From: an uncultured Desulfuromonadales bacterium | GTDB taxonomy: Bacteria > Desulfobacterota > Desulfuromonadia > Geobacterales > Pseudopelobacteraceae | Reading direction: 5' to 3' | Assembly: GCA_903868145.1 (NCBI GenBank) | Contig: CAIPTY010000051.1 | Location: forward strand, 1 to 64,000 | Length of the DNA: 64,000 nucleotides | Shown: one piece after another, positions 1 to 64,000 of the stretch | How positions within the stretch are numbered: position 1 is the first letter of the stretch | Layout: every line of letters starts with the position of its first letter | The notes under the pieces: generated by a model | The model's database searches: none | What the model saw: the letters and a program-made list of their open reading frames with translations, nothing else | What the model was told of the DNA's origin: nothing | Translations under genes and position numbers: made by a program

Positions 1-688
1 TGTCCCGTTTTGCAATGGCGCTTCCCAGGACTTTCAGCATGCCGATGTTGGTGAGCGCCAGATTGTGCGAATAATCGATCAGCTTCCGGTTTAGCCGGAG
101 AATGAGGGGGTACAGTGCCATGCTGGTGGCAAGAATGACGAGTACGACCAGTATCAGTGACCAGACGGCATGGCTCCTGATATCATTTATTATTTCAATG
201 GGTGCGTGATAGATCCCCTCCAGATACCCGATCTTGGTGCCGGATTTATCATAGTAGGGCACAAAAACCCTCATGAAGGTGTCGTTGCTTCCCAATACCA
301 GCTTTACGCAGACTATACCGTCTTTGTCGGCAAACTCGGCGCCATGCTTGGGGAGCCTTGCTTCGACTGCTTTTGCGGATGGTTCGATCGCTTCGGTTAT
401 TTTGTTGGATTTGGCATCGTAGAATTCGACAGCAATAAGGTTGTCGTGTTCAATACCGACGTGAATCTTGCGGTTGAGTTCGGCAAGCGCCTGTTCCGAG
501 GGGGATTTAAGGTAGGAGATCATCGCCTCGGTGTATTTTACCGTTTCGGTTTTGGCAAGATCTACAATATGGTTATCCATGCGGACATTACCGAGATAAT
601 AGACCACTCCGCCGATCACCAGGGAAAGGACAAGCCAGAGCATCAACAGCCTGAGGAGAAGCCATGTATGCAGGTTATCGATAATCAT
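1..688 (-). CDS. Membrane HD-GYP-type signalling protein, N-terminal part (runs off left edge)
   Basis: The reading frame starts at ATG 688 behind an AGGAAGGAG-like ribosome site and stays open to the window edge (about 229 residues). It has a transmembrane segment at about residues 8-28, a periplasmic sensor stretch of about 110 residues, a second transmembrane segment (IRSHAVWSLILVVLVILAT) and then a helical linker ending LGSAIAKRD. In proteins with this layout, that linker immediately precedes an HD-GYP or HD phosphohydrolase domain beginning with S-D-T-D-x-H-N. The catalytic part is outside the window, so cyclic-di-GMP phosphodiesterase activity is inference. The plus-strand reading frame over the same DNA is a shadow. 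Confidence 0.75.
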   Translation of the reverse strand, partial: MIIDNLHTWLLLRLLMLWLVLSLVIGGVVYYLGNVRMDNHIVDLAKTETVKYTEAMISYLKSPSEQALAELNRKIHVGIEHDNLIAVEFYDAKSNKITEAIEPSAKAVEARLPKHGAEFADKDGIVCVKLVLGSNDTFMRVFVPYYDKSGTKIGYLEGIYHAPIEIINDIRSHAVWSLILVVLVILATSMALYPLILRLNRKLIDYSHNLALTNIGMLKVLGSAIAKRD

Positions 689-840
689 CCGCTCAGCACT
701 CCTTCCTCAGACGTTTAGCAGGCATAACTCATCGTTACATCCAAAATTCTACAGACGGCAGATTTACGACAAAATCTGGAACTTCCGGTCGCATTATAGA
801 CCTTGGCACCGTATATTCCAAGAGCAAATAAAACATGAGT

Positions 841-1587
841 TTACCGTTCCCATATCTCCTTCTTGTCTTTCCCCAGATAGGCTCTCTTAACTTCAGCGTT
901 TTCAATCAGCTCACCGGCATCCCCCTCCAGAATGACTTTGCCGGTTTCCAGCACGTAGCCACGATCAGCCAGTCTGAGCGCCGCCTTGGCGTTCTGCTCA
1001 ACCAGCAGGATGGTCATGCCACGCTCGCTACGCAACTGCTCAAGTACACAAAAGATTTCCTGAACCACCAGGGGAGCCAACCCCATGGAAGGTTCGTCCA
1101 GCAGGAGCAGTTTCGGTCTGGCCATCAGAGCACGACCGATTGCGAGCATCTGCTGCTCTCCTCCGGACATGGTTCCGGCCAATTGCTTGCGACGTTCTTC
1201 CAGACGGGGGAACAGGGTGAAGATCCGCTCCATATCCTCGTGGATGGATGATTTACCTTCCCGATTACGGTAGCGCAGGTAGGCTCCCAGCTCAAGGTTG
1301 TCCTCCACTGAAAGCGGCTTGAATACCTGCCGACCCTCAGGAACCTGGGAGATGCCGAGCTTGACGATCCGGTCCGGAGCCAGAGCCTGCACCGGCTCCT
1401 TGTGGTAGAGCAGGTCGCCTGATCCGGCCGGTGTGACACCGGAGATGGTATTGAGGATAGTGGTCTTTCCCGCCCCGTTGGCACCGATCAGGGTGACAAT
1501 TTCACCTTCGGCCAGATGCAGCGAGACGTTCTTCAGGGCATGCACCTTGCCATAAAACGTATTGATATTCTTCAGTCGCAGCAGCAT
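841..1587 (-). CDS. livF: Branched-chain-type amino acid ABC transporter, ATP-binding protein LivF
   Basis: This 248-residue ATPase has the Walker A motif GANGAGKT near residue 35, the signature MSGGEQQ and Walker B LLLLDEPSMGLAP. The length and the ending after a short C-terminal tail are those of LivF, the second ATPase of the HAAT family of importers for hydrophobic amino acids. It abuts livG (they share base 1587) and is the last gene of the minus-strand livKHMGF cluster. It would hydrolyse ATP on the cytoplasmic face of the LivHM channel. A 7-bp inverted repeat at 759-778 downstream lacks a U-run, so I do not call it a terminator. Confidence 0.95.
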   Translation of the reverse strand: MLLRLKNINTFYGKVHALKNVSLHLAEGEIVTLIGANGAGKTTILNTISGVTPAGSGDLLYHKEPVQALAPDRIVKLGISQVPEGRQVFKPLSVEDNLELGAYLRYRNREGKSSIHEDMERIFTLFPRLEERRKQLAGTMSGGEQQMLAIGRALMARPKLLLLDEPSMGLAPLVVQEIFCVLEQLRSERGMTILLVEQNAKAALRLADRGYVLETGKVILEGDAGELIENAEVKRAYLGKDKKEIWER

Positions 1588-2342
1588 CAGTCGTCCTCAC
1601 CAAGATAGGCGGCGATCACTTCTGTGTTCTCCTGTATCTCCCTGGGCGTTCCTTCGGCAAGCTTCCGGCCGAGATTAAGCACCACGATACGATCGCAGAT
1701 ATCCATAACCAGCTCCATGTCATGCTCCACCAGCACAACAGTGATACCCATATCACGGATCTGTTTTATCAGCAGACCAAGCGCCAGGGTCTCCTGACTA
1801 TTGAGCCCGGCGGCCGGTTCATCCATCAGCATGATAGTCGGTTCAACGGCCAGAGCACGGGCGATCTCAAGCAGACGCCCCTTTCCGAAGGGAAGGTTGC
1901 CCGATGTGACATCAGCAAGATCGGTAATACCGGCGAACTCGAGCCATCTCACTGCTCCTTCCCGGATCCGGTGCTCTTCTGAAACACTCCAGGGCGTTTT
2001 CAGGGCGCAGGAGAGCATACCGCAGGAACTTTTAGTGTGCATGCCTACCATGACATTTTCGCGCACGGTCATCTGGCCGAACAGCTCGATATTCTGAAAG
2101 GTACGCACCAGTCCCTTTCGGGCAAGTTTCTCGGGGGGCAGGCCAGAAATATCTTTACCCTCAAGAAACACCGTACCGGATGTTTGGGTGTAAATACCGG
2201 TAATAATGTTGAAAAGAGTGGTTTTACCGGCGCCGTTGGGGCCGATTACACCGGTGATGTTCCCCTTTTTTACGGCAAATGAAACATCCTCAAGTGCTGT
2301 GACACCGCCGAAAATCTGGGTTATGCGTGAAATCTCAAGCAT
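1587..2342 (-). CDS. livG: Branched-chain-type amino acid ABC transporter, ATP-binding protein LivG
   Basis: LivG ATPase of 251 residues: Walker A GPNGAGKTT, signature-region NLPFGKGRLLEIARALA and Walker B IMLMDEPAAGLN. The long insertion between Walker A and the signature is normal for LivG. I chose ATG 2342 because AAGGAG lies at the right distance upstream; an in-frame GTG at 2360 would add six residues that do not look like family sequence. The start overlaps the last codons of livM by 8 bases, which implies translational coupling. It pairs with LivF to power the LivHM permease. Confidence 0.93.
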   Translation of the reverse strand: MLEISRITQIFGGVTALEDVSFAVKKGNITGVIGPNGAGKTTLFNIITGIYTQTSGTVFLEGKDISGLPPEKLARKGLVRTFQNIELFGQMTVRENVMVGMHTKSSCGMLSCALKTPWSVSEEHRIREGAVRWLEFAGITDLADVTSGNLPFGKGRLLEIARALAVEPTIMLMDEPAAGLNSQETLALGLLIKQIRDMGITVVLVEHDMELVMDICDRIVVLNLGRKLAEGTPREIQENTEVIAAYLGEDD

Positions 2343-3294
2343 GCCCCGACTCCTTGCCACGCCTGAACAGCTTCCTGAAGAGATCCGGTACGCCCCGCAC
2401 CAGACCGCCCGGCATGAACATTACCATCAGCATCAATAAACCACCGTAGATGATGATGTCATAGTCGTGGGCCGCCCGGAGAAACTCGGGCAGGAGTGTC
2501 AGGAGTGCCGCTCCGAGGAACGAACCGTAGACGCTTCCCAATCCGCCAATGACGACCATTGTCAAAAGCTCAACAGAAAAATTGAACCCGAAGGAGGCCG
2601 GGGCTACAAAGGTCATGGTGTGGGCGTACAGGCTGCCGGCCAGTGAGGATATGACGGCCGAGAGGGTAAATATCTGAACCTTGAGCAGGCTGGTATTGAC
2701 ACCCAATACCTTGGCTGCCACCTCGGAGTCGTGCACGGCACGCAACGCTCTCCCCACCCGGGAATTGGCAAGGTTCACCGCAAACAGCACAATCATCAGG
2801 GTAAAGCCCCAGATCAGATAGTAATTCTTTACGTCCGAGTCAAAGGTGACGCTCCCCATCGTCAGGTTGGGGATACCGGAGAGTCCCGACGGGCCGCCGG
2901 TCAGATCAACGGTCTCGTTAAAGACGATGAAGACGATGATGCCGAGCCCCAGCGTTGCCATGGCCAGATAGTGACCCTTAAGCTTCAGGATCGGAAAACC
3001 GATCAGGAAAGCCAAAAGACCCACAACCACAGCGGCCAGTGGCATGGCAAACCAGGGGTTCCAGGCATAGGTTGCGGTCAGAATGCCTGAAATATAGGCC
3101 CCCATACCAAAAAAACCGGCGTGGCCGAGGGAAATCTGTCCGGCATTGCCCAACAGGAGATTAAGGCCGATGGCCAGCATGGTATTGATCCCGACGAACA
3201 CCAGCACGTTCATAAGGTAGCCGCCCGAGAACAGCAGTGGTGCCAGCAGCACCAGAATAGCAAAGACACCGAACTTGAGCAGTTCCCTCTTCAC
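2335..3294 (-). CDS. livM: Branched-chain-type amino acid ABC transporter, permease LivM
   Basis: 319-residue polytopic membrane protein with about eight hydrophobic helices. The motif NLLLGNAGQISLGHAGFFGM near residue 50 and the LTGGPSGL segment are typical of LivM. A GTG start at 3294 is used. It lies 4 bases after livH and overlaps livG, so the four transport genes are one transcription unit. With LivH it forms the inner-membrane channel for substrates delivered by the two periplasmic binding proteins encoded upstream. Confidence 0.93.
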   Translation of the reverse strand: MKRELLKFGVFAILVLLAPLLFSGGYLMNVLVFVGINTMLAIGLNLLLGNAGQISLGHAGFFGMGAYISGILTATYAWNPWFAMPLAAVVVGLLAFLIGFPILKLKGHYLAMATLGLGIIVFIVFNETVDLTGGPSGLSGIPNLTMGSVTFDSDVKNYYLIWGFTLMIVLFAVNLANSRVGRALRAVHDSEVAAKVLGVNTSLLKVQIFTLSAVISSLAGSLYAHTMTFVAPASFGFNFSVELLTMVVIGGLGSVYGSFLGAALLTLLPEFLRAAHDYDIIIYGGLLMLMVMFMPGGLVRGVPDLFRKLFRRGKESGHA

Positions 3295-3298
3295 GTTC

Positions 3299-4180
3299 TC
3301 AGACCCTCTCGCTTTCGGCCTTGCCGAACAGCCCCTGGGGACGGATGAAGAGGATCAGCAGCAGGATGATGAAGGCAATGGCATCCTTGTAACCCGACGA
3401 AATGAGACCGGCTCCAAGAGACTCAAGCACACCCAGGAGCAGCCCGCCGATAACAGTTGCGATACCGCTTGACATACCGCCGATTATGGCTGCGCAGAAA
3501 CCCTTCAGGCCGAGCATGATACCCACGTCGTAGGCGGTCATGGTCAGTGGCGCCACAATGATACCCGCTATGGAGCCCATGGCGGAGCTGATGATGAAAG
3601 AGAACAGCACCATGCGATGCACGTCGATTCCTACCAGACCTGCGGCACGGCGGTTGTAGGCACAGGCCCGCATGGCCTTGCCACTGATGGTGTGGTAGAA
3701 ATAGATCCGGTTCACAATCACGATAATCACGGTGATTGCAAGGATCCAGAGATGTTGCGGCAGGATGGTCGCCCCTGCGATGGCGATCGGGTCGTCTCCT
3801 GAAAATGGAGGGATTGCGTGGGTATCCTTACCCCAGGAGAGCATGGCCAGACCGCGGATCAGGATACTGCCGCCAATGGTAATGATTACCAGATTGATCG
3901 GGGTCGCCTGGCGCAGCGGGCGTATCGCAAGACGCTCAAACAGCAGTCCGGCCACTGTCGAAGCTACAATGGCACAGGGAATGGCGGCCCAGAGGGGAAG
4001 TTTGAGGGTTTCCAGAAACAGGAGCGTAAACATCCCTCCCAGCATGACGAACTCACCCTGGGCAAAGTTTATGATTCCGGTGGCATTGAAGATGATCGAG
4101 AAACCGACCCCGATCAGGGCATAGATGGCGCCGGTGGAAAGGCCCGAAAGGCTGTATTGAAGGATCTGGTCAAACTGCAT
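3299..4180 (-). CDS. livH: Branched-chain-type amino acid ABC transporter, permease LivH
   Basis: Permease of 293 residues with repeated hydrophobic helices and the family motifs GAIYALIGVGFSIIFNATG and INFAQGEFVMLGGM close to the N terminus. I chose ATG 4180 (MQFDQILQ), because family members begin a few residues before LSGLSTGAIYAL; an upstream ATG at 4198 would add six residues. It is followed by livM and preceded by the binding-protein genes, in the usual K-H-M-G-F order. Confidence 0.93.
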   Translation of the reverse strand: MQFDQILQYSLSGLSTGAIYALIGVGFSIIFNATGIINFAQGEFVMLGGMFTLLFLETLKLPLWAAIPCAIVASTVAGLLFERLAIRPLRQATPINLVIITIGGSILIRGLAMLSWGKDTHAIPPFSGDDPIAIAGATILPQHLWILAITVIIVIVNRIYFYHTISGKAMRACAYNRRAAGLVGIDVHRMVLFSFIISSAMGSIAGIIVAPLTMTAYDVGIMLGLKGFCAAIIGGMSSGIATVIGGLLLGVLESLGAGLISSGYKDAIAFIILLLILFIRPQGLFGKAESERV

Positions 4181-4250
4181 CGTGCCCCGTTCAAACAATG
4201 CCGGGGCGAAGAAGGCTTCGTCCCGGCATTGTATCGTTTATCAACAACAG

Positions 4251-5390
4251 CTATTTAACGAGTACCCAGTCTCTGTTTTTGATTTCCACCAGGACAAAGG
4301 CATCTTTTCCGAGACCGGCATGATCCTGCGCGGAATAGGAGAATGTCCCGCCGATACCAGCAAATCCTTTTATTTTTTCAAGGTTATCACGAATACCGGC
4401 GGGTGTATCACCGCCTCGTTCGATGGCAGCCTTGATAAGCATGACCGCATCCCAGGCGTGACCGCCAAAGTGGTCTCCCTCTGTCTTGTAATGATTCTGG
4501 TAGTCTTTAACGAAGGCCATCAGTGATTTTCGCTGGCTATCTGATTTTGGAAGGAGGTCGGCGACAATTACCTTGCCGGAAGGCAGTTTAATCCCTTCGG
4601 CTGCGTCACCTGCCAATTCGATGAATTTTTTGGAGGAGACACCGTGGCTCATGAAAATCGGAATTTTAAGACCAAGTTGCCGGGCATTGTTGGCAATCTT
4701 CGCAGGACCGGGATTGGTGCCCCACACAATCAGCGCCTGGGCATGGGAAGCCCGAACCTTCGTCAGTTGAGCGGTCATATCGGAATCATTGGGACCAAAC
4801 GTATCGTCAAACACCAGAGAAATTCCGTATCTGGCAGCTTGAGCCTTGAGCTGTTCGCGTCCTGAAGATCCGAATCCGGTTGATACGGTCAGGATGGCAA
4901 CTTTTGACTGTTTCTGTTTCTGGAGATACTCGAAAATCCATGACACAGCCAGAGAATCGTTCTGTGCGGTCTTGAACACCCATTTTTTCACCGGGTCGGT
5001 GATTTTGCTTCCTGCCGCCAAAGCAATCAGCGGGATATGTTCCTTTTCCACCACGGGAATAATAGCCATGGCTTCCGGCGTCGTGCTGGGACCGATTATG
5101 GCGGTGACCTTGTCGTCCTTGATGAGCTTATTGGCCAGTTGCAACGCCTTGGTTGCGTCACCGGTGGTATCGTAGGAAACCAGTTCCAGCTTGCGTCCAT
5201 TCACTCCGCCGGCCTTGTTGATTTCATCAACCACCATCTTGGCTGTATTACGTTCCGGCTCCCCTAAAGGGGCGCTCGGACCGGATACGGCAAACAGTCC
5301 GCCAATCTTGATCGGCGGAGCGGCAAAAGCTATGGAACACACAAGCAGCACTGAAACCGCTGCCGAACATGAAAAGAATCGACGTATCAT
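4251..5390 (-). CDS. Periplasmic amino-acid-binding protein (LivK-type), copy 1
   Basis: 379 residues with a Sec signal peptide (positively charged MIRR, hydrophobic core, cleavage near AFAA). A type I periplasmic binding fold follows: PIKIGGLFAVSGPSAPLGEPE, then the two Rossmann-like lobes typical of the Leu/Ile/Val-binding family (Peripla_BP_6). It is a paralogue of the gene immediately upstream (5425-6570); the first 250 residues of the two are visibly alignable. It hands substrate to LivHM. Two adjacent binding proteins suggest a broadened substrate range; the neighbouring aryl-pyruvate oxidation genes make aromatic amino acids a plausible ligand, which is inference. Confidence 0.9.
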   Translation of the reverse strand: MIRRFFSCSAAVSVLLVCSIAFAAPPIKIGGLFAVSGPSAPLGEPERNTAKMVVDEINKAGGVNGRKLELVSYDTTGDATKALQLANKLIKDDKVTAIIGPSTTPEAMAIIPVVEKEHIPLIALAAGSKITDPVKKWVFKTAQNDSLAVSWIFEYLQKQKQSKVAILTVSTGFGSSGREQLKAQAARYGISLVFDDTFGPNDSDMTAQLTKVRASHAQALIVWGTNPGPAKIANNARQLGLKIPIFMSHGVSSKKFIELAGDAAEGIKLPSGKVIVADLLPKSDSQRKSLMAFVKDYQNHYKTEGDHFGGHAWDAVMLIKAAIERGGDTPAGIRDNLEKIKGFAGIGGTFSYSAQDHAGLGKDAFVLVEIKNRDWVLVK

Positions 5391-5424
5391 GGATTTTCTC
5401 CTCGTATGTGATATTTTGCGCGTT

Positions 5425-6570
5425 TTATTTCAGCAACTGCCAGTCGCCCTTGACAATTCTGACCATCTCGAAGTCTGTCAGACCAAGGCTGTTGTGATCT
5501 TTAGGTGACATGTTGAAGATTCCCGAAATACTGATCAGTCTGCTCGTCTGTTCGATACCATCACGAATTTTATCCGGTGCCGTGCTGCCGGTCTTCTTTA
5601 GCGCGCTTGATATCAGCAGAAAAGCATCGTATGCGTATCCACCGAAGGTGGAGGCTTCAACGCCATACGCCTTTTTGTAGGCGCGGTCATAGCCCTTCAA
5701 CAGCTCATACTGGGGGTCGCTTTTGGGAATCACATCATAAATGGCCAGTTTGCCGGCCGGGAGAGTGACACCTTCAGCGGCATCGGCTCCCGCAAGTTTG
5801 ATGTAATTTTTCGAGGCAACACCATGGCTCATGTAGAGCGGGGTCTTGATGCCGAGCTGTTTGACATTTTTTGTTATTTTGGCCGGGCCGGGATGGGTAT
5901 CCCAACAGATGATGGCATCCGGTTTGATGCTGCGAATCTTGGTCAGTTGGGCGGTCATGTCGTTATCATTGGGACCGTAGACCTCATCGGCCACTATCTT
6001 GAAACCCTTCTGGGCCGCCAGTGCCTTGATCTGCTCGCGTCCAGACGAGCCGAAACCGTTGGTAACCGTCAGGAGAGCGATGCTTTTCTGATTATGTTTC
6101 GCCATGTAGTTGAGGATTTTTTCGGCGGCCACATGGTCGTTGGCGGGAGTCTTGAATACCCATTTTTTGACTGGATCAGTGATCTTGATACCGGCAGCGC
6201 AGGAGATCAGGGGTACCTTTTCTTTTTCCGCCACGGGAATGACTGCCATGGATTCACCGGTCGTGCTGGGTCCGATGATGACCGACACCTTGTCGTCTTT
6301 TATCAGCCGGGTGGCTAGTTGAACCGCTTTTGTGGCATCACCGGCGGTATCATAGATGACCGCCTCCAGCTTCATGCCGTTGATCCCCCCCTTGTCGTTG
6401 GCTTCCTTCACCAGCATCTCCAAGGTTTTCTTTTCAGGTTCCCCGAGAAAAGAGGCAGAACCGGTGACGGCGAACAGCCCTCCGATCTTGATCGTACCGG
6501 CGGCGAAAGCTGTTGCGGACGACATCAGGGTAACAAGGAGCATGACGCAAACTGCAATACTTCGTTTCAT
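5425..6570 (-). CDS. Periplasmic amino-acid-binding protein (LivK-type), copy 2
   Basis: 381 residues, Sec signal peptide (MKRSIAVCVMLLVTLMSS, cleavage near AFAAG), then the Peripla_BP_6 fold starting TIKIGGLFAVTGSASFLGEPE. Motifs such as TAVIIGPSTT-like VIIGPSTTGESMAVIPVAEK and NGFGSSGREQIK match copy 1 and mark an old tandem duplication. Only 34 bases separate the two genes, so they are co-transcribed. An RBS-like GAGGG precedes the start. Substrate is not determinable from sequence. Confidence 0.9.
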   Translation of the reverse strand: MKRSIAVCVMLLVTLMSSATAFAAGTIKIGGLFAVTGSASFLGEPEKKTLEMLVKEANDKGGINGMKLEAVIYDTAGDATKAVQLATRLIKDDKVSVIIGPSTTGESMAVIPVAEKEKVPLISCAAGIKITDPVKKWVFKTPANDHVAAEKILNYMAKHNQKSIALLTVTNGFGSSGREQIKALAAQKGFKIVADEVYGPNDNDMTAQLTKIRSIKPDAIICWDTHPGPAKITKNVKQLGIKTPLYMSHGVASKNYIKLAGADAAEGVTLPAGKLAIYDVIPKSDPQYELLKGYDRAYKKAYGVEASTFGGYAYDAFLLISSALKKTGSTAPDKIRDGIEQTSRLISISGIFNMSPKDHNSLGLTDFEMVRIVKGDWQLLK

Positions 6571-6605
6571 TGAGATAACCCTCCTCTGTTTGTGTGTTAC
6601 ATAGA

Positions 6606-7037
6606 TTACATACTATACAGTCGATCACCTTCAAGAACATTGAAATGGCGGCTCTGAAGAACCTCAATCGCCTTGTCGGTCTCATCAAAACGGAAGATTA
6701 TGACCGCATTACCACCACAACGCTCCACAAAGGCATACATGTATTCGACGTTGATCTGTTCGACGTCCAGGGCCTGTAGAATAAGCGAGAGACCACCGGG
6801 GCGGTCGGGTACTTCCACGGCAACCACTTCAGTCTTGCTGACCGTAAACCCCTTCGCCTTAAGAACCTGCTTGGCACTCTCAACATCATTGACAATCAGG
6901 CGCAGAATTCCGAAATCCGAAGTGTCAGCCAGGGAAAGCGCCCTGATATTGATGTCGCTGCCACCCAGGATGCTGGTGATCTCTGCCAGCCGCCCGGACT
7001 TGTTCTCTATAAATATGGATAGCTGTTCGACTTTCAT
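6606..7037 (-). CDS. Tandem ACT-domain protein
   Basis: 143 residues consisting of two ACT domains (about 3-70 and 71-140). The first begins [22 protein letters not shown] and the second [16 protein letters not shown], both with the Gly-containing loop that binds amino acids in ACT domains. There is no catalytic domain, so this is likely an allosteric amino-acid sensor. It sits 9 bases downstream of the aryl-CoA ligase gene; this ligase-ACT pairing is common in anaerobes that oxidise aromatic amino acids. Whether it modulates the ligase, the oxidoreductase or the transporter is unknown. Confidence 0.88.
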
Positions 7038-7046
7038 GGCGGCCTC

Positions 7047-8348
7047 CTAATATTTCCGGTTGTCAATCACGCGCTTGGCCTTGCCTTCGCTACGCTGGAT
7101 GGTTTTTGGTTCGACAAGTTTTGCGCTACAGGTGACGCCAAGCATATCCTTGATCTCCTTTTCGATACGCCTGGTGAGCCGTTGGAGCACCTTGACCTCG
7201 TCGGAGAAAATCCTCTCATCCACCTCCACTTGAACCTCAAGGGTGTCAAGATTTTCTGAGCGATCAACTATCAGCAGATAATGGGGTTCAACCCCTTCGA
7301 TAGCCACCAGAATCGATTCAATCTGGGATGGAAAGACATTGACCCCGCGAATAATAAGCATATCGTCCGAACGACCACTCATGCGGGCGATGCGGGCATG
7401 GGTACGGCCACAGATGCAGGGTTCGTACGTAAGGCTGGTGATGTCCCGGGTACGGTAGCGAATCAGTGGAATGCCCTGCTTGGTGATGGTGGTTATGACC
7501 AGTTCGCCCCTTTCACCTTCAGGCACTCGCTGACCGGTTTCCGGATTGATGATCTCGGGGAGGAAGTGATCTTCCCAGATATGCAGGCCTTTCTGAGCCT
7601 CGATGCACTCGATGGCAACGCCCGGTCCCATTATTTCCGACAGCCCATAGATATCGATGGCCGCCAGATTCAACTTCTGCTCGATCTCTCCCCGCATGGC
7701 CTCTGACCAGGGCTCGGCCCCGAAAATACCGACTCGAAGTCTGAGATTCCTGAAGTCTACGCCTTCGGACTTGGCCTCCTCGGCCATGAACAGCGAATAT
7801 GAAGGGGTGCAGGTCAGCACCGTGGAGCCGAAATCCTGCATGATCATGATCTGACGCCGGGTATTTCCACCAGAAATCGGTATGACGGACGCGCCCAGAC
7901 GTTCGGCTCCATAGTGCGCGCCGAGGCCGCCGGTAAACAGCCCGTATCCGTAAGCGTTGTGAATGATATCACCTTTGTGCGCACCGGCCGAAACAAAAGA
8001 GCGGGCCATCAATTCCGACCAGACTTCAATATCGTCCCTGGTATAGCCGACCACCGTCGGCTTGCCGGTAGTGCCGGACGAGGCATGGATGCGAACGATC
8101 TCTTCCATGGGGGCTGCAAAGAGAGCGTAGGGATACGAATCCCGCATATCCTGTTTGGTAGTAAACGGGAGCCGCTGGAGATCGTTCAGGGATTTCACAT
8201 CAGCGGGCCTGATTCCGGATCTATCGAGAGACGTTCTGTAGAACGGCACGTTGGCGTATACCCGTTCCAGTACGGATCGAAGCCGACTCAGTTGCAGCGC
8301 TTCCAGTGCCGGACGGGGAAGAGTTTCAAATTCCTGGTTGAAATACAT
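7047..8348 (-). CDS. paaK: Phenylacetate-CoA ligase family (arylacetate-CoA ligase)
   Basis: Adenylate-forming enzyme of 433 residues. It contains the AMP-binding motif [15 protein letters not shown], the loop [13 protein letters not shown], a Cys-rich patch [12 protein letters not shown] and the hinge [19 protein letters not shown] typical of PaaK-family ligases, which make aryl-acetyl-CoA from arylacetate, ATP and CoA. ATG 8348 (MYFNQEFE) is the family-like start; an upstream start at 8357 is also open. In context with iorAB it may work in reverse, conserving the thioester energy of aryl-acetyl-CoA as ATP, or activate imported arylacetates. Confidence 0.9.
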
Positions 8349-8441
8349 GGCAAGCAACCTATCATTCCATCAGTTTATTGAAAGTTGTTTTTCTGTGCCC
8401 AACTGTGTCCCTGTGTTGAAAAACCTCTCAGGGTTGCCCCA

Positions 8442-9059
8442 TCATATACAGCAATTTCCCGTGCCGGTGCCATCCGGCTGCTCTGCAACCAGACCGTCGG
8501 CAAAGCTTTCACGGGTATACCCGTTAACGACAATATCCAGGTGACCGTCATTGGGGCAGAACAGCAGGCCATGAACAGGAACATCCTTTGGAATCAATGG
8601 ATTATGCCTGAGTATTTTAACTACTCGTTCAACATTTTCAACCGGGTGCGAAAAGATGCCCAACCACTGTTTCAGATCGGGGACATGGATATCGATCACA
8701 TCCGGTGAAATGCCGCGGCTGACCATATCCCGCTTGACGGACTCGGCATCGATTTCCGCCATGCCGCAATCGCGATGGCCGATCACAAAAATCTCATCCA
8801 CACCCAACATGAATATACCGGCAACCAGGCTGCGGATGACCGCACCGGACATGGGATCGACAATGGTATTGCCGGCATTCTTGATGACCTTGGCCTCACC
8901 CCGCTCAAGGCCCATTGCCGGTTCGAGAAAATCCACCAATCTCGTGTCCATGCAGGTAAAAATTGCGATCTGTTTCTTGGGAGACTTTGACAGCGGAGGA
9001 AACGCATTCGGTCGTACAAAGTTCCTGTTCGCCGCTAAGATGGAATCCAGTTGGTTCAT
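8442..9059 (-). CDS. Beta-class carbonic anhydrase
   Basis: 205 residues. Zinc ligands are visible as C36 (IFTCMDTR), H95 and C98 (IGHRDCGM), with the D38-R40 dyad required for water activation, so it should be active. It interconverts CO2 and bicarbonate in the cytoplasm. It is placed between iorB (1 base away) and the ligase, inside an operon whose oxidoreductase releases CO2 by oxidative decarboxylation; removal or re-use of that CO2 is a reasonable but inferred role. An 80-base gap separates it from the ligase gene. Confidence 0.9.
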   Translation of the reverse strand: MNQLDSILAANRNFVRPNAFPPLSKSPKKQIAIFTCMDTRLVDFLEPAMGLERGEAKVIKNAGNTIVDPMSGAVIRSLVAGIFMLGVDEIFVIGHRDCGMAEIDAESVKRDMVSRGISPDVIDIHVPDLKQWLGIFSHPVENVERVVKILRHNPLIPKDVPVHGLLFCPNDGHLDIVVNGYTRESFADGLVAEQPDGTGTGNCCI

Positions 9060-9060
9060 A

Positions 9061-9639
9061 TCAAAGCCCCCTGCCCACCTTAAATACTTTCTTGTTCACG
9101 TCAACCGCTTTTGCAGGAACCATTTTTTCAAGCGCCTTCATCCAGAATTCTTCTGCAATATCAAGCCGCCTGGATACTGCTCCCAGCAGAACCGTGTTGG
9201 CAGCCCTGACATTGCCTGCATCACGGGCCACCTTCTGGCCGTCCACCAGCAGGAAATCGGGGAAATGATCCTGTATCCGAAACACCAGATCAGCCGGATA
9301 GGTCTCCTGTCCCATCAGCACGGAGGGGGGCGAAATCTGGAGATCATTGGCAACCACCGTTCCACCCGGCTTGATGAGCGGCAGCGAACGACAGGTTTCC
9401 ATCAGCTCGAAACCGAACAGGATGTCCCCCTCTCCTTCGGGCACAATTGGTGAAAAAACCTCGGTTCCGTAACGGACATGTGAAACTACACTTCCGCCTC
9501 GCTGGGACATGCCGTGAATTTCACTCTTCTTTACATCGAAACCGGCCAGCATGGCGGCTTCAGAAAGTATTTCAGAGGCCAGCAGGATACCCTGACCACC
9601 AACGCCAACCAGCAAAATATTCGTGATCTGTCTGCTCAT
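9061..9639 (-). CDS. iorB: Indolepyruvate ferredoxin oxidoreductase, beta subunit
   Basis: 192 residues; the gamma-type pyruvate:ferredoxin oxidoreductase domain starts NILLVGVGGQGILLASEIL and includes KSEIHGMSQRGGSVVSHVRYG, both diagnostic of IorB. ATG 9639 overlaps the iorA stop in an ATGA arrangement; a longer frame to 9669 would read into iorA. With IorA it oxidatively decarboxylates aryl pyruvates (from Trp, Phe, Tyr transamination) to aryl-acetyl-CoA, reducing ferredoxin. Confidence 0.93.
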   Translation of the reverse strand: MSRQITNILLVGVGGQGILLASEILSEAAMLAGFDVKKSEIHGMSQRGGSVVSHVRYGTEVFSPIVPEGEGDILFGFELMETCRSLPLIKPGGTVVANDLQISPPSVLMGQETYPADLVFRIQDHFPDFLLVDGQKVARDAGNVRAANTVLLGAVSRRLDIAEEFWMKALEKMVPAKAVDVNKKVFKVGRGL

Positions 9640-11396
9640 GGCGTACTCCCGATTGCATCGAACGTGCACAATTGACGGCAGACATCACATCCGGTGCATA
9701 ACTGCGGATCTATAAACGCCCTGCCTTTCCTGCTGCCATCACCCGCAGGTCGCCACTCGATGGCCGGGCAGCCGATTTTGAGGCAGGCCCGGCAACCGGT
9801 GCAGATGTCAACATCAACTGCGTACAGCGGCCCTTTCTGGAAAATGTCCTCCCGTTTGATCAACACACACGGTTTGTCGGTAATGATCACCGAGGTCTCG
9901 GGACGCTGCATCTCCTCGGCAATCACCCGTTTCGTCTCTTCCAGATCGAGCGGATTGATAACCCGGATATGCTTGACGCCCAGCGCCGTGCAGAGCATGG
10001 GAAAGTCAATGGTATGGCTGGAATTGTTCATAAGGGTGAAGCCGGATGCCGGATTATCCTGACGACCGGTCATGGCGGTGATGCGGTTATCCAGAATGAT
10101 CACCGTGGCGGGAGAATTGTTGTAGACCATGTCCATCAGGCCGTTGATGCCGGTATGCAGGAAGGTGGAATCACCGATCACGGCAACGACCTTTTTCTTT
10201 TCTTCGGCGGATACGACTTTGGTCACGCCGGTTGCCATGCCGATGGAGGCGCCCATACAGACACAGGTATCCATGGCGGAAAGCGGCGGCATGAAACCGA
10301 GCGTATAGCAGCCGATATCACCCGTCACGTAAGCCTTCAGTTGATTGAGGGCAAAAAACACCCCTCGGTGCGGGCATCCGGGACACATGTTTGGAGGTCT
10401 GCCCGGCATCTTCACCGGGGCAAGCCCAATCGGCTGCGGCAGCCCGAAGGCGGTACGCAGACGCCCCGGAGTCAGTTCGCCGCAGAGGGAAATGATCTCC
10501 TTGCCGGTTACGGCAATCCCCATGGCACGAACCTGATCCTCGATAAAGGGGTCAAGCTCCTCCACCACGTAAAGCCTGTCAACTCTGGCGGCAAACTCTC
10601 GAATCATGGCGTGGGGGAGAGGATGCACCATACCGAGCTTGAGGGTCGAAGCTTCCGGCATGACTTCTCGGACGTACTGGTACGAAACGCCGGATGTGAT
10701 AATACCGATCGACGTGTCCCGCAGTTCCGCCCGGTTGATTGCCATGGTGGAGCCGTTTTCGGCAAGCCTGACCATCCGCTCTTCGACCAGTGGATGCCGA
10801 ACCCGCGCATTGCCCGGCAGCATGACCAGTTTTGCGGGATTTTTCGTCAGCATGGGCTGCGGCAGATTTGTTACCCGCTCGCCGAGTTCAACAATTGACT
10901 TCCCGTGTGAAACACGCGTGCAACTCCTCAGCATAACCGGCGTGTCGTACTGCTCCGAGATTTCAAAGGCCAGGCGGGTAAACTCCTTGCACTCCTGTGA
11001 ATCCGAAGGCTCCAGCAGGGGAACCTTTGCAAAACGCGCATAGTTGCGGCTGTCCTGTTCATTCTGGGAAGAATGCATCTCGGGATCATCGGCGACTACC
11101 AGAACCAGTCCGCCATTGACTCCGGTGTATGAAAGGGTGAAAAGAGGATCGGCAGCCACATTGACGCCGACGTGCTTCATGGTGCAGAGAGCCCGGCCGC
11201 CACCAAAAGAAGCCCCTATGGAAACCTCCAGGGCCACCTTCTCATTCGGAGCCCAGGAAGCGTCGATTTCGGGATAACGGGTGATATTTTCCAGAATCTC
11301 GGTTGAAGGGGTTCCAGGGTACGCACACGCCACACGGCAACCGGCCTCAAACGCGCCGCGTGCAATGGCTTCATTGCCGGAAAGAATCTCTCGCAT
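9636..11396 (-). CDS. iorA: Indolepyruvate ferredoxin oxidoreductase, alpha subunit
   Basis: 586 residues from ATG 11396 (MREILSGNEAIARGAFEAG). It has an N-terminal pyrimidine domain (GCRVACAYPGTPSTEILE), a thiamine-pyrophosphate-binding domain with CPGCPHRGVFF and GDSTFLHTGINGLMDMVYN, and a C-terminal ferredoxin module with two Cys clusters (CTGCRACLKIGCPA and CTGCDVCRQLC). The frame could extend to 11471, but a promoter-like pair sits in that stretch, so the shorter start is preferred. It is the first gene of the long minus-strand operon and couples 2-oxo-acid oxidation to ferredoxin reduction in anaerobes. Confidence 0.94.
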   Translation of the reverse strand: MREILSGNEAIARGAFEAGCRVACAYPGTPSTEILENITRYPEIDASWAPNEKVALEVSIGASFGGGRALCTMKHVGVNVAADPLFTLSYTGVNGGLVLVVADDPEMHSSQNEQDSRNYARFAKVPLLEPSDSQECKEFTRLAFEISEQYDTPVMLRSCTRVSHGKSIVELGERVTNLPQPMLTKNPAKLVMLPGNARVRHPLVEERMVRLAENGSTMAINRAELRDTSIGIITSGVSYQYVREVMPEASTLKLGMVHPLPHAMIREFAARVDRLYVVEELDPFIEDQVRAMGIAVTGKEIISLCGELTPGRLRTAFGLPQPIGLAPVKMPGRPPNMCPGCPHRGVFFALNQLKAYVTGDIGCYTLGFMPPLSAMDTCVCMGASIGMATGVTKVVSAEEKKKVVAVIGDSTFLHTGINGLMDMVYNNSPATVIILDNRITAMTGRQDNPASGFTLMNNSSHTIDFPMLCTALGVKHIRVINPLDLEETKRVIAEEMQRPETSVIITDKPCVLIKREDIFQKGPLYAVDVDICTGCRACLKIGCPAIEWRPAGDGSRKGRAFIDPQLCTGCDVCRQLCTFDAIGSTP

Positions 11397-11442
11397 AGTT
11401 TTGTTCCAACCCGGAATAGAATGTGGAATGAAAAGTTTTGGC

Positions 11443-11471
11443 ACTATACTAAAACATCGTCGCAATTGCAA
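11443..11471 (-). promoter_or_regulatory. Candidate sigma-70 promoter of the iorA-liv operon
   Basis: On the minus strand TTGCAA (11466-11471) and TATAGT (11443-11448) are separated by 17 bases, and lie 47 bases upstream of the iorA start. The spacing and -10 match are good and the -35 match moderate. The rest of the 329-bp divergent region 11397-11725 shows no gene or further clear signal. Confidence 0.5.
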
Positions 11472-11725
11472 TTTGTTTGAAATTGTCCCGAATATCTCTT
11501 GTCACTCTTAGTCCACCGATGCTTTGCAGGTTCGCTTTCAAAATTCAACATGTTTTTTGTCGTAGAAATATTCTTGCAACAATTTCATCTATACGGTAAA
11601 AACACCGCAGTTGAAGGACATACATAGCGACTGATGCTCAACAGCATACTGAACTCTTGAGCAAATCGGATCTCACGTATCCCCTACCCTGCTAATCCTG
11701 GATTCATCCGAGGAGATTGAACATC

Positions 11726-12715
11726 ATGAACGAAAATACCACGATTGTAATTCTGGACGGCTACACCATAAATCCGGGGGATAACCCCTGGAGTCCGGTC
11801 GAAGTGCTTGGCAGATGCACGATCCATGATCGCACGCCGACGGAGTTGAAGGTGGAAAGAGCCCGGGATGCCGACATCCTGCTGACAAGTAAATGCAAAC
11901 TGGATGCAGCAACCCTGGAGGCTTTGCCACGGCTTAAATACATTTCCATGCTGGCAACCGGGTTTAATAATGTCGATGTGGCGGAAGCGGGGCGACGCGG
12001 AATTCCCGTGTCGAATGTCCCGGCATATTCGACCGAATCGGTGGTGCAGACCACGTTCGCCCTGCTGCTTGAACTTGCGACTGCCGTGGGAATCCATGAT
12101 GCGGCGGTCAAGGCCGGAGAATGGGTGCGCTGTCCGGACCACGCCTTCTGGAAGACCTCGATCACTGAACTGGACGGGCTTACAATCGGCATAGTCGGTT
12201 ACGGTACAATCGGTCGCGCGGTTGCGCGGGTGGCTGCTGCATTCGGTATGCAGGTGATTGCCTTTGCGCCCCGTGTTCCGCAGGATCCCGGTCCGACACC
12301 GGTACGTTTTGTTGAGCTGCCCGAGTTGTTTGCCACCGCCGATGTTGTGACGCTGAATTGCCCCGAAACGGCCGATAACACCGGCTTTGTCAACTTGAGT
12401 CTCTTATCGGTGATGAAACCGACAGCGTTTTTTATCAATGTGGCAAGGGGAGGTTTGGTGAACGAGGCGGACCTGGCACGTGCCCTTGCTGATGGAACAC
12501 TTGCCGGTGCGGGGCTGGATGTGGTTGCCTATGAGCCGATGCGGGCCGATAACCCGCTGCGTGCAGCGCCGAATTGTATTTTTACCCCCCACATCGCCTG
12601 GGCATCCCTGGCCGCCCGGCGCCGGCTTATGGGAATAGTTGCGGCAAACGTCAGCTCGTTTCTGAATGGCAGCCCGATCAATCTGGTCAATGATCGGTAT
12701 CTGAAACCGTTGTAA
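11726..12715 (+). CDS. D-isomer-specific 2-hydroxyacid dehydrogenase (glycerate dehydrogenase-like)
   Basis: 329 residues from ATG 11726, with AGGAG 10 bases upstream; a TTG at 11717 is in frame but less likely. The NAD-binding Rossmann motif is TIGIVGYGTIGRAVARVA, the catalytic Arg lies in NVARGGLVNEADL, Glu in DVVAYEPM and His in FTPHIAWAS. These are the R/E/H triad of the family that reduces 2-oxo acids to D-2-hydroxy acids. Closest in style to hydroxypyruvate reductases, but substrate cannot be fixed. It converges on, and overlaps by 29 bases, the helicase gene. Confidence 0.88.
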   Translation: MNENTTIVILDGYTINPGDNPWSPVEVLGRCTIHDRTPTELKVERARDADILLTSKCKLDAATLEALPRLKYISMLATGFNNVDVAEAGRRGIPVSNVPAYSTESVVQTTFALLLELATAVGIHDAAVKAGEWVRCPDHAFWKTSITELDGLTIGIVGYGTIGRAVARVAAAFGMQVIAFAPRVPQDPGPTPVRFVELPELFATADVVTLNCPETADNTGFVNLSLLSVMKPTAFFINVARGGLVNEADLARALADGTLAGAGLDVVAYEPMRADNPLRAAPNCIFTPHIAWASLAARRRLMGIVAANVSSFLNGSPINLVNDRYLKPL

Positions 12716-14084
12716 CGTTCAAGGGTTCAGCGCCTACCGGCTTCTTTTTACGCCTGCGACGTTTTTTCTTTTCCATACTATCCGCACTCCCGGCAGCCTC
12801 ATTCGGTGGCGCAGCTTTTGTCACCGGTTTTACGGCAGATGTCGGCTTGCTGCTCTTCTGCGTCCGATTGCGGCTGCCGGTTCCTCTGGTGTTGTCCTGT
12901 CCGATTTTCGGCTTCATTTTGGGTCGTGCAGTCCGCACATAGTCCGTCACATACAGCTCGTCCTCGGCCCATTCGGTGGGTATCTTGCTTTTGATGTACT
13001 CCTCGATGGCTTCCAGAAAAAAAGCGCCATCTTCGTCGGCCATGGAAATTGCCTTGCCTTCTGCTCCGGCCCGGGCTGTTCGTCCGATACGGTGGACGTA
13101 ATCCTCACAATCCTGCGGCAGGTCATAGTTGATGACGTGGGAGACGCCGTCGATATGCAGGCCGCGCGAGGCAACGTCGGTGGCGATCAGAATCGGCAGT
13201 TTACCGTCTTTGAAGTCTTCCAGAATGCGCAGGCGCTTCCTCTGCTCCACATCGCCCGATATCAGCCGGCAGGGGAATTCGTTGGCGTTCAGACGGTCAT
13301 GCAGGTATTCGCCTTCCCGTTTGGTGTTGATGAAGATCATGGTGCGCGCCATGCCGTCGCGACGAAGCAGGCCCAGCAGAAGCGGAAACTTCTCCTTGCG
13401 GGCGACATGGTAGAGGAGTTGTTCAACGTTATCGGCAGTCATTTTTTCGGGTGTGACGGAAACCTTCTGGGGCATGTTCATGAATTCATACGCCAGCTCC
13501 ATCACCCGGGTGCTGAGCGTTGCCGAAAACATCAGGTTCTGCCGTTTATCGAAGGGGGGCAGGCGCCGCAGGATGAATCGAAGGTCTGCGATGAAGCCCA
13601 TATCGAACATGCGATCGGCCTCGTCTATCACCAGCATTTCGACCTCTTTGAGGCTGTAAACTTTCTGTTTGAGATAGTCGATAAGGCGTCCGGGGGTTCC
13701 GATAATCACATCAGCGCCATCGCGGAGGGCATCACGCTGTTTCATGTAATCGACACCACCATAAATTGCCTGGATGGTAAAGCCACAGTGCCTGCCCAAT
13801 AATTGAGCGTCCTGCTCTATCTGCACCACCAGTTCCCGCGTCGGGGCGAGTATCAGGGAACGCGGATGGTTGGACTGCGCAGAAGGGTTCTGCATGAGAC
13901 GGGTGAACAGGGTTATCAGAAAAGCCGCAGTTTTGCCGGTGCCGGTCTGGGCCTGTCCGGCAATATCCCTGCCGGTCAGCGTGATCGGCAGCGTATGCTC
14001 CTGGATAGGGGTACAGGTGCTGAATCCTGCTTCGGTAATACCCAGCATGAGCGGCTGCGGCAGTATGAGTTCATCAAAACGCAT
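12687..14084 (-). CDS. DEAD-box ATP-dependent RNA helicase (RhlB/RhlE-like)
   Basis: 465 residues. Motifs in order: Q-motif FSTCTPIQEHTLP, Walker A AQTGTGKT, PTREL, TPGRL, DEAD (VIDEADRMFD), SAT, and helicase-C motifs ATDVASRGLHI and HRIGRTARAG. The C-terminal 90 residues are basic and low-complexity (KKKRRRRKKK), as in RNA-binding tails of RhlB-like helicases. It unwinds short RNA duplexes in decay or ribosome assembly. It is monocistronic and divergent from the polyprenyl synthase gene. Confidence 0.92.
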   Translation of the reverse strand: MRFDELILPQPLMLGITEAGFSTCTPIQEHTLPITLTGRDIAGQAQTGTGKTAAFLITLFTRLMQNPSAQSNHPRSLILAPTRELVVQIEQDAQLLGRHCGFTIQAIYGGVDYMKQRDALRDGADVIIGTPGRLIDYLKQKVYSLKEVEMLVIDEADRMFDMGFIADLRFILRRLPPFDKRQNLMFSATLSTRVMELAYEFMNMPQKVSVTPEKMTADNVEQLLYHVARKEKFPLLLGLLRRDGMARTMIFINTKREGEYLHDRLNANEFPCRLISGDVEQRKRLRILEDFKDGKLPILIATDVASRGLHIDGVSHVINYDLPQDCEDYVHRIGRTARAGAEGKAISMADEDGAFFLEAIEEYIKSKIPTEWAEDELYVTDYVRTARPKMKPKIGQDNTRGTGSRNRTQKSSKPTSAVKPVTKAAPPNEAAGSADSMEKKKRRRRKKKPVGAEPLNVTTVSDTDH

Positions 14085-14203
14085 GGATTATCCTTGTTCT
14101 ATTGGATCACAATGGTCGAATCAAGTTGGTACCATATACCGTGCGGTGCTGTCTGGCAATGAAAACCTTGGGTGGAACAGGGCGCACAACAGCCAGAAAT
14201 GCT

Positions 14204-14233
14204 TTGACAAAACGGATTTCATTCCTTTAGTAT
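14204..14233 (+). promoter_or_regulatory. Candidate sigma-70 promoter of the polyprenyl synthase gene
   Basis: TTGACA at 14204-14209 and TAGTAT at 14228-14233 with an 18-base spacer, 32 bases before the ATG at 14266. The perfect -35 hexamer and position support it. Confidence 0.5.
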
Positions 14234-14265
14234 GTTGAAAATTCACCCCTCCAAGGACCTACCGG

Positions 14266-15234
14266 ATGCAGGCCGCACTGAACATCATTGGCGATGACCT
14301 AAAAAATGTTGAACTACAGTTCCGCAAGGATCTGGAATCGGACGTGCCGCTCATCCGCAAGGTCGGCGAGTATGTTCTTTCCAGCGGCGGCAAACGTGTT
14401 CGACCGGCTCTGCTCCTGCTCTCGGCCCGTCTGTGCGGCTATCAGGGCGAACAGGCCGTTCCTCTGGCCAGCGTCGTTGAATTCATCCATACCGCCACGC
14501 TGCTTCACGATGATGTGGTTGACAGCGCCTCCCTGCGCCGTGGGCTTGCGTCGGCCAATACCCTCTGGGGGAACGAGGCCTCGGTGCTGGTCGGTGATTT
14601 CCTGTTTTCCAAGTCGTTTTCACTGATGGTTGGCGTCGGCAGCCTTGATATCCTGCGGGTACTCTCCGATGCGACAACTGTTATCGCAGAAGGCGAAGTA
14701 ATGCAGCTGCTCTGTACCGGAGAGATTGATCTGAGTGAAGAGCGCTACATCAGCGTAGTGCGCTCCAAAACGGCCATTCTCATGTCGGCTGCCTGCGAGG
14801 CGGGAGCCATCCTGGGGGGAGCCGCGCCTGAGCAACGGAAAGCTCTGGCCGATTTCGGCATGTCTCTGGGGATAGCCTTTCAGTTGATGGATGACACACT
14901 TGATTATGTCGCCAGTGAAGAGGAGTTTGGCAAGTGTATCGGGCACGACCTTGAAGAGGGGAAGATTACTCTTCCTCTGATCCATGCGCTCCGACACTGC
15001 ACCGGTGATGAACGCTCCATCATTGAGGCCGTCGTGGAAAAAGATGAAATGACCGTGGAAGAGTTTCGTGCCGTTTCCGGATTAGTGAAAAAATATGACG
15101 GCATAACCTATACGGTGGATGCCGCGTGTCGATATATAGACGATTGTCGTAATCATCTCGACAGGTTTGATGATTCTCCCCTCACGAATGCCCTGCTTGA
15201 TCTGTCCCGTTATGTTGTTACCCGCAATCATTGA
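14266..15234 (+). CDS. ispB: Polyprenyl (octaprenyl-type) diphosphate synthase
   Basis: 322 residues, trans-isoprenyl diphosphate synthase. First aspartate-rich motif HDDVVDSASLRRG near residue 84, second motif FQLMDDTLDY near residue 206, and GGKRVRPALLLLSARL near the N terminus bind the allylic and homoallylic substrates. It makes the side chain for menaquinone or ubiquinone; chain length cannot be read reliably. It is followed after 48 bases by the TlpA gene. Confidence 0.92.
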   Translation: MQAALNIIGDDLKNVELQFRKDLESDVPLIRKVGEYVLSSGGKRVRPALLLLSARLCGYQGEQAVPLASVVEFIHTATLLHDDVVDSASLRRGLASANTLWGNEASVLVGDFLFSKSFSLMVGVGSLDILRVLSDATTVIAEGEVMQLLCTGEIDLSEERYISVVRSKTAILMSAACEAGAILGGAAPEQRKALADFGMSLGIAFQLMDDTLDYVASEEEFGKCIGHDLEEGKITLPLIHALRHCTGDERSIIEAVVEKDEMTVEEFRAVSGLVKKYDGITYTVDAACRYIDDCRNHLDRFDDSPLTNALLDLSRYVVTRNH

Positions 15235-15282
15235 CCCGCCCGGGCTGACGGGCAACCCGGACCAGACGAAGAGGGATGCGCC

Positions 15283-15810
15283 ATGAAACGTTTTACTGTA
15301 CTGTCCCTTTTGCTGGCTGTCGCTTTGATGCTTGTGCCGGGTTGTTCAAAAGAAGGGACTTCCCAGCCAAAAGGATTGTCCGCAGCAGAAAAAAGGCCGG
15401 CTCCCGATATTTCCGTCATATCTCTCAATAGTGTCCCGCTCACGTTATCTGAACTTAAGGGAAAGGTCGTGCTGCTTAATTTCTGGGCCACGTGGTGCCC
15501 CCCCTGCCGTGAAGAGATTCCCTCCATGGTAAAACTCAACAGTTCAATGGTCGGCAAACCTTTCCAGATGGTTGCGGTTTCCGTTGACGAGGGGGGACAG
15601 CAGGCGGTTGATTCTTTTCTCAAGGAGCGCGGTTTCAATCTACCCGCCTACACCAATCCTGATGGCAAAGCGGCCAGAATATATGGTGTAACAGGCGTGC
15701 CGGAAACATTTATCATCGACAGGAACGGTATTGTCGTTAAGAAAGTGATAGGACCGCTGGCCTGGGACTCACCTGAGGTGGCAGCATTTATCGAAGGACT
15801 GATGAAATAG
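15283..15810 (+). CDS. TlpA/ResA-type thioredoxin-fold lipoprotein
   Basis: 175 residues with a lipoprotein signal peptide (MKRFTVLSLLLAVALMLVPGC; lipobox LVPGC, Cys at residue 22). A redoxin domain follows with the active site WATWCPPCREEIP and cis-Pro GVPETFIID. Anchored on the outer face of the inner membrane, it would reduce apocytochrome c or copper-centre cysteines using electrons delivered by CcdA, whose gene begins 13 bases later. An RBS (GAGGG) precedes the ATG. Confidence 0.92.
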   Translation: MKRFTVLSLLLAVALMLVPGCSKEGTSQPKGLSAAEKRPAPDISVISLNSVPLTLSELKGKVVLLNFWATWCPPCREEIPSMVKLNSSMVGKPFQMVAVSVDEGGQQAVDSFLKERGFNLPAYTNPDGKAARIYGVTGVPETFIIDRNGIVVKKVIGPLAWDSPEVAAFIEGLMK

Positions 15811-15823
15811 GGGTTTCAAAATC

Positions 15824-16552
15824 GTGCCTTCACAGGATGTAACATATTTCGGGTCATTTATTGCCGGCCTGCTTTCATTCATCTCGCCCTGTGTTCTACC
15901 CCTGATACCGTCATATATCACTTTTATCACAGGCCTTTCCTTTTCCGACCTCCAGTCTGAGCACCCCGGTCGCAAAGTGCGCCAGACCGCCATGCTGAAC
16001 TCACTGGCATTCATCCTTGGTTTTACCCTTGTATTTATTCTGCTGGGCGCCTCGGCCACCTATATAGGCTCCTTTTTCAACCAGCATTCCGACATGATCA
16101 GGAAGGCAGGCGGCATCCTTGTTGTTATATTCGGAATCCATGTTACCGGCCTGATACCCATAAACCTGCTGATGGGGGAAAAAAGGATCGTAATTCATCG
16201 GAAACCGGTCGGCTATCTCGGCGCATTTCTGGTCGGCTTGTCGTTCGCGGCCGGATGGACCCCATGCATCGGCCCGATACTCGCCACAATCCTGATGGTG
16301 GCTGCGACTGAGAACAGTGTGTACCATGGCATCGTGCTGCTGCTGTTTTACTCCCTCGGGCTCGGCATCCCGTTTTTTTTCTCGGCGCTTGCCATGCACC
16401 AGTTCATTGTAGTGTTTCAGCGCTTCAAAAAATATATCCGTCTGTTTGAGATCATCACCGGCATTTTTCTGATATCCATCGGTATTATTATATATTTCAA
16501 CTGGCTATCAAGGTTGTCCGGCTTCTTTGTCTCTGCGTTGGGTGGACAATAA
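15824..16552 (+). CDS. ccdA: Cytochrome c biogenesis protein CcdA
   Basis: 242 residues, six hydrophobic helices. Redox-active Cys are visible in FISPCVLPLIPSYI (helix 1) and GWTPCIGPIL (helix 4), the two conserved CcdA/DsbD-beta positions. A GTG start at 15824 is used. The protein moves electrons from cytoplasmic thioredoxin across the membrane to the TlpA-like lipoprotein encoded just upstream, for haem attachment or oxidase metallation. Stop and next start are adjacent (TAA-ATG), so the downstream gene is coupled. Confidence 0.93.
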   Translation: MPSQDVTYFGSFIAGLLSFISPCVLPLIPSYITFITGLSFSDLQSEHPGRKVRQTAMLNSLAFILGFTLVFILLGASATYIGSFFNQHSDMIRKAGGILVVIFGIHVTGLIPINLLMGEKRIVIHRKPVGYLGAFLVGLSFAAGWTPCIGPILATILMVAATENSVYHGIVLLLFYSLGLGIPFFFSALAMHQFIVVFQRFKKYIRLFEIITGIFLISIGIIIYFNWLSRLSGFFVSALGGQ

Positions 16553-16984
16553 ATGAAATCATCTCAAACTCATAACTCTATCCAGCTCGCCGTATCCCAA
16601 CTGGTGGTAACAGAGGCGTTCTACGCAGGCATCCTTGAATTGCCGGTGCGTCGCTCATTCTCATCTACCGGCGCGCACGACCACCTGCTCGTCGACATGG
16701 GGGGGATTACGCTGGTTTTTGTTCAGGAGGGAGATGTTGTCAGGGCTCACCCCCTGTTGGGCAGCCGATTCAGCATGTTTCCAAAGGGAATTGGTGTAAC
16801 CCTGCATTTCGGGGTCAAGGATATTGAAGGGATCAGTGATGCCATTATGGAAGAAGGGCTCGAAATCCTCTATCCGCTTGATATAAAGCCATATGGCATC
16901 AAGGAGATGTGGTGCTTTGACCCTGACGGGTATCTGGTGGTTCTTGACGAAGTGCTGGAAACCAGGAAAAAGTCCGGTACCTAA
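16553..16984 (+). CDS. Glyoxalase/bleomycin-resistance (VOC) superfamily protein
   Basis: 143 residues with the paired beta-alpha-beta-beta-beta units of the vicinal oxygen chelate fold: SIQLAVSQLVVTEAFYAGILEL at the start and IKEMWCFDPDGYLVVLDEV at the end. The C-terminal Glu and the DPDGYLVVL strand are typical. The substrate is unknown. It is translationally linked to ccdA and followed 12 bases later by ccoG, so it may act in the same redox-protein assembly operon, though nothing in the sequence shows how. Confidence 0.8.
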   Translation: MKSSQTHNSIQLAVSQLVVTEAFYAGILELPVRRSFSSTGAHDHLLVDMGGITLVFVQEGDVVRAHPLLGSRFSMFPKGIGVTLHFGVKDIEGISDAIMEEGLEILYPLDIKPYGIKEMWCFDPDGYLVVLDEVLETRKKSGT

Positions 16985-16996
16985 GGCCATCACACT

Positions 16997-18196
16997 ATGT
17001 CAACACAACGTATAGCGCCAAAGCGCTGGCTCATTCAGGTTATGCTCCTGGTCAGTCAGATTCTGATTCCGTTTGTAACAATTAACGGGAATCCCTTTCT
17101 CAGGATAGATATTGGTCTACGCACCTTCTTCATGGGCGGTGCGCCGGTTAGAATCGATCAGTTTTACCTGGTGCTCCTCCTGACCCTTGCCATGCTGGCA
17201 GGTTTTCTGCTGGTGACGGTCCTTCTGGGCAGGGTGTGGTGCGGTTGGTTCTGTCCGCAAACGGTTCTGAACGACCTGGCTGATCTGTTTCTCAGGAGAT
17301 TCAAGCGGGTTCTGCCGCCTGCACTCCTGAAATTCGGCTGGCACATCGTCGCCCTGCTGATCGCGATGCTTGTCTCTGCCATCCTGCTCTTCTGGTTTCA
17401 GGCTCCATCGACAGTCATCAAGGGTGTCATTGATTACAGGTCCCATCCGGTCATTTTCTCTTCCTTTTTTATCCTGACCTTTCTGATCTATCTTGATGTC
17501 GTGCTGGTTCAGCGCAGTTTCTGTCGCAGTTACTGCCCGTACGGCAGACTCCAGACTGCCCTGATGGACGAAGGCACCCTCAATCTGGCGTTTCTGGAGG
17601 AGACCCGGAATCGCTGTCTGCGCTGTTCGTCCTGTGTCAGTGCCTGTCCAATGGAAATTGATATTCGGAACGGCTTCCAGATAGAATGCATCAGTTGTGG
17701 CCGCTGCATTGATGCCTGCCGCACCATCATGGAACGCCGGGATCGCAGTGATGGCCTGATAGCCTATCGTTTCGGGCAGGGGTACAAACTGCGGATAGGC
17801 CTGAAGACGGTAATACTGCTGGCTCTGTTCGCCGTAATCTCGGGTTCTGTCGCGTGGGGAGTCTTCAGCCGAAGCGACACCGCATTCACCGTGCAGCGCA
17901 ATGCCACGGCGGAAACCAGGACAATGCCGGACGGATCCCAGATTCAGGCATGGCGGGCAGTCATCGGAAATCGCGGGACGAAGCCGGAAGTTTATTCGAT
18001 CGATCTATCTCAATCTTCGCCCGGTTTAAAGACTGAGTTGCTTGGGCCGATAACGACAATCCGGGTCGCTCCCAATGAAAATCAGCAGGTTGATTTTTCC
18101 ATTCGTTTCAGCTCCGCGCCTGTTTCCGGCCGGAAAATGGCATTGCGCCTGAACAGATCCGGTCTCCCCGTGACAACTGTCCACGTTCAGCAATGA
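16997..18196 (+). CDS. ccoG: Cytochrome c oxidase accessory protein CcoG (FixG/RdxA family)
   Basis: 399 residues with about five transmembrane helices, a Cys-rich segment (RVWCGWFCPQTVLND, CRSYCPYGRLQTAL) and two 4Fe-4S clusters CLRCSSCVSACPME and CISCGRCIDACRTI. The C-terminal 110 residues form the periplasmic Ig-like domain of the family. It acts as a membrane copper reductase in cbb3 oxidase assembly. It is somewhat shorter than many CcoG proteins (about 470). Its stop overlaps the ccoI start by 4 bases (ATGA). No separate ccoH gene is present. Confidence 0.92.
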   Translation: MSTQRIAPKRWLIQVMLLVSQILIPFVTINGNPFLRIDIGLRTFFMGGAPVRIDQFYLVLLLTLAMLAGFLLVTVLLGRVWCGWFCPQTVLNDLADLFLRRFKRVLPPALLKFGWHIVALLIAMLVSAILLFWFQAPSTVIKGVIDYRSHPVIFSSFFILTFLIYLDVVLVQRSFCRSYCPYGRLQTALMDEGTLNLAFLEETRNRCLRCSSCVSACPMEIDIRNGFQIECISCGRCIDACRTIMERRDRSDGLIAYRFGQGYKLRIGLKTVILLALFAVISGSVAWGVFSRSDTAFTVQRNATAETRTMPDGSQIQAWRAVIGNRGTKPEVYSIDLSQSSPGLKTELLGPITTIRVAPNENQQVDFSIRFSSAPVSGRKMALRLNRSGLPVTTVHVQQ

Positions 18197-20622
18197 CATC
18201 TCTTTCCTGCAACTCCTGCCATCACTGCGGTATCGTTTTTCGCTGGGAACCTCTCAGGCACGTCTCCGCAGATGGCACTCTCAAGCTCTTCTGTTGCCGT
18301 GGGTGTCAAAGCGCCTATCAGTTGATCTGTAGTGCGGGTCTGGAAGATTTCTACCTGCGGGATGACCGGTCTGTGCCGACTGTCAAGGAAACCGCAGCAA
18401 TACATTTCAATGATGACGATCTTATCAGGCACCTGGTTCCGGAGGGAGAGCTCTGTCGTCTGGATATTCTGATTGGCGGAATCACGTGTCCATCCTGCAT
18501 CTGGCTGCTTGAGAGGATGATCAGCCGGGTTGACGGGGTGAGTGATGTCAGTATTTCCTACGCGGGAGGTATCGCCTCGATTCGTTTTGATCCCGTTCTC
18601 TGCAGACCTTCTGAAATTTTCCTCTCCATAGCCGGTCTGGGGTTTGCTCCTCGCCCCTATTCACCTGCGCTGTCTGATCAGGTGGCACGGCGCGAACGGG
18701 ATGATCTGCTGCTGCGTCTTGGCACAGCGGTGTTTTTCACCATGCAGTTGATGGCGTATTCCTACAGCCTGTATGCCGGGTACTTTCAAGGCATGGGGGG
18801 CGGCATCAGAAATATCCTCCAGTACGCCTCCCTGTTCGTTGCTACACCGGTTGTCTTCTACTGTGGCTGGCCTTTCATCTCCGGTGCCTGGCAGTCGCTC
18901 CGTTCGCGCAGTCCGGGTATGGATCTGCTGATCGCCGTAGGGGCCTTGTCGGCCTGGTTCTACAGCACCTGGGCCGTATTCTCTGGGCACGAGACCTATT
19001 TCGACAGCGCTGCAATGATCATCACCTTTGTCCTTTTGGGGCGTCTCCTGGAACTCTCGGTGGGCCGCACTGCCATGTCGGGGATTGAAGCCCTCTACGC
19101 AGCAGTTCCACAGCGGGCAAATCTTCTGAACGGCACTACCAGCAATGAAATTCCCGTTGACGACGTGCGCCCCGGCGACATGCTGCTTGTCAGACAGGGA
19201 GAATGCTTTCCCGTTGATTGTATTATTGTTGAGGGGGAAACGGAAGTCGATCAGGCGCTGGTGACCGGGGAGAGTATTCCGGTTTTTGTCGCCCCCGGCA
19301 GGGATGTCAGGGCCGGAAGTGTCAATATCGCATCTCCGGTAACGGCCCAGGCGCTCAGGCCTGCCGGGCAGAGTTATCTGATGCGTGTGGCCGCCCTTGT
19401 GCAGATGGCTCAAGCCGCTAAACCATCGCTGCAGCGCCTTGCAGACCGTGTTGCAGGCTGGTTTGTCCCTGCTGTAATCCTGCTTTCGGTACTGGTTTGT
19501 GCCTGGCGTCTTGGTGTGACGGGCGAAGGGATCGGTCCCGCCATGATGGTGGCGCTCTCGGTCGTCCTGATTGCCTGCCCCTGCGCCATGGGGCTGGCTG
19601 TTCCGGCTGCCGTGCTGGCCGCCTGCAGCCGCTCTGCCACACTGGGCATCATTCTGCGCAGTGGTGATGTTATCGAAAGGCTGGCCGGTATTGACTGCGC
19701 CTTTTTCGACAAGACCGGCACGATCACCATGGGCAGGCCACAAGTTTTGGAACTCACAATCTCACAGGGCTTTTCAGAAAAGTTTATACTCACTCTTGCA
19801 GCCTCTGTTGAACACTCCGCCTCCCACCCTCTTGCGCGCGCCATAGTTGAATTTTCCGCCCGGAGTGGTGTGTTGCCCGCTGAATGCAGGGATTTTACCG
19901 TGTTTCCGGGGAGAGGTGTTTCGGGTATTGTTGCCGACGGCCAACGCGTGGTATGCGGCAGCGCGGTATTTATGGCAGAACAGGGAGTTGCTGATGCTGA
20001 TAGTGGTGGTATGACGGACCTCAGCGATACTGCCGTTTTTATTGCCATATCCGGCAAATATGGTGGCCGGTTTCTGTTGCGTGACCAGGTCAGACATGGA
20101 GCGGGTACACTTATTTCATTACTCTCCGCACGAGACATCGACCTGCGACTGCTAAGCGGCGATACCCAGCAGGTTGCTGAAAAGGTTGCACATCAGATCG
20201 GTATGAACATTGCCCACGGTGGTATGACACCGGATCAGAAACTACAGCTGGTTCGTGAGACACAATTATCTGGTCGGAAAGTCTTGATGGTCGGTGATGG
20301 CGTGAACGACGCCCCTGCCCTGGCATCAGCCAATGTAAGTTGTTCTCTGACCGGTTCCAGTGACATTGCGCTTGAAAATGCCGATGTCATCATAACCGGT
20401 GATGATCTGGCCCGTCTGGGCACAGCACATCGTATCGCCCGTAAAACCATGGTGGTTATACGGCAGAACCTGGCATGGGCCTTTGTGTACAACATCATCG
20501 GCATTCCACTGGCCATGTGCGGAATGCTGACCCCGATCTATGCCGCTGTTGCCATGACCGTAAGCTCTCTGCTGGTATCTCTGAATTCACTGCGTCTGAT
20601 GAGGATCAAACATAATGGATGA
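18193..20622 (+). CDS. ccoI: Copper-translocating P1B-type ATPase CcoI (FixI)
   Basis: 809 residues. An N-terminal Cys-rich metal-binding domain (CNSCHHCG, FCCRGCQSAYQLI) is followed by an HMA domain with GGITCPSCIWLLERM. The P-type core has CPCAMGLAVP in the membrane ion site, phosphorylation motif DKTGTIT, HP motif SASHPLARA and hinge GDGVNDAPAL. The N-terminal domain plus CPC motif identify the FixI/CcoI branch that exports copper for cbb3-type oxidase. It lies between ccoG and ccoS with overlaps at both ends. Confidence 0.94.
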   Translation: MTSLSCNSCHHCGIVFRWEPLRHVSADGTLKLFCCRGCQSAYQLICSAGLEDFYLRDDRSVPTVKETAAIHFNDDDLIRHLVPEGELCRLDILIGGITCPSCIWLLERMISRVDGVSDVSISYAGGIASIRFDPVLCRPSEIFLSIAGLGFAPRPYSPALSDQVARRERDDLLLRLGTAVFFTMQLMAYSYSLYAGYFQGMGGGIRNILQYASLFVATPVVFYCGWPFISGAWQSLRSRSPGMDLLIAVGALSAWFYSTWAVFSGHETYFDSAAMIITFVLLGRLLELSVGRTAMSGIEALYAAVPQRANLLNGTTSNEIPVDDVRPGDMLLVRQGECFPVDCIIVEGETEVDQALVTGESIPVFVAPGRDVRAGSVNIASPVTAQALRPAGQSYLMRVAALVQMAQAAKPSLQRLADRVAGWFVPAVILLSVLVCAWRLGVTGEGIGPAMMVALSVVLIACPCAMGLAVPAAVLAACSRSATLGIILRSGDVIERLAGIDCAFFDKTGTITMGRPQVLELTISQGFSEKFILTLAASVEHSASHPLARAIVEFSARSGVLPAECRDFTVFPGRGVSGIVADGQRVVCGSAVFMAEQGVADADSGGMTDLSDTAVFIAISGKYGGRFLLRDQVRHGAGTLISLLSARDIDLRLLSGDTQQVAEKVAHQIGMNIAHGGMTPDQKLQLVRETQLSGRKVLMVGDGVNDAPALASANVSCSLTGSSDIALENADVIITGDDLARLGTAHRIARKTMVVIRQNLAWAFVYNIIGIPLAMCGMLTPIYAAVAMTVSSLLVSLNSLRLMRIKHNG

Positions 20623-20755
20623 AAGCTTGATTTTACTGATAATACTGTCGCTATCCCTGGGGGCCGGTTGCTGGCTTATATTCATCTGGGCGGTAAAAAA
20701 GCGCCAGTTTGATGATACGGAGAAACCCAAACACCGAATGCTTGACGACGACTGA
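20615..20755 (+). CDS. ccoS: Cbb3-type oxidase assembly protein CcoS
   Basis: A 46-residue protein, overlapping the end of ccoI by 8 bases. It has one transmembrane helix (SLILLIILSLSLGAGCWLIF) followed by the family signature W-A-x-K-x-x-Q-F-D-D and the acidic end RMLDDD. CcoS is needed for cofactor insertion into the cbb3 catalytic subunit. The position directly after ccoI confirms the call. The structural genes ccoNOP are not in the window. Confidence 0.92.
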   Translation: MDESLILLIILSLSLGAGCWLIFIWAVKKRQFDDTEKPKHRMLDDD

Positions 20756-20821
20756 TCAGGTTTGATTTCGACGACTTTATGGTTGACAAACCGTTACTAT
20801 ATTGGCATGTATGAACGGCAA

Positions 20822-20896
20822 GCGGGAATAACTCAGTGGTAGAGTGCAACCTTCCCAAGGTTGAGGTCGCGAGTTCGAATCTCGTTTCCCGCTCCA
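20822..20896 (+). tRNA. tRNA-Gly (anticodon CCC)
   Basis: A cloverleaf can be drawn: acceptor GCGGGAA/TTCCCGC, D-arm region with CTCAGTGGTAGAG, anticodon stem CAACC/GGTTG with loop TTCCCAA (anticodon CCC), T-arm CGAG-TTCGAAT-CTCG, discriminator T and an encoded CCA. Its last 23 bases are the integration core repeated at 30592 and 36582, so the gene is restored intact by insertion. Confidence 0.95.
20874..20896 (+). repeat. Attachment site copy 1 (attL, within tRNA-Gly 3' end)
   Basis: Twenty-three bases starting TTCGAATCTCGTTT and ending CCGCTCCA, from the T-loop to the CCA end of the tRNA. Identical copies are at 30592-30614 and 36582-36604. The integrase gene starts its 3' end 17 bases further on, the usual arrangement for tRNA-integrating elements. 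Confidence 0.92.
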
Positions 20897-20912
20897 AAAT
20901 TACGCTTTAAAT

Positions 20913-22229
20913 TCAGGATGTTATCTGAATGTTGTCCCGACTGCCCCCGAAACTGACCCCATGAGTCAGGAGCGGGGACAGTTTTTTTTCGGGTTTAATC
21001 AGAAAATCAACGCCAAAATAGCGGATAATATCATCCACATCATCTTCCAAATCTTCCACGTAATCCCCGTAAACCTGATACACCATCTGCTTGCTTGAAT
21101 GCCCCATCAGACTCACCAGCTTCATTGGATTCATGCCGATAGTCAGTGCCCAGCCGCAGAAGGTATGCCGTGTGCTGTAGGGCGTTTTATAAGCTATCTG
21201 TGAATCATTCAGGGCTTTGTTCCAAGCTATCTTTCTAAACGAGTTGCCGTTGAACGGGCTTTTGTCATCCATAGGAAAAAGATGGAGTGAATCTGGGCAT
21301 TGCTTCTGTATTTGTGCCAAGACTCTTTTTATTGCCTCGGTCATTGGAATGCGGCGGAATCGAAACTGATTCTTCAGCATATCTTGTTCACGTTTCAAGA
21401 CTATTGACCGTTGCACCTTGATACTACGTTCCGAAACATCACTCTTTTGCAACCCTGCCATTTCGCTGGCTGACAGTCCGGTCATGACGAGAAATTCGAC
21501 ATGAGGCCGGTAAAACTCCGGGATACATGCCAAAAAATGCATCCATTCAGAATATCGGAACACCTTATCATTGGGAATGCGTCGTTTTACCGGAAAATGT
21601 TTTTTGATAGTTTCGAACGGATTCCGTACATTCCAGCGATGCTGGTCTGCGGCATCTTCCCAAATGCGGCGCAGGGGTATGAAAATATTCTGTATGCGCT
21701 GGCGTGAAAGCGGCTCTCCCTTTCGCGGACCTGATTCTTTTTTCATACCTTCGATGAAAGTTTGCAATTCCAAGCTGGTGATATTGTAAAAATTCATACG
21801 CTTGAAGTACGGCAGAATCCTCGACTGTATTGCTGATTCATAAAGTTTCAGCTTTGATTGTGACGTAATGGTCGGCAGGACCCGCTTCATCCACTCTTTG
21901 GCATACTCCCCAAAATTCACATGCTGAGGTTCAGGGCTGAATTGTTGACCTTCCAACTCCGTGAAAAACTTCTTTTCTTTGCGGGACGCGCCGGGGAACG
22001 CTTCGGCAAATCTGAAAGTGCGCTCTTCGATTTTCTGCATATATTTGTCAATGAGCGAGCGAACTTGAGCGCGGTTTTGCGGGTTGTCGTCAAGTCCGGT
22101 ACTTTTGGTGATACGAATACCGTGGTAGTAAAAATCAACATACAGCTTTTCAGAAATTTTACGTCTTTTGATGGTGCCCCCTCTATGAAGGGGTGCATGC
22201 AACGATACTGCACTTGTTACTTTATTCAT
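20913..22229 (-). CDS. int: Tyrosine-type site-specific integrase
   Basis: 438 residues, starting at ATG 22229 behind GAGGAAATA. Three parts: an N-terminal arm-binding-type domain with KRRKISEKLYVDFYYHGIRI, a SAM-like core-binding domain (about 115-205), and a catalytic domain (about 220-400). Visible active-site elements are Y-S-T-R-H-T-F (box II Arg-His), LMGHSSKQM and the nucleophile Tyr in QVYGDYVE. The usual box I Arg in TGLRxxE is Ser here (TGLSASEMAGL), an oddity. It lies 16 bases from tRNA-Gly and should drive insertion into its 3' end. Confidence 0.92.
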   Translation of the reverse strand: MNKVTSAVSLHAPLHRGGTIKRRKISEKLYVDFYYHGIRITKSTGLDDNPQNRAQVRSLIDKYMQKIEERTFRFAEAFPGASRKEKKFFTELEGQQFSPEPQHVNFGEYAKEWMKRVLPTITSQSKLKLYESAIQSRILPYFKRMNFYNITSLELQTFIEGMKKESGPRKGEPLSRQRIQNIFIPLRRIWEDAADQHRWNVRNPFETIKKHFPVKRRIPNDKVFRYSEWMHFLACIPEFYRPHVEFLVMTGLSASEMAGLQKSDVSERSIKVQRSIVLKREQDMLKNQFRFRRIPMTEAIKRVLAQIQKQCPDSLHLFPMDDKSPFNGNSFRKIAWNKALNDSQIAYKTPYSTRHTFCGWALTIGMNPMKLVSLMGHSSKQMVYQVYGDYVEDLEDDVDDIIRYFGVDFLIKPEKKLSPLLTHGVSFGGSRDNIQITS

Positions 22230-22304
22230 TTATTTCCTCATTCCGTCAGCCTCCTTCCGTCAGTAGTAGTCCGACAAAGAGACTAACGTCAATTTTGATG
22301 ATTA

Positions 22305-22568
22305 TCAATAGTCCAGATTGATTATTTGCCGATTCTTTCCCGGTCGCACCGGCGAAACTTCCGTTTCAACACATGCAGCGGAAAGCGACGCCAGTAGTTC
22401 AATGCTCCAAGGGATACGAACGGTCTTGCCGATTTTGAAATAGTGAATACCTTGGATCATTTTATTGCTGGCGATCCATGTAAATACAGTGGAGCGCCCA
22501 ACATGAAACCGCTTGGCAAACTGTTCCACCGTAAGCAGTTCAGGCACAGATGATGGTGATGGGGACAT
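22305..22568 (-). CDS. xis: Excisionase-like helix-turn-helix protein
   Basis: 87 residues from ATG 22568 (RBS GGAGGTA immediately upstream). It has a MerR/Xis-type winged helix: ELLTVEQFAKRFHVGRSTVFTWIASNKM followed by HYFKIGKTVRIPWSIE, the pattern of the helix_turn_helix_17 family used by recombination directionality factors. Placed 75 bases upstream of the integrase gene and co-oriented, so control of excision is the likely role. A role as a transcriptional regulator of int is not excluded. Confidence 0.78.
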   Translation of the reverse strand: MSPSPSSVPELLTVEQFAKRFHVGRSTVFTWIASNKMIQGIHYFKIGKTVRIPWSIELLASLSAACVETEVSPVRPGKNRQIINLDY

Positions 22569-22754
22569 ACTACCTCCGGCAACTACAACCCTGCATTGCA
22601 GCAGGGGAAAACAGGTTATCGAAATGCTACTGGCCTGTTCCTTTTTCCAGATACCTCTCCCCAATCTCAGAGGTGCTGGAAAATATTCCGGCTGTTCAGT
22701 TAGCCGTTAGGGGTGAACCGCTCTAATGGCGGTTCCTTAAAAAGGCAAAGAAAT

Positions 22755-22781
22755 GGGGACTTCTCCGGTTGGAGAATCCCC
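22755..22781 (-). terminator. Rho-independent-type terminator after the second recombinase gene
   Basis: Inverted repeat GGGGAcTTCTCC-GGTT-GGAGAAtCCCC with one mismatch, located 28 bases past the stop of the minus-strand recombinase gene, followed on the minus strand by ATTTCTTT. Confidence 0.55.
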
Positions 22782-22808
22782 ATTATTACAAGCGACGTAT
22801 AGGTCGAT

Positions 22809-23681
22809 TTATTTCGTATAGTGCTTTAACTTCTCACAATCGAAGTGACCGGCTTCTTCAATCAGTTTTTGTTTTGCGTCATCCCGAGACGTTTTTTCCG
22901 GCATATTCTTAATGTCGGTGTACCGCTCCCGAATGTGTTCACGTCTGAGACAGTGGCTGTTGGCGTGATTTGCCTTTGTGCCGCCCAGATTACGAATTGC
23001 ATTCAGTTGTTTCCAGTACCCCTGTTTAAGGGATAAATGCGCCGGAATAATGCCCGGTGTTCCTTGAACGGTTTTTATTGCATTCACCTTATCAAGGATA
23101 GCCCGCTGTTCACCGGTAGTGATTTCGACACGACGTTCAAGTGCGTTTTTAGTAAAACCGGCCGGGATGCGCAGATAATCTTTACCGTCAATATGTTCAA
23201 TCTTGTTAGAACCAAGCGATTCTTTGAGCCGCAAGCCGAACCGTTCCTGCATCTCAAATGCGACACCCTGCCAATCGGTTTTGGCATAGAGTGCTGCCTT
23301 GATTTCAGCGAGTCGTTCAAAGTTTGACGGTGTTTCGCCATTTTTGAAACGGTCGCTGTTGCTTCTGGTTGCTCCCAGTTCATCATTAGTCTTGACGATA
23401 TGTTCTTTTCCAATGGCCGCAGATAACACCCGTAATGCTGTTACATATCCTTGCAGGGTAGAAGGGGCAAGCTGCCGATCTTCCCGCAAGTGGCGGATAA
23501 AGGAATCCACATGTTTCGTCTTCAAGTTAGAAATATCGTTCAAACCCTGCCGAGCCATAAAACGCCCGATAGTTTTGAGATTGGCTAAACGTTTTTGCAT
23601 AGTTAAAGATGACAGGCTGTGATTTTTACCAACTCTGTCAAGTGTTTGTCTGACCAACTTATGCTCGTGACTTTTACTCAT
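22809..23681 (-). CDS. Second tyrosine-recombinase family protein (Integrase_1/Phage_int_SAM type)
   Basis: 290 residues from ATG 23681, behind AGGAGGAATTT; a longer open frame to 23849 has no good start signal. The N-terminal half is a SAM-like DNA-binding domain (SLTMQKRLANLKTIGRFM, APSTLQGYVTALRVL). The C-terminal half carries FEMQERFGLRLKESL and SHCLRREHIRERY, resembling boxes I and II of tyrosine recombinases, with a final GHFDCEKLKHYTK providing a candidate Tyr. Such proteins are common in integrative elements. Its function beside the canonical integrase is unknown; it could recombine a different site or be an accessory DNA-binding factor. Confidence 0.75.
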   Translation of the reverse strand: MSKSHEHKLVRQTLDRVGKNHSLSSLTMQKRLANLKTIGRFMARQGLNDISNLKTKHVDSFIRHLREDRQLAPSTLQGYVTALRVLSAAIGKEHIVKTNDELGATRSNSDRFKNGETPSNFERLAEIKAALYAKTDWQGVAFEMQERFGLRLKESLGSNKIEHIDGKDYLRIPAGFTKNALERRVEITTGEQRAILDKVNAIKTVQGTPGIIPAHLSLKQGYWKQLNAIRNLGGTKANHANSHCLRREHIRERYTDIKNMPEKTSRDDAKQKLIEEAGHFDCEKLKHYTK

Positions 23682-24062
23682 AAATTCCTCCTGCTTTCTG
23701 GTTGATTTCGGGATTATTGAACAGCAAAGGCGCGTAATCCCAAAAAGAGCCGCCGCGACCGGAACGGCGAGTTGTCTGTTGAGTGTATGCAGCCTTAACC
23801 AACAGCATTTCTGGGTACTCATTCCAGATGCCCTGTTGAAACGTCCCATTCATCAATCAAGATGAAGCCCTTTGAAGGGATACAGACGCGGCCATACTTC
23901 GTAATAAATTACGAAGCCGGTGTCTTTGCGTTGCACAAAGTAAAACAGGCGGGAGGTACTACAATTTTTGTCGCTTGCTAATCGTCGATTGTAAATTATG
24001 TGGGGATTGTTCGATTTGTCGAAAATATGCGGGGTTTATCAATATGTGGAAATTGCGAAGGC

Positions 24063-24111
24063 GCGGAGCGTCTGTTTGCTATTGCGCTTGGCGCGCAAAC
24101 AGACGCTCCGC
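24063..24111. repeat. Perfect 17-bp inverted repeat
   Basis: Left arm 24063-24079 (GCGGAGCGTCTGTTTGC) and right arm 24095-24111 (GCAAACAGACGCTCCGC) are exact reverse complements around a 15-base loop that itself contains GCGC-TTG-GCGC. There is no U-run on either side, so it is not a standard terminator. It lies in the gene-free part of element 1, where a nicking site, single-strand origin or cruciform-binding site would be expected. Confidence 0.85.
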
Positions 24112-24797
24112 TGATTGGGACTCTACGTTTCCGCTATAGCTTCAACTCCGTGTCCCAAGACTGGATCAAAGGCGACTGAACCCGACTGTGACCAGAATGG
24201 GGGGGAGTGAAAGCGATTATGCGGGTTGTTATGGGAGGCGGTGGCTGTCTCTGGACGATACAAACAAGTTTGTAACGAATAATTCAAAGACTCAGAGCCG
24301 CCTTGAAATGTATTGAAATTGATATTGTGCGTGAATTTAAAAAAAGGTGGGGTGACGTGTGACCGGGACATAAAACGGATAGGGCGGACGCACGTCTGTT
24401 ATGGAACTAATAGTTTAATTGAAGCCGGTAGCTTGTTGCTAACAAAAGTCAGGTCTCGAAAGTGGAAGTAAAATGTTCACAACCTGAAGGGACGCCCCAG
24501 GCTGTTTTTTAATTAAGTACGAAGTAACAATATATGATTGTTTTTAATAAATCTACAAAAAAATGCGTGCTGAGTAAAAAATAACTCAGCAATAACAATA
24601 CTATATTGACAAAAGACGTTTTAATGTGATATTCGGCCAATATGTAACATATTAAAATATGTGCAGAATTATAGCATCTGGCAAAGCGTAAAAATGTTAG
24701 CGAATCGCTGGCTGAACTGTCTTATTTCAATCCAAAAATAAAAACATATTTCACACATAAGAACATAGAGCGGGTTTAGACAGGCCGTTAAGTGTGA

Positions 24798-25166
24798 GTT
24801 TCTTGGGAGGGGGGCGGGATACTTGCCCGTGCTATCCGTGGACCATTACCACGGGAGCGCGGAAGGTTTTGTTTCTTGCCGTTGTTTCTTGGGTTCTGTT
24901 TTTTAAGTTTATTGGCGGGTGGGCGTTGCGGCGGAGCCGGTTTCTTGCCCATCCGCTGTTTCTTGTTGTTGTTTTTTGGTGTTGTTTCTTGAATTCGTTT
25001 TTTGCTTTTGTTTTTTGTTGTTATGCCGTTCTGAGCGGTTTTACGGAGCGGTTTGGGGAGCAAGCGAGAATTGGCGGGATAGGCGGGGGAATACCGGAGC
25101 AACAGGCGTATTGAAGCAGGTCTATAGTTTTTTGTCCCCCATGATACCCCCAAAGACAGTTTCTTG
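24798..25166 (+). repeat. Cluster of seven GTTTCTTG octamers
   Basis: Exact GTTTCTTG at 24798, 24871, 24884, 24940, 24958, 24984 and 25159 on the plus strand, plus one inverted copy (CAAGAAAC) at 25368-25375. Spacing is irregular (73, 13, 56, 18, 26, 175). Relative to the minus-strand frame that spans them, the copies fall in all three codon phases, so they are not a protein repeat. The surrounding DNA is GT-rich, which weakens the case. Confidence 0.6.
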
Positions 25167-25637
25167 GTTTTGATTTCAGGCGGCATACGGGCAGCTGTAA
25201 TCTCCGCCAATGAGTATTAACAGATAACGGCAACTCATATCACGCCACGCTTCACTCCACGGCGTTCCACTCTGTTCCGTTACGGGTGGCGTCATATTCG
25301 CCCAGGCTGAGAGGCTGTCTGACAAACCGGCGAAAGGATGCCGGATTTCCAGACAATACCAACCAGGCAAGAAACAAAACGCCTGCTACTGGCGGCATGA
25401 TCCGCGCACAACCGGCACGATGAGGCCGCGACGGTTGACCGCTCTGGCGTCGATAGTATCGGCGTATTGTTTCCCCAAGAGCGAAAGGCGTCATACATCA
25501 CGCAACTAAGCCGCGTCATGTATGACAGAGGCAGGAGCAGGGACGTCAAGTTTTATGAGTCCAAAAACGCATAATTAGACCGGTCAGTGTGTACATGTGT
25601 GGCGAATTTTACAAACAGTGAAGATGTCTAATAATAA

Positions 25638-25654
25638 GCGACAACACTTGTCGC
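25638..25654. promoter_or_regulatory. Operator 1 for the WYL regulator
   Basis: Perfect inverted repeat GCGACAA-CAC-TTGTCGC, 113 bases before the WYL gene start. The same GCGACAACA..TGTCGC site is found at 26811 on the other side of the gene. Both are followed after 8 bases by GTTAC, suggesting the operator sits at a fixed position in two similar promoters. Autoregulation by the WYL protein is inference from the paired placement. Confidence 0.7.
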
Positions 25655-25766
25655 ACTGGTTTGTTACAATCTACGTCATTATAAGGCGTCTTCGAATTGG
25701 ATCAAATTCACAACCTCGTATTTGTATATTAAAACCATTGTAATACTAAGGAAATGGGTATATTTC

Positions 25767-26804
25767 ATGAAGCATCCTTCTTATCTTTCTGAAAGGTTAT
25801 CCGTGAGCACTTCCTACCGATACTTGTTGCTAATGCGGATGATTCCTCGTTACCCCCGTAAGATTGATACTGCAACTATTGCTTCACTGCTTGAGCGGGA
25901 TGGTATGACCATTCACCGGCGTTCTATCCAGCGCGATCTAGAAAAGCTCTCCCAGTCATTTGCCATAACCTGTGACGACAATCATAAACCCTACGGCTGG
26001 TCATGGACGGCAGATGCCCCTTCGCTGGACATTCCAACCATGTCACCCACGGCAGCACTGGCCTATCGTATGGTGGCAGATTTTATGTCGGATATGTTCC
26101 CCAGAGAGATCTACGACCAGCTAAAACCGCACTTCCGCTATGCCGACACCCTTTTGAAACAGACAGATAAAGATACCTTAAAGGAATGGCCGGATAAGGT
26201 GCGGACTGTCGGTAGAAGCCAGCCGCTAATGCCGCCCAACATACCGGCAGAAGTATTTGCAGTGGTGTCTGATTCGCTGCTGGAGGGGAAGCGTTTCCAA
26301 GTCAGCTATCAGAAGCGGGGAGAAAAGAAACGGGTCTCCTGGACCATTAACCCGCTGGGGATCGTGCTACATGACCGGTTGATAACTCTAGTCTGTACGG
26401 TTGGTAACTACCATCAACATAAGGATATTCGCCAGCTACAGTTGCACCGTATGAAAGATGCAATACAACTTGACGAGCCAGCACTGTTACAGGAAGGGTT
26501 TAATCTTGACGAGTACATTGCCGCCGGAGCATTCAGCTATTGCACCGGTGAAAAAGCAATCCGGCTGAAGGCTGTCTTTGAACAGGATGCTGCAATCCAC
26601 CTAGAAGAAACGCCATTGTCAGAAGGCCAGCACCTGACAGACCTAGGAAACGGGACTGTACTGGTAGAAGCAACGGTAGCGGATACACGGCAACTGCGTT
26701 GGTGGCTGCTGGGATTCGGCGGCAGGACTGAAGTGCTGGAACCGGCATGTTTACGTGATGAATTGAAGGCTCACGCTATCAGAATGATGTCTAAATATGC
26801 CTGA
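25767..26804 (+). CDS. WYL-domain transcriptional regulator
   Basis: 345 residues from ATG 25767. N-terminal winged helix (RKIDTATIASLLERDGMTIHRRSIQRDLEKL) followed by a WYL domain at about 150-235 (VSYQKRGEKKRVSWTINPLGIVLHDRLITLVC) and a WCX C-terminal extension ending LRWWLLGFGGRTEVLEP. This three-part layout is that of WYL regulators that repress anti-phage and other mobile-element operons and respond to nucleic-acid or nucleotide ligands. It is flanked by two copies of one inverted-repeat operator, so it probably represses itself and the operon downstream. It is divergent in base composition from the host genes around the element. Confidence 0.88.
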   Translation: MKHPSYLSERLSVSTSYRYLLLMRMIPRYPRKIDTATIASLLERDGMTIHRRSIQRDLEKLSQSFAITCDDNHKPYGWSWTADAPSLDIPTMSPTAALAYRMVADFMSDMFPREIYDQLKPHFRYADTLLKQTDKDTLKEWPDKVRTVGRSQPLMPPNIPAEVFAVVSDSLLEGKRFQVSYQKRGEKKRVSWTINPLGIVLHDRLITLVCTVGNYHQHKDIRQLQLHRMKDAIQLDEPALLQEGFNLDEYIAAGAFSYCTGEKAIRLKAVFEQDAAIHLEETPLSEGQHLTDLGNGTVLVEATVADTRQLRWWLLGFGGRTEVLEPACLRDELKAHAIRMMSKYA

Positions 26805-26810
26805 TTCTTA

Positions 26811-26827
26811 GCGACAACAGATGTCGC
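26811..26827. promoter_or_regulatory. Operator 2 for the WYL regulator
   Basis: GCGACAACAGATGTCGC, with 6-bp perfect arms GCGACA/TGTCGC in the same register as operator 1. It lies 7 bases after the WYL stop codon and 48 bases before the next gene. It therefore appears to control the downstream operon separately. Confidence 0.68.
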
Positions 26828-26874
26828 TGCCCTGTGTTACTTTCTTTTCAATACAATTGGAAAGGAGCAGTGAC

Positions 26875-27336
26875 ATGGAGGCAATCTGCAAAGCGGACTT
26901 CGACATACGAGTTAAAGCACACAAGGTTGCTGAAGAGGCTCTGGAACAGGCCAAGAAGGAAAAAAAGTCTACCAGTGGAATAATAGTTCCTGACATTGGT
27001 TTTCACGACATCTACGGTGTTTGGTTTTATGGGCGGTTGAAAGTATTCATTCAGCAAATCGGCGGTGAGCGGTTCGGGGTTGATTTGGAGAAAATGATGC
27101 ACGTTTATGTGGATGTTGAGCCGAAGAAAATCAGCGATGGCATTCACGATATCGCCGTGTATGGTTATTCCTGTCGGCTGTATAAGTGGATTGCACAGGG
27201 CTATAACCGTGGATTGGTGGTACTGGCGGATGATGAAGCGGGGAATATGGATGCCGAGGTTTACCGGCAGAGTGGAACTTGGTCGTGGATATTGAATCAC
27301 GAAAATGATATAAAGCTGAGGCAAATATCTGATTAA
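26875..27336 (+). CDS. Unknown protein, first gene after operator 2
   Basis: 153 residues from ATG 26875 with AAAGGAGC upstream; an upstream ATG at 26821 is inside operator 2 and unlikely. I do not recognise the family. Residues 1-45 are helical and charged (VAEEALEQAKKEKKS); the remainder is mixed alpha/beta with aromatic clusters (GFHDIYGVWFYGRLKVF, YGYSCRLYKWIAQGYNRG). No signal peptide, membrane helix or catalytic motif stands out. Direct control by the WYL operator and the downstream TerB-like, membrane and nuclease-like genes suggest a part in the same system. Confidence 0.75.
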   Translation: MEAICKADFDIRVKAHKVAEEALEQAKKEKKSTSGIIVPDIGFHDIYGVWFYGRLKVFIQQIGGERFGVDLEKMMHVYVDVEPKKISDGIHDIAVYGYSCRLYKWIAQGYNRGLVVLADDEAGNMDAEVYRQSGTWSWILNHENDIKLRQISD

Positions 27337-27396
27337 ATCAATATTATGTGGTTTTCCAATCCATTAATTTGGATATTATTTTCAAGGAGGTTTTAA

Positions 27397-27801
27397 ATGT
27401 TACTTGAACATGAAGTTACACCGTATTTGCAGCTAGCAATTCTTCTTGCAAAATCTGATGGTGTCGTTGATGGTTCTGAAACCGAATTTATCGACAATGC
27501 AAGAATTTCCTTCGGTTTAACAGAAAATGAAGTAAAGGACGTGGAGCAGACCCTTAATCAAGGTGGGTGTGTATCTGAAATATCGAAAATGATTAAAAAC
27601 CCCAATAGTCAGTTATATGTAATTCGTGAATTAGCAACTCTTGCCTTTGCGGATGGTATTTATTCAGAATCAGAAAAAGAGTTTTTAACAGAAGTTGCTA
27701 CTGCATTTGAATCAAATGCAGATTTTCTCGAACAATGTATATTGTGGGTACAGGATGGAATTGCTTGGCAACTGCGCGGTATGAAACTTATAAACCAATA
27801 A
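27397..27801 (+). CDS. TerB-like protein
   Basis: 134 residues, strong RBS AAGGAGG. All-helical with two internally similar acidic motifs, AKSDGVVDGSETEFI (about 19-33) and AFADGIYSESEKEFL (about 74-88), the paired metal-binding-like helices of the TerB fold. TerB-like proteins sit at membranes with TerC or stress/defence modules. Here it precedes a glycine-rich membrane protein by 16 bases. AT-rich codon use differs from the host genes. Confidence 0.75.
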   Translation: MLLEHEVTPYLQLAILLAKSDGVVDGSETEFIDNARISFGLTENEVKDVEQTLNQGGCVSEISKMIKNPNSQLYVIRELATLAFADGIYSESEKEFLTEVATAFESNADFLEQCILWVQDGIAWQLRGMKLINQ

Positions 27802-27817
27802 ATAGGGGGAATAAATT

Positions 27818-28285
27818 ATGTGGTCATTTAAAAAGATTCTTCTTGTAACTACGGCTACTGTGGGAGGAACTACGCTTGCTGTCATCACAGGTGGTGCAGC
27901 AGCTCCGTTTGTTGGTAGTTTGATTGGTGGCGCAATGGGACTTTCAGGCGCTGCTGCTACCTCTGCTGGACTTGCTGCAATTGGTGGGGGTGCTCTTGCA
28001 ACTGGCGGTGCTGGTATGGCCGGTGGTGCGGCACTTGTTACAACTGCTGCTGGTGTAATTGGGGCAGCAGGGACAGCAGTGGCTACCAATGCTCTTGCAG
28101 CTGATCCAAAGGATTTGGAAAAGCTGCAGACTATTTCATCTGACCTCAAAAATGAAATCAGCAAATTGAAAGCAACTCTAAACGATACAACCACTAAAAC
28201 GGCTCAAGCACGAGCCCAACTAGAATTAGAGCTAGCCAGAAAAGAAGCACGCCTAAAAAATATTGAAAATTCATTAATGGCATAA
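27818..28285 (+). CDS. Glycine-zipper membrane protein with C-terminal coiled coil
   Basis: 155 residues. Residues 8-95 are almost entirely Gly, Ala, Val, Leu, Thr and Ser with repeated GxxxG steps (GGAAAPFVGSLIGGAMG, GGGALATGGAGMAGGAALV), enough for two or three small-residue-rich transmembrane helices. Residues 98-153 are a charged helix (KLQTISSDLKNEISKLKATL) likely to form a coiled coil. The hydrophobic part resembles glycine-zipper pore formers and superficially the animal ISG12/IFI6 family; I infer a membrane-acting component, possibly an effector, but no enzyme motif exists. Confidence 0.75.
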   Translation: MWSFKKILLVTTATVGGTTLAVITGGAAAPFVGSLIGGAMGLSGAAATSAGLAAIGGGALATGGAGMAGGAALVTTAAGVIGAAGTAVATNALAADPKDLEKLQTISSDLKNEISKLKATLNDTTTKTAQARAQLELELARKEARLKNIENSLMA

Positions 28286-28286
28286 A

Positions 28287-28496
28287 ATGGAAGACAAGTT
28301 AAATAAAATTGCGAAAGAAATTCTCCTCGGCAAACTCAAATCAATTGAGGTTGCCGAGGAGCTGAAAAACTTTAGAAACGATCAGAATCATTGGCTTAAA
28401 GAATATTTTAACCAAATTGACTCATTTGATGATCGGTTACGACTTATTGAGATTCTTCTTGGTATTGAAACTATAGATACAGGTGCTGACTTATGA
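28287..28496 (+). CDS. Small unknown protein (69 residues)
   Basis: Short acidic helical protein beginning MEDKLNKIAKEILLGK, one base after the preceding stop and overlapping the next gene by 4 bases (ATGA). No recognised domain. The tight packing shows it is a genuine operon member; an adaptor or inhibitor role would be guesswork. Confidence 0.65.
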   Translation: MEDKLNKIAKEILLGKLKSIEVAEELKNFRNDQNHWLKEYFNQIDSFDDRLRLIEILLGIETIDTGADL

Positions 28497-29425
28497 ATTC
28501 TGTTGATACAGAGCTTGCTAAATATGGCTTCAAACCAGAAGAACTAACTCTAGATAGCATTGTTGGTCATTTTGGATTTTCTCCAGAATATTTCGCTGGC
28601 AGTCAAATGCAGCCTGGTGATTTAGTACACGTTGCAATGGTAGGGGTCATATCGGGAGCATCGGCCTTTGCTTTAAAAGATATTTTAACAAAGTTTCACG
28701 ATGGTCCTAGTGTTGATGACAGTGGCACCGCAAAAAAAATATTTGGTAAAATAAAAGATGTGCTGGATCACTCAAACAATCCTATTGATGGTCCTGGATT
28801 TGAAGCTGCCAAGCAAATGGGCGCCAATCCTATTAAGTGGCATCGAGCGATGTTCGGCCATGATCCATTGAATATGGAAGGGTGGGCGCAGTATATTAAT
28901 GCTGAGGGTGGAACAATAAGTGGTAGCTTTGCATATATGAAACACTTAGTAGCGGATTGTTTTTCAAGCCAAGGCTTACCAATTCCCGGACATAGCTACT
29001 TTAGAGATGAACTTGTCAAGAACTTTACTTCTAAGCAATTTTCACAATACTTCACTATTAAAGCCCGTGATTTGGCAGCTGACGCACTTTCATCTGTTTA
29101 TGCAGCTGTTACACAAAAAGAATCCACAATAGGAAATAGAGACTACAGAAAATATCAACTTGCTATAGCTAATCGGCTTTCAAGTTTAGCAGGCATATTT
29201 GCTACGACAGGGTGTATAAATCCAGTTGATGTCTTCTTGGTTGGGGTCCATTCTGCTAGATTATTTGCGTTTGAAATGCGAGTGTCACATGAAATACATT
29301 GTAAAATTCAAGTGTTATATGATGAAGTTCAAAGCTTGTCAAAAGAACCTATCTATAACTATGAAGAACAATATCAGTTAGCAAAAAAAATAAAAATCCA
29401 TAGAGAGCAATTGCTTTTTGATTGA
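28493..29425 (+). CDS. Unknown 310-residue protein, possibly a distant membrane-associated metal hydrolase
   Basis: I do not recognise the family with confidence. A hydrophobic stretch at 44-62 (LVHVAMVGVISGASAFALKD) is followed by His-rich motifs: W116-H117-x5-H123-D124 and H151-x3-D155 with SQGLPIPGH at 159-167. The H-x3-D plus Gly-x-Pro pattern recalls the YdjM/DUF457 membrane-bound hydrolases (S-H-L-L-x-D-x-x-T-P-x-G-x-P), so a metal site is possible. Residues 240-310 are helical. It overlaps the small upstream gene by 4 bases and probably contributes the main activity of the operon. Confidence 0.6.
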   Translation: MNSVDTELAKYGFKPEELTLDSIVGHFGFSPEYFAGSQMQPGDLVHVAMVGVISGASAFALKDILTKFHDGPSVDDSGTAKKIFGKIKDVLDHSNNPIDGPGFEAAKQMGANPIKWHRAMFGHDPLNMEGWAQYINAEGGTISGSFAYMKHLVADCFSSQGLPIPGHSYFRDELVKNFTSKQFSQYFTIKARDLAADALSSVYAAVTQKESTIGNRDYRKYQLAIANRLSSLAGIFATTGCINPVDVFLVGVHSARLFAFEMRVSHEIHCKIQVLYDEVQSLSKEPIYNYEEQYQLAKKIKIHREQLLFD

Positions 29426-29436
29426 CAGGTGTTTTT

Positions 29437-29766
29437 ATGTGTAATGAGTTAAAGAAAAATCATGCACTGTGGATTGAGATTATGTCAGAATTCATGGCTG
29501 AAACTGAAAAACAATCTATAAAATTAAAAAAACCTGTTTGCAAAATAGCAGAAAAACAGCTTATGGCAAATCCAAGCATAATAATTGAGATAAAGAAACT
29601 ATTAGTTGAGGATTACAGGTTGGCCAAGGAATGTAATAATACGTGTGATTTGCTTGAGCCATATCGTAAACGTTCTGAAGTGTCATCGGAACAAATTCTA
29701 AAATGTCTTACTGGTAATACAAACTATGATGAATATCAAGATTTGTGGGAAGGCATTTTCGTTTGA
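29437..29766 (+). CDS. Small unknown helical protein
   Basis: 109 residues from ATG 29437 (AGGTG 7 bases upstream). A TTG at 29422 overlapping the previous stop would add five residues. Charged and mostly helical (LWIEIMSEFMAETEKQSIKLK), with four Cys spread through the sequence but no zinc-ribbon spacing. No recognised family. Co-oriented and 11 bases from the preceding gene. Confidence 0.55.
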   Translation: MCNELKKNHALWIEIMSEFMAETEKQSIKLKKPVCKIAEKQLMANPSIIIEIKKLLVEDYRLAKECNNTCDLLEPYRKRSEVSSEQILKCLTGNTNYDEYQDLWEGIFV

Positions 29767-29884
29767 CGTTAATAATATAGTCAATGGGTATTTATTCTAC
29801 AAAGGTAATAGGTCTGCTTTAGTTGCAGCATCTGTTAGTGAAGTAAATATGTTACCAGATCAGTGGTTTACTGGAAAAGAGTAA
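29726..29884 (+). CDS. Possible small ORF or gene fragment overlapping the previous gene
   Basis: A 52-residue frame starting at tandem ATGs (29726/29729) overlaps the end of the preceding gene by 41 bases in another frame. The translation has a protein-like ending (FYKGNRSALVAASVSEVN then MLPDQWFTGKE) that looks like a folded domain rather than random sequence. It has no clear RBS. It may be a real small protein, or the tail of a gene joined to its neighbour by an indel. Confidence 0.35.
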   Translation: MMNIKICGKAFSFDVNNIVNGYLFYKGNRSALVAASVSEVNMLPDQWFTGKE

Positions 29885-29919
29885 AAAGTAATTTTAGAAT
29901 GCCACAGACGAGTTAAATA

Positions 29920-30393
29920 ATGGATATGCAAAAAATCGAGCGTTTGGCATCAGCAGAAGCAGCAACTATTCTTGAAAAATTTAAATCTAATAGAAATCCC
30001 TCGTTCCCAATAACTTACGATGAAAATGGGCTTCTATATGGTGATTTTAATAGTCAGTTTACCCATCGGGGGATATATGGTTTCCGAGTTGAAAAAGCTG
30101 GGAGGTCTGCTGTTGCCTACATTGGTAAAGCTGAAAACGATAACAGGCTGAGACAACATTTACTAAGCCAAAACAAAGATGGCTCACCCCTCGCCGAATC
30201 TGTTAGAACCAAACATAACAAGATAAAATTATTTATTACAGATGGTTACAATGTCGCACTCTGTCTTTACTCAAATCCTACATTTGCTAAAGCATCACTT
30301 TCATGCATTGAAATTGCAACAGCACTGAAAGCTAAAGAAGAATTCAAGAGTCTGTTTCCTAAAGTAGCCCATTGGAACGTGCGAATTGGCTAA
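29920..30393 (+). CDS. GIY-YIG-like nuclease-fold protein
   Basis: 157 residues. The motif pattern GIYGF at 51-55, then AYIGKAEN at 66-73, RLRQH at 76-80 and a late Glu in CIEIATALK (131) follows the GIY-x10-12-YIG...R...E signature of GIY-YIG endonucleases. The fold is otherwise compact with a 50-residue N-terminal lead. Members cut DNA with one metal ion; activity here is inference. It is the last gene before the right end of element 1 and shares the AT-rich composition of the operon, with a 153-base gap to the nearest secure gene. Confidence 0.65.
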   Translation: MDMQKIERLASAEAATILEKFKSNRNPSFPITYDENGLLYGDFNSQFTHRGIYGFRVEKAGRSAVAYIGKAENDNRLRQHLLSQNKDGSPLAESVRTKHNKIKLFITDGYNVALCLYSNPTFAKASLSCIEIATALKAKEEFKSLFPKVAHWNVRIG

Positions 30394-30454
30394 TAAACGA
30401 GTAAAACTGGATCATATAAAAAGTGAATTCACATGCCCCATATCAATGTCATAG

Positions 30455-30591
30455 CTGCCCCCACATTGCCCCCTAACAGGTTGAAACTGATTGAAATAGA
30501 CTGGACTTAACTGGACTAACTACCGACGGAACGCTTGCTAACTAATTGATATAGTGGTGTAATATGAGTATTGTTAAAATGCTTTCAAATT
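30455..30591 (+). repeat. Right-end sequence of element 1 (related copy at 36445)
   Basis: About 137 bases ending at the second attachment repeat. It aligns along its length with 36445-36581, including CTGCCCCCACATTGCCCC and the tandem ACTGGACT(T/A)A repeats near 30500. Such short direct repeats beside an attachment core are the usual form of integrase arm-type sites. Confidence 0.75.
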
Positions 30592-30614
30592 TTCGAATCT
30601 CGTTTCCCGCTCCA
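30592..30614 (+). repeat. Attachment site copy 2 (junction between elements 1 and 2)
   Basis: Exact 23-bp copy of the tRNA-Gly 3' end. The bases before it (TTT) do not continue the tRNA, so it is a target-site duplication, not a second tRNA. It is followed by a terminator-like hairpin, as tRNA genes normally are. Confidence 0.9.
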
Positions 30615-30646
30615 AAGATAAATAGCTAGAATATTTAGCAAAAGAC

Positions 30647-30682
30647 AAGGGGTTGTGGCTCATGCCGCAGCCCTTTCTTGTT
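30647..30682 (+). terminator. Terminator after attachment copy 2
   Basis: Stem AAGGGGTTGTGGC-TCAT-GCCGCAGCCCTTT (three wobble pairs) followed by CTTGTT. Its position 33 bases after the tRNA-derived repeat and its resemblance to the hairpin after copy 3 suggest a tRNA terminator carried in the flank. Confidence 0.6.
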
Positions 30683-30810
30683 CCTGTTGTGCTAATTTTG
30701 TGCTAAATGACATTGAGGAGTTTAGAACATTGACTGCGCTGGTCAGGTGGTTTGGCGCAAGGTGGGTGTCAATCAAAATTAACCACCTCTCCGAAAAACC
30801 GTATTATAGA

Positions 30811-30840
30811 TTGACAATACTTGCTTAAAGGTTTTAGGTA
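30811..30840 (+). promoter_or_regulatory. Candidate promoter upstream of the element 2 histidine kinase
   Basis: TTGACA (30811-30816), 18-base spacer, TAGGTA (30835-30840); the -35 is perfect, the -10 weak. A run of 11 C residues lies at 30896-30906 between this and the kinase start, in the presumed leader. Confidence 0.4.
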
Positions 30841-30964
30841 TTTCTCTGAATATATCGCTTAGATAGTTCGAGGTATTAACCCCAAATGCTGACAGCCCCC
30901 CCCCCCGCACCTACCCATATATAGCCCCCAGGATGCCCATGGTGCGTCTGCTGGAGGCAATCGT

Positions 30965-33439
30965 ATGAAAATCAGAACAGCTCTTTATTCGCTGATAGCG
31001 TTGATGTGTTTTTCCATAATTGCCATATTTGCATTGGGAATCTATGTCGCCGAGATCGGTAACGATGCGGTCAACGAGTTGTACAATGAGCGTTTGGTGC
31101 CGATTTTACAGATCAACTCCATATCAGGCAATTACAGGACAGCCTTAATTACTACAGTGCGTAAAACCGCTGATAACTTAATTACGTGGGATGAAGGGCT
31201 CAAGAGAACGGTAGAGGCACAGAAAGAAATCGCCAAACAATGGAAGGCTTATCTCGGCACAGAGACTACCCCCGAAGAGCGTGAATTAATAGCAGAGATT
31301 ACGCTATTGATGAAACATACGGACGATGACTTAGCAGAACTGAAAGCCATATTTGACAGAAGGAATCGGGCAGATCTGATACATTTTCGCACGACAAAAA
31401 TTTATCAGCACATTGATCCGCTTATCAGTAAACTATCGGCACTGGCAACGCTGGAGAAGGTTACAGCAGACCGGAGACATCTGGAGTATGAGGCTGTCTA
31501 CAAGAAGGGTCGGCAAAATGCCGTCATTATCATGGTTGTCTCTTTACTGCTTATTGGAACTTTGGCAGGAGCGGTCATCAAGCGTTTGTTTCGTGATCTG
31601 GGCAGTGAGCCTTCAGAACTACGCAAAATAGCGGAGGCTGTGGCAAACGGTGACCTAACCATAACGGTGCAGACGGATGATGACAACCAGTCAGGTGTCC
31701 TTTGGGCATTAAAAGTGATGGTTGAAAAACTGCGGGAAATGATATCTCGGCTTAAGGACGAAAAAAACCGACTGGAAATCAAAACTGAAGAGCTTATGGT
31801 GTCTGAAAAGGAGACTCGTCAAGCTAATCTTTTTTACATCGAGGCAAAGGAGAAGGCTGAATACGCTAACTCCGCCAAAAGTGCGTTTTTGTCCGTCATG
31901 AGTCATGAAATCCGCACTCCGATGAATGGTGTAATCGGCATGTGCAATCTTCTATTGGAAACCCATCTAAGCTTGGAACAGCGGGATTACGCTGAGATTA
32001 TTTCAAGGAGTGGCGAAAATCTATTGATATTGATCGATGAAATCCTGGATTTTTCCAAAATTGAGGCCGGCAAGTTTGAACTGGAGCTGGACTACTTCGA
32101 TCTCAACCTCATACTGGATGATATCAACCGGTTATTTTCCTATCGGGCTGATGATGCAGGGATTGTGCTGACCTACTCCATTGAGCCAGGTGTGCCGAAG
32201 GCCCTGAAAGGTGACCCCACCAGAGTCCGGCAGATTATCACAAATCTGGTCGGCAACGCCCTGAAGTTCACCGGGCAGGGCGCTGTTGCTGTCAATGCAT
32301 CACTTGTATCAGATCAGGATGACTCTGCGACGATCAGGTTTGCTATCAGTGATACCGGCATTGGTATACCGGAATCCCGCCGTAGCGCCATCTTTGCTCC
32401 ATTCACCCAGGTGGATGCCTCTACCACCCGTAAATACGGAGGCACCGGCCTGGGGCTTGCCATCTGTAAGCAATTGGCAGAGCTTATGGGTGGCGAGATA
32501 GGTGTTACCAGTGAAGAGGGGAAAGGTTCTACATTCTGGTTTACCGCCCGGTTTGAAAAACAAAGCGCTGAGGTCTTAAAAGCCGCTCAAGTGGGTACTA
32601 CGCACGCACCTCGCGTTATTGGAAGCCTGGATGATCTCACCGCACGTATCCTTCTGGCTGAAGACAATATTATCAATCAAAAAGTAGCTCTCCATCTGCT
32701 GAAAGCCCTGGGGTACACCGCTGACGTGGTTGAGGATGGTCAACAGGCGGTGGATGCACTGGCGATGATTAACTATGATCTGGTGCTCATGGATTGCATG
32801 ATGCCGAATATGAGCGGTTTTGAAGCAACTCATATAATCCGCGATCAAAGTTCAGCGGTTCTCAATCATAGCGTACCGATCATCGCCATGACTGCCAATG
32901 CCATGAAGGAGGATCGTGACAGATGTCTTGAAGCAGGTATGGATGACTATGTGTCAAAACCGGTAAAAAAAGAGGTGCTTGGCGCTGTCCTTGAAAAATG
33001 GCTCTCCAGGAAAGAGCTGTTGCAGAAAAAAAACATCGATGTCGACACGCAGGATTTGGATCGTCTGAGTCGCCTTAAGGTTTTATATGTTGAAGATGAC
33101 GAGGTAACGCGGGAGATGTACAGTCTGTTTCTGTCCAGTATTGTAGGTGAGTTGATAATCGCAAAAAATGGCGCTGAGGGGTTGGAAGCCTACAATAAGC
33201 ACCATCCGGATATGATCATTACCGACATCATGATGCCGGTAATGGATGGACTGGAAATGTTGAAGCAAGTGCACACTTCAAATAAAACAATCCCGGCAAT
33301 TATCCTTTCGGCCGTTGAGGCATCTGATGGCCTGAATCAATCTGAAGAGCTCGGAGTGGTGAGACGCGAATCGAAGTCTCTCTCCCGAGCAAAACTGAAG
33401 GTAACACTAGTGGAATGTGCTAATGATTTGTTGAAGTGA
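30965..33439 (+). CDS. Hybrid sensor histidine kinase with two receiver domains
   Basis: 824 residues, RBS CTGGAGG. Transmembrane helix 9-30, a helical periplasmic sensor of about 155 residues (four-helix-bundle type), second helix about 184-205, HAMP (about 206-262), then HisKA with H314 ([11 protein letters not shown]), HATPase (N box [18 protein letters not shown]), and REC1 with phosphoacceptor D610 (LVLMDCMMP). REC2 starts near 704 and has D754 (IITDIMMP), but after ILSAVEAS the conserved Lys segment is replaced by unrelated sequence, so REC2 looks degenerate or truncated. Role: membrane stimulus to phosphorelay; no cognate output gene is next to it. Confidence 0.9.
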
Positions 33440-33716
33440 TGAGCTAATCAAAAACTGCAACACCCAAAAACACCGTTGGATTCCGACCGGGCGATAAGGC
33501 TGCGCAGACGGGTCAACGGCCGAGTTATAGAAACTGACTCAGAAAGGGGAAATTTAAAAAAACTGTCTGAGTAAGGACATCGAGTGACGGGTTCCGGCTT
33601 GGTGCCTTATAATGATAACTTGGAACCGGAGAGATGAACATTTTCTACCCCCTCCCCCAGTATGTTTTGTCATATCTTTTTAGTAAAAAGATGTAGAGGC
33701 ACTAAGGAGGTGCACT

Positions 33717-34760
33717 ATGGATACAGGAATGAACCGTAGGGATTTTCTGAAGTACTCCGTAGCAACAGGTGTTCTGATCGCGGCAGGTGAAGGCATGATA
33801 AACCGCGTACTAGCGGATGACTTGCTTACTGTGTCAGAAGTCGACAAGTTGACGATCTGGGTTCTGGTTGACAATTTCTATGATACAAACACGGCTGACA
33901 CAAAGATCACAAAACGTTTCCGCTCAAAACCAGGAAAATCAATTCACGCGGAACACGGACTTTCCTATTACGTGGAAACAGTTGTTGGAGGCAAGGTCAG
34001 CACCTGTATGTTCGATTATGGTCTTGATCCGCTTGGGGTGCTGGGAAATATTGCTTTATTAGGGCTAGACATCGGCAAGACGAATGCATTCGGATTGAGC
34101 CACGGGCACTGGGACCACTATCTGGGAGCGTTAAGCATCCTCAAGCAAAACCAGTCGAGGATCGCGGCAGGCACGCCGTTTTATGTGGGTGAGGAGGCGT
34201 TTCATCACAGATACTCGCTCCGTCCCAATACGAATGAAGCCTCTGATCGGGGTCAACTCGTGAAAGAGGACATAGAAAAACTCGGGCTGAAGGTCGTGGA
34301 GTTGAAAAAACCGGCCCAAATCATTCCGGGCGCGTATTTCACCGGAAACATAGAGAGGCTTACCAGCTACGAGAAAATATCGGCGAGTTCACAGATAAAG
34401 CGTGGCGAGAAGCTCGAACAGGACGATTTCCGCGGAGAGCAGGCGCTCTTCTTCAATGTGAGAGGAAAAGGGCTGGTGGTGATATCCGGATGTGCCCATG
34501 CCGGAATCGTGAATACAGTCAAACAGGCGCAGAAGGTCGCAGGTATGGACAAACTCCACGCTGTCATGGGAGGTTTTCATCTGACCAATGCGAAGCCCGA
34601 GGTCATCCAAAACACTGTAGCTGACATCAAAGCGATGAAGCCGGCCCATATCGTGCCGGCCCACTGCTCCGGTTTTGAAACTATGGTGGCTTTCAGGAAG
34701 GAAATGCCCGACGCCTTCACCTTGAACACAGCAGGAACAAAGTATACCTTTGGCGCATAG
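33717..34760 (+). CDS. Tat-exported metallo-beta-lactamase-fold hydrolase
   Basis: 347 residues, strong RBS AAGGAGGTG. Twin-arginine signal NRRDFLKYSVATGVLIAAGEG. The mature part has the MBL zinc motif SHGHWDHYLGAL (H-x-H-x-D-H), a further metal His in ISGCAHAGIVNT, and GGFHL plus VPAHCSGF near the C terminus, the pattern of the subgroup related to dihydropterin ribofuranosylaminobenzene phosphate synthase. Folded export of a metalloenzyme fits the Tat signal. Substrate unknown. A 277-base gap before it shows no gene. Confidence 0.87.
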   Translation: MDTGMNRRDFLKYSVATGVLIAAGEGMINRVLADDLLTVSEVDKLTIWVLVDNFYDTNTADTKITKRFRSKPGKSIHAEHGLSYYVETVVGGKVSTCMFDYGLDPLGVLGNIALLGLDIGKTNAFGLSHGHWDHYLGALSILKQNQSRIAAGTPFYVGEEAFHHRYSLRPNTNEASDRGQLVKEDIEKLGLKVVELKKPAQIIPGAYFTGNIERLTSYEKISASSQIKRGEKLEQDDFRGEQALFFNVRGKGLVVISGCAHAGIVNTVKQAQKVAGMDKLHAVMGGFHLTNAKPEVIQNTVADIKAMKPAHIVPAHCSGFETMVAFRKEMPDAFTLNTAGTKYTFGA

Positions 34761-34899
34761 ACCTTTAAAGATAGCCCCTTGTGAAGGTTATCCGTGGAAA
34801 ACCAATGGGGTAAGAAACCTATGAGGTTCAGGCATGAACGTTTGAAAAAACAGAAGGCGAAGTTCCAACACTTCAGAGAGTGCTGATAGTTTCAGATCA

Positions 34900-35424
34900 G
34901 TGACTAAAGTCAATATGGGGATTCTTGTGAACTTCATTGTGTCATTTGCAAACAGAAACAAATTATTTTTAGTCTACATAATCGTCATTACCTGGTGGTG
35001 CAGCTTAAGATGCATGGCCTGGATGCTTGCCATGCTGTTACCCATTGTAATAATCTATCAACTTGGGAAGCTTGGCATCTTCTGGAAGGATATTTTAAAG
35101 CGTAAAGATAGGTTCGTTGCATTTGCTGTAATTGTGGTTTCTCTTCTGGTGGTGGTTGCCTCACACACATATCAACACTGGGAAGCAAGAAGTGCTGCAA
35201 ATAAAATTGTTGCTGACATAATCACCTTCAATAAAACCAATGGTCGTTATCCTGTTGATGACAAAGAACTCGGGATAACAGATCTCACCAGAAAGCAACT
35301 CTACAGGGTTAACTATAAAGCCTTTGATGGTAAGCCAAGTTTCTCATACGCAGTCACATACGTATTATTTCGCAAATGGGAATATGATTTTTTCGGTGGG
35401 ACCTGGAATGTAGAGTACGGTTGA
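34900..35424 (+). CDS. Small membrane protein of unknown function
   Basis: 174 residues from ATG 34900 (ATG 34915 is an alternative). Three hydrophobic helices (about 18-36, 38-58, 71-90) are followed by a soluble C-terminal domain of about 80 residues beginning HTYQHWEARSAANKIVADII. The piece FNKTNGRYPVDDKELG resembles the pilin-like soluble regions in which a short secreted domain follows a helix, but this is weak. No family recognised. Confidence 0.55.
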   Translation: MTKVNMGILVNFIVSFANRNKLFLVYIIVITWWCSLRCMAWMLAMLLPIVIIYQLGKLGIFWKDILKRKDRFVAFAVIVVSLLVVVASHTYQHWEARSAANKIVADIITFNKTNGRYPVDDKELGITDLTRKQLYRVNYKAFDGKPSFSYAVTYVLFRKWEYDFFGGTWNVEYG

Positions 35425-35426
35425 TT

Positions 35427-35682
35427 CTAATTCTGTGCATCTGGTTGCACATTGAGGATATAGTCTGATGCTCTTTGGCTGCCGCTGCTGCTTGAACAAA
35501 AGTGTCTTATCGTTCTTGAGTGCTTTGAGCCAGCCTTGGATATATGCAGCACTATTCTCGATGGTGGTATTCTCAATACCGGCATGACCACATAAGAAAC
35601 TGGCACCCATTTCAGCTACCAATTCTTCCTTGGAATAATACGCATCTCCAAATTTATGAACCTGGATAATCGCATGCCTCAC
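35427..35682 (-). pseudogene. Remnant of an ArdC-like antirestriction protein (C-terminal end)
   Basis: Minus-strand translation reads HKFGDAYYSKEELVAEMGAS then ENSAAYIQGWLKALKNDKTL, the C-terminal signature of ArdC-type proteins (ssDNA-binding N-terminal domain plus zincin-like metallopeptidase). After KTLL the frame must shift twice, by single-base losses, to recover the expected AAAAA, RASDYILNVQPD and the TAG at 35427-35429. The N-terminal part, including the metal site, is gone; the zeta toxin gene begins where it should be. So this is a decayed relic of a plasmid or ICE-type gene. Confidence 0.75.
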
Positions 35683-36260
35683 GTAATAATCATAGCCGGG
35701 CCAAACGGAGCCGGTAAATCAACCACTGCACCGGCGATCCTCAATGGTGCCCTTGGCGTTACTGAATTCGTCAATGCCGACACAATCGCCCTGGTCTTTC
35801 GGCCTTCAATTCGGAAAAGGCCGCATTCCACGCCGGACGGGTAATGCTGGAACGTCTTCAACAGTTGGCAGACGACAAGGAAAACTTTGCTTTTGAAACA
35901 ACTCTTGCCAGCAAGTCTTTTGCCCATTGGTTGAAAGGGCTGAAAGCCGAAGGCTACTCATTTCACCTTATCTATCTCTGGTTGCCGACGCCGGACTTTG
36001 CCATCGCCTGCGTTGCGGAGCGTGTCCGTGTGGGTGGGAATAACGTCCCGGATGAAACTGTGCGACGACGATATCACGCCGGACTAAGGAATTTCTTCAA
36101 AATATATCGGCCAATTGCTGACTCTTGGTATCTGTTTGATAATAGCGCAGCCTCTGCACCGATGCTGATTGCGTCAGAAGATAAAGAAACTGGTCAAACG
36201 GTGGAGAATTCAGTATTATGGTCAAAATTAGTGGAGGAAAACGATGGTTGCACAGTATAG
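35674..36260 (+). pseudogene. Zeta-type toxin kinase, frameshifted
   Basis: Starts MPHVIIIAGPNGAGKSTTAP with an intact Walker A, and continues VTEFVNADTIA. Near 35790 one base is missing: frame 1 runs into TAA at 35842-35844, whereas the next frame carries GLSAFNSEKAAFHAGRVM and the rest (FAFETTLASKSFAHWLKGLK, RRRYHAGLRNFFKIY) to 36260. The family phosphorylates small sugar-nucleotide substrates (UDP-N-acetylglucosamine in classic zeta). As read, the toxin is inactive, or needs a ribosomal frameshift. The following small gene is intact. Confidence 0.8.
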
Positions 36261-36423
36261 GGATAAAATTGACGAGGCGCTTGCTGACAAGGAAGGTATA
36301 AAACAAGCCTTGGCGTCAGCGGTACATGAAGCGCTACTGAAACATAAACAGGCAGGTAATTCCATTGTAGCCATGCAGAACGGACACATGGTCATAATCA
36401 AGCCGGACGAGATTAACGTCTGA
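36244..36423 (+). CDS. Small partner protein of the zeta-type toxin (putative antitoxin)
   Basis: 59 residues, starting MVAQYRDKIDEALADKEGIK and ending VIIKPDEINV, overlapping the toxin frame by 17 bases. Short Lys/Ala/Glu-rich proteins in this position and frame commonly follow chromosomal zeta-toxin-like kinases in Proteobacteria, so an antitoxin role is plausible but inferred. The gene remains open although the toxin is frameshifted. Confidence 0.65.
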   Translation: MVAQYRDKIDEALADKEGIKQALASAVHEALLKHKQAGNSIVAMQNGHMVIIKPDEINV

Positions 36424-36444
36424 TCGAAAGTTGCCCGTAGAGAA

Positions 36445-36581
36445 CTGCCCCCACATTGCCCCTTATCAGGTTGTGATTGATTGAAATAGATTGGACTAAA
36501 CTGGACTTACTACCGCCGGAAATATGTCCTAACTACTTGATATGGTAAATTAATTTATAAATATTTAAATTACTTATTATT
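36445..36581 (+). repeat. Right-end sequence of element 2 (related copy at 30455)
   Basis: Matches 30455-30591 with few differences and the same total length: CTGCCCCCACATTGCCCC, then ATTGAAATAGAYTGGACT, CTGGACTWACTACCG and TTGATAT. It shows that both elements belong to one family with the same integration chemistry. Confidence 0.75.
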
Positions 36582-36604
36582 TTCGAATCTCGTTTCCCGC
36601 TCCA
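36582..36604 (+). repeat. Attachment site copy 3 (outer attR)
   Basis: Third exact copy of the 23-bp tRNA-Gly 3' end. Downstream is a terminator hairpin (36612-36647) and then chromosome-like DNA, so this is the right boundary of the tandem island. Confidence 0.9.
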
Positions 36605-36611
36605 ATTAAAT

Positions 36612-36647
36612 AAAGGGGTTAGCTTAATGGCTAGTCCCTTTTCTTTT
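36612..36647 (+). terminator. Terminator after attachment copy 3
   Basis: Hairpin AAAGGGGTTAGC-TTAAT-GGCTAGTCCCTTT with two wobble pairs followed by TTCTTTT. This is probably the original terminator of the tRNA-Gly gene, displaced by the insertions. Confidence 0.65.
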
Positions 36648-37018
36648 GACAATATTGACTCTGGTATCCTTTGGGTATCCTTTGAAGGTTCGGGTGCCCC
36701 CCACGGCAGGACTCTCCCCATCCCCCCATCCTCACATGACATTTTATTTCAAACAAATATCGATAAATCTTCATTTTTGCGGTTTACCACAATAGACAGC
36801 GCTTAATATTGCTCCTATAATTAGCAACCGTTGTTAAACAGAAATGCCAAACGGACGGCGAAAAAGATCGGGGTCAATCCATGAAAACCAGACAACCTTT
36901 AGACGCGCCCATAACCTCCATAACACCTCCAATTCTGAGGGGGGGGGGGTAACCTCTCAATCAGTTTTTATCGCCTCAGTCGACATTTTTGGAAGCCATA
37001 ATTTGATCTCGCAATGAG

Positions 37019-37048
37019 AACGCCGCTTTTCCCGGGGAAGCGGCGTTT
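37019..37048 (+). terminator. Terminator-like hairpin upstream of the response regulator
   Basis: AACGCCGCTT-ttcccggg-AAGCGGCGTT followed by TATATTTTCC. It lies 43 bases before the response regulator gene, so it either ends an upstream transcript or acts as a leader structure. Confidence 0.55.
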
Positions 37049-37090
37049 ATATTTTCCACTTTCCACCACTAACCCTGATAGGAGTAACCC

Positions 37091-37465
37091 ATGGCACGTA
37101 TCCTGGTAATCGATGATGAGCCGCACTTACGCACTATTATAGAAGAATTCCTCGTGCGTGACGGCCATGAGGTGGATCAGGCGAAAGACGGAAAAGAAGG
37201 CCTTATTCAGGCCGGGCTCAAGGTATATGATCTGGTGATGAGCGACATCATCATGCCGGAAATGGATGGCCTTGAAGTCGTCACGGGGCTTAAACAGATC
37301 AGCCCGCATGTCAGGATTATTGTCATGAGCGGCGGTGCGGCCGGTCTCGAAATTCCGTACCTCCTGAAGATGGCCAGACTCATGGGAGCCGACCGGGTAT
37401 TGGCGAAACCTCTTGATTTTAAGAAACTGCAAAACACCGTGAAGGAAGTTCTTGCACTGCCGTAA
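37091..37465 (+). CDS. Single-domain response regulator (CheY-like)
   Basis: 124 residues, one REC domain: acidic pocket VIDDEP (D9, D10), phosphoacceptor D52 (VMSDIIMPEMDG), Ser at VMSGG and Lys in VLAKPLDF. No output domain, so it acts by protein contact or as a phosphate shuttle. It is immediately upstream of a large hybrid kinase and is probably co-transcribed with it. RBS TAGGAG. Confidence 0.92.
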   Translation: MARILVIDDEPHLRTIIEEFLVRDGHEVDQAKDGKEGLIQAGLKVYDLVMSDIIMPEMDGLEVVTGLKQISPHVRIIVMSGGAAGLEIPYLLKMARLMGADRVLAKPLDFKKLQNTVKEVLALP

Positions 37466-37507
37466 TTGATAAACGGGACAGCGCCCCAGATTGCCGGAGA
37501 CACAGCC

Positions 37508-40500
37508 ATGATAAGAACTACAGCCGAATGTGCAGGGCCAGAAGCGTCTCTCCGTCAACGGGCAGAAGCACAGTTTCTCAAGAATACGGCAGCGATGTCG
37601 CGACCGCTCTCATCAGTGGAGACCGAAGAACTCCTCCACGAACTGCAGGTGCATCAGATTGAACTGGAGATGCAGAATGATGAACTGCGTCGCTCACAGG
37701 CTGAACTGGACACCGCACGGGCAGACTATTTCGACCTGTACGATCTGGCACCGGTCGGCTATCTGACCGTGAGCAAAAAGGGGCTGATCCAGAAGGCCAA
37801 CCTGTGCGCCGCAACCATGCTGGGGGTGGTGCGGAATTTTCTGTTCCATAAGCCGCTGCCGCGATTCATCTTTCCCGAAGATCAGGATGTTTATTTTCAG
37901 CGCCACAAACGGCTTACTGAGAGCGGTGAGTTACAGAACGGGGTGATGCGTCTGAAGCGTGCCGATGGCTCCCCTTTGTGGGTGCTGTTGCAGGCTTCCC
38001 TGGCAGGCAACGGAGATGTAAGGATTACTTTTACCGACGATACTGAACACAAACTGCTGGAAACAGGAAACAAGTTAGATCTGGAGTATACCGAAAATAT
38101 TGTGGAGACCGTGCGAGAACCCCTGATGGTGCTTGATTCCGACCTGAAAATTCTCTCCGCCAACGGCAGCTTCTATGCCACCTTCAAAGTAACGCCCGAA
38201 GAAACCATCGGCAATTTTATCTATGATCTCGGCAACCGACAATGGGACATTCCCAAACTGCGGCTGCTTCTTGAGAATATTCTCCCCCAAAACAGTGTAT
38301 TCAACGATTACGAAGTTGACCATGTTTTTAAGAGTATCGGGCACAAGACTATTCTCCTCAATGCCCGGCAGATTTTCCGCAAACATATCGGTTCAAACAT
38401 TATCCTGCTTGCTATGGAGGACATCACCGAGCGCAAACTGTTGGAGACGAACATTCAGAATCTTCTTGAATATGCCGAGAATATTGTGGAGACCGTGCGA
38501 GAGCCATTGATCGTTCTCGACTCGAACCTTAAAATCATCTCCGTTAACGGGTGTTTCTACCATACCTTCAAAGTGACCCCCAAAGAAACCATCGGGAAAT
38601 ATATCTATGATCTCGGCAATCGGCAATGGGACATTCCCAAATTGCGGCAGCTTCTTGAGACAATACTCCCCACAAATACCGCCTTTAACGATTACGAGGT
38701 TGACCATGTTTTTCAGAGTGTCGGCCACAGGACTTTCCTGCTCAATGCCCGCCAGATTTTCCGCAAGGATATCGGCTCACACATTATCCTGCTGGCCATG
38801 CAGGATGTCACCGAGCGCAAACAGAAGGCAGTGGCGCTTGATGAACGCACCAAGGAACTGAGTTGTCTGTACAGTATCATTTCCCTGTGTAATCTGCAGG
38901 ACATCCAACGGGACGAACTGTTTACGAAGACTGTTATGCGCATCCCGTCAGCGTGGCAGTTTCCCGAGATAACCGAGGCCAGCATTGAAACGGAGGGGCA
39001 CTCCTTTCAGACGAACCGCTTCCGGGAAACACCATGGATGCTGGTCAGTGACATTACGGTGCACGGCACATCCATTGGACAGTTGAAGCTATGTTACCTT
39101 GAGGAACGGCAGGCAAGCGATGAGGGGGCATTCTTTATACAGGAACGACACCTGCTCAACGCCATTGCTGAGAAGCTTGGCCAAAAAATCGAGCGAATTC
39201 GCGCTGAAACTGAGATGCGTAAACTGTCACGCGCCGTCGAGCAGAGTCCGGTTAGCATAATTATTACTGATACTCAAGGGACGATAGAATTTATCAACCC
39301 CAAGTTTACCGAACTTACCGGTTATAGCGCTGAAGAGACCGTTGGAGGGTCGGTTAGCATATTGAAAACAGATCAGACTCCACCAGAAACGATTAAAAAC
39401 ATGTGGACAACGATCACGGCGGGTAATACCTGGGAAGGGGAATTTGTCAACAAACGCAAAGATGGCAGCATATTCTATGAGCACGCCACGATTTCTGCGC
39501 TTCGGGATACTGATGGTGCCATAACGCATTATCTGGCAGTCAAGGAAGACATCACCGAAAAGAAAAGTGTCATGGCGCAGTTGATTCATTCGCAAAAGAT
39601 GGAATCAATCGGCGAACTGGCCGGAGGTCTTGCCCATGATCTGAACAACATTCTCAGCGTGGTAAACGGCTATGCCACTCTGGCGCAGATTGGAATGGAC
39701 GAGGATCAGAAGGTGTTTACCTATCTCAGTGAAATCACGCGGGCATCCTCTCGGGCCGCCTCTCTTACCCACAGCCTGCTGGCCTACAGCCGCAAGCAGG
39801 AGATGAGTCAGCAGAGGAAGGACCTTAATCTCCTGATTGAAACCGTCGGCTCATTCATCAAACGTATTATCCATGACAACATCCGGTTTACCCTTTCGCT
39901 TCAGGCTGATCCTCTTTGTGTGTACGTTGATACGGTGCAGATTGAACAGGTGCTGCTCAATCTTGCAACGAACGCACGGGATGCCATGCCCAACGGCGGC
40001 ATCTTCAGAATTGAAACAAAAACGGGATGTATTGATGAACAGTTCATTGCAATCCATGGTTACGGGACAACTGGCCCGTATGCCATCATAACCGTAACCG
40101 ACAGCGGTCACGGAATGGATGCACAGACAAAGCTCAAGGTTTTTGATCCGTTCTTCACCACCAAGGAAGTCGGCAAGGGAACCGGTCTCGGCCTGTCGAT
40201 GGTCATGGGAATCATCGGGCAGCATGGCGGTTTTGTTCATCTGCAGAGCGAACCGGGCACAGGGAGCATCTTTGAGCTGTACCTGCCGCTGGTTGATACC
40301 GTGGAGATTGCCGCTGAAACGACAGAACGAACCCCTCAGATGGAGCAGGGCGCAGGCACCATTCTGCTTGCCGAAGATGATGCGGATACGCGCAGCGCTG
40401 TGGAAGAGTTTCTGACACGGGCGGGCTACACCGTTATAACCGCCGTGGATGGGCAGGATGCCGTGGAAAAGTTCGCCAATCACTCGGACGAAATTGATCT

Positions 40501-40717
40501 GGTCATTTCCGATGTCGTCATGCCCCGAAAAAGCGGCAAGACATCGAGCGATGAAATACGTCAGATGTCAGAAAGAGTGAAATTCATATTTGTCAGCGGC
40601 CATGCCAACGATATCATCGAGCGAGAGGGAGGGTTTGGCGCTGATGTTGATATATTGGAAAAACCGCTCCTGCCATATGAACTGCTGAAGAAAATACGTG
40701 TTGTGCTTGAGAAGTAG
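37508..40717 (+). CDS. Large multi-PAS hybrid histidine kinase with C-terminal receiver
   Basis: 1069 residues from ATG 37508 (a longer frame from 37466 lacks a start signal). No transmembrane segment, so cytoplasmic. Order: helical N-terminus ([20 protein letters not shown]), a PAS domain, two nearly identical PAS domains (about 192-320 and 320-448) from a tandem duplication of 384 bases, a further region, PAS with PAC ([19 protein letters not shown]), HisKA with H710 ([11 protein letters not shown]), HATPase ([12 protein letters not shown]) and REC with D1002 ([13 protein letters not shown]). The GGLAHDLNN type H-box is common in Geobacter kinases. The stimulus is unknown. Confidence 0.92.
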
Positions 40718-40775
40718 CAGAAAAGGGTAATGAACCTTAAAAAAGAGGGATGGTACAATGTCAGATAGTTAAGAC

Positions 40776-40808
40776 AAAAAAAGCCGCATCTCACGATGCG
40801 GCTTTTTT
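40776..40808. terminator. Bidirectional terminator
   Basis: Perfect stem AGCCGCATC-TCAC-GATGCGGCT with A-run on the left and T-run on the right, between the convergent kinase gene and the Lys-rich protein gene. It can stop both transcripts. Confidence 0.85.
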
Positions 40809-40830
40809 CTACAGATCAGTATGAAAGATA

Positions 40831-41184
40831 TTACTTCTTGTCAGCAGCAGGTGCAGGAGCTGCGGCAGGAGCAGCAGCATCGTCTTTCTTCACAGCGGCT
40901 TTCTTTTTGGGAGCTTTCTTTTTAGCAGGAGCTTTTTTCTCTTCTTTTGCCGGCTCATCCTTCTTCACTTCTGCGGCAGGAGCAGCAGCGTCGTCTTTCT
41001 TTACAGCAGGTTTCTTCTTTTTCTTCTTTTTGGCAACAGGTTTCTTCTCGTCTTTCTTCACTTCAGCTTTGTCTGCAGCGGGAGCAGGAGCAGCGGCAGG
41101 AGCGGCTACTTCAGCGGCGAAAACGACTGCGGAGAAAGAAACTGCTACGAGACTTGCGATGATGCTGGCGACGATTTTTTTCAT
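40831..41184 (-). CDS. Exported Lys/Ala/Pro-rich low-complexity protein
   Basis: 117 residues with a Sec signal peptide (MKKIVASIIASLVAVSFSAV, cleavage near VFAAE) and a mature part made almost only of Ala, Lys, Pro, Asp and Glu, with repeats such as VKKDDAAAPA. It resembles histone H1/AlgP-like tails but is exported. AGGAGGT precedes the start. The repeats at DNA level (GCAGGAGCAGC, CTTCTT) suggest length variation. A function in the envelope or in metal/nucleic-acid binding is speculation. Confidence 0.75.
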   Translation of the reverse strand: MKKIVASIIASLVAVSFSAVVFAAEVAAPAAAPAPAADKAEVKKDEKKPVAKKKKKKKPAVKKDDAAAPAAEVKKDEPAKEEKKAPAKKKAPKKKAAVKKDDAAAPAAAPAPAADKK

Positions 41185-41389
41185 TGGGAACTACCTCCTG
41201 AGGAAATTGGTTACTTGGTGATCCCAATTGCAGACAGCATGCCAACACGCAAAAAATATTTAACCGATTGATTATATTGAATATATTCATTCCGTAACAG
41301 ATGTTCCACCCAGCTTGATACCCGATATCGACCAGCGCATACCCTAAATGAGGTAAGGCCGGCATTGCCGGGCTCCAGGTGTTCTTCTG

Positions 41390-42400
41390 CTAGTGAATAC
41401 CCCGGCAGTTTTCCTTGAACCAGATGTAGGCGTTACGCACACCCTCTTCAAGATCAACGAGGTGCCGCCATCCCAGGCTGTGCAACCGCGAGGAATCAGC
41501 CAGCTTTCGGGGTGTGCCATCGGGCTTTGAGGCATCAAAAACGATATCACCATCAAAACCGACGATGTCTTTAATCAGCCCGGCCAGGTCGAAGATGCTG
41601 ATCTCCTGTCCGGATCCGACGTTAATCAAAGCCGGTGCCGGCGCATACGCCAGAAGAGAGGAATAGGAGTCATCCGGCAGGTTCATCAGGAAGAGGCTTG
41701 CAGCGGCCAGGTCATCGACATGCATGAATTCGCGCAGGGGAGTTCCGCTGCCCCAGACGGTAACCGTATCGGCTCCGGCCTCCTTTGCCTCATGAAATTT
41801 GCGAATCAGGGCCGGCAGGACATGGGAGCTGGTAAGATCAAAATTATCATGGGGGCCGTACAGGTTATTGGGCATGGCGGATAGAAATCTGGTTCCGTAC
41901 TGCTCGTTGTATGAGCGACACTGGGCGATTCCTGCAATCTTGGCGATGGCATATGCGTCGTTGGTCGGCTCCAGTGAGCCGGTCAAAAGATATTCTTCCC
42001 TGATGGGTTGCGGGGCGTTTTTGGGATAGATGCAGGTGCTGCCGAGAAACAGGAGCCGGCTGGCGCAATGTGTGCAGGCGCTATGAATGATGTTGGTCTG
42101 GATCATCAGGTTGTCGTAGATGAACTCGCCTTTACGGGTACTGTTGGCAATGATCCCACCGACCCGGGCGGCAGCGAGGAATATGTATTCAGGACGATTA
42201 TCGGCAAAAAACCGGAGAACTGCAGCCTGGTTGCGAAGGTCCAGCTCTGCAGAACTGCATGTCAGCAGATTGGTATAGCCTTCGTCCCGTAATGTGCGGA
42301 CAATTGCAGAACCAACCATGCCCCGGTGTCCGGCGACATAGATACTCGCATCAGAAGGCATGACGGGCGGATTCGGTTGTAACGGCAGCTTGTGTGACAT
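41390..42400 (-). CDS. fcl: GDP-L-fucose synthase
   Basis: 336 residues from ATG 42400; the longer frame upstream reads into gmd. SDR fold with SIYVAGHRGMVGSAIVRTL (NAD(P)-binding), LFLGSTCIYPKNAPQPI (catalytic Ser), and Y-A-I-A-K (YAIAKIAG; catalytic Tyr-Lys). Converts GDP-4-keto-6-deoxymannose to GDP-L-fucose by epimerisation and reduction. It follows gmd by 29 bases, the classic pair for fucose in lipopolysaccharide or capsule. Confidence 0.93.
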   Translation of the reverse strand: MSHKLPLQPNPPVMPSDASIYVAGHRGMVGSAIVRTLRDEGYTNLLTCSSAELDLRNQAAVLRFFADNRPEYIFLAAARVGGIIANSTRKGEFIYDNLMIQTNIIHSACTHCASRLLFLGSTCIYPKNAPQPIREEYLLTGSLEPTNDAYAIAKIAGIAQCRSYNEQYGTRFLSAMPNNLYGPHDNFDLTSSHVLPALIRKFHEAKEAGADTVTVWGSGTPLREFMHVDDLAAASLFLMNLPDDSYSSLLAYAPAPALINVGSGQEISIFDLAGLIKDIVGFDGDIVFDASKPDGTPRKLADSSRLHSLGWRHLVDLEEGVRNAYIWFKENCRGIH

Positions 42401-42429
42401 TATGTACGTGATCCTTGATGGATGAATAC

Positions 42430-43548
42430 TCAGTTTTCCATGGCAACCGGCAGCTCGTAGCCATGCTTTTTGAGAAGGGCATGACGTTGGGCAACATGCA
42501 GATCGTGCGCCACCATCTCGGCACACATCTGCTGTGCCGTAATTTCAGGCGTCCACCCCAGCTTGACTTTGGCCTTGGCCGGATCGCCCAGCAGGGTGTC
42601 TACCTCGGCAGGCCTGAAATAGCGTGGGTCAACCCGGACGATGATGTCTCCGGTCTTGAGAGCCGGAGCCTTGTCTCCCCGTACCTGCTCGACAATGCCC
42701 CGTTCATCAATGCCCTGGCCTTCAAAACGCAGGCTGATACCCAGCTCCGCTGCCGACCAGAGGATGAACTGACGCACCGAATATTGCAGTCCCGTGGCAA
42801 TCACGAAATCTTCAGCCTGCTCCTGCTGGAGCATCATCCACTGCATCCTCACATAGTCTTTGGCGTGTCCCCAGTCGCGCAGGGAATCCATGTTGCCCAT
42901 GAAGAGAGACTGTTCGAGCCCCTGTGCGATGTTGGCCAGGCCGCGGGTGATCTTGCGGGTGACAAAGGTCTCGCCCCGGCGTGGAGACTCATGGTTGAAG
43001 AGGATGCCGTTGCAGGCGTACAGACCGTATGCCTCCCGGTAGTTGACGGTGATCCAGTAGGCGTAGAGCTTGGCCACAGCATATGGCGATCGGGGATAGA
43101 AGGGTGTGTTCTCCTTCTGGGGAGTCTCCTGAACCAGACCGTACAACTCGGAACTGGAGGCCTGGTAAAAACGGGTCTTCTTCTCCAGCCCCAGCAGCCT
43201 GATCGCCTCCAGCAGGCGCAAGGTCCCCAAACCATCGGCATCGGCAGTGTATTCAGGGGCTTCAAAACTGACCGCCACATGGGACTGGGCGCCCAGATTA
43301 TAAATTTCATCCGGTTGCACCTGCTGCACGATGCGGGTCAGGTTGGAGGCGTCGGTCAGATCGCCGTAATGCAGGATAAAGTGCTGATTTTCAACGTGCG
43401 GATCCTGGTAGATATGGTCAACCCGCTGGGTATTGAGTGACGAGGCACGGCGTTTTATCCCATGGACTTCATACCCCTTTGACAGCAACAGCTCTGCCAG
43501 ATAGGAACCATCCTGTCCGGTAATACCGGTAACCAGCGCTCTTTTCAT
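42430..43548 (-). CDS. gmd: GDP-mannose 4,6-dehydratase
   Basis: 372 residues from ATG 43548 (RBS AGGAG). Extended [19 protein letters not shown] at the N terminus, [27 protein letters not shown] (catalytic Ser/Thr-Glu) and [11 protein letters not shown] (Tyr-x3-Lys). Makes GDP-4-keto-6-deoxy-D-mannose from GDP-mannose, the substrate of the next gene, fcl. No glycosyltransferase genes are adjacent, so the pair is a stand-alone sugar-nucleotide cassette here. Confidence 0.95.
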
Positions 43549-43659
43549 GGATCTACTCCTGTTCAGATATTCGAGTACATATTCAAAACGGCGGATTTTA
43601 TACCACGACCCGTGAGAAAAAGCCAGGCCCACTGACACAAAGCGTAAAATATCAGTTAT

Positions 43660-44958
43660 TTAGAAAGACAGCAGCCGTTTGGTGAGCCCCGGCACCGCCA
43701 TGTCGATGGTCATGACAATGGTGAGCAGAATCATGATTATCACCGTCATCCAGGCAATGATGTTGAACACCGGGCCATTCACGTAATCGCCCATCAGCTT
43801 CCTGTCGTTAATGAGCATGATCATGAAGAACAGGACGAACGGCAGCACGGCTCCGTTGACTACCTGCGAGATGAACATGATGGTCATGAGCGGTGCGTTT
43901 GGAATCAGGATCAGTACCGCACTGATGACGATGATGATGGTGAAGAGCCAGAAAAACTGCGGCGCCTGTTCAAAGTCCTTGTCGACCCCCGATTCCCACC
44001 CCATACCCTCGCAGATGTAGAACGCAGTGGAGAGCGGCAGGATGCAGGCGCCGAAGAGTGAGGCATTGAAGAGCCCGAAGGCAAACAGCGATGATGCATA
44101 ATTTCCCACCAGCGGTTTCAGCGCCAGAGCCGCATCGGCAGCGGTCTCGATCTTCAGACCGTGCAGATGGATGGTGGAAGCACAGGCCACCATCATGAAG
44201 AACGCCACCACGATCGCCATGATGCATCCAAAGATCACATCTATCCGTGAAAAATTGTACTGCTCGGCGGTGATCCCCTTCTCAACCACGGCGGATTGCT
44301 GGTAGAACTGCATCCAGGGCGCAATGGTTGTGCCGACAATGCCGATCAGAGTCATCAGGTACGCGCTGTCTGATTTGAAAACGGGGGTGACGGAGGCTTT
44401 CAGAACCACATCCCACTTTGGGCCGGCCATAAAAGCGGCCACAGGATAGGCGATGTACACCAGGCAGGCGACCAGGAAAACCTTCTCAACCGTCTTGTAC
44501 GAACCCTTGACGATCAGCAGCCAGACCAGCAGCGCACAGACCGGAACCGACAGGTACTTGCTGATGCCGAAGATCTCCAGACTGGCGGCAATACCCGCGA
44601 ACTCGGAGATTGAATTGCCCATGTTGGTCAGCAGCAGGGCGATCATGACGTAGAAGGTAACCTTGACACCGAACGACTCCCGGATCAGATCCGACAGCCC
44701 CTTGCCGGTGATGGCCCCCATGCGGGCGCACATCTCCTGCACAACGACCAGCGCAATGGTGGTGGGGATCATCATCCAGAGAATTGAATATCCGTAGTTG
44801 GCGGCAGCCAGAGAATAGGTGGTGATTCCTCCGGCGTCGTTGTCCACATTGGCCGTTATGATGCCCGGGCCAAGGATCGCCAGAAACAGCATGATGTTCC
44901 GGGAGTTGATGCCCTTGACCGGCTTGAGGAATCTGTGTGAGGAAATGCCTTCGAACAT
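43660..44958 (-). CDS. NRAMP (SLC11)-family transporter, probably for Mg2+
   Basis: 432 residues, about 11 transmembrane helices. In helix 1 the usual D-P-G-N metal motif is replaced by TANVDNDAGGI, and in helix 6 the usual M-P-H motif is TTIAPWMQFYQ, so the Met that favours transition metals is Ala. That departure matches the NRAMP-related magnesium transporters rather than MntH. It lies 19 bases downstream of the MgtE-like gene, behind an M-box Mg2+ riboswitch, which independently points to Mg2+. A Mn2+ or Fe2+ role cannot be excluded from sequence. Confidence 0.85.
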   Translation of the reverse strand: MFEGISSHRFLKPVKGINSRNIMLFLAILGPGIITANVDNDAGGITTYSLAAANYGYSILWMMIPTTIALVVVQEMCARMGAITGKGLSDLIRESFGVKVTFYVMIALLLTNMGNSISEFAGIAASLEIFGISKYLSVPVCALLVWLLIVKGSYKTVEKVFLVACLVYIAYPVAAFMAGPKWDVVLKASVTPVFKSDSAYLMTLIGIVGTTIAPWMQFYQQSAVVEKGITAEQYNFSRIDVIFGCIMAIVVAFFMMVACASTIHLHGLKIETAADAALALKPLVGNYASSLFAFGLFNASLFGACILPLSTAFYICEGMGWESGVDKDFEQAPQFFWLFTIIIVISAVLILIPNAPLMTIMFISQVVNGAVLPFVLFFMIMLINDRKLMGDYVNGPVFNIIAWMTVIIMILLTIVMTIDMAVPGLTKRLLSF

Positions 44959-44977
44959 GGGTCGTTACGTCTCGTTT

Positions 44978-46240
44978 CTAGCGGCGCTTGTTCTTGAGTA
45001 TCAATGGAAGGTAATGCGCCAGAACATCGTCTACCGTAACGATGCCGGCCATGCGGTTATGCCCGTCCAGTACCGGTACCGCGATCAGGTCGTATTTAGC
45101 AAGGGTTTCCAGCATCTCCTCCGGCTCGGAGTCAATCTGAACCGACTTTATGTTCTCTTCCATTATGTCGGTAATGTGTGTTTCGGGAACCGCCAGCAAC
45201 AGCCCTTTCAGGCTCACTACCCCTTCAAGACGGTCGTCTGCATCCACCACATAGCCGTAGAAAATCGTTTCGATCTCCCGGGCGCTCTCCTTGAAAAGTT
45301 CCAGGGCACGACCGACCGTAATGTCAGAACTGAGGCGGAAGTACTCAGGGTTCATCAGACCGCCCGCAGAATCCTCTTCATGCTCCAGGAGCTCCTGAAT
45401 GTCCTCGGCATCCTCCTGGTCCATCAGCTCAAGCAGCTCCTGGGCCTTCTGCTCCGGCAGGTCGGAGAGTACGTCGGCGGCCTCATCCGGCTCCATTTCT
45501 TCCAGGATATCGGAAACCTCTTCATCATCCATCTGGCTTATGACAACATTCCTCATCTGCGATTCCAGCTCGTAGAGCGTGTCACCGGTCGTCTCGGCGT
45601 CAATCGAGTCCAGAACGGTACGGATATTCTGAATGGGGATGTTTTCAATGATGTCGGCCAGATCGGCCGGGTGCAGTTCGTTGAGCTGGTTGCGGGCAAT
45701 ATTCAAAGCCAGCCTGGAAGAGTTCATCTCCAGGGGCTGAACGTATTCCCAACTGATTTCAGCCTGCGGGATCTCCTTTCCAAGCGTGTGTGCAATCCTC
45801 TCGCCAAAACGTTCATAGCCCAGGCGGCGCAAGAGCCCGCGAAATCCGATGTCCACAGAGAAGATACACAGCTTCTGGTTAAGGTTTCCCAGTTTGATGT
45901 CATTGACCCGGACAACCTTGGCGCCGTCAACATCGACAATCTGCTTGTCCAGAAGATCCCGCTTGACCAGAATGTGGCCTTCCTGCGGTTCATACGGCAT
46001 CAGCCCGGGAGGATGCATGCCGGTTGACGATATGACCACATGCGTGAAGAGGGCAACCTCTGACCAGGGAAGGGTCTTGAGCCCTTTGCGGGAGCGAAAG
46101 ATGATATGCGAGACCTCGGGAAAGACGTCGCCCGGAACCATGATCAAATCGCGCAGAACACCCAGGTCTTCGCCCTTGCTGTTGATCACCGTTCTCCCGA
46201 TCACTGCGCTCAGGTATATTTCATTGAATTCTGTCGTCAT
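44978..46240 (-). CDS. MgtE-N/CBS/PRC-barrel protein (soluble MgtE-like regulator)
   Basis: 420 residues from ATG 46240. Two PRC-barrel-like segments (LSAVIGRTVINSKGEDLGVL and VKRDLLDKQIVDVDGAKVVR), an MgtE N-terminal superhelical domain (LNELHPADLADIIENI, ILEEMEPDEAADVLSDL, rich in acidic residues that sense Mg2+), and a CBS pair (MNPEYFRLSSDITVGRALEL, MEENIKSVQIDSEPEEML). The membrane channel domain of MgtE is absent. It probably senses Mg2+ and gates the NRAMP-type transporter encoded next to it. M-box and terminator precede it. Confidence 0.87.
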   Translation of the reverse strand: MTTEFNEIYLSAVIGRTVINSKGEDLGVLRDLIMVPGDVFPEVSHIIFRSRKGLKTLPWSEVALFTHVVISSTGMHPPGLMPYEPQEGHILVKRDLLDKQIVDVDGAKVVRVNDIKLGNLNQKLCIFSVDIGFRGLLRRLGYERFGERIAHTLGKEIPQAEISWEYVQPLEMNSSRLALNIARNQLNELHPADLADIIENIPIQNIRTVLDSIDAETTGDTLYELESQMRNVVISQMDDEEVSDILEEMEPDEAADVLSDLPEQKAQELLELMDQEDAEDIQELLEHEEDSAGGLMNPEYFRLSSDITVGRALELFKESAREIETIFYGYVVDADDRLEGVVSLKGLLLAVPETHITDIMEENIKSVQIDSEPEEMLETLAKYDLIAVPVLDGHNRMAGIVTVDDVLAHYLPLILKNKRR

Positions 46241-46257
46241 TGCAAACACCCGGGAAC

Positions 46258-46290
46258 GAAAAAGGGTCTTCGGAGGAAGACCCTTGAATA
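46258..46290 (-). terminator. Expression-platform terminator of the M-box
   Basis: On the minus strand AAGGGTCTTC-CTCC-GAAGACCCTT followed by TTT, a perfect 10-bp stem and U-run ending about 20 bases before the start codon. It sits directly after the M-box, as an intrinsic terminator that Mg2+ binding would favour. Confidence 0.85.
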
Positions 46291-46307
46291 CTGAAGGGGT
46301 ACCTTCC

Positions 46308-46465
46308 TCTCTGGTTGACTTTCGGCAGTGCACAACGTAGGTCATAATGACCAGCTACATTAGGTAAAGCCTTAAGCCGACAATACCTGGTATACCCATT
46401 GGCGTCTTTCGACATTTTTGGGCAGTAGCCTGTGTTTGTGCAAACGCCTCTGCTAACGAGGAATA
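46308..46465 (-). promoter_or_regulatory. M-box (ykoK) Mg2+ riboswitch
   Basis: Read on the minus strand, the leader has the conserved blocks of the M-box in order: CGTTAG...GAGGC at the start (46446-46461), CTGCCCAAAAATGTC, GAAAGACGCCAATGGGT (about 46390-46425), CTAATGTAGCTGGTC, GACCTACG and a final CACTGCCGAAAG (about 46320). This aptamer binds several Mg2+ ions and turns off downstream Mg2+ transport genes when Mg2+ is plentiful. A perfect terminator follows. Identification is from remembered consensus, so a covariance-model hit is the formal test. Confidence 0.88.
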
Positions 46466-46473
46466 TTTCATGG

Positions 46474-46502
46474 CCTATACTCTCGCAGGACTGTCGTGTC
46501 AA
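46474..46502 (-). promoter_or_regulatory. Promoter of the Mg2+ operon
   Basis: On the minus strand TTGACA (46497-46502) and TATAGG (46474-46479) with a 17-base spacer, ending about 10 bases before the M-box begins. This is an almost ideal sigma-70 promoter placed exactly where the riboswitch transcript should start. Confidence 0.75.
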
Positions 46503-46651
46503 GCACAAAGTGGCCGTACCGGGCATACGTTACACGGGTGTAACATTCTGTCCTTTTCATACGTCTCAGAGAGTGCGGAAAATATATTGGTGGTTTCGGG
46601 TGATTGCTCCTATAATGGCAGTTGATGAGTATCCCGGTTCCGGAGGTTGAC

Positions 46652-47023
46652 ATGAAAACAGTTGCGCGCATTATGATGGTCGTCGCACTTCTCATGACGG
46701 CTTGCCTGCAGATAAATAGTGCGGAGGCCAGGCGTTTTTATCACGGGCCCCATGGGGGGGTGGATGTGTGGATCGGACCAGGCTGGGGGCCCGGGTGGGG
46801 AGGGGCATACTATTATCCGCCATACTACTATCCGGAACGTCCGATCATTATTGAGCGGCAGCCTGATGTGTACATACAGCCGCCTCCGCCGGCAGAACAG
46901 CCAAGTTATTGGTACTACTGTCAGGACTCGAAGAGCTACTATCCATATGTGAGACAGTGTCCGGGCGGTTGGCTGAAGGTTGTGCCTGCTCCACCCGTAC
47001 CACCTTCAACACCCCCCAGATAG
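46652..47023 (+). CDS. Small exported Tyr/Pro/Gly-rich protein
   Basis: 123 residues from ATG 46652 (RBS CGGAGGT; a longer frame from 46622 adds ten residues without signal). Sec signal peptide MKTVARIMMVVALLMTACL, cleavage near SAEA. The mature part is rich in Tyr, Pro and Gly (YYYPPYYYPERP) and ends in a motif W-Y-Y-C-x-D-x5-Y-Y-P-Y-V-R-x-C-P-G-G-W, known from many small proteobacterial envelope proteins. Probably periplasmic; function unknown. It is followed by a lipoprotein gene 15 bases later. Confidence 0.8.
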   Translation: MKTVARIMMVVALLMTACLQINSAEARRFYHGPHGGVDVWIGPGWGPGWGGAYYYPPYYYPERPIIIERQPDVYIQPPPPAEQPSYWYYCQDSKSYYPYVRQCPGGWLKVVPAPPVPPSTPPR

Positions 47024-47038
47024 AGGAGTGAGCCGATC

Positions 47039-47653
47039 ATGAAACTCGCTGTGAAAATTCTGTTGTTGCTGCTTGTCTCCCTGACAGCGGGTTGCGCAAC
47101 CATGCCGATCGGCCCAGGCGTGAGGGCGTTTCCCACGCCCGGAAAGCCATATGACCTGTTCCTGTCAGAAGATTCGTACTGCAGGCAGGCTGGGGAACGG
47201 CGAATCGGCGTGGCACCCCAGCAGATTGCAGACCAGCATACGGCCACCGGAGCCGTCGTGGGAACAGCCGTCGGCGCGGGGCTTGGTGCGGCCATAGGGG
47301 CGGCATCAGGCAATGCAGGAGCGGGAGCGGCCATTGGCGCCGTAAGCGGATTGATTCTGGGCACTGCGGCGGGTTCTGATTCAGGGCGGATGGAGGGCAG
47401 GGAGGCTCAAAGACGTTACGACGACGCCTATCTGCAATGCATGTATTCTCATGGCAACCAGATTTACACCCCTGACCAGAGATATTATCGTCGTCGGACT
47501 GTCATACGGGATCCGGGCCCGTCAGGTTACGACTATGCCCCTCCCGGTTATTCTGCGCCCTATCCGCCGCCGAATACGCCGCCACCCAATACACCGCCAC
47601 CAAACACCCCGCCACCAAACACCCCTCCGCCACCACCTGCTCTCATTCGCTGA
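47039..47653 (+). CDS. Glycine-zipper outer-membrane-type lipoprotein
   Basis: 204 residues. Lipobox LTAGC (Cys 19) after MKLAVKILLLLLVSLTAG. A central glycine zipper (GAVVGTAVGAGLGAAIGAA, GAGAAIGAVSGLILG) could insert in or associate with a membrane, and the C-terminus is a Pro-rich tail with PPPNT repeated four times from a 15-bp DNA repeat at about 47565-47630. It belongs with the preceding small exported protein in a two-gene unit. The tail repeat may vary in copy number. Confidence 0.8.
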   Translation: MKLAVKILLLLLVSLTAGCATMPIGPGVRAFPTPGKPYDLFLSEDSYCRQAGERRIGVAPQQIADQHTATGAVVGTAVGAGLGAAIGAASGNAGAGAAIGAVSGLILGTAAGSDSGRMEGREAQRRYDDAYLQCMYSHGNQIYTPDQRYYRRRTVIRDPGPSGYDYAPPGYSAPYPPPNTPPPNTPPPNTPPPNTPPPPPALIR

Positions 47654-47815
47654 CTGAGTCTGCGTTCAGGCCAGTCCCGTTCCGTGCGGCATCCCTTCGT
47701 CTCCGCCTGATGAATCTCGTATTGACGTTATGCAATAAACAGTACATATAATGGCCACCACTTCGACATCATGCCCGACTTGAACACCCTCAAAGAAAGA
47801 ACAAACGAGGCTCCC

Positions 47816-50005
47816 ATGAACACCCCCCTTGACGTGGTTATCGTATGGCATATGCACCAGCCGTACTACAAAGACCCGCTCAAAAACGAATATGCCTTGC
47901 CGTGGACATATCTGCACGGGATAAAAGACTATTTCGACATGCCTGCCATCATCGAGGACACAGTCGGCGCGCGGGCGGTCTTCAATCTGGTGCCATCATT
48001 GATCGAGCAGTTGCTGGACTATGCCAACGGTACTGCTGTTGATCCTTTTCTGATAAAGGGCAAAGCCGCCCCGACGGAGCTGAGCGAAGATGACCGCATA
48101 TTTTTGCTGGAAAACTTTTTCTCCGCCAACCGGCAACGCATGATCGAGCCGTCCCGCCGCTATCTGGAACTGCTCTATATGGCCGGCGAAGGTAAGGCGG
48201 GGAGTGCCCGCGACCGGGTAAAGCATTTCTCCGATCAGGATCTGCTGGATCTTCAGGTCTGGTTTTTCCTGGCCTGGACCGGCCAGGCCGCCCGCCGTAG
48301 ATTCCCCGTATTTTCTGAACTGATCGACAAGGGAGAAAATTACACTGCTGCCGACAAGGAACTGCTCTTTTCCACGCAGCGTGAGCTGTTGCAGGACATT
48401 ATTCCCCTCTACAAGCGCCTTCATGAAGACGGGCGCATTGAGCTGTCAGTGACACCCTACTATCACCCGATCCTGCCGCTACTGTGCGATATTCGTCTGG
48501 CTCAGACGGCCATGCCACGGGTAATCCTCCCCACGACAAGCCTCCGTTGCCCGGAGGATGCCCGCGCCCAGATACGACGGGGCATCGACTATTTCAAGGA
48601 TATTTTCGGTTTCGCACCCCGGGGGATGTGGCCTTCGGAGGGATCGGTCAGCAATGAGGTGCTGGGGATCATCGCCGATTGCGGTATTGACTGGATCGCC
48701 ACGGACGAAGAGATTCTGGCAAAAAGTCTCGATGGCGGCCTGGGTGATCACAAAGAACGCCTCTACCGCCCCTGGCGCTTCAGCTGTCCACAAGGCGAGC
48801 TCGGCACCTTTTTCCGCGATCACCAGTTGTCTGATCTGATCGGATTTACCTATTCCCAGTGGGATGCGAGCCGGGCTGCAGCGGATTTGTGCGGACGTCT
48901 GCACGCTATAAGATCCCACATCGGCAGCGAAGGGAGGGTAGTACCGATCATTCTGGACGGTGAGAACGCCTGGGAATATTATCCTGACAACGCCTACGAT
49001 TTTTTACAGGAAATGTACCGGGGTATCGCCAGATCGCCTCAACTGAATCTGACCACCTGCTCGGATGTGCTTGCTCAGACACGTTTCGACGGCAGACTGC
49101 ACAGCATTTTCCCCGGATCCTGGATCAACGGAAACTACGGAATCTGGATCGGTCACCCCGAAGAGAATCTTGCCTGGGATCTGCTTGCCGGGACCCGCGC
49201 AGCAGCCATTTCTGCCAATCCGGCCGTTGCTGCGGCACTGGAAAGCGGAACCAGGGCGCTTGATCCTTGCGCAGAGATGATCTGCCGGTCGCTGTACGCT
49301 GCCGAAGGGAGCGACTGGTTCTGGTGGTATGGCGATGACCATTTTTCACCCCACAGCGACCGTTTTGACCAGCTTTTCCGCCAGCACCTGATGAATATCT
49401 ACCGTCTCATTGACCAGAACCCGCCACGCGAGCTGCTTGAGCCGATCAAGAAGAGAAACCCTGCCGGGCTTATCCGTGAACCGGCAGCCTTCATAGACCC
49501 CGAAATCAATGGCAGGACTAGCGATTATTTTGAGTGGCTGGCAGCCGGCCTGTATGACCTGACACGCCAGGGGTCGGCCATGCATTCATCAGACCGGATG
49601 CTGCAGAGTTTTTTCTACGGCTACAGCAGCAAGGAACTCTTCTTCCGGATTGATGGCGTTCAGGATTTTTCCCGCCTCTTACGGGAAAATGACGTATTCA
49701 ATCTGCACCTGATTTATGACCGGGAATACCGCCTGCCGCTGCAGATGCGGCATAATGAGGGGCTGCTCCAGTTGCGGGAGAACAATCTCTGGGTACCGAC
49801 ACGGGGATACTGCCGCTGGTACATTTCCAAAACCTGCGAGGTCGCAGTTCCGCTGGATATTCTCAAACTGACACCGGGCAGCAAGCTGTTTGCCTCTGTC
49901 ACCCTGGTGCGCGACAGCGAAGAGATCGGGCGCTGGCCGTCCGATGCACCGCTGATGCTGTACTACGCGGGGGCGGAGATCGAACTGGACAACTGGCTGA
50001 TTTGA
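47816..50005 (+). CDS. Glycoside hydrolase family 57 protein (alpha-glucan-active)
   Basis: 729 residues from ATG 47816; an upstream in-frame ATG at 47771 is less plausible. GH57 motifs: VVIVWHMHQPYYKD (H-Q-P, region 1), PYYHPILPLL (region 2), GMWPSEGSVSNEVL with the nucleophile Glu (region 3), DGENAWEYYPDNAYDFL (region 4) and GSWINGNYGIWIGHPEEN. C-terminal beta-rich part about 500-729. Family enzymes act on alpha-1,4/1,6 glucans retaining the anomer (amylase, branching enzyme, glucanotransferase). Coupled to galT 40 bases downstream, suggesting glycogen or sugar-phosphate metabolism. The exact specificity cannot be read. Confidence 0.9.
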   Translation: MNTPLDVVIVWHMHQPYYKDPLKNEYALPWTYLHGIKDYFDMPAIIEDTVGARAVFNLVPSLIEQLLDYANGTAVDPFLIKGKAAPTELSEDDRIFLLENFFSANRQRMIEPSRRYLELLYMAGEGKAGSARDRVKHFSDQDLLDLQVWFFLAWTGQAARRRFPVFSELIDKGENYTAADKELLFSTQRELLQDIIPLYKRLHEDGRIELSVTPYYHPILPLLCDIRLAQTAMPRVILPTTSLRCPEDARAQIRRGIDYFKDIFGFAPRGMWPSEGSVSNEVLGIIADCGIDWIATDEEILAKSLDGGLGDHKERLYRPWRFSCPQGELGTFFRDHQLSDLIGFTYSQWDASRAAADLCGRLHAIRSHIGSEGRVVPIILDGENAWEYYPDNAYDFLQEMYRGIARSPQLNLTTCSDVLAQTRFDGRLHSIFPGSWINGNYGIWIGHPEENLAWDLLAGTRAAAISANPAVAAALESGTRALDPCAEMICRSLYAAEGSDWFWWYGDDHFSPHSDRFDQLFRQHLMNIYRLIDQNPPRELLEPIKKRNPAGLIREPAAFIDPEINGRTSDYFEWLAAGLYDLTRQGSAMHSSDRMLQSFFYGYSSKELFFRIDGVQDFSRLLRENDVFNLHLIYDREYRLPLQMRHNEGLLQLRENNLWVPTRGYCRWYISKTCEVAVPLDILKLTPGSKLFASVTLVRDSEEIGRWPSDAPLMLYYAGAEIELDNWLI

Positions 50006-50043
50006 AAATCGCCCCCTTTGAGAAGGGGGATCGAGGGGGATTT
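50006..50043. repeat. Intergenic palindromic element between GH57 and galT
   Basis: AAATCGCCCCCTTTGAGAAG followed by GGGGGATCGAGGGGGATTT: a CCCCCTT/AAGGGGG hairpin plus a second G-block. This type of C-block/G-block element is scattered in many proteobacterial intergenic regions and here also supplies the purine-rich RBS of galT. Confidence 0.55.
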
Positions 50044-50045
50044 GC

Positions 50046-51071
50046 ATGTCTGAACTACGCTGGGATCCGATAAAACTGCACTGGGTAATTATTGCCACCG
50101 AGCGGGGGCGGCGTCCGCGCGACTTTCTGGTGGAGGAAGAGTCAAACGGTATAACCGTCTGCCCTTTCTGCTACGGCAATGAAGATAAAACGCCCTCGGA
50201 AATCTTCGCCATCCGTCCCAGCGGGCTTCCCAATGCAGCCAACTGGCGTGTGCGGGTGATTCCCAACAAGTATCCGGCCTTGCGGGTTGAGGGAGAACTT
50301 AACAATCACGGTTACGGCCTGTATGATGTGATGAACGGCATTGGCGCCCACGAAGTAATCATCGAGACTCCCGACCATGACCGCACGCTGGCCGACCTGA
50401 CGCCGGGCGAGATAACGGATGTTCTGATCGCCTACCGTGTCCGCTATCAGGATTTGCGGAGGGATTTCCGTTTCCGCTACATGGTGCTGTTCAAGAACCA
50501 TGGCACCCGTGCCGGTGCGACGCTCCACCACTCGCACAGTCAGTTGATCGCCGTGCCCCTGCTGCCGCCCGTTGCCTCGACCCAGTTGAAGGTTGCCCGC
50601 ACCTATTTCGGAGAAAAAGAGCGCTGCATCTTCTGCGACATTATCGATTTCGAATTGAAGGTTGGTGAGCGGGTGGTGCGGGAGTTCTCCAACTTCGTGA
50701 CCCTGACGCCATACGCCTCCAGTTCCCCCTTTGAATTGCGCCTGTATCCAAAACGGCACAGCCACGACTTCGCACTGATGAACGATGCCCAACTGGCCGA
50801 ACTGGCGGTTGCCATGAAGGATATGTTGATGAGGATAAAAACCGTGCTGCGCGATGCGCCCTACAACTTCATCCTGCACACGGCGCCGCCGATGCATCGC
50901 CGACCGGGCAAGCCGGGACAGTGGAGTTCACTGGAGTACGATTATCACTGGCATATAGAACTGGTACCGCGCCTGACCCAGTTTGCCGGTTTTGAGTGGG
51001 GCACCGGTTTTTACATCAACCCCACGTCACCGGAGGATGCGGCCCAGTTCCTGCGCGATGCCGATATGTAG
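50046..51071 (+). CDS. galT: Galactose-1-phosphate uridylyltransferase-type HIT protein
   Basis: 341 residues. GalT fold with CPFCYGNEDKTP (zinc Cys pair), VRVIPNKYPALRVEGE, the second-half motif LHHSHSQLIAVP (active-site H-x-H-x-Q), RCIFCDIIDFE and the Zn His in YHWHIELVPRL. Transfers UMP between UDP-glucose and galactose-1-phosphate, or acts as a related UDP-sugar phosphorylase. It lies behind the GH57 gene, which supports a role in glucan or hexose-phosphate turnover. galE/galK are absent. Confidence 0.9.
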   Translation: MSELRWDPIKLHWVIIATERGRRPRDFLVEEESNGITVCPFCYGNEDKTPSEIFAIRPSGLPNAANWRVRVIPNKYPALRVEGELNNHGYGLYDVMNGIGAHEVIIETPDHDRTLADLTPGEITDVLIAYRVRYQDLRRDFRFRYMVLFKNHGTRAGATLHHSHSQLIAVPLLPPVASTQLKVARTYFGEKERCIFCDIIDFELKVGERVVREFSNFVTLTPYASSSPFELRLYPKRHSHDFALMNDAQLAELAVAMKDMLMRIKTVLRDAPYNFILHTAPPMHRRPGKPGQWSSLEYDYHWHIELVPRLTQFAGFEWGTGFYINPTSPEDAAQFLRDADM

Positions 51072-51196
51072 CGCCGCAGGGAATATATGGACCGGACATA
51101 GCCGGTGTAACTTCAGTGACAAGAGACAGTTTGAGGAGAACACGGCCCTTCATTGCTGCTTCAAAAGTGCTTTGCTCCTGGTTGTTCATACGGTTG

Positions 51197-51775
51197 TTAC
51201 TTTGTTGTTTTTTGTATCCTCGTTGAAGTGATGGAAACTGGATCAGTTTGAATAACCTGCAAAATTTTCGAAATGGCCGGTCGGTCAGCCGGCCCTTGTC
51301 CAATATGATGCAATCGCACAATCCCATCCGGATCAATGAGCACATCGCCACCCCGTTGATAGATATCGCCCTCTGACTTCTTTGGTTTATTGCCTATCAG
51401 AAACTCTTTGAAATACACCTGCCATGTTTTAAGACCCCACACGTCCCAGAACGATGCCGTAAACATTCCATAGCCTTTGTACAGTTCACGTGTCGTATCG
51501 GTAAGGATCGGCCATTGCAGCATGGTGTCTTCGACATAACAGCGTGCAAGAAAATCATTCTCAAATGTCACCACAGCAACATGTACATTAAGCCTGTCAA
51601 GTTCTTCTTCCTGTTCACGCAACTGCGTGAGATGCGCACGGCACGGCAGTCAGCCGAGATGCCGATGAAAGATCAGTAGCAGCCATCGGCCATTGTACTC
51701 TTTCTGGTTGTGCAGAATTCCATTGCTGTCGTAAACAGCAAAAGGCCGTGCGGGTTTACCGGTCAGATCCACCAT
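51197..51775 (-). CDS. Peroxiredoxin/redoxin-like selenoprotein with UxxC motif
   Basis: Full frame of 192 codons from ATG 51775, with an in-frame TGA at codon 42 (51650-51652). The sequence reads RWLLLIFHRHLG-U-LPCRAHLTQLREQE, that is, U-x-x-C at the end of the first strand-helix junction where thioredoxin-fold proteins place their active site. Sequence on both sides of the TGA is coherent redoxin (FAVYDSNG before; VVTFENDFLARCYVEDTML, DPDGIVRLHHIG after). Treating TGA as a stop would leave a 41-residue stub and a truncated protein. Sec insertion needs SelB and a SECIS hairpin. It follows the TVP38 gene by 4 bases. Confidence 0.82.
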
Positions 51776-51779
51776 AATG

Positions 51780-52463
51780 TTACCTCGATTCCTTCTTTAT
51801 TTTGATTTTGTTGTACAACGCCGGTATCAGTGCAAAGAGTCCGAGAAGCGCAAAAGAGCCCAGCACCCGTGGCGATGCGATGCCGGAGAGTGAGTCAATG
51901 GTAGCCAGACTGGCGCCGGCATTGACATAGACGAATCCGCCGGGGATGATCCCCAGCATGGTGCCGATAAAGAACGTGCGTAATGGCAGACGGGTCAGAC
52001 CGGCCGCCAGGTTGATCAGAAAGAAAGGAAACACCGGCACCAGCCGCAGGAACAGCAGGTAATTGAATCCCTGGGTTTCAAGCTCCCGGTTCATCCCCTC
52101 CAGTTTGCTGCCGAACGTGTTCATCACAGTGTCCCGTAACAGATAGCGGGTCACCAGAAAAGCCAGGGTCGCGCCGATCGTTGCGGCAATGTTGGCATAA
52201 ACAGTTCCCATAATCGAGCCGAAGATGGCACCGGCCGCCAGCGACAAAATGGCAGCGCCGGGGAGGGACAGGGCGGTCTGGACGATGTAGATCACCATGA
52301 AGCCGGCCACCATGACCAGTTTGTGTGCGGCGTAGTAATCCTGCAACGTCTGACGGTTGGCTTTAAGTGCAGCCAAGGTCAGAAAACGCTGCAGATCGAA
52401 GGAGAAGAAAAGTGCAATTACAGCAGTACCAACAAGTGCGAGGATCATTTTTTTTGAGTTCAT
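51780..52463 (-). CDS. TVP38/TMEM64 (SNARE-associated/VTT) family membrane protein
   Basis: 227 residues, five or six hydrophobic helices. The VTT-domain signature is visible as LPGAAILSLAAGAIFGSIMGTVYANIA and RLVPVFPFFLINLAAGLTRL with PLRTFFIGTMLGIIPGGFVYV. Family members are thought to move lipids or small solutes. It is sandwiched between the FAD disulfide reductase and the selenoprotein with 4-base gaps, an arrangement repeated in several bacteria with mercuric-reductase-like partners; a redox-linked role is inferred. Confidence 0.88.
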   Translation of the reverse strand: MNSKKMILALVGTAVIALFFSFDLQRFLTLAALKANRQTLQDYYAAHKLVMVAGFMVIYIVQTALSLPGAAILSLAAGAIFGSIMGTVYANIAATIGATLAFLVTRYLLRDTVMNTFGSKLEGMNRELETQGFNYLLFLRLVPVFPFFLINLAAGLTRLPLRTFFIGTMLGIIPGGFVYVNAGASLATIDSLSGIASPRVLGSFALLGLFALIPALYNKIKIKKESR

Positions 52464-52467
52464 CTGT

Positions 52468-53991
52468 TTAGCCTCTCTGCCATTTCAGCCAGCCGGACAG
52501 GATTTTCTTCGCAAACGGCGTCAGCCGCGTCCGGTTGTAGGCATCGGCCAGCCGTTTGATAACCTCGGCCTGGGTCGGGTAGGGGTGGATTGTTTTCCCA
52601 ATGGCCGAGATTCCCAGGCCGTTGGTAATGGCCAGAGAAAACTCGTTGATCATCTCACCGGCATGGCGGGCGACAATGGTGGCGCCCAGGATCTTGTCCG
52701 TCCCCTTGCGCAGATGGACTCTTGCAAATCCTTCGGTTTCGCCGTCAAGCAGCGCCCGATCGATGTCGGACAAAGGGACGGTGAGCGTGGTTACATCGAT
52801 ACCCTTTTCCTGTGCGGCCTGTTCATACATACCCACGTGGGCAATCTCCGGATCGGTGTAGGTGCACCACGGGATGGTGAGCGCAGATGTTTTCTGCCGC
52901 CCCATGAATAGGGCATTGGCAATCAGGATGCGGGCCAGGGCGTCGGCGGTATGGGTGAATTTGAAGGGGAAGCAGATGTCGCCGGCGGCATAGATATTCG
53001 GATTTGAGGTTTGCAGCGTATCACTGACTTTAATGCCTGTCTTGTCGTATGCAATGCGGGCTTTTTCCAGCCCAAGCCCTTCGATGTTGGGTGCCCGCCC
53101 GATACCAACCAGGATTTCATCGGCAACGACATCGACGGTCTGTCCATTTTGCTCAAGGCGCAGGACTTTATGGCGGCCTCGTTTCTCTACCCTGCGGATC
53201 TCGACGCCCAGTTTCAGATCAATCCCTTCACGAACAAAAGCAGTGTGCAGTACCTCCGCCGCATCTTCGTCCTCCCGTCCCAGGATATGCGGGCCGCGTT
53301 CGATGAGAGTCACCTTGCTGCCGAAGCGGGAAAAAGATTGAGCCAGTTCGCAGCCGATGGGGCCGGCCCCGATCACCGTCAGGCGTGGCGGCAATTCGGT
53401 CAGGGAAAATATGTTTTCATTGGTCAGGTAGCCGACCTCGGCAAGGCCTGGAATTGGAGGTGCGGCGGCGCGGGCACCGGTGCAGACGGCTGCTTTTTTG
53501 AAAGAGAGTTTTTTTCCGTCCACCTCTACACCGTCAGGCCCGGTAAAGGTTCCCTGCCCGATGAAGACATCCACGCCCAACTCATCGCGGAAACGGCGGG
53601 CCGAATCGTGATGGCTGATATCGGCCCTCAATCGGCGCATCTGCTGCATTGCCGCTGAAAAATCGAAGCTGATCGTGTTGCCGCCCTGCACACCAAACCT
53701 GGCGCCGTTGCGGGCATCGAACAGCGCCCGTGATGCCCGGATCACCCCTTTCGACGGGACACAGCCGACGTTCAGGCAGTCGCCCCCCATCAGGTGACGC
53801 TCGATAAGCGCAACTTTTGCTCCCAGACCCGCGGCACCGGCAGCGCAGATCAACCCTGCCGCACCCGCGCCAATTACCACCAGATTGTAACGCCCGGTCG
53901 GCTCGGGATTCACCCACTCCGAGGGATGTACGTTTTCGGTCAGTTCCCTGTTCTCAGGTGTATCTGGTGGGACGATTATCGGATTGATCAT
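52468..53991 (-). CDS. FAD-dependent pyridine nucleotide-disulfide oxidoreductase (mercuric reductase-like)
   Basis: 507 residues. FAD site VVIGAGAAGLICAAGAAGLG, redox-active disulfide GGDCLNVGCVPSKGVI, NAD(P)H site LTVIGAGPIGCELAQSFSR and the C-terminal HPYPTQAEV (active-site His). It lacks the N-terminal heavy-metal domain and terminal Cys pair of true MerA, so it reduces an unknown disulfide or quinone. First gene of a minus-strand operon with TVP38 and the selenoredoxin: the reductase could supply electrons to the redoxin. Confidence 0.9.
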   Translation of the reverse strand: MINPIIVPPDTPENRELTENVHPSEWVNPEPTGRYNLVVIGAGAAGLICAAGAAGLGAKVALIERHLMGGDCLNVGCVPSKGVIRASRALFDARNGARFGVQGGNTISFDFSAAMQQMRRLRADISHHDSARRFRDELGVDVFIGQGTFTGPDGVEVDGKKLSFKKAAVCTGARAAAPPIPGLAEVGYLTNENIFSLTELPPRLTVIGAGPIGCELAQSFSRFGSKVTLIERGPHILGREDEDAAEVLHTAFVREGIDLKLGVEIRRVEKRGRHKVLRLEQNGQTVDVVADEILVGIGRAPNIEGLGLEKARIAYDKTGIKVSDTLQTSNPNIYAAGDICFPFKFTHTADALARILIANALFMGRQKTSALTIPWCTYTDPEIAHVGMYEQAAQEKGIDVTTLTVPLSDIDRALLDGETEGFARVHLRKGTDKILGATIVARHAGEMINEFSLAITNGLGISAIGKTIHPYPTQAEVIKRLADAYNRTRLTPFAKKILSGWLKWQRG

Positions 53992-54224
53992 AAAGGCTCC
54001 CTGTTTTTCCCCGTCAATGCGTGTGCCAGGTCCGACAGACCCCTGAATTGATTGAACATCGTCATTAAGGGAGGTATGTCAGTGTTGTGTAATACCGGGA
54101 AAGTATACCTTCAAATTTTTCTCTGGCAATCCCATTAATGCAGTTCAAAGCTTTACTTGACTCATTCACACACGAATTGCTATAGTCACACCGCTGTTTT
54201 ATTTTACGCTTCTCGAGGGTGCGG

Positions 54225-54752
54225 ATGCCGCTGGATCAGGGTTGCGTTCAGGTGTATACCGGTGACGGCAAAGGCAAGACAACCGCCGCCCTTGGCCTGG
54301 CATTGAGGGCTGTCGGTCGCGGCCTGAAGGTCTGTGTCTTCCAGTTCATAAAGGGGGGCGGCCCCTACGGTGAGCACCTTGCCGCGCAAACCCTTGCACC
54401 CCTGTTGACCATCATCCAGACCGGTCGTCCCGGCTGGGTCAACACCAAAGACATCACCGAGGATCGCCGCGTCGCGCAGGAGGCTCTGGTGTGCGCGCAA
54501 GATCTGCTGAATTCCGGGGCATACGATCTTTTCATCTGCGACGAAATCAACGGCGCCGTCTGGTTTGGTCTCATAGACGTGGAACAGGTGCTGAACCTGA
54601 TCAGCGGTAAACCGCAACGTGTGGAGCTGGTGCTGACAGGGCGTAGCGCTCATGAACGGGTGATTGAGGCGGCCGACCTCGTAACCGAGATGCGCGAGAT
54701 CAAACATTATTACACGGCGGGGGTGCCGGCAAGAACCGGCATCGAAATGTAG
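54225..54752 (+). CDS. cobO: Corrinoid adenosyltransferase (CobO/BtuR type)
   Basis: 175 residues from ATG 54225 (GAGGGTG just upstream). P-loop [19 protein letters not shown] near the N terminus, then [13 protein letters not shown] and [17 protein letters not shown] (Walker-B-like). It transfers adenosyl from ATP to cob(I)alamin to give coenzyme B12. It is followed 50 bases later by a B12-binding mutase subunit, and nearby is a B12-binding sensor; all would need its product. Confidence 0.92.
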
Positions 54753-54802
54753 GGCGCCCCGGGAAAATACTGTCAACCGATACTTTATCATACAGGAGGA
54801 AA

Positions 54803-55213
54803 ATGACCATGGCGGAAAGAACTTTACGTGTACTCGTTGGAAAACCGGGACTTGACGGGCACGACCGTGGAGCCAAGATCATCGCTCGCGCTTTTCGTGA
54901 CGCCGGGTTCGAGGTCATCTACACCGGTCTGCATCAGACGCCGGAACAGATCGTCTCCGCTGCCATCCAGGAAGACGTGGACTGTGTCGGCCTGTCTATC
55001 CTCTCCGGCGCCCATTGCACGCTGCTGCCCCGCGTCACCCAGCTTCTCAGGGAGAAAGGCGCCGACGACATAAAGGTATTCGGCGGCGGAGTCATCCCCG
55101 AAGACGACATACCCGGCCTGAAGTCCGCCGGTATCTGCGAGGTATTCACACCCGGTACTTCCACAGAAGATATTGTCAAATGGATCCAGACCAACATACA
55201 GCCAAGAGCCTGA
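54803..55213 (+). CDS. Cobalamin-binding subunit, methylmalonyl-CoA mutase C-terminal type
   Basis: 136 residues, RBS AGGAGG. Rossmann-like B12 domain with the cobalt-ligand motif LDGHDRGAK (D18-x-H20-x2-G23), [14 protein letters not shown] (SxL motif), and [11 protein letters not shown] (GG motif). Free-standing mutase small subunits pair with a separate catalytic subunit (not in the window). Gene order after cobO couples cofactor supply with use. Confidence 0.9.
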
Positions 55214-55235
55214 AAACAGAGTGCATTCAAATATG

Positions 55236-55270
55236 AGGGCAATGGAGCCTTTTTTGGGCTCCCTGCCCTT
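55236..55270 (+). terminator. Terminator-like hairpin after the B12 subunit gene
   Basis: AGGGCA-at-GGAGCC-tttttt-GGGCTCC-c-TGCCCT followed by TATTTCG: long, nearly perfect stem 23 bases after the stop codon. The following tract is only moderately U-rich. Confidence 0.6.
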
Positions 55271-55310
55271 ATTTCGTAATAATTCGTTACATTTCGTTAG
55301 ATTTTATAGG

Positions 55311-55339
55311 TTGATATTGGAAACGTATACATGTATGTA
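55311..55339 (+). promoter_or_regulatory. Candidate promoter of the heme-oxygenase-like/B12 signalling operon
   Basis: TTGATA (55311-55316) and TATGTA (55334-55339) separated by 17 bases, 38 bases upstream of the ATG at 55377. AT-rich DNA with repeated TTCGTTA just upstream could hold regulator sites. Confidence 0.4.
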
Positions 55340-55376
55340 GCCAAGGGATAATTTTAGACCATTAACGGAAGAGCGT

Positions 55377-56651
55377 ATGGAAACACCACCCAAAACCGGG
55401 TTCCTCGATCATCTGCGATCCCTTACCTGGCATCGGCACGAAGCCTTTGAACGCCTTCCCTTTATCACAGCCCTGATGAAAGGCACACTCCCGCTGGAAT
55501 GCTACATCGGCCAGTTGCGGGGTTTGGCCATCATTTTCTCAGCCCTCGAACAAACCCTTGCACAATCCCAGTCTGCAGCGATTGTTCGGGTCAGACCACT
55601 CTTGAAATCCAGATTCGATATGCTCTGTGCAGATCTGGCCTTCTTTTCTCCGCAGCTTGTGCCCGACATCCTCCCCGCTGTCAATCAGGCGTCGGAGATT
55701 GCCCGGAAGATTCGAGCTGCTTCATTCATTTCAACCGGCAAGCTGCTTGGTTTTCTGTATGTCCTGGAAGGAACAACCAAAGGAAATCAGGTGCACCTGC
55801 CCGACATCGAACGCTGCTTTCATCTGAATAATGATGTGGGTGGCTCGTTTTATCGCGGATACGGCGCTGAAACGGATACACACTGGCACGAGTTCTGCGC
55901 GGCCATGGACGGTGTTGACGAAGACATTGTCAAAGACGCCCTGCGCGGAACAGTCGAGATATATGACGCTCTGGAACAGTTTCATGCCGCACTGTACCCC
56001 GTAGCGATGAGTGCTCGCGGTTTTACGGCCACAGCCCTGAATCCCGAGGCCGGAGAGCACTGCGTGCCACAGGATCCGGCAGTTCTCCAGGCCGCCCTGC
56101 GAGCCGGGAGACGCTGCCGGGAGGCATTCTCCTACTACGAGCGCCGCTATGGTGATCGGGGGCGCCGTTTCACCGATAGCGATGCGGCATGGCTGGCGGC
56201 CCTGACAGACCAGCCGGTAGCGATTGTTACCGATCAGGTAATCTGGCTGGGCAGGGTTTTATCAGCCCGGGGCATGCCCTTTCTGCTGATGGAGCGCCAA
56301 CTGGAACTGCTGGTTGAGGAGTTGGGAAATCTGGAAAATGCCATACCAACAGAGTCGCTTCAGTCGCTCATTGCCTACCTGCGGCAACAGCGCTGCGATC
56401 TCGTTTCCAATTTCCGCTTTGACGAGGCCTGCCACAGGTTGTCGGAGATCCTGTCCGATACACGCGTATCCGATATCCCTGATCTGCCGCTCATCCTGGT
56501 TGCGGCACAGGTCGACCGGCTGGCCGGAATGCCGGAATGCATGGCCTCGCTGCTCTCCTGGCTGCGAAGCGATTCCGGCCTGACGGAAGAGCAGATAGAG
56601 GCGGCGCAGCGCGTTCTTGCCTCCATGCACTCAAGCGACGGTGCGTCATGA
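55377..56651 (+). CDS. Heme-oxygenase-like protein with long C-terminal extension
   Basis: 424 residues. Residues 8-215 look like a biliverdin-producing heme oxygenase: LRSLTWHRHEAFERLPFITA (T17-x3-H21-x3-E25, the proximal-His helix), LGFLYVLEGTTKGNQVHLPD and NNDVGGSFYRGYG (the distal-helix position). The remaining 200 residues are helical and unrecognised (RRCREAFSYYERRYGDRGRR, ELLVEELGNLENAIPTESLQ). It is the first gene of a signalling operon, overlapping the next start by 4 bases (ATGA), so it may be a haem/bilin/gas sensor rather than a degradative enzyme. Catalysis is not proven. Confidence 0.75.
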   Translation: METPPKTGFLDHLRSLTWHRHEAFERLPFITALMKGTLPLECYIGQLRGLAIIFSALEQTLAQSQSAAIVRVRPLLKSRFDMLCADLAFFSPQLVPDILPAVNQASEIARKIRAASFISTGKLLGFLYVLEGTTKGNQVHLPDIERCFHLNNDVGGSFYRGYGAETDTHWHEFCAAMDGVDEDIVKDALRGTVEIYDALEQFHAALYPVAMSARGFTATALNPEAGEHCVPQDPAVLQAALRAGRRCREAFSYYERRYGDRGRRFTDSDAAWLAALTDQPVAIVTDQVIWLGRVLSARGMPFLLMERQLELLVEELGNLENAIPTESLQSLIAYLRQQRCDLVSNFRFDEACHRLSEILSDTRVSDIPDLPLILVAAQVDRLAGMPECMASLLSWLRSDSGLTEEQIEAAQRVLASMHSSDGAS

Positions 56652-57847
56652 ACGGACAGGCCAACACCGTACGATTTCCGGTTTCGGTTCTCTGTGTTGA
56701 TGATGAGCCGACAAACCTGGACATCCTGACACGAATCCTCTCCAAACATGTGGAGACCCTCTATTTTGCCTCAAACGGGCGGGATGGTCATGTCCTCTAT
56801 CTTGAAAAGCGCCCTGACATTGTACTGACAGACCTTATAATGCCGGTTCTGAACGGACTTGAGATGAGTTGCATGATCCGGGCTACAGAACCCAAGGCGC
56901 CCATCATTCTGCTCACCTCGTGCAACGGCATCGATTTCCTGGCAGAGGCCATAGACATCGGAATCACCCAGTATCTGCCCAAGCCGATTCTGAAGGACAG
57001 GCTGCTGACCGCCATTCAGCGCTGCTACGAAATCATCGACCTCGAACGCCGGCTCAAGGACGAGCAGGAACGCTCCATTGCCCAACTGCTGAGCGCCCAG
57101 AAGCTGGAAAGTCTGGGGGTGCTTGCGGGAGGCGTTGCCCACAACTTTAACAACATCCTCACGGCAATCCTCGGAAATGTGGCCCTTGCCACGATGAATC
57201 TGCCGCAGGATTCTCCCGCTGCAGCCTTCCTGAATAACATTGAGAAATCGGCTATCCGTGCCGCAGATATAGCCCAGCTCATGATGGATTATTCGGGACG
57301 GGGGTTTTTCCTGGGCAAACAGGTCGATCTGAATGTCCTGCTGAGGAGTATGCAGAGTGTTTTTGAATCAACCATTCCCAAAAAAATCACCACGTTGTGT
57401 GTCCATGCCGATCCGCTCTATCCGATCAAAGGTGATGCGGCACAACTGCGCCAGGTGGTCATGGCTCTGATCCTGAACGCTGTGGAGGCCATGGGCGACG
57501 ACAACGGAACACTGCACATCGCCACCGGATGCGAGGAGTGTGACCGGGGCTATCTTGCCGCCTGCTGCTTCAATGAAGGCGCAATCGAAGGGCGCTATGC
57601 CTTTCTGGAGGTTTCTGACACCGGATGCGGAATGGATTCAACTACCATTGCAAAGCTTTTCGATCCCTTTTACAGCACCAAGTTCACCGGTCGGGGTATG
57701 GGAATGGCAGCGCTTTCGGGTATTGTACGTTGGCACGGGGGTGCCATCCACATCATAAGCAAACCGGGCGTAGGAACCGCCGTCAAAATTCTGCTGCCTG
57801 CGATCCCTGAGCCGGTATCGGATTCCACAGGAGGTGGGCATGGCTGA
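56648..57847 (+). CDS. Receiver-histidine kinase protein (REC-HisKA-HATPase)
   Basis: 399 residues from ATG 56648. REC domain 12-128 with D62 (IVLTDLIMPVLNG) and a CVDDEP pocket, then a coiled coil (LERRLKDEQERSIAQLLSAQ), HisKA with H165 (LAGGVAHNFNNIL) and HATPase (DTGCGMDS, GRGMGMAALSGIVRWHGG). With REC first, it is a relay node rather than a direct sensor. It overlaps the preceding heme-oxygenase-like gene (ATGA) and the next B12-protein gene. Confidence 0.9.
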   Translation: MNGQANTVRFPVSVLCVDDEPTNLDILTRILSKHVETLYFASNGRDGHVLYLEKRPDIVLTDLIMPVLNGLEMSCMIRATEPKAPIILLTSCNGIDFLAEAIDIGITQYLPKPILKDRLLTAIQRCYEIIDLERRLKDEQERSIAQLLSAQKLESLGVLAGGVAHNFNNILTAILGNVALATMNLPQDSPAAAFLNNIEKSAIRAADIAQLMMDYSGRGFFLGKQVDLNVLLRSMQSVFESTIPKKITTLCVHADPLYPIKGDAAQLRQVVMALILNAVEAMGDDNGTLHIATGCEECDRGYLAACCFNEGAIEGRYAFLEVSDTGCGMDSTTIAKLFDPFYSTKFTGRGMGMAALSGIVRWHGGAIHIISKPGVGTAVKILLPAIPEPVSDSTGGGHG

Positions 57848-58523
57848 ATCAGCCGCTGTCAACCACGTTGACTCTCCATTTTCCGAAATAGCCACGGCCT
57901 ACCTCGAAGCACTGCTGGCCGCTGATCGCATAAAGGCTCATGCAATCATCAACGTAGCGCTGCGTGACGGCCTGGCCATCAAGGATCTCTACCTGGGTGT
58001 CTTTCAGCCGGTGCAACACGAAGTCGGGCGGCTATGGCTCCTCAACAAGGTAAACGTGGCCGAAGAGCACTTCTGCACCGCTGCAACCCAGACCATCATG
58101 TCCGAGCTCTACCCGCAGATCATTTCCACCACCCGTCTCGGCAGGACGATGGTCGCCGCCTGTGTCGGATCGGAACTCCACGAAATAGGCGTCCGTATGG
58201 TCGCTGATTTTTTTGAGATGGAGGGGTGGGACACCTACTATGTCGGCGCGGGTATTCCACACGATCAGGTGCTGTCAGCCATTGAACAGCGAAAACCCGA
58301 TCTGGTTGCTCTCTCGGCCACAATGACCTATCATGTCGCCAAAGTGCAGGAGCTGATTGCAGCCATCAGAAACGCTTTTCCCGGCGCAGCGCATCACATC
58401 ATGGTTGGCGGCCTGCCGTTCAACAGCTCCCCCGATCTGTGGCGCACGGTAGGGGCTGATGTGTGGGCAACCGACGCGGGACAGGCCGTACAGGCGGCAC
58501 AGCAGCTGATCCAGACAGCTTGA
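57840..58523 (+). CDS. Free-standing B12-binding sensor protein (CarH/AerR-like domain)
   Basis: 227 residues from ATG 57840 (GGAGGTGGGC upstream; overlaps the previous gene by 8 bases). A four-helix cap (about 15-95) carries W66-x9-E76-H77, the motif typical of B12 photoreceptors of the CarH family; the B12 Rossmann domain has E112-x-H114-x2-G117 as lower-ligand motif, SATMTYHVAKVQ and MVGGLPFNSS. No MerR DNA-binding or methyltransferase domain is attached. The extra His that follows the Trp in T. thermophilus CarH is Leu here. Neighbouring kinases suggest it signals by protein contact. A corrinoid methyl carrier is the alternative. Confidence 0.82.
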   Translation: MAESAAVNHVDSPFSEIATAYLEALLAADRIKAHAIINVALRDGLAIKDLYLGVFQPVQHEVGRLWLLNKVNVAEEHFCTAATQTIMSELYPQIISTTRLGRTMVAACVGSELHEIGVRMVADFFEMEGWDTYYVGAGIPHDQVLSAIEQRKPDLVALSATMTYHVAKVQELIAAIRNAFPGAAHHIMVGGLPFNSSPDLWRTVGADVWATDAGQAVQAAQQLIQTA

Positions 58524-58534
58524 AGGGAAAAAAC

Positions 58535-59740
58535 ATGCCACACCGTTCTGCCGGGAAAGGCTTTGTTGTGATCTGCGATGTCTCCGGCACCATAGAGCAG
58601 ATCATCCGTAATGAGTATGACTTGACACGGGAGTTCTCCGCAGGTGTTCCCATTGCCGAAATCTTCGATGAGGCCTGCCTTGAAAAGGTACTCCTCTTTC
58701 TGGACGAAGCCCGTACCAAGGGCTCGGCGTTTGACTGGGAACTGGTAATCCCGCTTCATGCCGGCATCTCGACAATGCACTGTGCCGCCGCGCTCCTGGA
58801 GGACAAGCTGCTGGTTGTGGGCGCCGGTTCCCGTGATTCCACCATCCAGGTTATCGAGGAAATGCTCAAGATCAATAATGAGCAGACCAATCACCTGCGG
58901 ATACTGATGAAAGAGCTTCAGAATGCCTCATCAAAACTGAAGGCGCACGATCAATCCATCTATGACGAGCTGACCCATCTCAACAACCAGTTGTCGGGCA
59001 TGCAGCGGGAACTGCTGAAGAAAAACCATGAGCTGGCCCAGTTGAACCAGCAGAAAAACTACTTTCTCGGCATGGCGGCTCACGATCTGCGCTCTCCCCT
59101 GGGGACGATCGTTTCGTACAGCGAGTTCCTGCTGGACCAGGAACGGGAGCACACCCCCGAGGATGACCGGGAGCTGGTCGGCACCATCCGGAAATCCAGC
59201 GAATTCATGCTGGGATTGATCAACGACCTGCTGGACATTTCCAAGATCGAATCGGGCAATCTGAACCTGAACCTGCTCCCGCTGAGTCTGCATGATCTGA
59301 TCTCCCGCAGCGTTGAGGTGAATCGGGTGCTTGCCATTAAAAAGGGGATCGGCATCCAGGAGGTGCATGACGGCACCCTGCCGGAAACTGTCGTCTGGGA
59401 CGGGCCGAAAATCGAGCAGGTACTGAACAACCTTCTGGGCAACGCCATCAAGTTCAGTCACCCTCACAACACCGTTACCGTCCGCCTTTCCGTTGATGAC
59501 ACCAGACTCCTCCTGCAGGTTGAGGACAAGGGAGACGGTTTGCCGGCGGAGATTATCGACCATCTCTTCATCCCCTTCAGCAAAGCCAGCAGGGTCGGCA
59601 CCCAGGGCGAAAAGGGAACCGGACTCGGCCTGGCCATTGTCAGGCGTATCGTGGAGGGGCACGGCGGAGAGATCCGGGCCGAAAACATTCCTGAAGGGGG
59701 CACGCGCTTTGTTGTCACGCTCCCCCTTGGCGGGGTGTAA
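58535..59740 (+). CDS. Histidine kinase with N-terminal PAS-like sensor domain
   Basis: 401 residues from ATG 58535; the frame could extend to 58463 inside the preceding gene. N-terminal sensor 10-110 (GFVVICDVSGTIEQIIRN, a PAS-like beginning), a long coiled coil (about 110-175, SIYDELTHLNNQLSGMQREL), HisKA with H183 (GMAAHDLRSPLGTIVSYSEF) and HATPase ([29 protein letters not shown]). No membrane segment. It is 11 bases after the B12 protein gene and immediately precedes the REC-GGDEF gene, the natural kinase for the cobalamin sensor. Confidence 0.9.
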   Translation: MPHRSAGKGFVVICDVSGTIEQIIRNEYDLTREFSAGVPIAEIFDEACLEKVLLFLDEARTKGSAFDWELVIPLHAGISTMHCAAALLEDKLLVVGAGSRDSTIQVIEEMLKINNEQTNHLRILMKELQNASSKLKAHDQSIYDELTHLNNQLSGMQRELLKKNHELAQLNQQKNYFLGMAAHDLRSPLGTIVSYSEFLLDQEREHTPEDDRELVGTIRKSSEFMLGLINDLLDISKIESGNLNLNLLPLSLHDLISRSVEVNRVLAIKKGIGIQEVHDGTLPETVVWDGPKIEQVLNNLLGNAIKFSHPHNTVTVRLSVDDTRLLLQVEDKGDGLPAEIIDHLFIPFSKASRVGTQGEKGTGLGLAIVRRIVEGHGGEIRAENIPEGGTRFVVTLPLGGV

Positions 59741-61114
59741 ATGCCTTTGCACAGCATTATGGTGGTGGATGACAACGTGGATATGCTCACGGTCTATGGC
59801 CGTGTCCTGACGGCTGAAGGATTCGAAGTGTTCACCGCCGCCACCGGGAGCGAATGCCTGAAACAGATTGAAACGGTCTGTCCGGACATTTTTCTGCTGG
59901 ACGTGATGTTGCCCGACTGGAACGGCATCGATCTGGTGCGGGAGATCAAGGGTCGGACGGAATGCGCCAATAGCTTTATTGTCCTCCTTTCCGGCCTGAT
60001 GACAGACAGCGACTGCAAGGTCAGGGGACTGGACGCCGGGGCGCTGGATTATCTGGCCCGTCCGATCCCCAACAAAGAATTGGTTGCCAAGGTCAAATCG
60101 CTCGTCAAGGTCATGGAATTCCAGGAATCTCTGGTGAATATCAGCAAAAAATTTGAGGCACTCAGCATTACGGATGGCCTGACCGGAATCGCCAATCGAC
60201 GCTGTTTTGACGAAGTAATCGCTCAGGAGCACTCCCGGCATGCCCGTTCGGAGGGCAAACTTTCACTGATCATGCTGGACATCGACCTCTTCAAATCATT
60301 CAACGACCACTACGGGCATGTCTGCGGCGACGACTGCCTGCGCAGGATAGCCAAGGTCATCGACGAAAGCACGGCACGGCCGGGCGATCTGGTAGCCCGC
60401 TATGGCGGCGAGGAATTCGCCTGCATCCTGCCGGAGACGGATCAGCGCGGGGCTCTGCTGATCGCTGAAAAAATACGGCAGGCCATTCTTGATCTGGCCA
60501 TACCCCATGCCTGGTCGAATATAGCCGAATGCGTAAGCGCCAGCCTGGGAGTCGTAACGAGCCACTGCGGCTCGGACAGCTCGGTGACGGAGATCGTTCA
60601 CCGGGCGGATGAACTGCTCTACAAGGCCAAATCCCTTGGCCGCAACCGGGTGGAGTGCAACGAACTGATGCACACGCCGGAACAGATTCACACACATCTT
60701 GTGCAACTGGTCTGGAAAGACTCCTTCAGTTCCCGCAACGACCTGATCGATTCCCAGCATCAACTCCTTTTCCATGACACCAACGAACTGCTGGAAGCCA
60801 TTATTCTGGCTCGTCCGAAAGACGAACTGAATTCCATTGTCAATCGCCTTCTTTCCGATGCTGCACAGCACTTTAACGACGAAGAATGCGTCCTTGGCGA
60901 GATCGGTTTTCCCGGTTCGGCAAAACACGCCGCTGAACATGCGCGATTGCTGGTCGATGGTCGCAAACTGGCGAGGAAATTCACTGCAGACGCGCTTAAC
61001 GTCGGCGATATCTTTCAGTTTATGGTTCACGAGCTCGTCATGCAGCATATGCTCGGAGCCGACCGTGATTTTTTCCCGTATACATGCACTGCGCCACAGA
61101 GGGGAGACACCTGA
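59741..61114 (+). CDS. REC-GGDEF-bacteriohemerythrin protein (putative diguanylate cyclase)
   Basis: 457 residues. REC 1-125 with phosphoacceptor in LLDVMLPDWNG; GGDEF domain about 150-305 with active site G222-G-E-E-F226 and inhibitory site R213-x2-D216; C-terminal hemerythrin domain about 330-450 (LIDSQHQLLFHDTNELLEAI, QHFNDEECVL, HAAEHARLL, HELVMQHMLGADRDFF), whose His/Glu/Asp set binds a di-iron O2 site. Phosphorylation and O2 could jointly tune cyclic-di-GMP (or cyclic-AMP-GMP) synthesis. Begins right after the kinase stop (TAA-ATG). Confidence 0.92.
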   Translation: MPLHSIMVVDDNVDMLTVYGRVLTAEGFEVFTAATGSECLKQIETVCPDIFLLDVMLPDWNGIDLVREIKGRTECANSFIVLLSGLMTDSDCKVRGLDAGALDYLARPIPNKELVAKVKSLVKVMEFQESLVNISKKFEALSITDGLTGIANRRCFDEVIAQEHSRHARSEGKLSLIMLDIDLFKSFNDHYGHVCGDDCLRRIAKVIDESTARPGDLVARYGGEEFACILPETDQRGALLIAEKIRQAILDLAIPHAWSNIAECVSASLGVVTSHCGSDSSVTEIVHRADELLYKAKSLGRNRVECNELMHTPEQIHTHLVQLVWKDSFSSRNDLIDSQHQLLFHDTNELLEAIILARPKDELNSIVNRLLSDAAQHFNDEECVLGEIGFPGSAKHAAEHARLLVDGRKLARKFTADALNVGDIFQFMVHELVMQHMLGADRDFFPYTCTAPQRGDT

Positions 61115-62802
61115 TGTCACTGCACAGTATCATGGTGGTTGATGACAATACGGATATGCTCAGTGTCTATGCCAGGGTTCTGGCGCAGGAGGGGTTCGAG
61201 GTATTCACCGCTGCCACCGGAAAGGAATGCCTGGAACAGATTGAAACAGTCCAACCGGATATTTTTCTGATGGATGTGGTTCTGCCCGACTGGAATGGTG
61301 TTGATCTGGTGCGGGAGATCAAGGTGCGTCCAGCGTTTGCACACAGCATGTTTGTTCTGTTATCGGGACTCATGACCGACAGCGACTGCAAGATCAGGGG
61401 GCTGGATGCCGGAGCGCTGGATTATCTGGCCCGTCCGATACCCAACAAGGAGCTGGTGGCCAAGGTAAAATCCCTTGTCAAGGTCATGGACTTTCAGGAT
61501 TCTCTGGTGGCACTCAGCAAGGAGCTGGATCAGTGCGTCACCGAACGCACCCGCGAACTGGAAGTGACCGTTGAAGCGCTTCAGCGGGAGATAGAGAGCC
61601 GCAGACTGCTTGAAGAACAGTTCCGGCACGCCCAGAAGATGGAGGCGATCGGCACCCTGGCAGGCGGCATCGCCCACGATTTCAATAACATACTTCAGAT
61701 CATATCGGGAAACGCCTATCTGAAGAACAGTAAGGATCTGGCACGGGGCGAACGATCGCCCGAAATCGACCAGATACTGGAAGCAGTGGAGACGGCATCC
61801 AACATGACCCAGGGTCTGTTGGCGTTCAGCCGCAGACAGAAGCTGGATATGCACCCGCTCAATCTGAACGATCTGATGCGGCAAAGCGTGAAACTGGGAC
61901 AGCGGCTGGTGGAGGAGAGTGTTGTCATTACCTCCGGCCTCTGCCCTGACAAACTACCGGTGATGGCCGATGCCGGGCTGATCCAGCAGGTGTTTTTCAA
62001 CCTGATCACCAATGCACGCGATGCCATGAATGCCTGCGGTGCCATCACCGTGCGTACATCATCCGAGACCGTCACGGGTGAGTTTCCGCCCCGGAGCCTT
62101 GCCCTGCCAACCATCCCGACACCGGGCAAATACGCGGTTCTCAGCGTAACGGACACTGCTGCGGGCATCCCCGATGAAATCATGGAGCAGATCTTCGACC
62201 CCTTTTTCACCACCAAGCAGTCAGGTGAAGGGACGGGACTTGGTCTCGCCATGATTCACGGCACCATCATCCAGCATGAGGGTTTCATCGTCGTGGATAC
62301 CCTCCCAGGCAGCGGAACGACCTTCAGCATGTATCTCCCCCTGCGCGAGCAGATGGAATTAAAGGAACAAGGCCCGGTTTGCTCCGACATAGCCCCGGAA
62401 CGCCCCGCACAATATACCATTCTGGTTGTGGAAGATGAAGCGAGCGTCCGTGAACTGCTGGTGCTGGCTCTGTCCAGCGTCGGATACCGGACGATTATCG
62501 CGGAAAACGGAAGACAGGCGGTTCAGATCTTCCGTGAGTCTCAGGGAGAAATATCCCTGATCCTGATGGACATCGTCATGCCGGAAATGACCGGGAAAGA
62601 GGCGATAGATCAGATACGGAAGCTGAATGCAGATGTTCCCTGCATGTTCATGACCGGATACGGCGCAGAAGTCATCAGTCGCTTTGACATCTCACTGCAC
62701 GACACCATCATCAAAAAACCTTTCAACCTGCCGGCTCTTCTGCAAAAAATCAGGCTTCTTCTGGAGAAGTCATTCCAATTCCAGATCCAGGATGATATCT
62801 AG
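61114..62802 (+). CDS. REC-histidine kinase-REC hybrid protein
   Basis: 562 residues; ATG 61114 overlaps the previous stop by one base. REC1 with D54 ([11 protein letters not shown]) is about three-quarters identical over 140 residues to the REC of the preceding gene, so it arose by duplication. A coiled coil leads to HisKA with H188 ([13 protein letters not shown]), HATPase ([23 protein letters not shown]) and REC2 with D486 ([13 protein letters not shown]). Likely a phosphorelay node fed by the same signal as its duplicate. Confidence 0.92.
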
Positions 62803-62896
62803 GCGGCGAGGATTGAGGCGGTGAGGCGTACTTTCTCGTACGTTGAGCTGCCGAAGACGAGCCAACGAAGATAGGGCCTTGATATGGAATTGGAAT
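62772..62896. repeat. Long inverted repeat at the end of the signalling operon
   Basis: Left arm ATTCCAATTCCAGATCCAGG (62772-62791, inside the end of the kinase gene) pairs with CCTTGATATGGAATTGGAAT (62877-62896), 18 of 20 positions. Inside is a perfect small hairpin CGTAC-TTTCTC-GTACG with GGCGGT/GCTGCC around it. It may be a REP-like element or a transcription-ending/mRNA-stabilising structure between convergent genes. Confidence 0.7.
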
Positions 62897-62915
62897 CACA
62901 CGCGGTGACACCCGT

Positions 62916-63656
62916 TTACTTGAGAGCCGAATAGCCTGTCCGGCGGAAGGCCGCCACAAAGTCATTCACCGGCTGTTCCATAACCTCGTGCGGTTTTCCT
63001 TCCTGAACGATGGCACCCCTGTCCATGACGACCAGACGATCAACCACCCGCAGCGCTTCGATGCGATCATGGGTAGCAATAATCGCGGCTGTCCCCGATT
63101 CGTGGAGAATGCGCCCCAGATCCTCGGCCAGCAGGATACGGGTCGGCAGATCCAGGCTGGAAAAGGGTTCATCCATCAGGATCAACTGCGGTCTGACGGC
63201 AAACGCCCGGGCCAAACTGACCCGCTGGGCTTCACCGCCGGAAAGCTTGTGGGCCGAGCGGTGCGCCAGATGGCCGATTTTGAAGAGTTCAAGCCCCTCC
63301 AGCGCCAGCTTTCTGGCTCCCCCCCTCCCTGTTCCGCGAATTCGCAGACCTTCGGCCACGTTGTCCAGCACGGTTGTGTCAAACAGCAGCGGTTCCTGAA
63401 AAACCATCGCGATCCTGCGCCGGTAGGCGGTCTCTTCACGAGCGCTAACCTCGGCACCCTGGAAGAGTATTCTGCCTTCGGCCCGCTCGATCAGGCATGC
63501 CAGTCCCAGCAGCATGCTGGATTTTCCGGCTCCGTTGGGGCCGATCACCGCCAGCTTTTCATCAGAAAAAATCGAAAAACGGGGCAGGTCAAGCACCTGG
63601 GTGCCGCCGCGCCGGATGATCAGACCTTCTGCCTGTAGAAGCGGAACGGCATTCAT
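62916..63656 (-). CDS. tupC: Tungstate/molybdate-type ABC transporter ATP-binding protein
   Basis: 246 residues. Walker A GPNGAGKSSMLL, signature KLSGGEAQRVSLARAF and Walker B LILMDEPFSSLD. Lacks the C-terminal TOBE domain of ModC, as TupC-type ATPases do. The short Q-loop FQEPLLFDTTVLDN matches tungstate and related oxyanion transporters. It overlaps the permease gene by 4 bases. Substrate (tungstate versus molybdate) is inferred from the family style; the binding protein gene lies beyond the window. Confidence 0.85.
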   Translation of the reverse strand: MNAVPLLQAEGLIIRRGGTQVLDLPRFSIFSDEKLAVIGPNGAGKSSMLLGLACLIERAEGRILFQGAEVSAREETAYRRRIAMVFQEPLLFDTTVLDNVAEGLRIRGTGRGGARKLALEGLELFKIGHLAHRSAHKLSGGEAQRVSLARAFAVRPQLILMDEPFSSLDLPTRILLAEDLGRILHESGTAAIIATHDRIEALRVVDRLVVMDRGAIVQEGKPHEVMEQPVNDFVAAFRRTGYSALK

Positions 63657-64000
63657 CGCGGCCGTTCCCGCTGCTGGATGACGGTCAGCAGATAGTTGAC
63701 GCCGAAAGCCAGCGCCAGAAGGATAAGGGACAGGGCGATGGCCACGTCGAAATTCCCCTTGCCGGTTTCCATCACCGTCGCCGTCGTGAGCACCCGTGTC
63801 TGCCCCTTGATGTTGCCCCCGACCATGATGGAGGCTCCCACCTCGGAAATCACCCCGCCGAAACCGGCCATGACCGCTGCCAGGAGCGGCAGGCGCGATT
63901 CCCGCACCAGTATCCAGACCGTCTGGAGTCGGGTGGCTCCCAGCGCACGCACCTGCAGTTTCAGATTGGCCGGCAGTTGCTGGATCGAAGCGATAGTGAT
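63653..64000 (-). CDS. tupB: Tungstate-type ABC transporter permease, C-terminal part (runs off right edge)
   Basis: The frame is open from the window edge to the stop at 63653, giving the last 115 residues. The EAA loop RALGATRLQTVWILVRESRL and following helices (LLAAVMAGFGGVISEVGASI, IALSLILLALAFGVNYLL) with VGGNIKGQTRVLTTATVMET are typical of TupB/WtpB-like permeases. It is co-transcribed with the ATPase. Confidence 0.85.
   Translation of the reverse strand: MTIASIQQLPANLKLQVRALGATRLQTVWILVRESRLPLLAAVMAGFGGVISEVGASIMVGGNIKGQTRVLTTATVMETGKGNFDVAIALSLILLALAFGVNYLLTVIQQRERPR

Follow-up and report, generated by a model that had tools for sequence, protein, structure and literature searches.

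An in-frame TGA in a SelL-related redoxin gene of an uncultured Desulfuromonadales bacterium is predicted to encode selenocysteine

The window analysed here is a 64,000-nucleotide stretch of contig CAIPTY010000051.1 from an uncultured Desulfuromonadales bacterium (GenBank assembly GCA_903868145.1). On its minus strand, the coding sequence of a redoxin is interrupted by a TGA (Table 1). The locus raises the question of whether this TGA is read as selenocysteine and, if so, how the resulting protein might be supplied with electrons. On the plus strand, the bases at the interruption read TCA. Translation of the minus strand revealed a single internal stop, codon 42, before the frame was closed by TAA, and the 150 codons 3′ of the TGA were open and conserved. 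The residues around the TGA are FHRHLG-U-LPCRAH, which places U-L-P-C at the active site of the fold. The Pfam domain AhpC-TSA (PF00578) matched residues 6–154, and both this match and that of Redoxin (PF08534) spanned the TGA; AhpC-TSA_2 (PF13911) matched as well. The claim in the initial annotation that redoxin sequence continues on both sides of the TGA thus held, in that one frame carries a domain match across the stop.

Table 1. Features of the window discussed in the text, and selD of the same genome
Feature	Coordinates	Strand	Details
Nramp-family transporter	43660–44958	−	follows the gene with MgtE N-domain and CBS matches
Protein with MgtE N-domain and CBS matches; MgtE membrane domain not matched	44978–46345	−	after the M-box
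M-box magnesium riboswitch	46300–46467	−	156.8 bits
SelL-related redoxin (predicted selenoprotein)	51197–51775	−	192 aa, U42-L-P-C45; ATG at 51775, TAA at 51197–51199
SECIS-type hairpin UCACGC-AGUU-GCGUGA	51615–51630	−	6 bp; loop from 25 nt past the UGA
In-frame TGA, codon 42, almost certainly read as selenocysteine	51650–51652	−	translation, conservation
VTT-domain (DedA/TVP38-type) membrane protein	51780–52463	−	227 aa; PF09335, E 6.7e-28
Class I pyridine nucleotide-disulfide oxidoreductase (PRK06370-type)	52468–53991	−	507 aa; NF004991, 838.8 bits, cut-off 620
selD with one in-frame TGA	G000:C80:62089–63015 (locus L023)		context AAGUAAKLGP

The initial annotation had also warned that a gene caller would take a short protein from 51622 and miss the active site. 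The mechanical ORF is indeed 51197–51622, a 141-aa frame with a TTG start that leaves the active site out. That this shorter frame is the real product, with the TGA closing an upstream peptide, would explain the presence of the mechanical ORF. Such a product would lack the first strands and the active site, which are among the most conserved parts of the protein, and a Shine-Dalgarno-like stretch, GAGGT, upstream of the ATG, together with the operon spacing, favours initiation at the ATG. We consider a short product exceedingly improbable.

To evaluate the conservation of the TGA, we compared the gene with its relatives in several samples. In 57 genomes, comprising the source genome and relatives, there were ten strong matches including that of the window (E < 1e-65), and a TGA lay inside all of them; one of the ten was scored as having two because the gene also ends in TGA. 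The gene was above the family cut-off in 13 of the 76 genomes sampled from the family; of the 395 sampled from the phylum, 8 matched at 1e-15, with one TGA in each of the eight. A scan of named genomes yielded 35 loci, every one from a record with a metagenome-assembly title. The scan used two patterns, one of them with cysteine at the selenocysteine position, and so favoured cysteine forms, if anything. Removal of 11 identical copies and of one locus without a recognisable motif frame (L098) from the 51 loci left 39 distinct close relatives, in 38 of which the codon was TGA. In the remaining relative, from an acidobacterium (L097), it was TGC, encoding cysteine.

The TGC in this acidobacterial relative is what might be expected if the window carried a nonsense mutation, or a miscalled TGC or TGT, in a former cysteine redoxin. 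However, the same TGA recurred in 38 of the 39 distinct relatives, across many assemblies, and as a single TGA in all 13 carriers of the family sample, and the codons after the TGA were as constrained as those before it. Both a pseudogene and a sequencing error were rejected on this recurrence, and we assign such explanations a negligible probability. Overall, the length of the open frame, the conservation of the 3′ codons and the retention of the TGA in relatives indicate that the TGA is not a chance occurrence.

Wholesale reassignment of TGA was likewise rejected, as TGA serves as an ordinary stop elsewhere in the window; for example, the GH57 gene ends at the TGA at 50003–50005. A scan of the window returned 13 TGA-interrupted frames with a nearby cysteine, the redoxin included. 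Two further places among the 13, at 16309 and 61112, were inspected, and signs of a selenoprotein were absent from both; the TGA at 61112 terminates an ORF overlapping the start that follows.

We then searched the source assembly (3.8 Mb, 97% complete) for the genes of selenocysteine incorporation, and all four named for checking in the initial annotation, selA, selB, selC and selD, were found. SelA (602 bits), SelB (362 bits) and SelD (371 bits) each scored above the family cut-off. The tRNA-Sec scored 71.5 bits and was named tRNA-SeC by ARAGORN, with the anticodon TCA (UCA). The in-frame TGA of selD, the second such codon in this genome, falls at a known type of selenoprotein site, and SelD is probably itself a selenoprotein in this genome. 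Among the 35 named genomes that carry the redoxin, SelB was above cut-off in 30. The other five, which are metagenome assemblies, comprised three with no match at 1e-50 and two with matches below the cut-off.

The sequence following the TGA was examined for a SECIS element, whose presence just after the TGA had been proposed as a check of the prediction. A hairpin was found, with covariation. As a single sequence, the window's own post-TGA region folded no better than its shuffles (z −0.51 to 0.49), and the hairpin was therefore judged on alignments. In the close set, columns 22–28 and 33–39 after the UGA formed a seven-pair helix in which 96.1% of the cells paired; the stem has 6 bp in the window gene and 7 in many relatives. 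Registers slid from this position were 15–60% paired, and RNAalifold recovered the same helix unaided. Changes on both sides of a pair occurred in 26 cells, over three pairs, and the pair 25–36 was seen as AU, UG, GC, GU and UA. The covariation score was 0.312 as compared to 0.097 in shuffles, none of 500 of which scored as high.

The codons that encode the hairpin were also constrained. Leu52, which lies inside it, was encoded by TTG in all 38 selenocysteine forms, as compared to 13.6% of 760 other leucine codons, and third-position diversity was 0.27 in the hairpin codons versus 0.56 downstream. The loop was AGUU in 57 of 64 selenocysteine rows of a wider set, described below, and AGGU in four. 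Six of these 64 rows paired three or fewer of the seven positions in this register, and the cysteine forms of the same set kept just 3, 3 and 4 of the seven pairs. The bSECIS model, as given in the portion of PMC13188914 consulted, comprises a 3–9-nt loop with G in one of its first two positions, a 4–16-bp stem, a distance of 16–37 nt from the UGA and an MFE of at most −7.5. Against these values, the window hairpin has a loop of 4 nt (AGUU) with G second, 6 bp, a distance of 25 nt and a bare energy of −7.9 kcal/mol.

These data bear on the possibility that the TGA is read through by a near-cognate tRNA as tryptophan or cysteine rather than as selenocysteine. At the protein level, the two readings are not told apart here. 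Nevertheless, the selenocysteine machinery is complete, the hairpin covaries and is degraded in the cysteine forms, and homologues replace the selenocysteine position by cysteine only. Near-cognate readthrough is accordingly very improbable. From the sequence evidence, residue 42 of the redoxin is almost certainly selenocysteine, and the product of the gene is very probably a full-length selenoredoxin, made by SelB-type recoding of the UGA. We regard as settled the status of a UGA at which plain gene calling would split the gene in two.

To place the redoxin among known proteins, we compared it with curated families. NCBIfam NF040769, 'SelL-related redox protein', matched residues 8–175 with 185.6 bits (cut-off 120), and also matched all 39 close relatives and all 26 members of a broader protein alignment, drawn from the 67 rows below, at E ≤ 0.001. 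The match was full-length, and nothing was found that sets the window redoxin apart from this family; its close group within NF040769 consists mainly of UxxC forms from Geobacteraceae and Desulfobacterota. The selenoprotein prediction of the initial annotation thus stood, supported by the machinery, the SECIS hairpin and the cysteine homologues, with the qualification that the family is not unknown but already curated. Selenoproteins termed SelL were reportedly described by Shchedrina et al. in 2007 and are said to carry UxxU. The window redoxin is like them in belonging to the same redoxin class, with selenocysteine at the first motif position, and differs in having cysteine at the second; SelL proper, with UxxU and a diselenide, was rejected on the U-L-P-C motif. 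According to the portion of PMC3316567 consulted, one SECIS element suffices for both selenocysteines of SelL. The catalogued prokaryotic 'Prx-like thiol:disulfide oxidoreductase' (pfam00578, UxxC or UxxU), as it appears in parts of PMC9312934 and PMC13188914, has the same Pfam domain and motif; the window redoxin is likened to it by description, independently of its example WP_010940744.1. A Prx-like selenoprotein in Geobacter species is also reported in the consulted part of PMC1794560. The window redoxin is therefore an addition to a recognised family, and we do not claim a new family of selenoproteins.

The predicted structure is consistent with this assignment. An AlphaFold2 model based on 39 sequences had a mean pLDDT of 85 and a pTM of 0.80, and its helix 43–54 begins right after U42. 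Foldseek matched the model to Prx, Bcp and AhpC folds and to human prostamide/prostaglandin F synthase (PGFS; 9us9, 9usa), the nearest solved full-length relative of the redoxin. In a search with a profile of 26 diverse members, PGFS ranked first (E 1.6e-19, residues 17–180 of 198). Its cysteine pair aligned with U42 and C45; C44 and C47 are given as mutated residues in the title of entry 9usa. Together with the U-L-P-C motif, this alignment agrees with the initial annotation's placement of the TGA at the active-site position. A GDxxQxGG stretch is common to both proteins. The homology to PRXL2/SelU proteins, including human PGFS, is nearly full-length with the redox pair aligned, although PGFS and the window redoxin are only about 20% identical in the Foldseek alignment, and prostaglandins are not expected to be substrates in this bacterium. 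In classical peroxiredoxins, the motif is Thr-x-x-Cys, with the threonine three residues before the peroxidatic cysteine. Residue 39 of the redoxin is a histidine, invariant in 39 rows, and a classical peroxiredoxin was rejected. By fold and motif, the best reading is that the protein would work like a PRXL2/SelU or SelL redoxin, with a thioredoxin-like pair. SelU3 proteins commonly go by the PGFS name, according to the portion of PMC3473315 consulted.

In redoxins, cysteine is usually the rule and selenocysteine the exception. We extended the comparison to the acidobacterial phylum, in which 28 of 396 genomes matched at 1e-15, at 30 places. These places read as UxxC, UxxU and CxxC variants of RHxxUxxC; most were UxxC and few were CxxC. 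Two of the 30 loci, L102 (the same gene as L097) and L129 (a fragment), were omitted from the resulting set of 67 rows, which comprised 59 UxxC, 5 UxxU and 3 CxxC forms. Selenocysteine was thus present in 64 of 67 rows, and the cysteine homologues sought by the initial annotation were present in three (L097, L121 and L125). In the five UxxU relatives, all acidobacterial (L105, L106, L109, L123 and L126), the two TGA codons are nine bases apart, and in most of them a hairpin occupies the same register. In a tree of the 67 rows, the three cysteine rows were separate single tips among selenocysteine rows. This topology, rooted at the midpoint only and with a long cysteine branch included, fits an ancestral selenocysteine that changed to cysteine repeatedly; that selenocysteine can arise more than once limits this reading. 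The genome of L097 (G475) has SelB above cut-off, so loss of SelB does not account for its cysteine form. Selenocysteine as the rule and cysteine as a scattered exception reverse the usual picture for redoxins.

The genomic context of the redoxin was then examined with respect to its electron supply. The operon partners named in the initial annotation, a disulfide reductase and a VTT membrane protein, were confirmed by Pfam and NCBIfam matches (Table 1). The genes of the flavoprotein, the VTT protein and the redoxin are separated by 4 nt each, with the redoxin last in the operon. The flavoprotein has the redox-disulfide motif GGDCLNVGC and, near its C-terminus, HPYPTQAE. MerA has a C-terminal cysteine pair; the last cysteine of the flavoprotein is residue 376 of 507 and its TIGR02053 score of 395.4 bits is below the cut-off of 454.45, so MerA was rejected. 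The undecaprenyl-phosphate transporter UptA was similarly rejected for the VTT protein (NF052604, 25 bits versus a cut-off of 250). PADLOC matched neither the redoxin nor the VTT protein and gave a single weak, trivial match for the flavoprotein. No relative of the redoxin was found in a scan of viral contigs or by tblastn against plasmids.

To our knowledge, no electron donor has been assigned to SelL/SelU-type proteins; the operon suggests one, as well as a possible link to the membrane. The pairing of flavoprotein and VTT protein is itself already known: in the consulted portion of PMC10127716, pyridine nucleotide-disulfide oxidoreductase domains are the commonest fusions of COG0398 DedA proteins. 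The window resembles these fusions in its two partner domains, the VTT gene being likened to them by domain, and differs in that the genes are separate and adjacent, with a selenoredoxin as the third gene. An operon of flavoprotein, VTT protein and selenoredoxin was not named in the titles or abstract openings of the papers retrieved on related selenoproteins.

Whether the flavoprotein serves the redoxin is evenly balanced. The same three-gene order occurs in five relatives (L065–L069), which the tree groups with the window, and the 4-nt spacing also speaks for a functional association. Moreover, the flavoprotein recurs in Acidobacteriota beside a cysteine form, L097, where it lies directly upstream with overlapping reading frames (around 4960–5030), and beside a UxxU form, L123, where it is just downstream. 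On the other hand, the selenoprotein may be fed by the general thioredoxin system, with the flavoprotein and VTT protein employed otherwise, for example in membrane lipid or quinone chemistry. Most relatives' loci lack both neighbours, a strong flavoprotein match occurred in the flanks of 6 of 35 loci (L065–L069 and L097; flank lengths differ), and clustering of neighbours in the other loci identified no gene common to most. In addition, flavoprotein–VTT fusions without any redoxin are known from the consulted part of PMC10127716. We give the thioredoxin system slightly less than an even chance of being the donor, and the neighbouring flavoprotein an even one in this clade.

The following mechanism is the best reading. 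The hairpin 25 nt downstream of the UGA would recruit SelB with Sec-tRNA-Sec, as in ordinary bacterial recoding. U42 and C45 would make up a U-x-x-C pair where the first long helix of the thioredoxin/peroxiredoxin fold begins, and should alternate between selenol/thiol and selenenylsulfide. The substrate reduced by the redoxin is probably either a disulfide or a peroxide, the latter perhaps a lipid peroxide or an endoperoxide. If the flavoprotein is the donor, electrons would pass from NAD(P)H to the flavoprotein, on to the selenoredoxin and finally to the peroxide or disulfide, close to the membrane that houses the VTT protein. A dedicated, membrane-associated relay of this kind, in which the VTT protein would provide or transport a lipid substrate, is a speculative and rather unlikely extension. 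Were it true, a SelL/SelU-type redoxin would have an electron donor dedicated to it, and this in a family whose ancestral residue appears to be selenocysteine, repeatedly replaced by cysteine.

Two other features of the window were recorded. The M-box and the two genes that follow it look like a magnesium-regulated, Nramp-type transporter pair. The ORF start listed at 46345 lies within the riboswitch, and the true start is therefore probably further downstream. Finally, a 15-base tandem repeat of 4.1 copies (47564–47625, plus strand) lies where a small Gly-zipper protein has its proline-rich C-terminal tail.

Follow-up and report, generated by a model that had tools for sequence, protein, structure and literature searches.

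Photocobilins such as SasPcob and AbDPcob join a B12-binding domain and a globin in one polypeptide (PMC10979010; PDB 8J2W, 8J2X, and 8J2Y), and in SasPcob the globin residue Asp270 touches the A–C pyrrole rings of biliverdin while Trp296 stacks on ring D and touches the corrin (PMC10979010). The biliverdin-binding globins of the BBAG-2 type, which carry an RGMC motif, occur in Myxococcales in gene clusters with heme oxygenase (HO) and B12 proteins (PMC10151467). On the output side, Bhr-DGC of Vibrio cholerae is redox-controlled and is ten times more active when diferrous (PMC9388753). Neither fused photocobilins nor clusters that combine a globin with HO and B12 proteins are new, and the statement in the first-pass annotation of the present locus that no described pathway has such a composition is therefore not supported. 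Photocobilins are known from only a few fused proteins. A full-text literature search, whose scope did not include the photoglobin paper (PMC8717448), returned no report of an HO–photoglobin fusion accompanied by kinases and by a B12 partner on another polypeptide.

The window analyzed here, a 64,000-nucleotide stretch of DNA, is part of a genome of 3.8 Mb (97% complete) that is kin to uncultured Geobacteraceae and Geobacter MAGs. Six genes had been described in it as overlapping or abutting, and all six open reading frames are indeed found on the forward strand at or very near the positions first assigned to them. Inspection of the sequence shows that genes 1 and 2 overlap in an ATGA, genes 2 and 3 overlap by 14 bases, genes 3 and 4 are separated by 8 bases, genes 4 and 5 abut, and genes 5 and 6 overlap in a TGATG. 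As the genes are co-oriented and joined in this manner, the arrangement is operon-like; promoter and terminator scans of the locus gave results at chance level. We consider it probable, at roughly 65%, that this operon is a split-photocobilin light-signaling unit, with the products of genes 1 and 3 as the two halves and with histidine kinases leading to c-di-GMP. The observations behind this reading are domain identities, conserved residues, gene pairing, and co-occurrence. The first-pass annotation had also tied cobO to the operon. However, the two are separated by another gene (54803–55213), which encodes an acyl-CoA mutase small (B12) subunit, so that cobO is more naturally the partner of the mutase subunit. 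Considering this intervening gene and the fact that the adjacency is not conserved, cobO was dropped as a member of the unit.

Gene 1 (55377–56651) encodes an HO–globin fusion. Its N-terminal portion (residues 1–211, 55377–56009) is recognized as a heme oxygenase by Pfam (PF01126, E 1.6e-10), and in an AlphaFold2 model of the protein with a pLDDT of 92.3 the HO fold spans residues 6–211. A fold search aligns it with rat HO-1 (1dvg) with a Z score of 25.1 and an rmsd of 2.3 over 204 residues; with the whole gene 1 model, the match list was filled by HO. The domain shares with BphO-like bacterial HOs the fold, the proximal His (His21), the distal-helix glycines (Gly132 and Gly136), and the YVLEGxxxG motif, and it differs from them in a distal helix that reads EGTxxGNxVHLPD and in a 200-residue, globin-containing C-terminal part. 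The distal Asp of HO-1 (D140) is absent, with Thr133 at the equivalent position. A motif alignment shows that other bacterial HOs with the YVxEGSxLG motif lack this Asp too and in most cases carry Ser instead. In addition, Asn137 occupies a position where other HOs carry Gly or Ala. Because of these two substitutions in the distal helix, the activity predicted for the domain may be altered. A genome search identified it as the only HO in the genome and found no phytochrome PHY domain there, and the idea that the HO serves a phytochrome was therefore abandoned.

The remainder of gene 1 (residues 213–424) contains no HO and gave no credible match in Pfam or in sequence searches of the PDB. The domain list drawn up in the first pass, in which the REC, kinase, B12, GGDEF, and hemerythrin assignments were correct, thus erred in treating gene 1 as HO-like throughout. 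Profile comparison with hhalign points to a photoglobin-type bilin globin at residues ∼213–320 (56013–56336). Against the globins of photocobilins, which were taken from Streptomyces plasmids and confirmed as full-length relatives of 8J2W (E 6e-101), the gene 1 C-terminus yields an E-value of 5.1e-4 when 17 sequences are used, and 5.7e-5 with a score of 36.0 when 37 are used. No control exceeds 19.1, neither the 60 profiles with shuffled columns, the 60 reversed ones with shuffled blocks, and the two plain reversals nor the helical profiles of three unrelated kinds (HO, B12 cap, and kinase). In the alignment, Asp269 falls on Asp270 of SasPcob and Trp290 on Trp296, the SasPcob numbering having been checked through W61, E71, H72, H108, and H137; the two biliverdin-contacting residues of SasPcob are thus matched in gene 1, and both are invariant in the 37 members of the HO–globin family. 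The domain also carries Trp272 and an RGMP motif (residues 298–301), the Pro301 of which is present in 37/37. The RGM portion is common to BBAG-2 globins, but the Cys that completes their motif is absent at this position; the comparison set here consisted of photocobilin globins. On these sequence grounds, the C-terminal part looks like a photoglobin-type globin. It is followed by a helical extension (residues 321–424, 56337–56648; helices in the model) in which Asp380 and Trp395 are conserved. The involvement of a tetrapyrrole or bilin that had been suggested earlier is supported by the predicted HO and photoglobin-type domains, and the earlier guess at a light or oxygen sensor combining B12 with heme or bilin was largely right, although it missed the globin domain of gene 1. 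It is the presence of this globin that explains why HO and B12 proteins occur together.

Gene 3 (57834–58523) encodes a photocobilin-type B12-binding protein with a four-helix cap and a Rossmann domain (PF02607 and PF02310). Its best profile matches in the PDB are 8J2X and 8J2W (E ∼2.4e-35 to 2.6e-35), with 8J2Y at 1.8e-24, while CarH is matched at 1e-5. As the E-value is 30 orders of magnitude ahead of that for CarH, the nearest solved relatives of gene 3 are the photocobilins. The motif of the adenosyl pocket, Wx9EH, is present as W68-x9-E78-H79, and the cobalt-ligand motif, ExHxxG, as E114-L-H116. Both are invariant or nearly invariant among relatives, which agrees with the photoreceptor-type B12 motif noted in the first pass; the B12 domain of photocobilins likewise contains Wx9EH and an E/DxH. 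CarH shares the cap, the Rossmann fold, and Wx9EH with gene 3. Gene 3 differs from it in consisting of cap and B12 domain only, with no MerR-type DNA-binding domain in Pfam, and in having Leu after W68. In CarH, a His follows the motif Trp and gives rise to the bis-His light state. Relative to the photocobilins, then, the B12 and globin domains of the operon are separate proteins rather than one polypeptide, the globin is fused to HO, and histidine kinases, not a directly fused domain, lead to the output. A c-di-GMP output is common to AbDPcob and the operon.

The other four genes encode the kinases and the output. Gene 2 (56648–57847) is a REC-histidine kinase (REC-HisKA-HATPase in Pfam), gene 6 (61114–62802) is a REC-histidine kinase-REC protein by Pfam, and gene 4 (58532–59740) combines an N-terminal domain with a long coiled coil and a histidine kinase (HisKA-HATPase). 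The DHp His and the G-boxes are present in all three kinases. The N-terminal portion of gene 4 is unrecognized by Pfam. With moderate model confidence, residues ∼8–98 have the strand and helix order of a PAS domain, and we regard this part, at the same moderate confidence, as PAS-like; a fold search with the gene 4 model returned mainly kinase cores. The gene 4 kinase is presumed to be the direct partner of gene 3. Gene 5 (59741–61114) is a REC-GGDEF-hemerythrin protein with a GGEEF active site at 222 and an RxxD inhibitory site (I-site). Its hemerythrin domain has all seven iron ligands (H340, H377, E381, H396, H400, H436, and D441). Gene 5 thus contains the H-HxxxE-HxxxH-HxxxxD ligand set and the GG(D/E)EF site of Bhr-DGC, in which a complete set of hemerythrin iron ligands is likewise joined to an intact GGDEF domain; it differs from Bhr-DGC in the C-terminal place of the hemerythrin and in an additional REC domain. 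The REC, kinase, and GGDEF domains support, at the level of sequence, the phosphorelay to c-di-GMP that was proposed earlier.

Relatives of the HO–globin gene are found in 14 of 147 related genomes, several copies occurring in some, and three members of the same genus lack it, so that the distribution of the unit is patchy. Wider relatives are encoded in MAGs of Holophagaceae, other Acidobacteria, Desulfobulbaceae, Desulfosoma, a betaproteobacterium, Victivallales, and Verrucomicrobia. The B12 protein accompanies this gene closely: of the 14 genomes that contain a match to gene 1, 13 encode it, as against 9 of the 134 that do not (Fisher p 4e-12, a value that is too small because the genomes are kin). 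The lone genome with a gene 1 match but no B12 protein has a decayed gene 1 copy with stops. The distance matrices of gene 1 and gene 3 partners correlate (r 0.64, reached in 0/2000 permutations), and the paralogous pairs in G046 and G050 match partner for partner. Of 40 loci, 25 have a photocobilin-type B12 gene no farther than 1.4 kb from the HO–globin or globin gene, a count that includes two with uncertain ORF bounds and two on the opposite strand. This recalls the association of HO and B12 proteins in the BBAG-2 clusters, but here the HO is in cis, in one chain with the globin, there are kinase partners, and no bilin reductase is encoded among the six operon genes. About a third of the HO–globin loci lack a neighboring B12 gene. 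In an Acetobacteraceae MAG (L102) and in Thiocapsa roseopersicina (L101), the globin forms a protein of its own, encoded close to a B12 gene; in Thiocapsa, the HO is located elsewhere. A search for the globin in 398 Pseudomonadota genomes revealed no further clear case besides Thiocapsa. In L088, cobO is divergent and adjoins the HO–globin gene.

The complete six-gene order occurs nowhere else among the relatives' loci that were compared. A check proposed in the first pass, for conservation of that order in relatives, therefore failed for the full string, while sub-modules are conserved. L060 has the HO–globin, REC-kinase, B12, and PAS-like kinase genes in the order seen in the window, and L172 has the REC-kinase, B12, PAS-like kinase, and REC-kinase-REC genes at 53–80% identity but neither HO–globin nor gene 5; a gene 2 counterpart is at the same position in both. 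Pairs of a gene 4-type kinase and a B12 gene are found in L046, L050, L052, L060, L073, L091, L102, L170–L172, L174, and L175, and such a B12 and PAS-like kinase pair stands without HO–globin in G065 (L172) and G113 (L174). B12 and kinase genes are also paired on the Azospirillum plasmids L113 and L114. In the latter, from Azospirillum brasilense Sp7, BLAST did not recognize the PAS-like part of the kinase. Plasmid records of Azospirillum and Skermanella, the plasmids alone being covered, contain the B12 protein, and no globin of the gene 1 type was found in them. The B12 protein and the PAS-like kinase form the firm and most stable core, which is frequently joined by HO–globin. The REC-GGDEF-hemerythrin gene has the look of a recent insertion at this site. 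The REC domain of gene 5 is 84% identical to the first REC of gene 6, and this identity, together with the orders in L060 and L172, suggests that gene 5 was born locally, by copying of the gene 6 REC onto a GGDEF-hemerythrin protein, and that one kinase serves both RECs.

In the mechanism that we propose for a split photocobilin, chromophore binding, HO activity, docking, the direction of phosphotransfer, and the light response are all predicted. The BphO-like HO of gene 1 would open heme to biliverdin when oxygen is present, and the photoglobin domain would hold the biliverdin coming from the HO to which it is fused. Gene 3 would carry adenosylcobalamin in a pocket of the CarH/photocobilin type, and the two proteins would dock as the halves of a photocobilin. 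Green light absorbed by B12, or red light absorbed by biliverdin and relayed to B12, would then break the Co–C bond and change the assembly of gene 3, a change that the PAS-like kinase of gene 4 would read. Phosphate would pass to genes 5 and 6, the REC domains of which are nearly identical, with genes 2 and 6 shaping the relay, and gene 5 would make c-di-GMP under the additional gating of oxygen or redox state at its di-iron hemerythrin, much like Bhr-DGC. Light or oxygen had been named earlier as a possible input, and both are supported as possible inputs. The former view of the host as a strict anaerobe is not supported, as two members of the heme-copper oxidase family are encoded in the genome, one of which may be a nitric oxide reductase; these two genes make oxygen for the HO plausible.

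A more tentative extension is that the operon encodes a photoreceptor with its own chromophore factory, in which HO hands biliverdin directly to the fused globin, the globin then docks on the B12 protein, and the whole detects the coincidence of light with oxygen. Since HO needs oxygen, the red-light branch would operate only after exposure to oxygen, and the hemerythrin on the diguanylate cyclase would provide a second oxygen check. If the split-photocobilin reading is true, the locus and its relatives offer a two-protein photocobilin, a bilin synthase fused to a bilin holder, and candidate kinases, in bacteria that are not regarded as light-sensing. Biliverdin delivery to a photoglobin, the link between a B12 light switch and a histidine kinase, and the joint reading of light and oxygen would become addressable, and the modular halves and the red-light branch could be useful in optogenetics.

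The strongest competing explanation, which we nevertheless consider rather unlikely, is that B12 alone senses light and HO–globin is an accessory sensor of oxygen, redox, or heme status rather than an antenna for B12. The B12 and kinase pairs that stand without HO–globin (L172, L174, L113, and L114) fit such a division of labor, as do the HO–globins with no B12 gene nearby and a clade (L063–L065) in which the proximal His, the heme ligand, has been lost while the globin is still present. Yet the Asp and Trp of the biliverdin contact are invariant in the globin, and photocobilins have the same type of globin fused to the B12 domain (PMC10979010), both of which argue for the antenna of a split photocobilin. 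It is less probable still that gene 3 responds to the form or supply of cobalamin (methyl-, adenosyl-, or hydroxocobalamin, in the style of one-carbon metabolism) and not to light. Its fold is common to the corrinoid proteins of methyltransferases, and cobO and the B12-dependent mutase subunit gene are directly upstream, but these upstream genes are not conserved beside relatives, the nearest relatives of gene 3 are the light-active photocobilins, and it retains Wx9EH, the motif by which CarH and photocobilins hold the adenosyl group. That the HO merely supplies biliverdin to another receptor, or iron, with its place in the operon incidental, is very improbable: the lack of a second HO in the genome would suit this role, but so would a PHY domain, which the genome lacks, and the HO shares a polypeptide with a bilin globin and repeatedly has B12 genes next to it.

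Three of the loci compared with the window encode HO-globins, i.e., fused heme oxygenase and globin domains, that lack the proximal His (His21 in gene 1): L063 (6832–8238), L064 (9433–10842) and L065 (197–1531). These proteins form one clade, and the globin residues that align with the biliverdin contacts of the photocobilin SasPcob (Asp269 and Trp290 in gene 1) are retained. They are likely to be sensors that have given up bilin synthesis. No B12 gene is found near the HO-globin genes of this clade. A GGDEF-hemerythrin gene with 68%/41% identity to gene 5 lies in the vicinity of the L063 gene.

The genome of the window encodes a second cap+B12 protein (L169, 6771–7889 on contig C85), which contains both the Wx9EH and ExHxxG motifs and an additional N-terminal part of ∼150 residues; kinase and REC genes adjoin it. 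Relatives of gene 3 with >50% identity, each adjoined by a histidine kinase gene, occur on plasmids of Azospirillum brasilense Sp7 (L114, 8569–10938) and A. thermophilum (L113, 8596–10890); the host is tractable.

The Streptomyces plasmid photocobilins at L116–L118 and L120 are adjoined by PP2C/SpoIIE phosphatase genes and, in most cases, STAS genes, like the setting already reported for SasPcob (PMC10979010). In Streptomyces sp. SGAir0924 (L119, 2980–6582), a gas-vesicle gene cluster is immediately downstream of the photocobilin gene, an arrangement that hints at light control of gas-vesicle proteins.

At 54219–55213 of the window, cobO is followed by a stand-alone gene for the B12-binding subunit of an acyl-CoA mutase (TIGR00640, 174 bits). 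In a Thermodesulfobacteriota MAG, cobO adjoins an HO-globin gene in divergent orientation (L088, 1636–3767).
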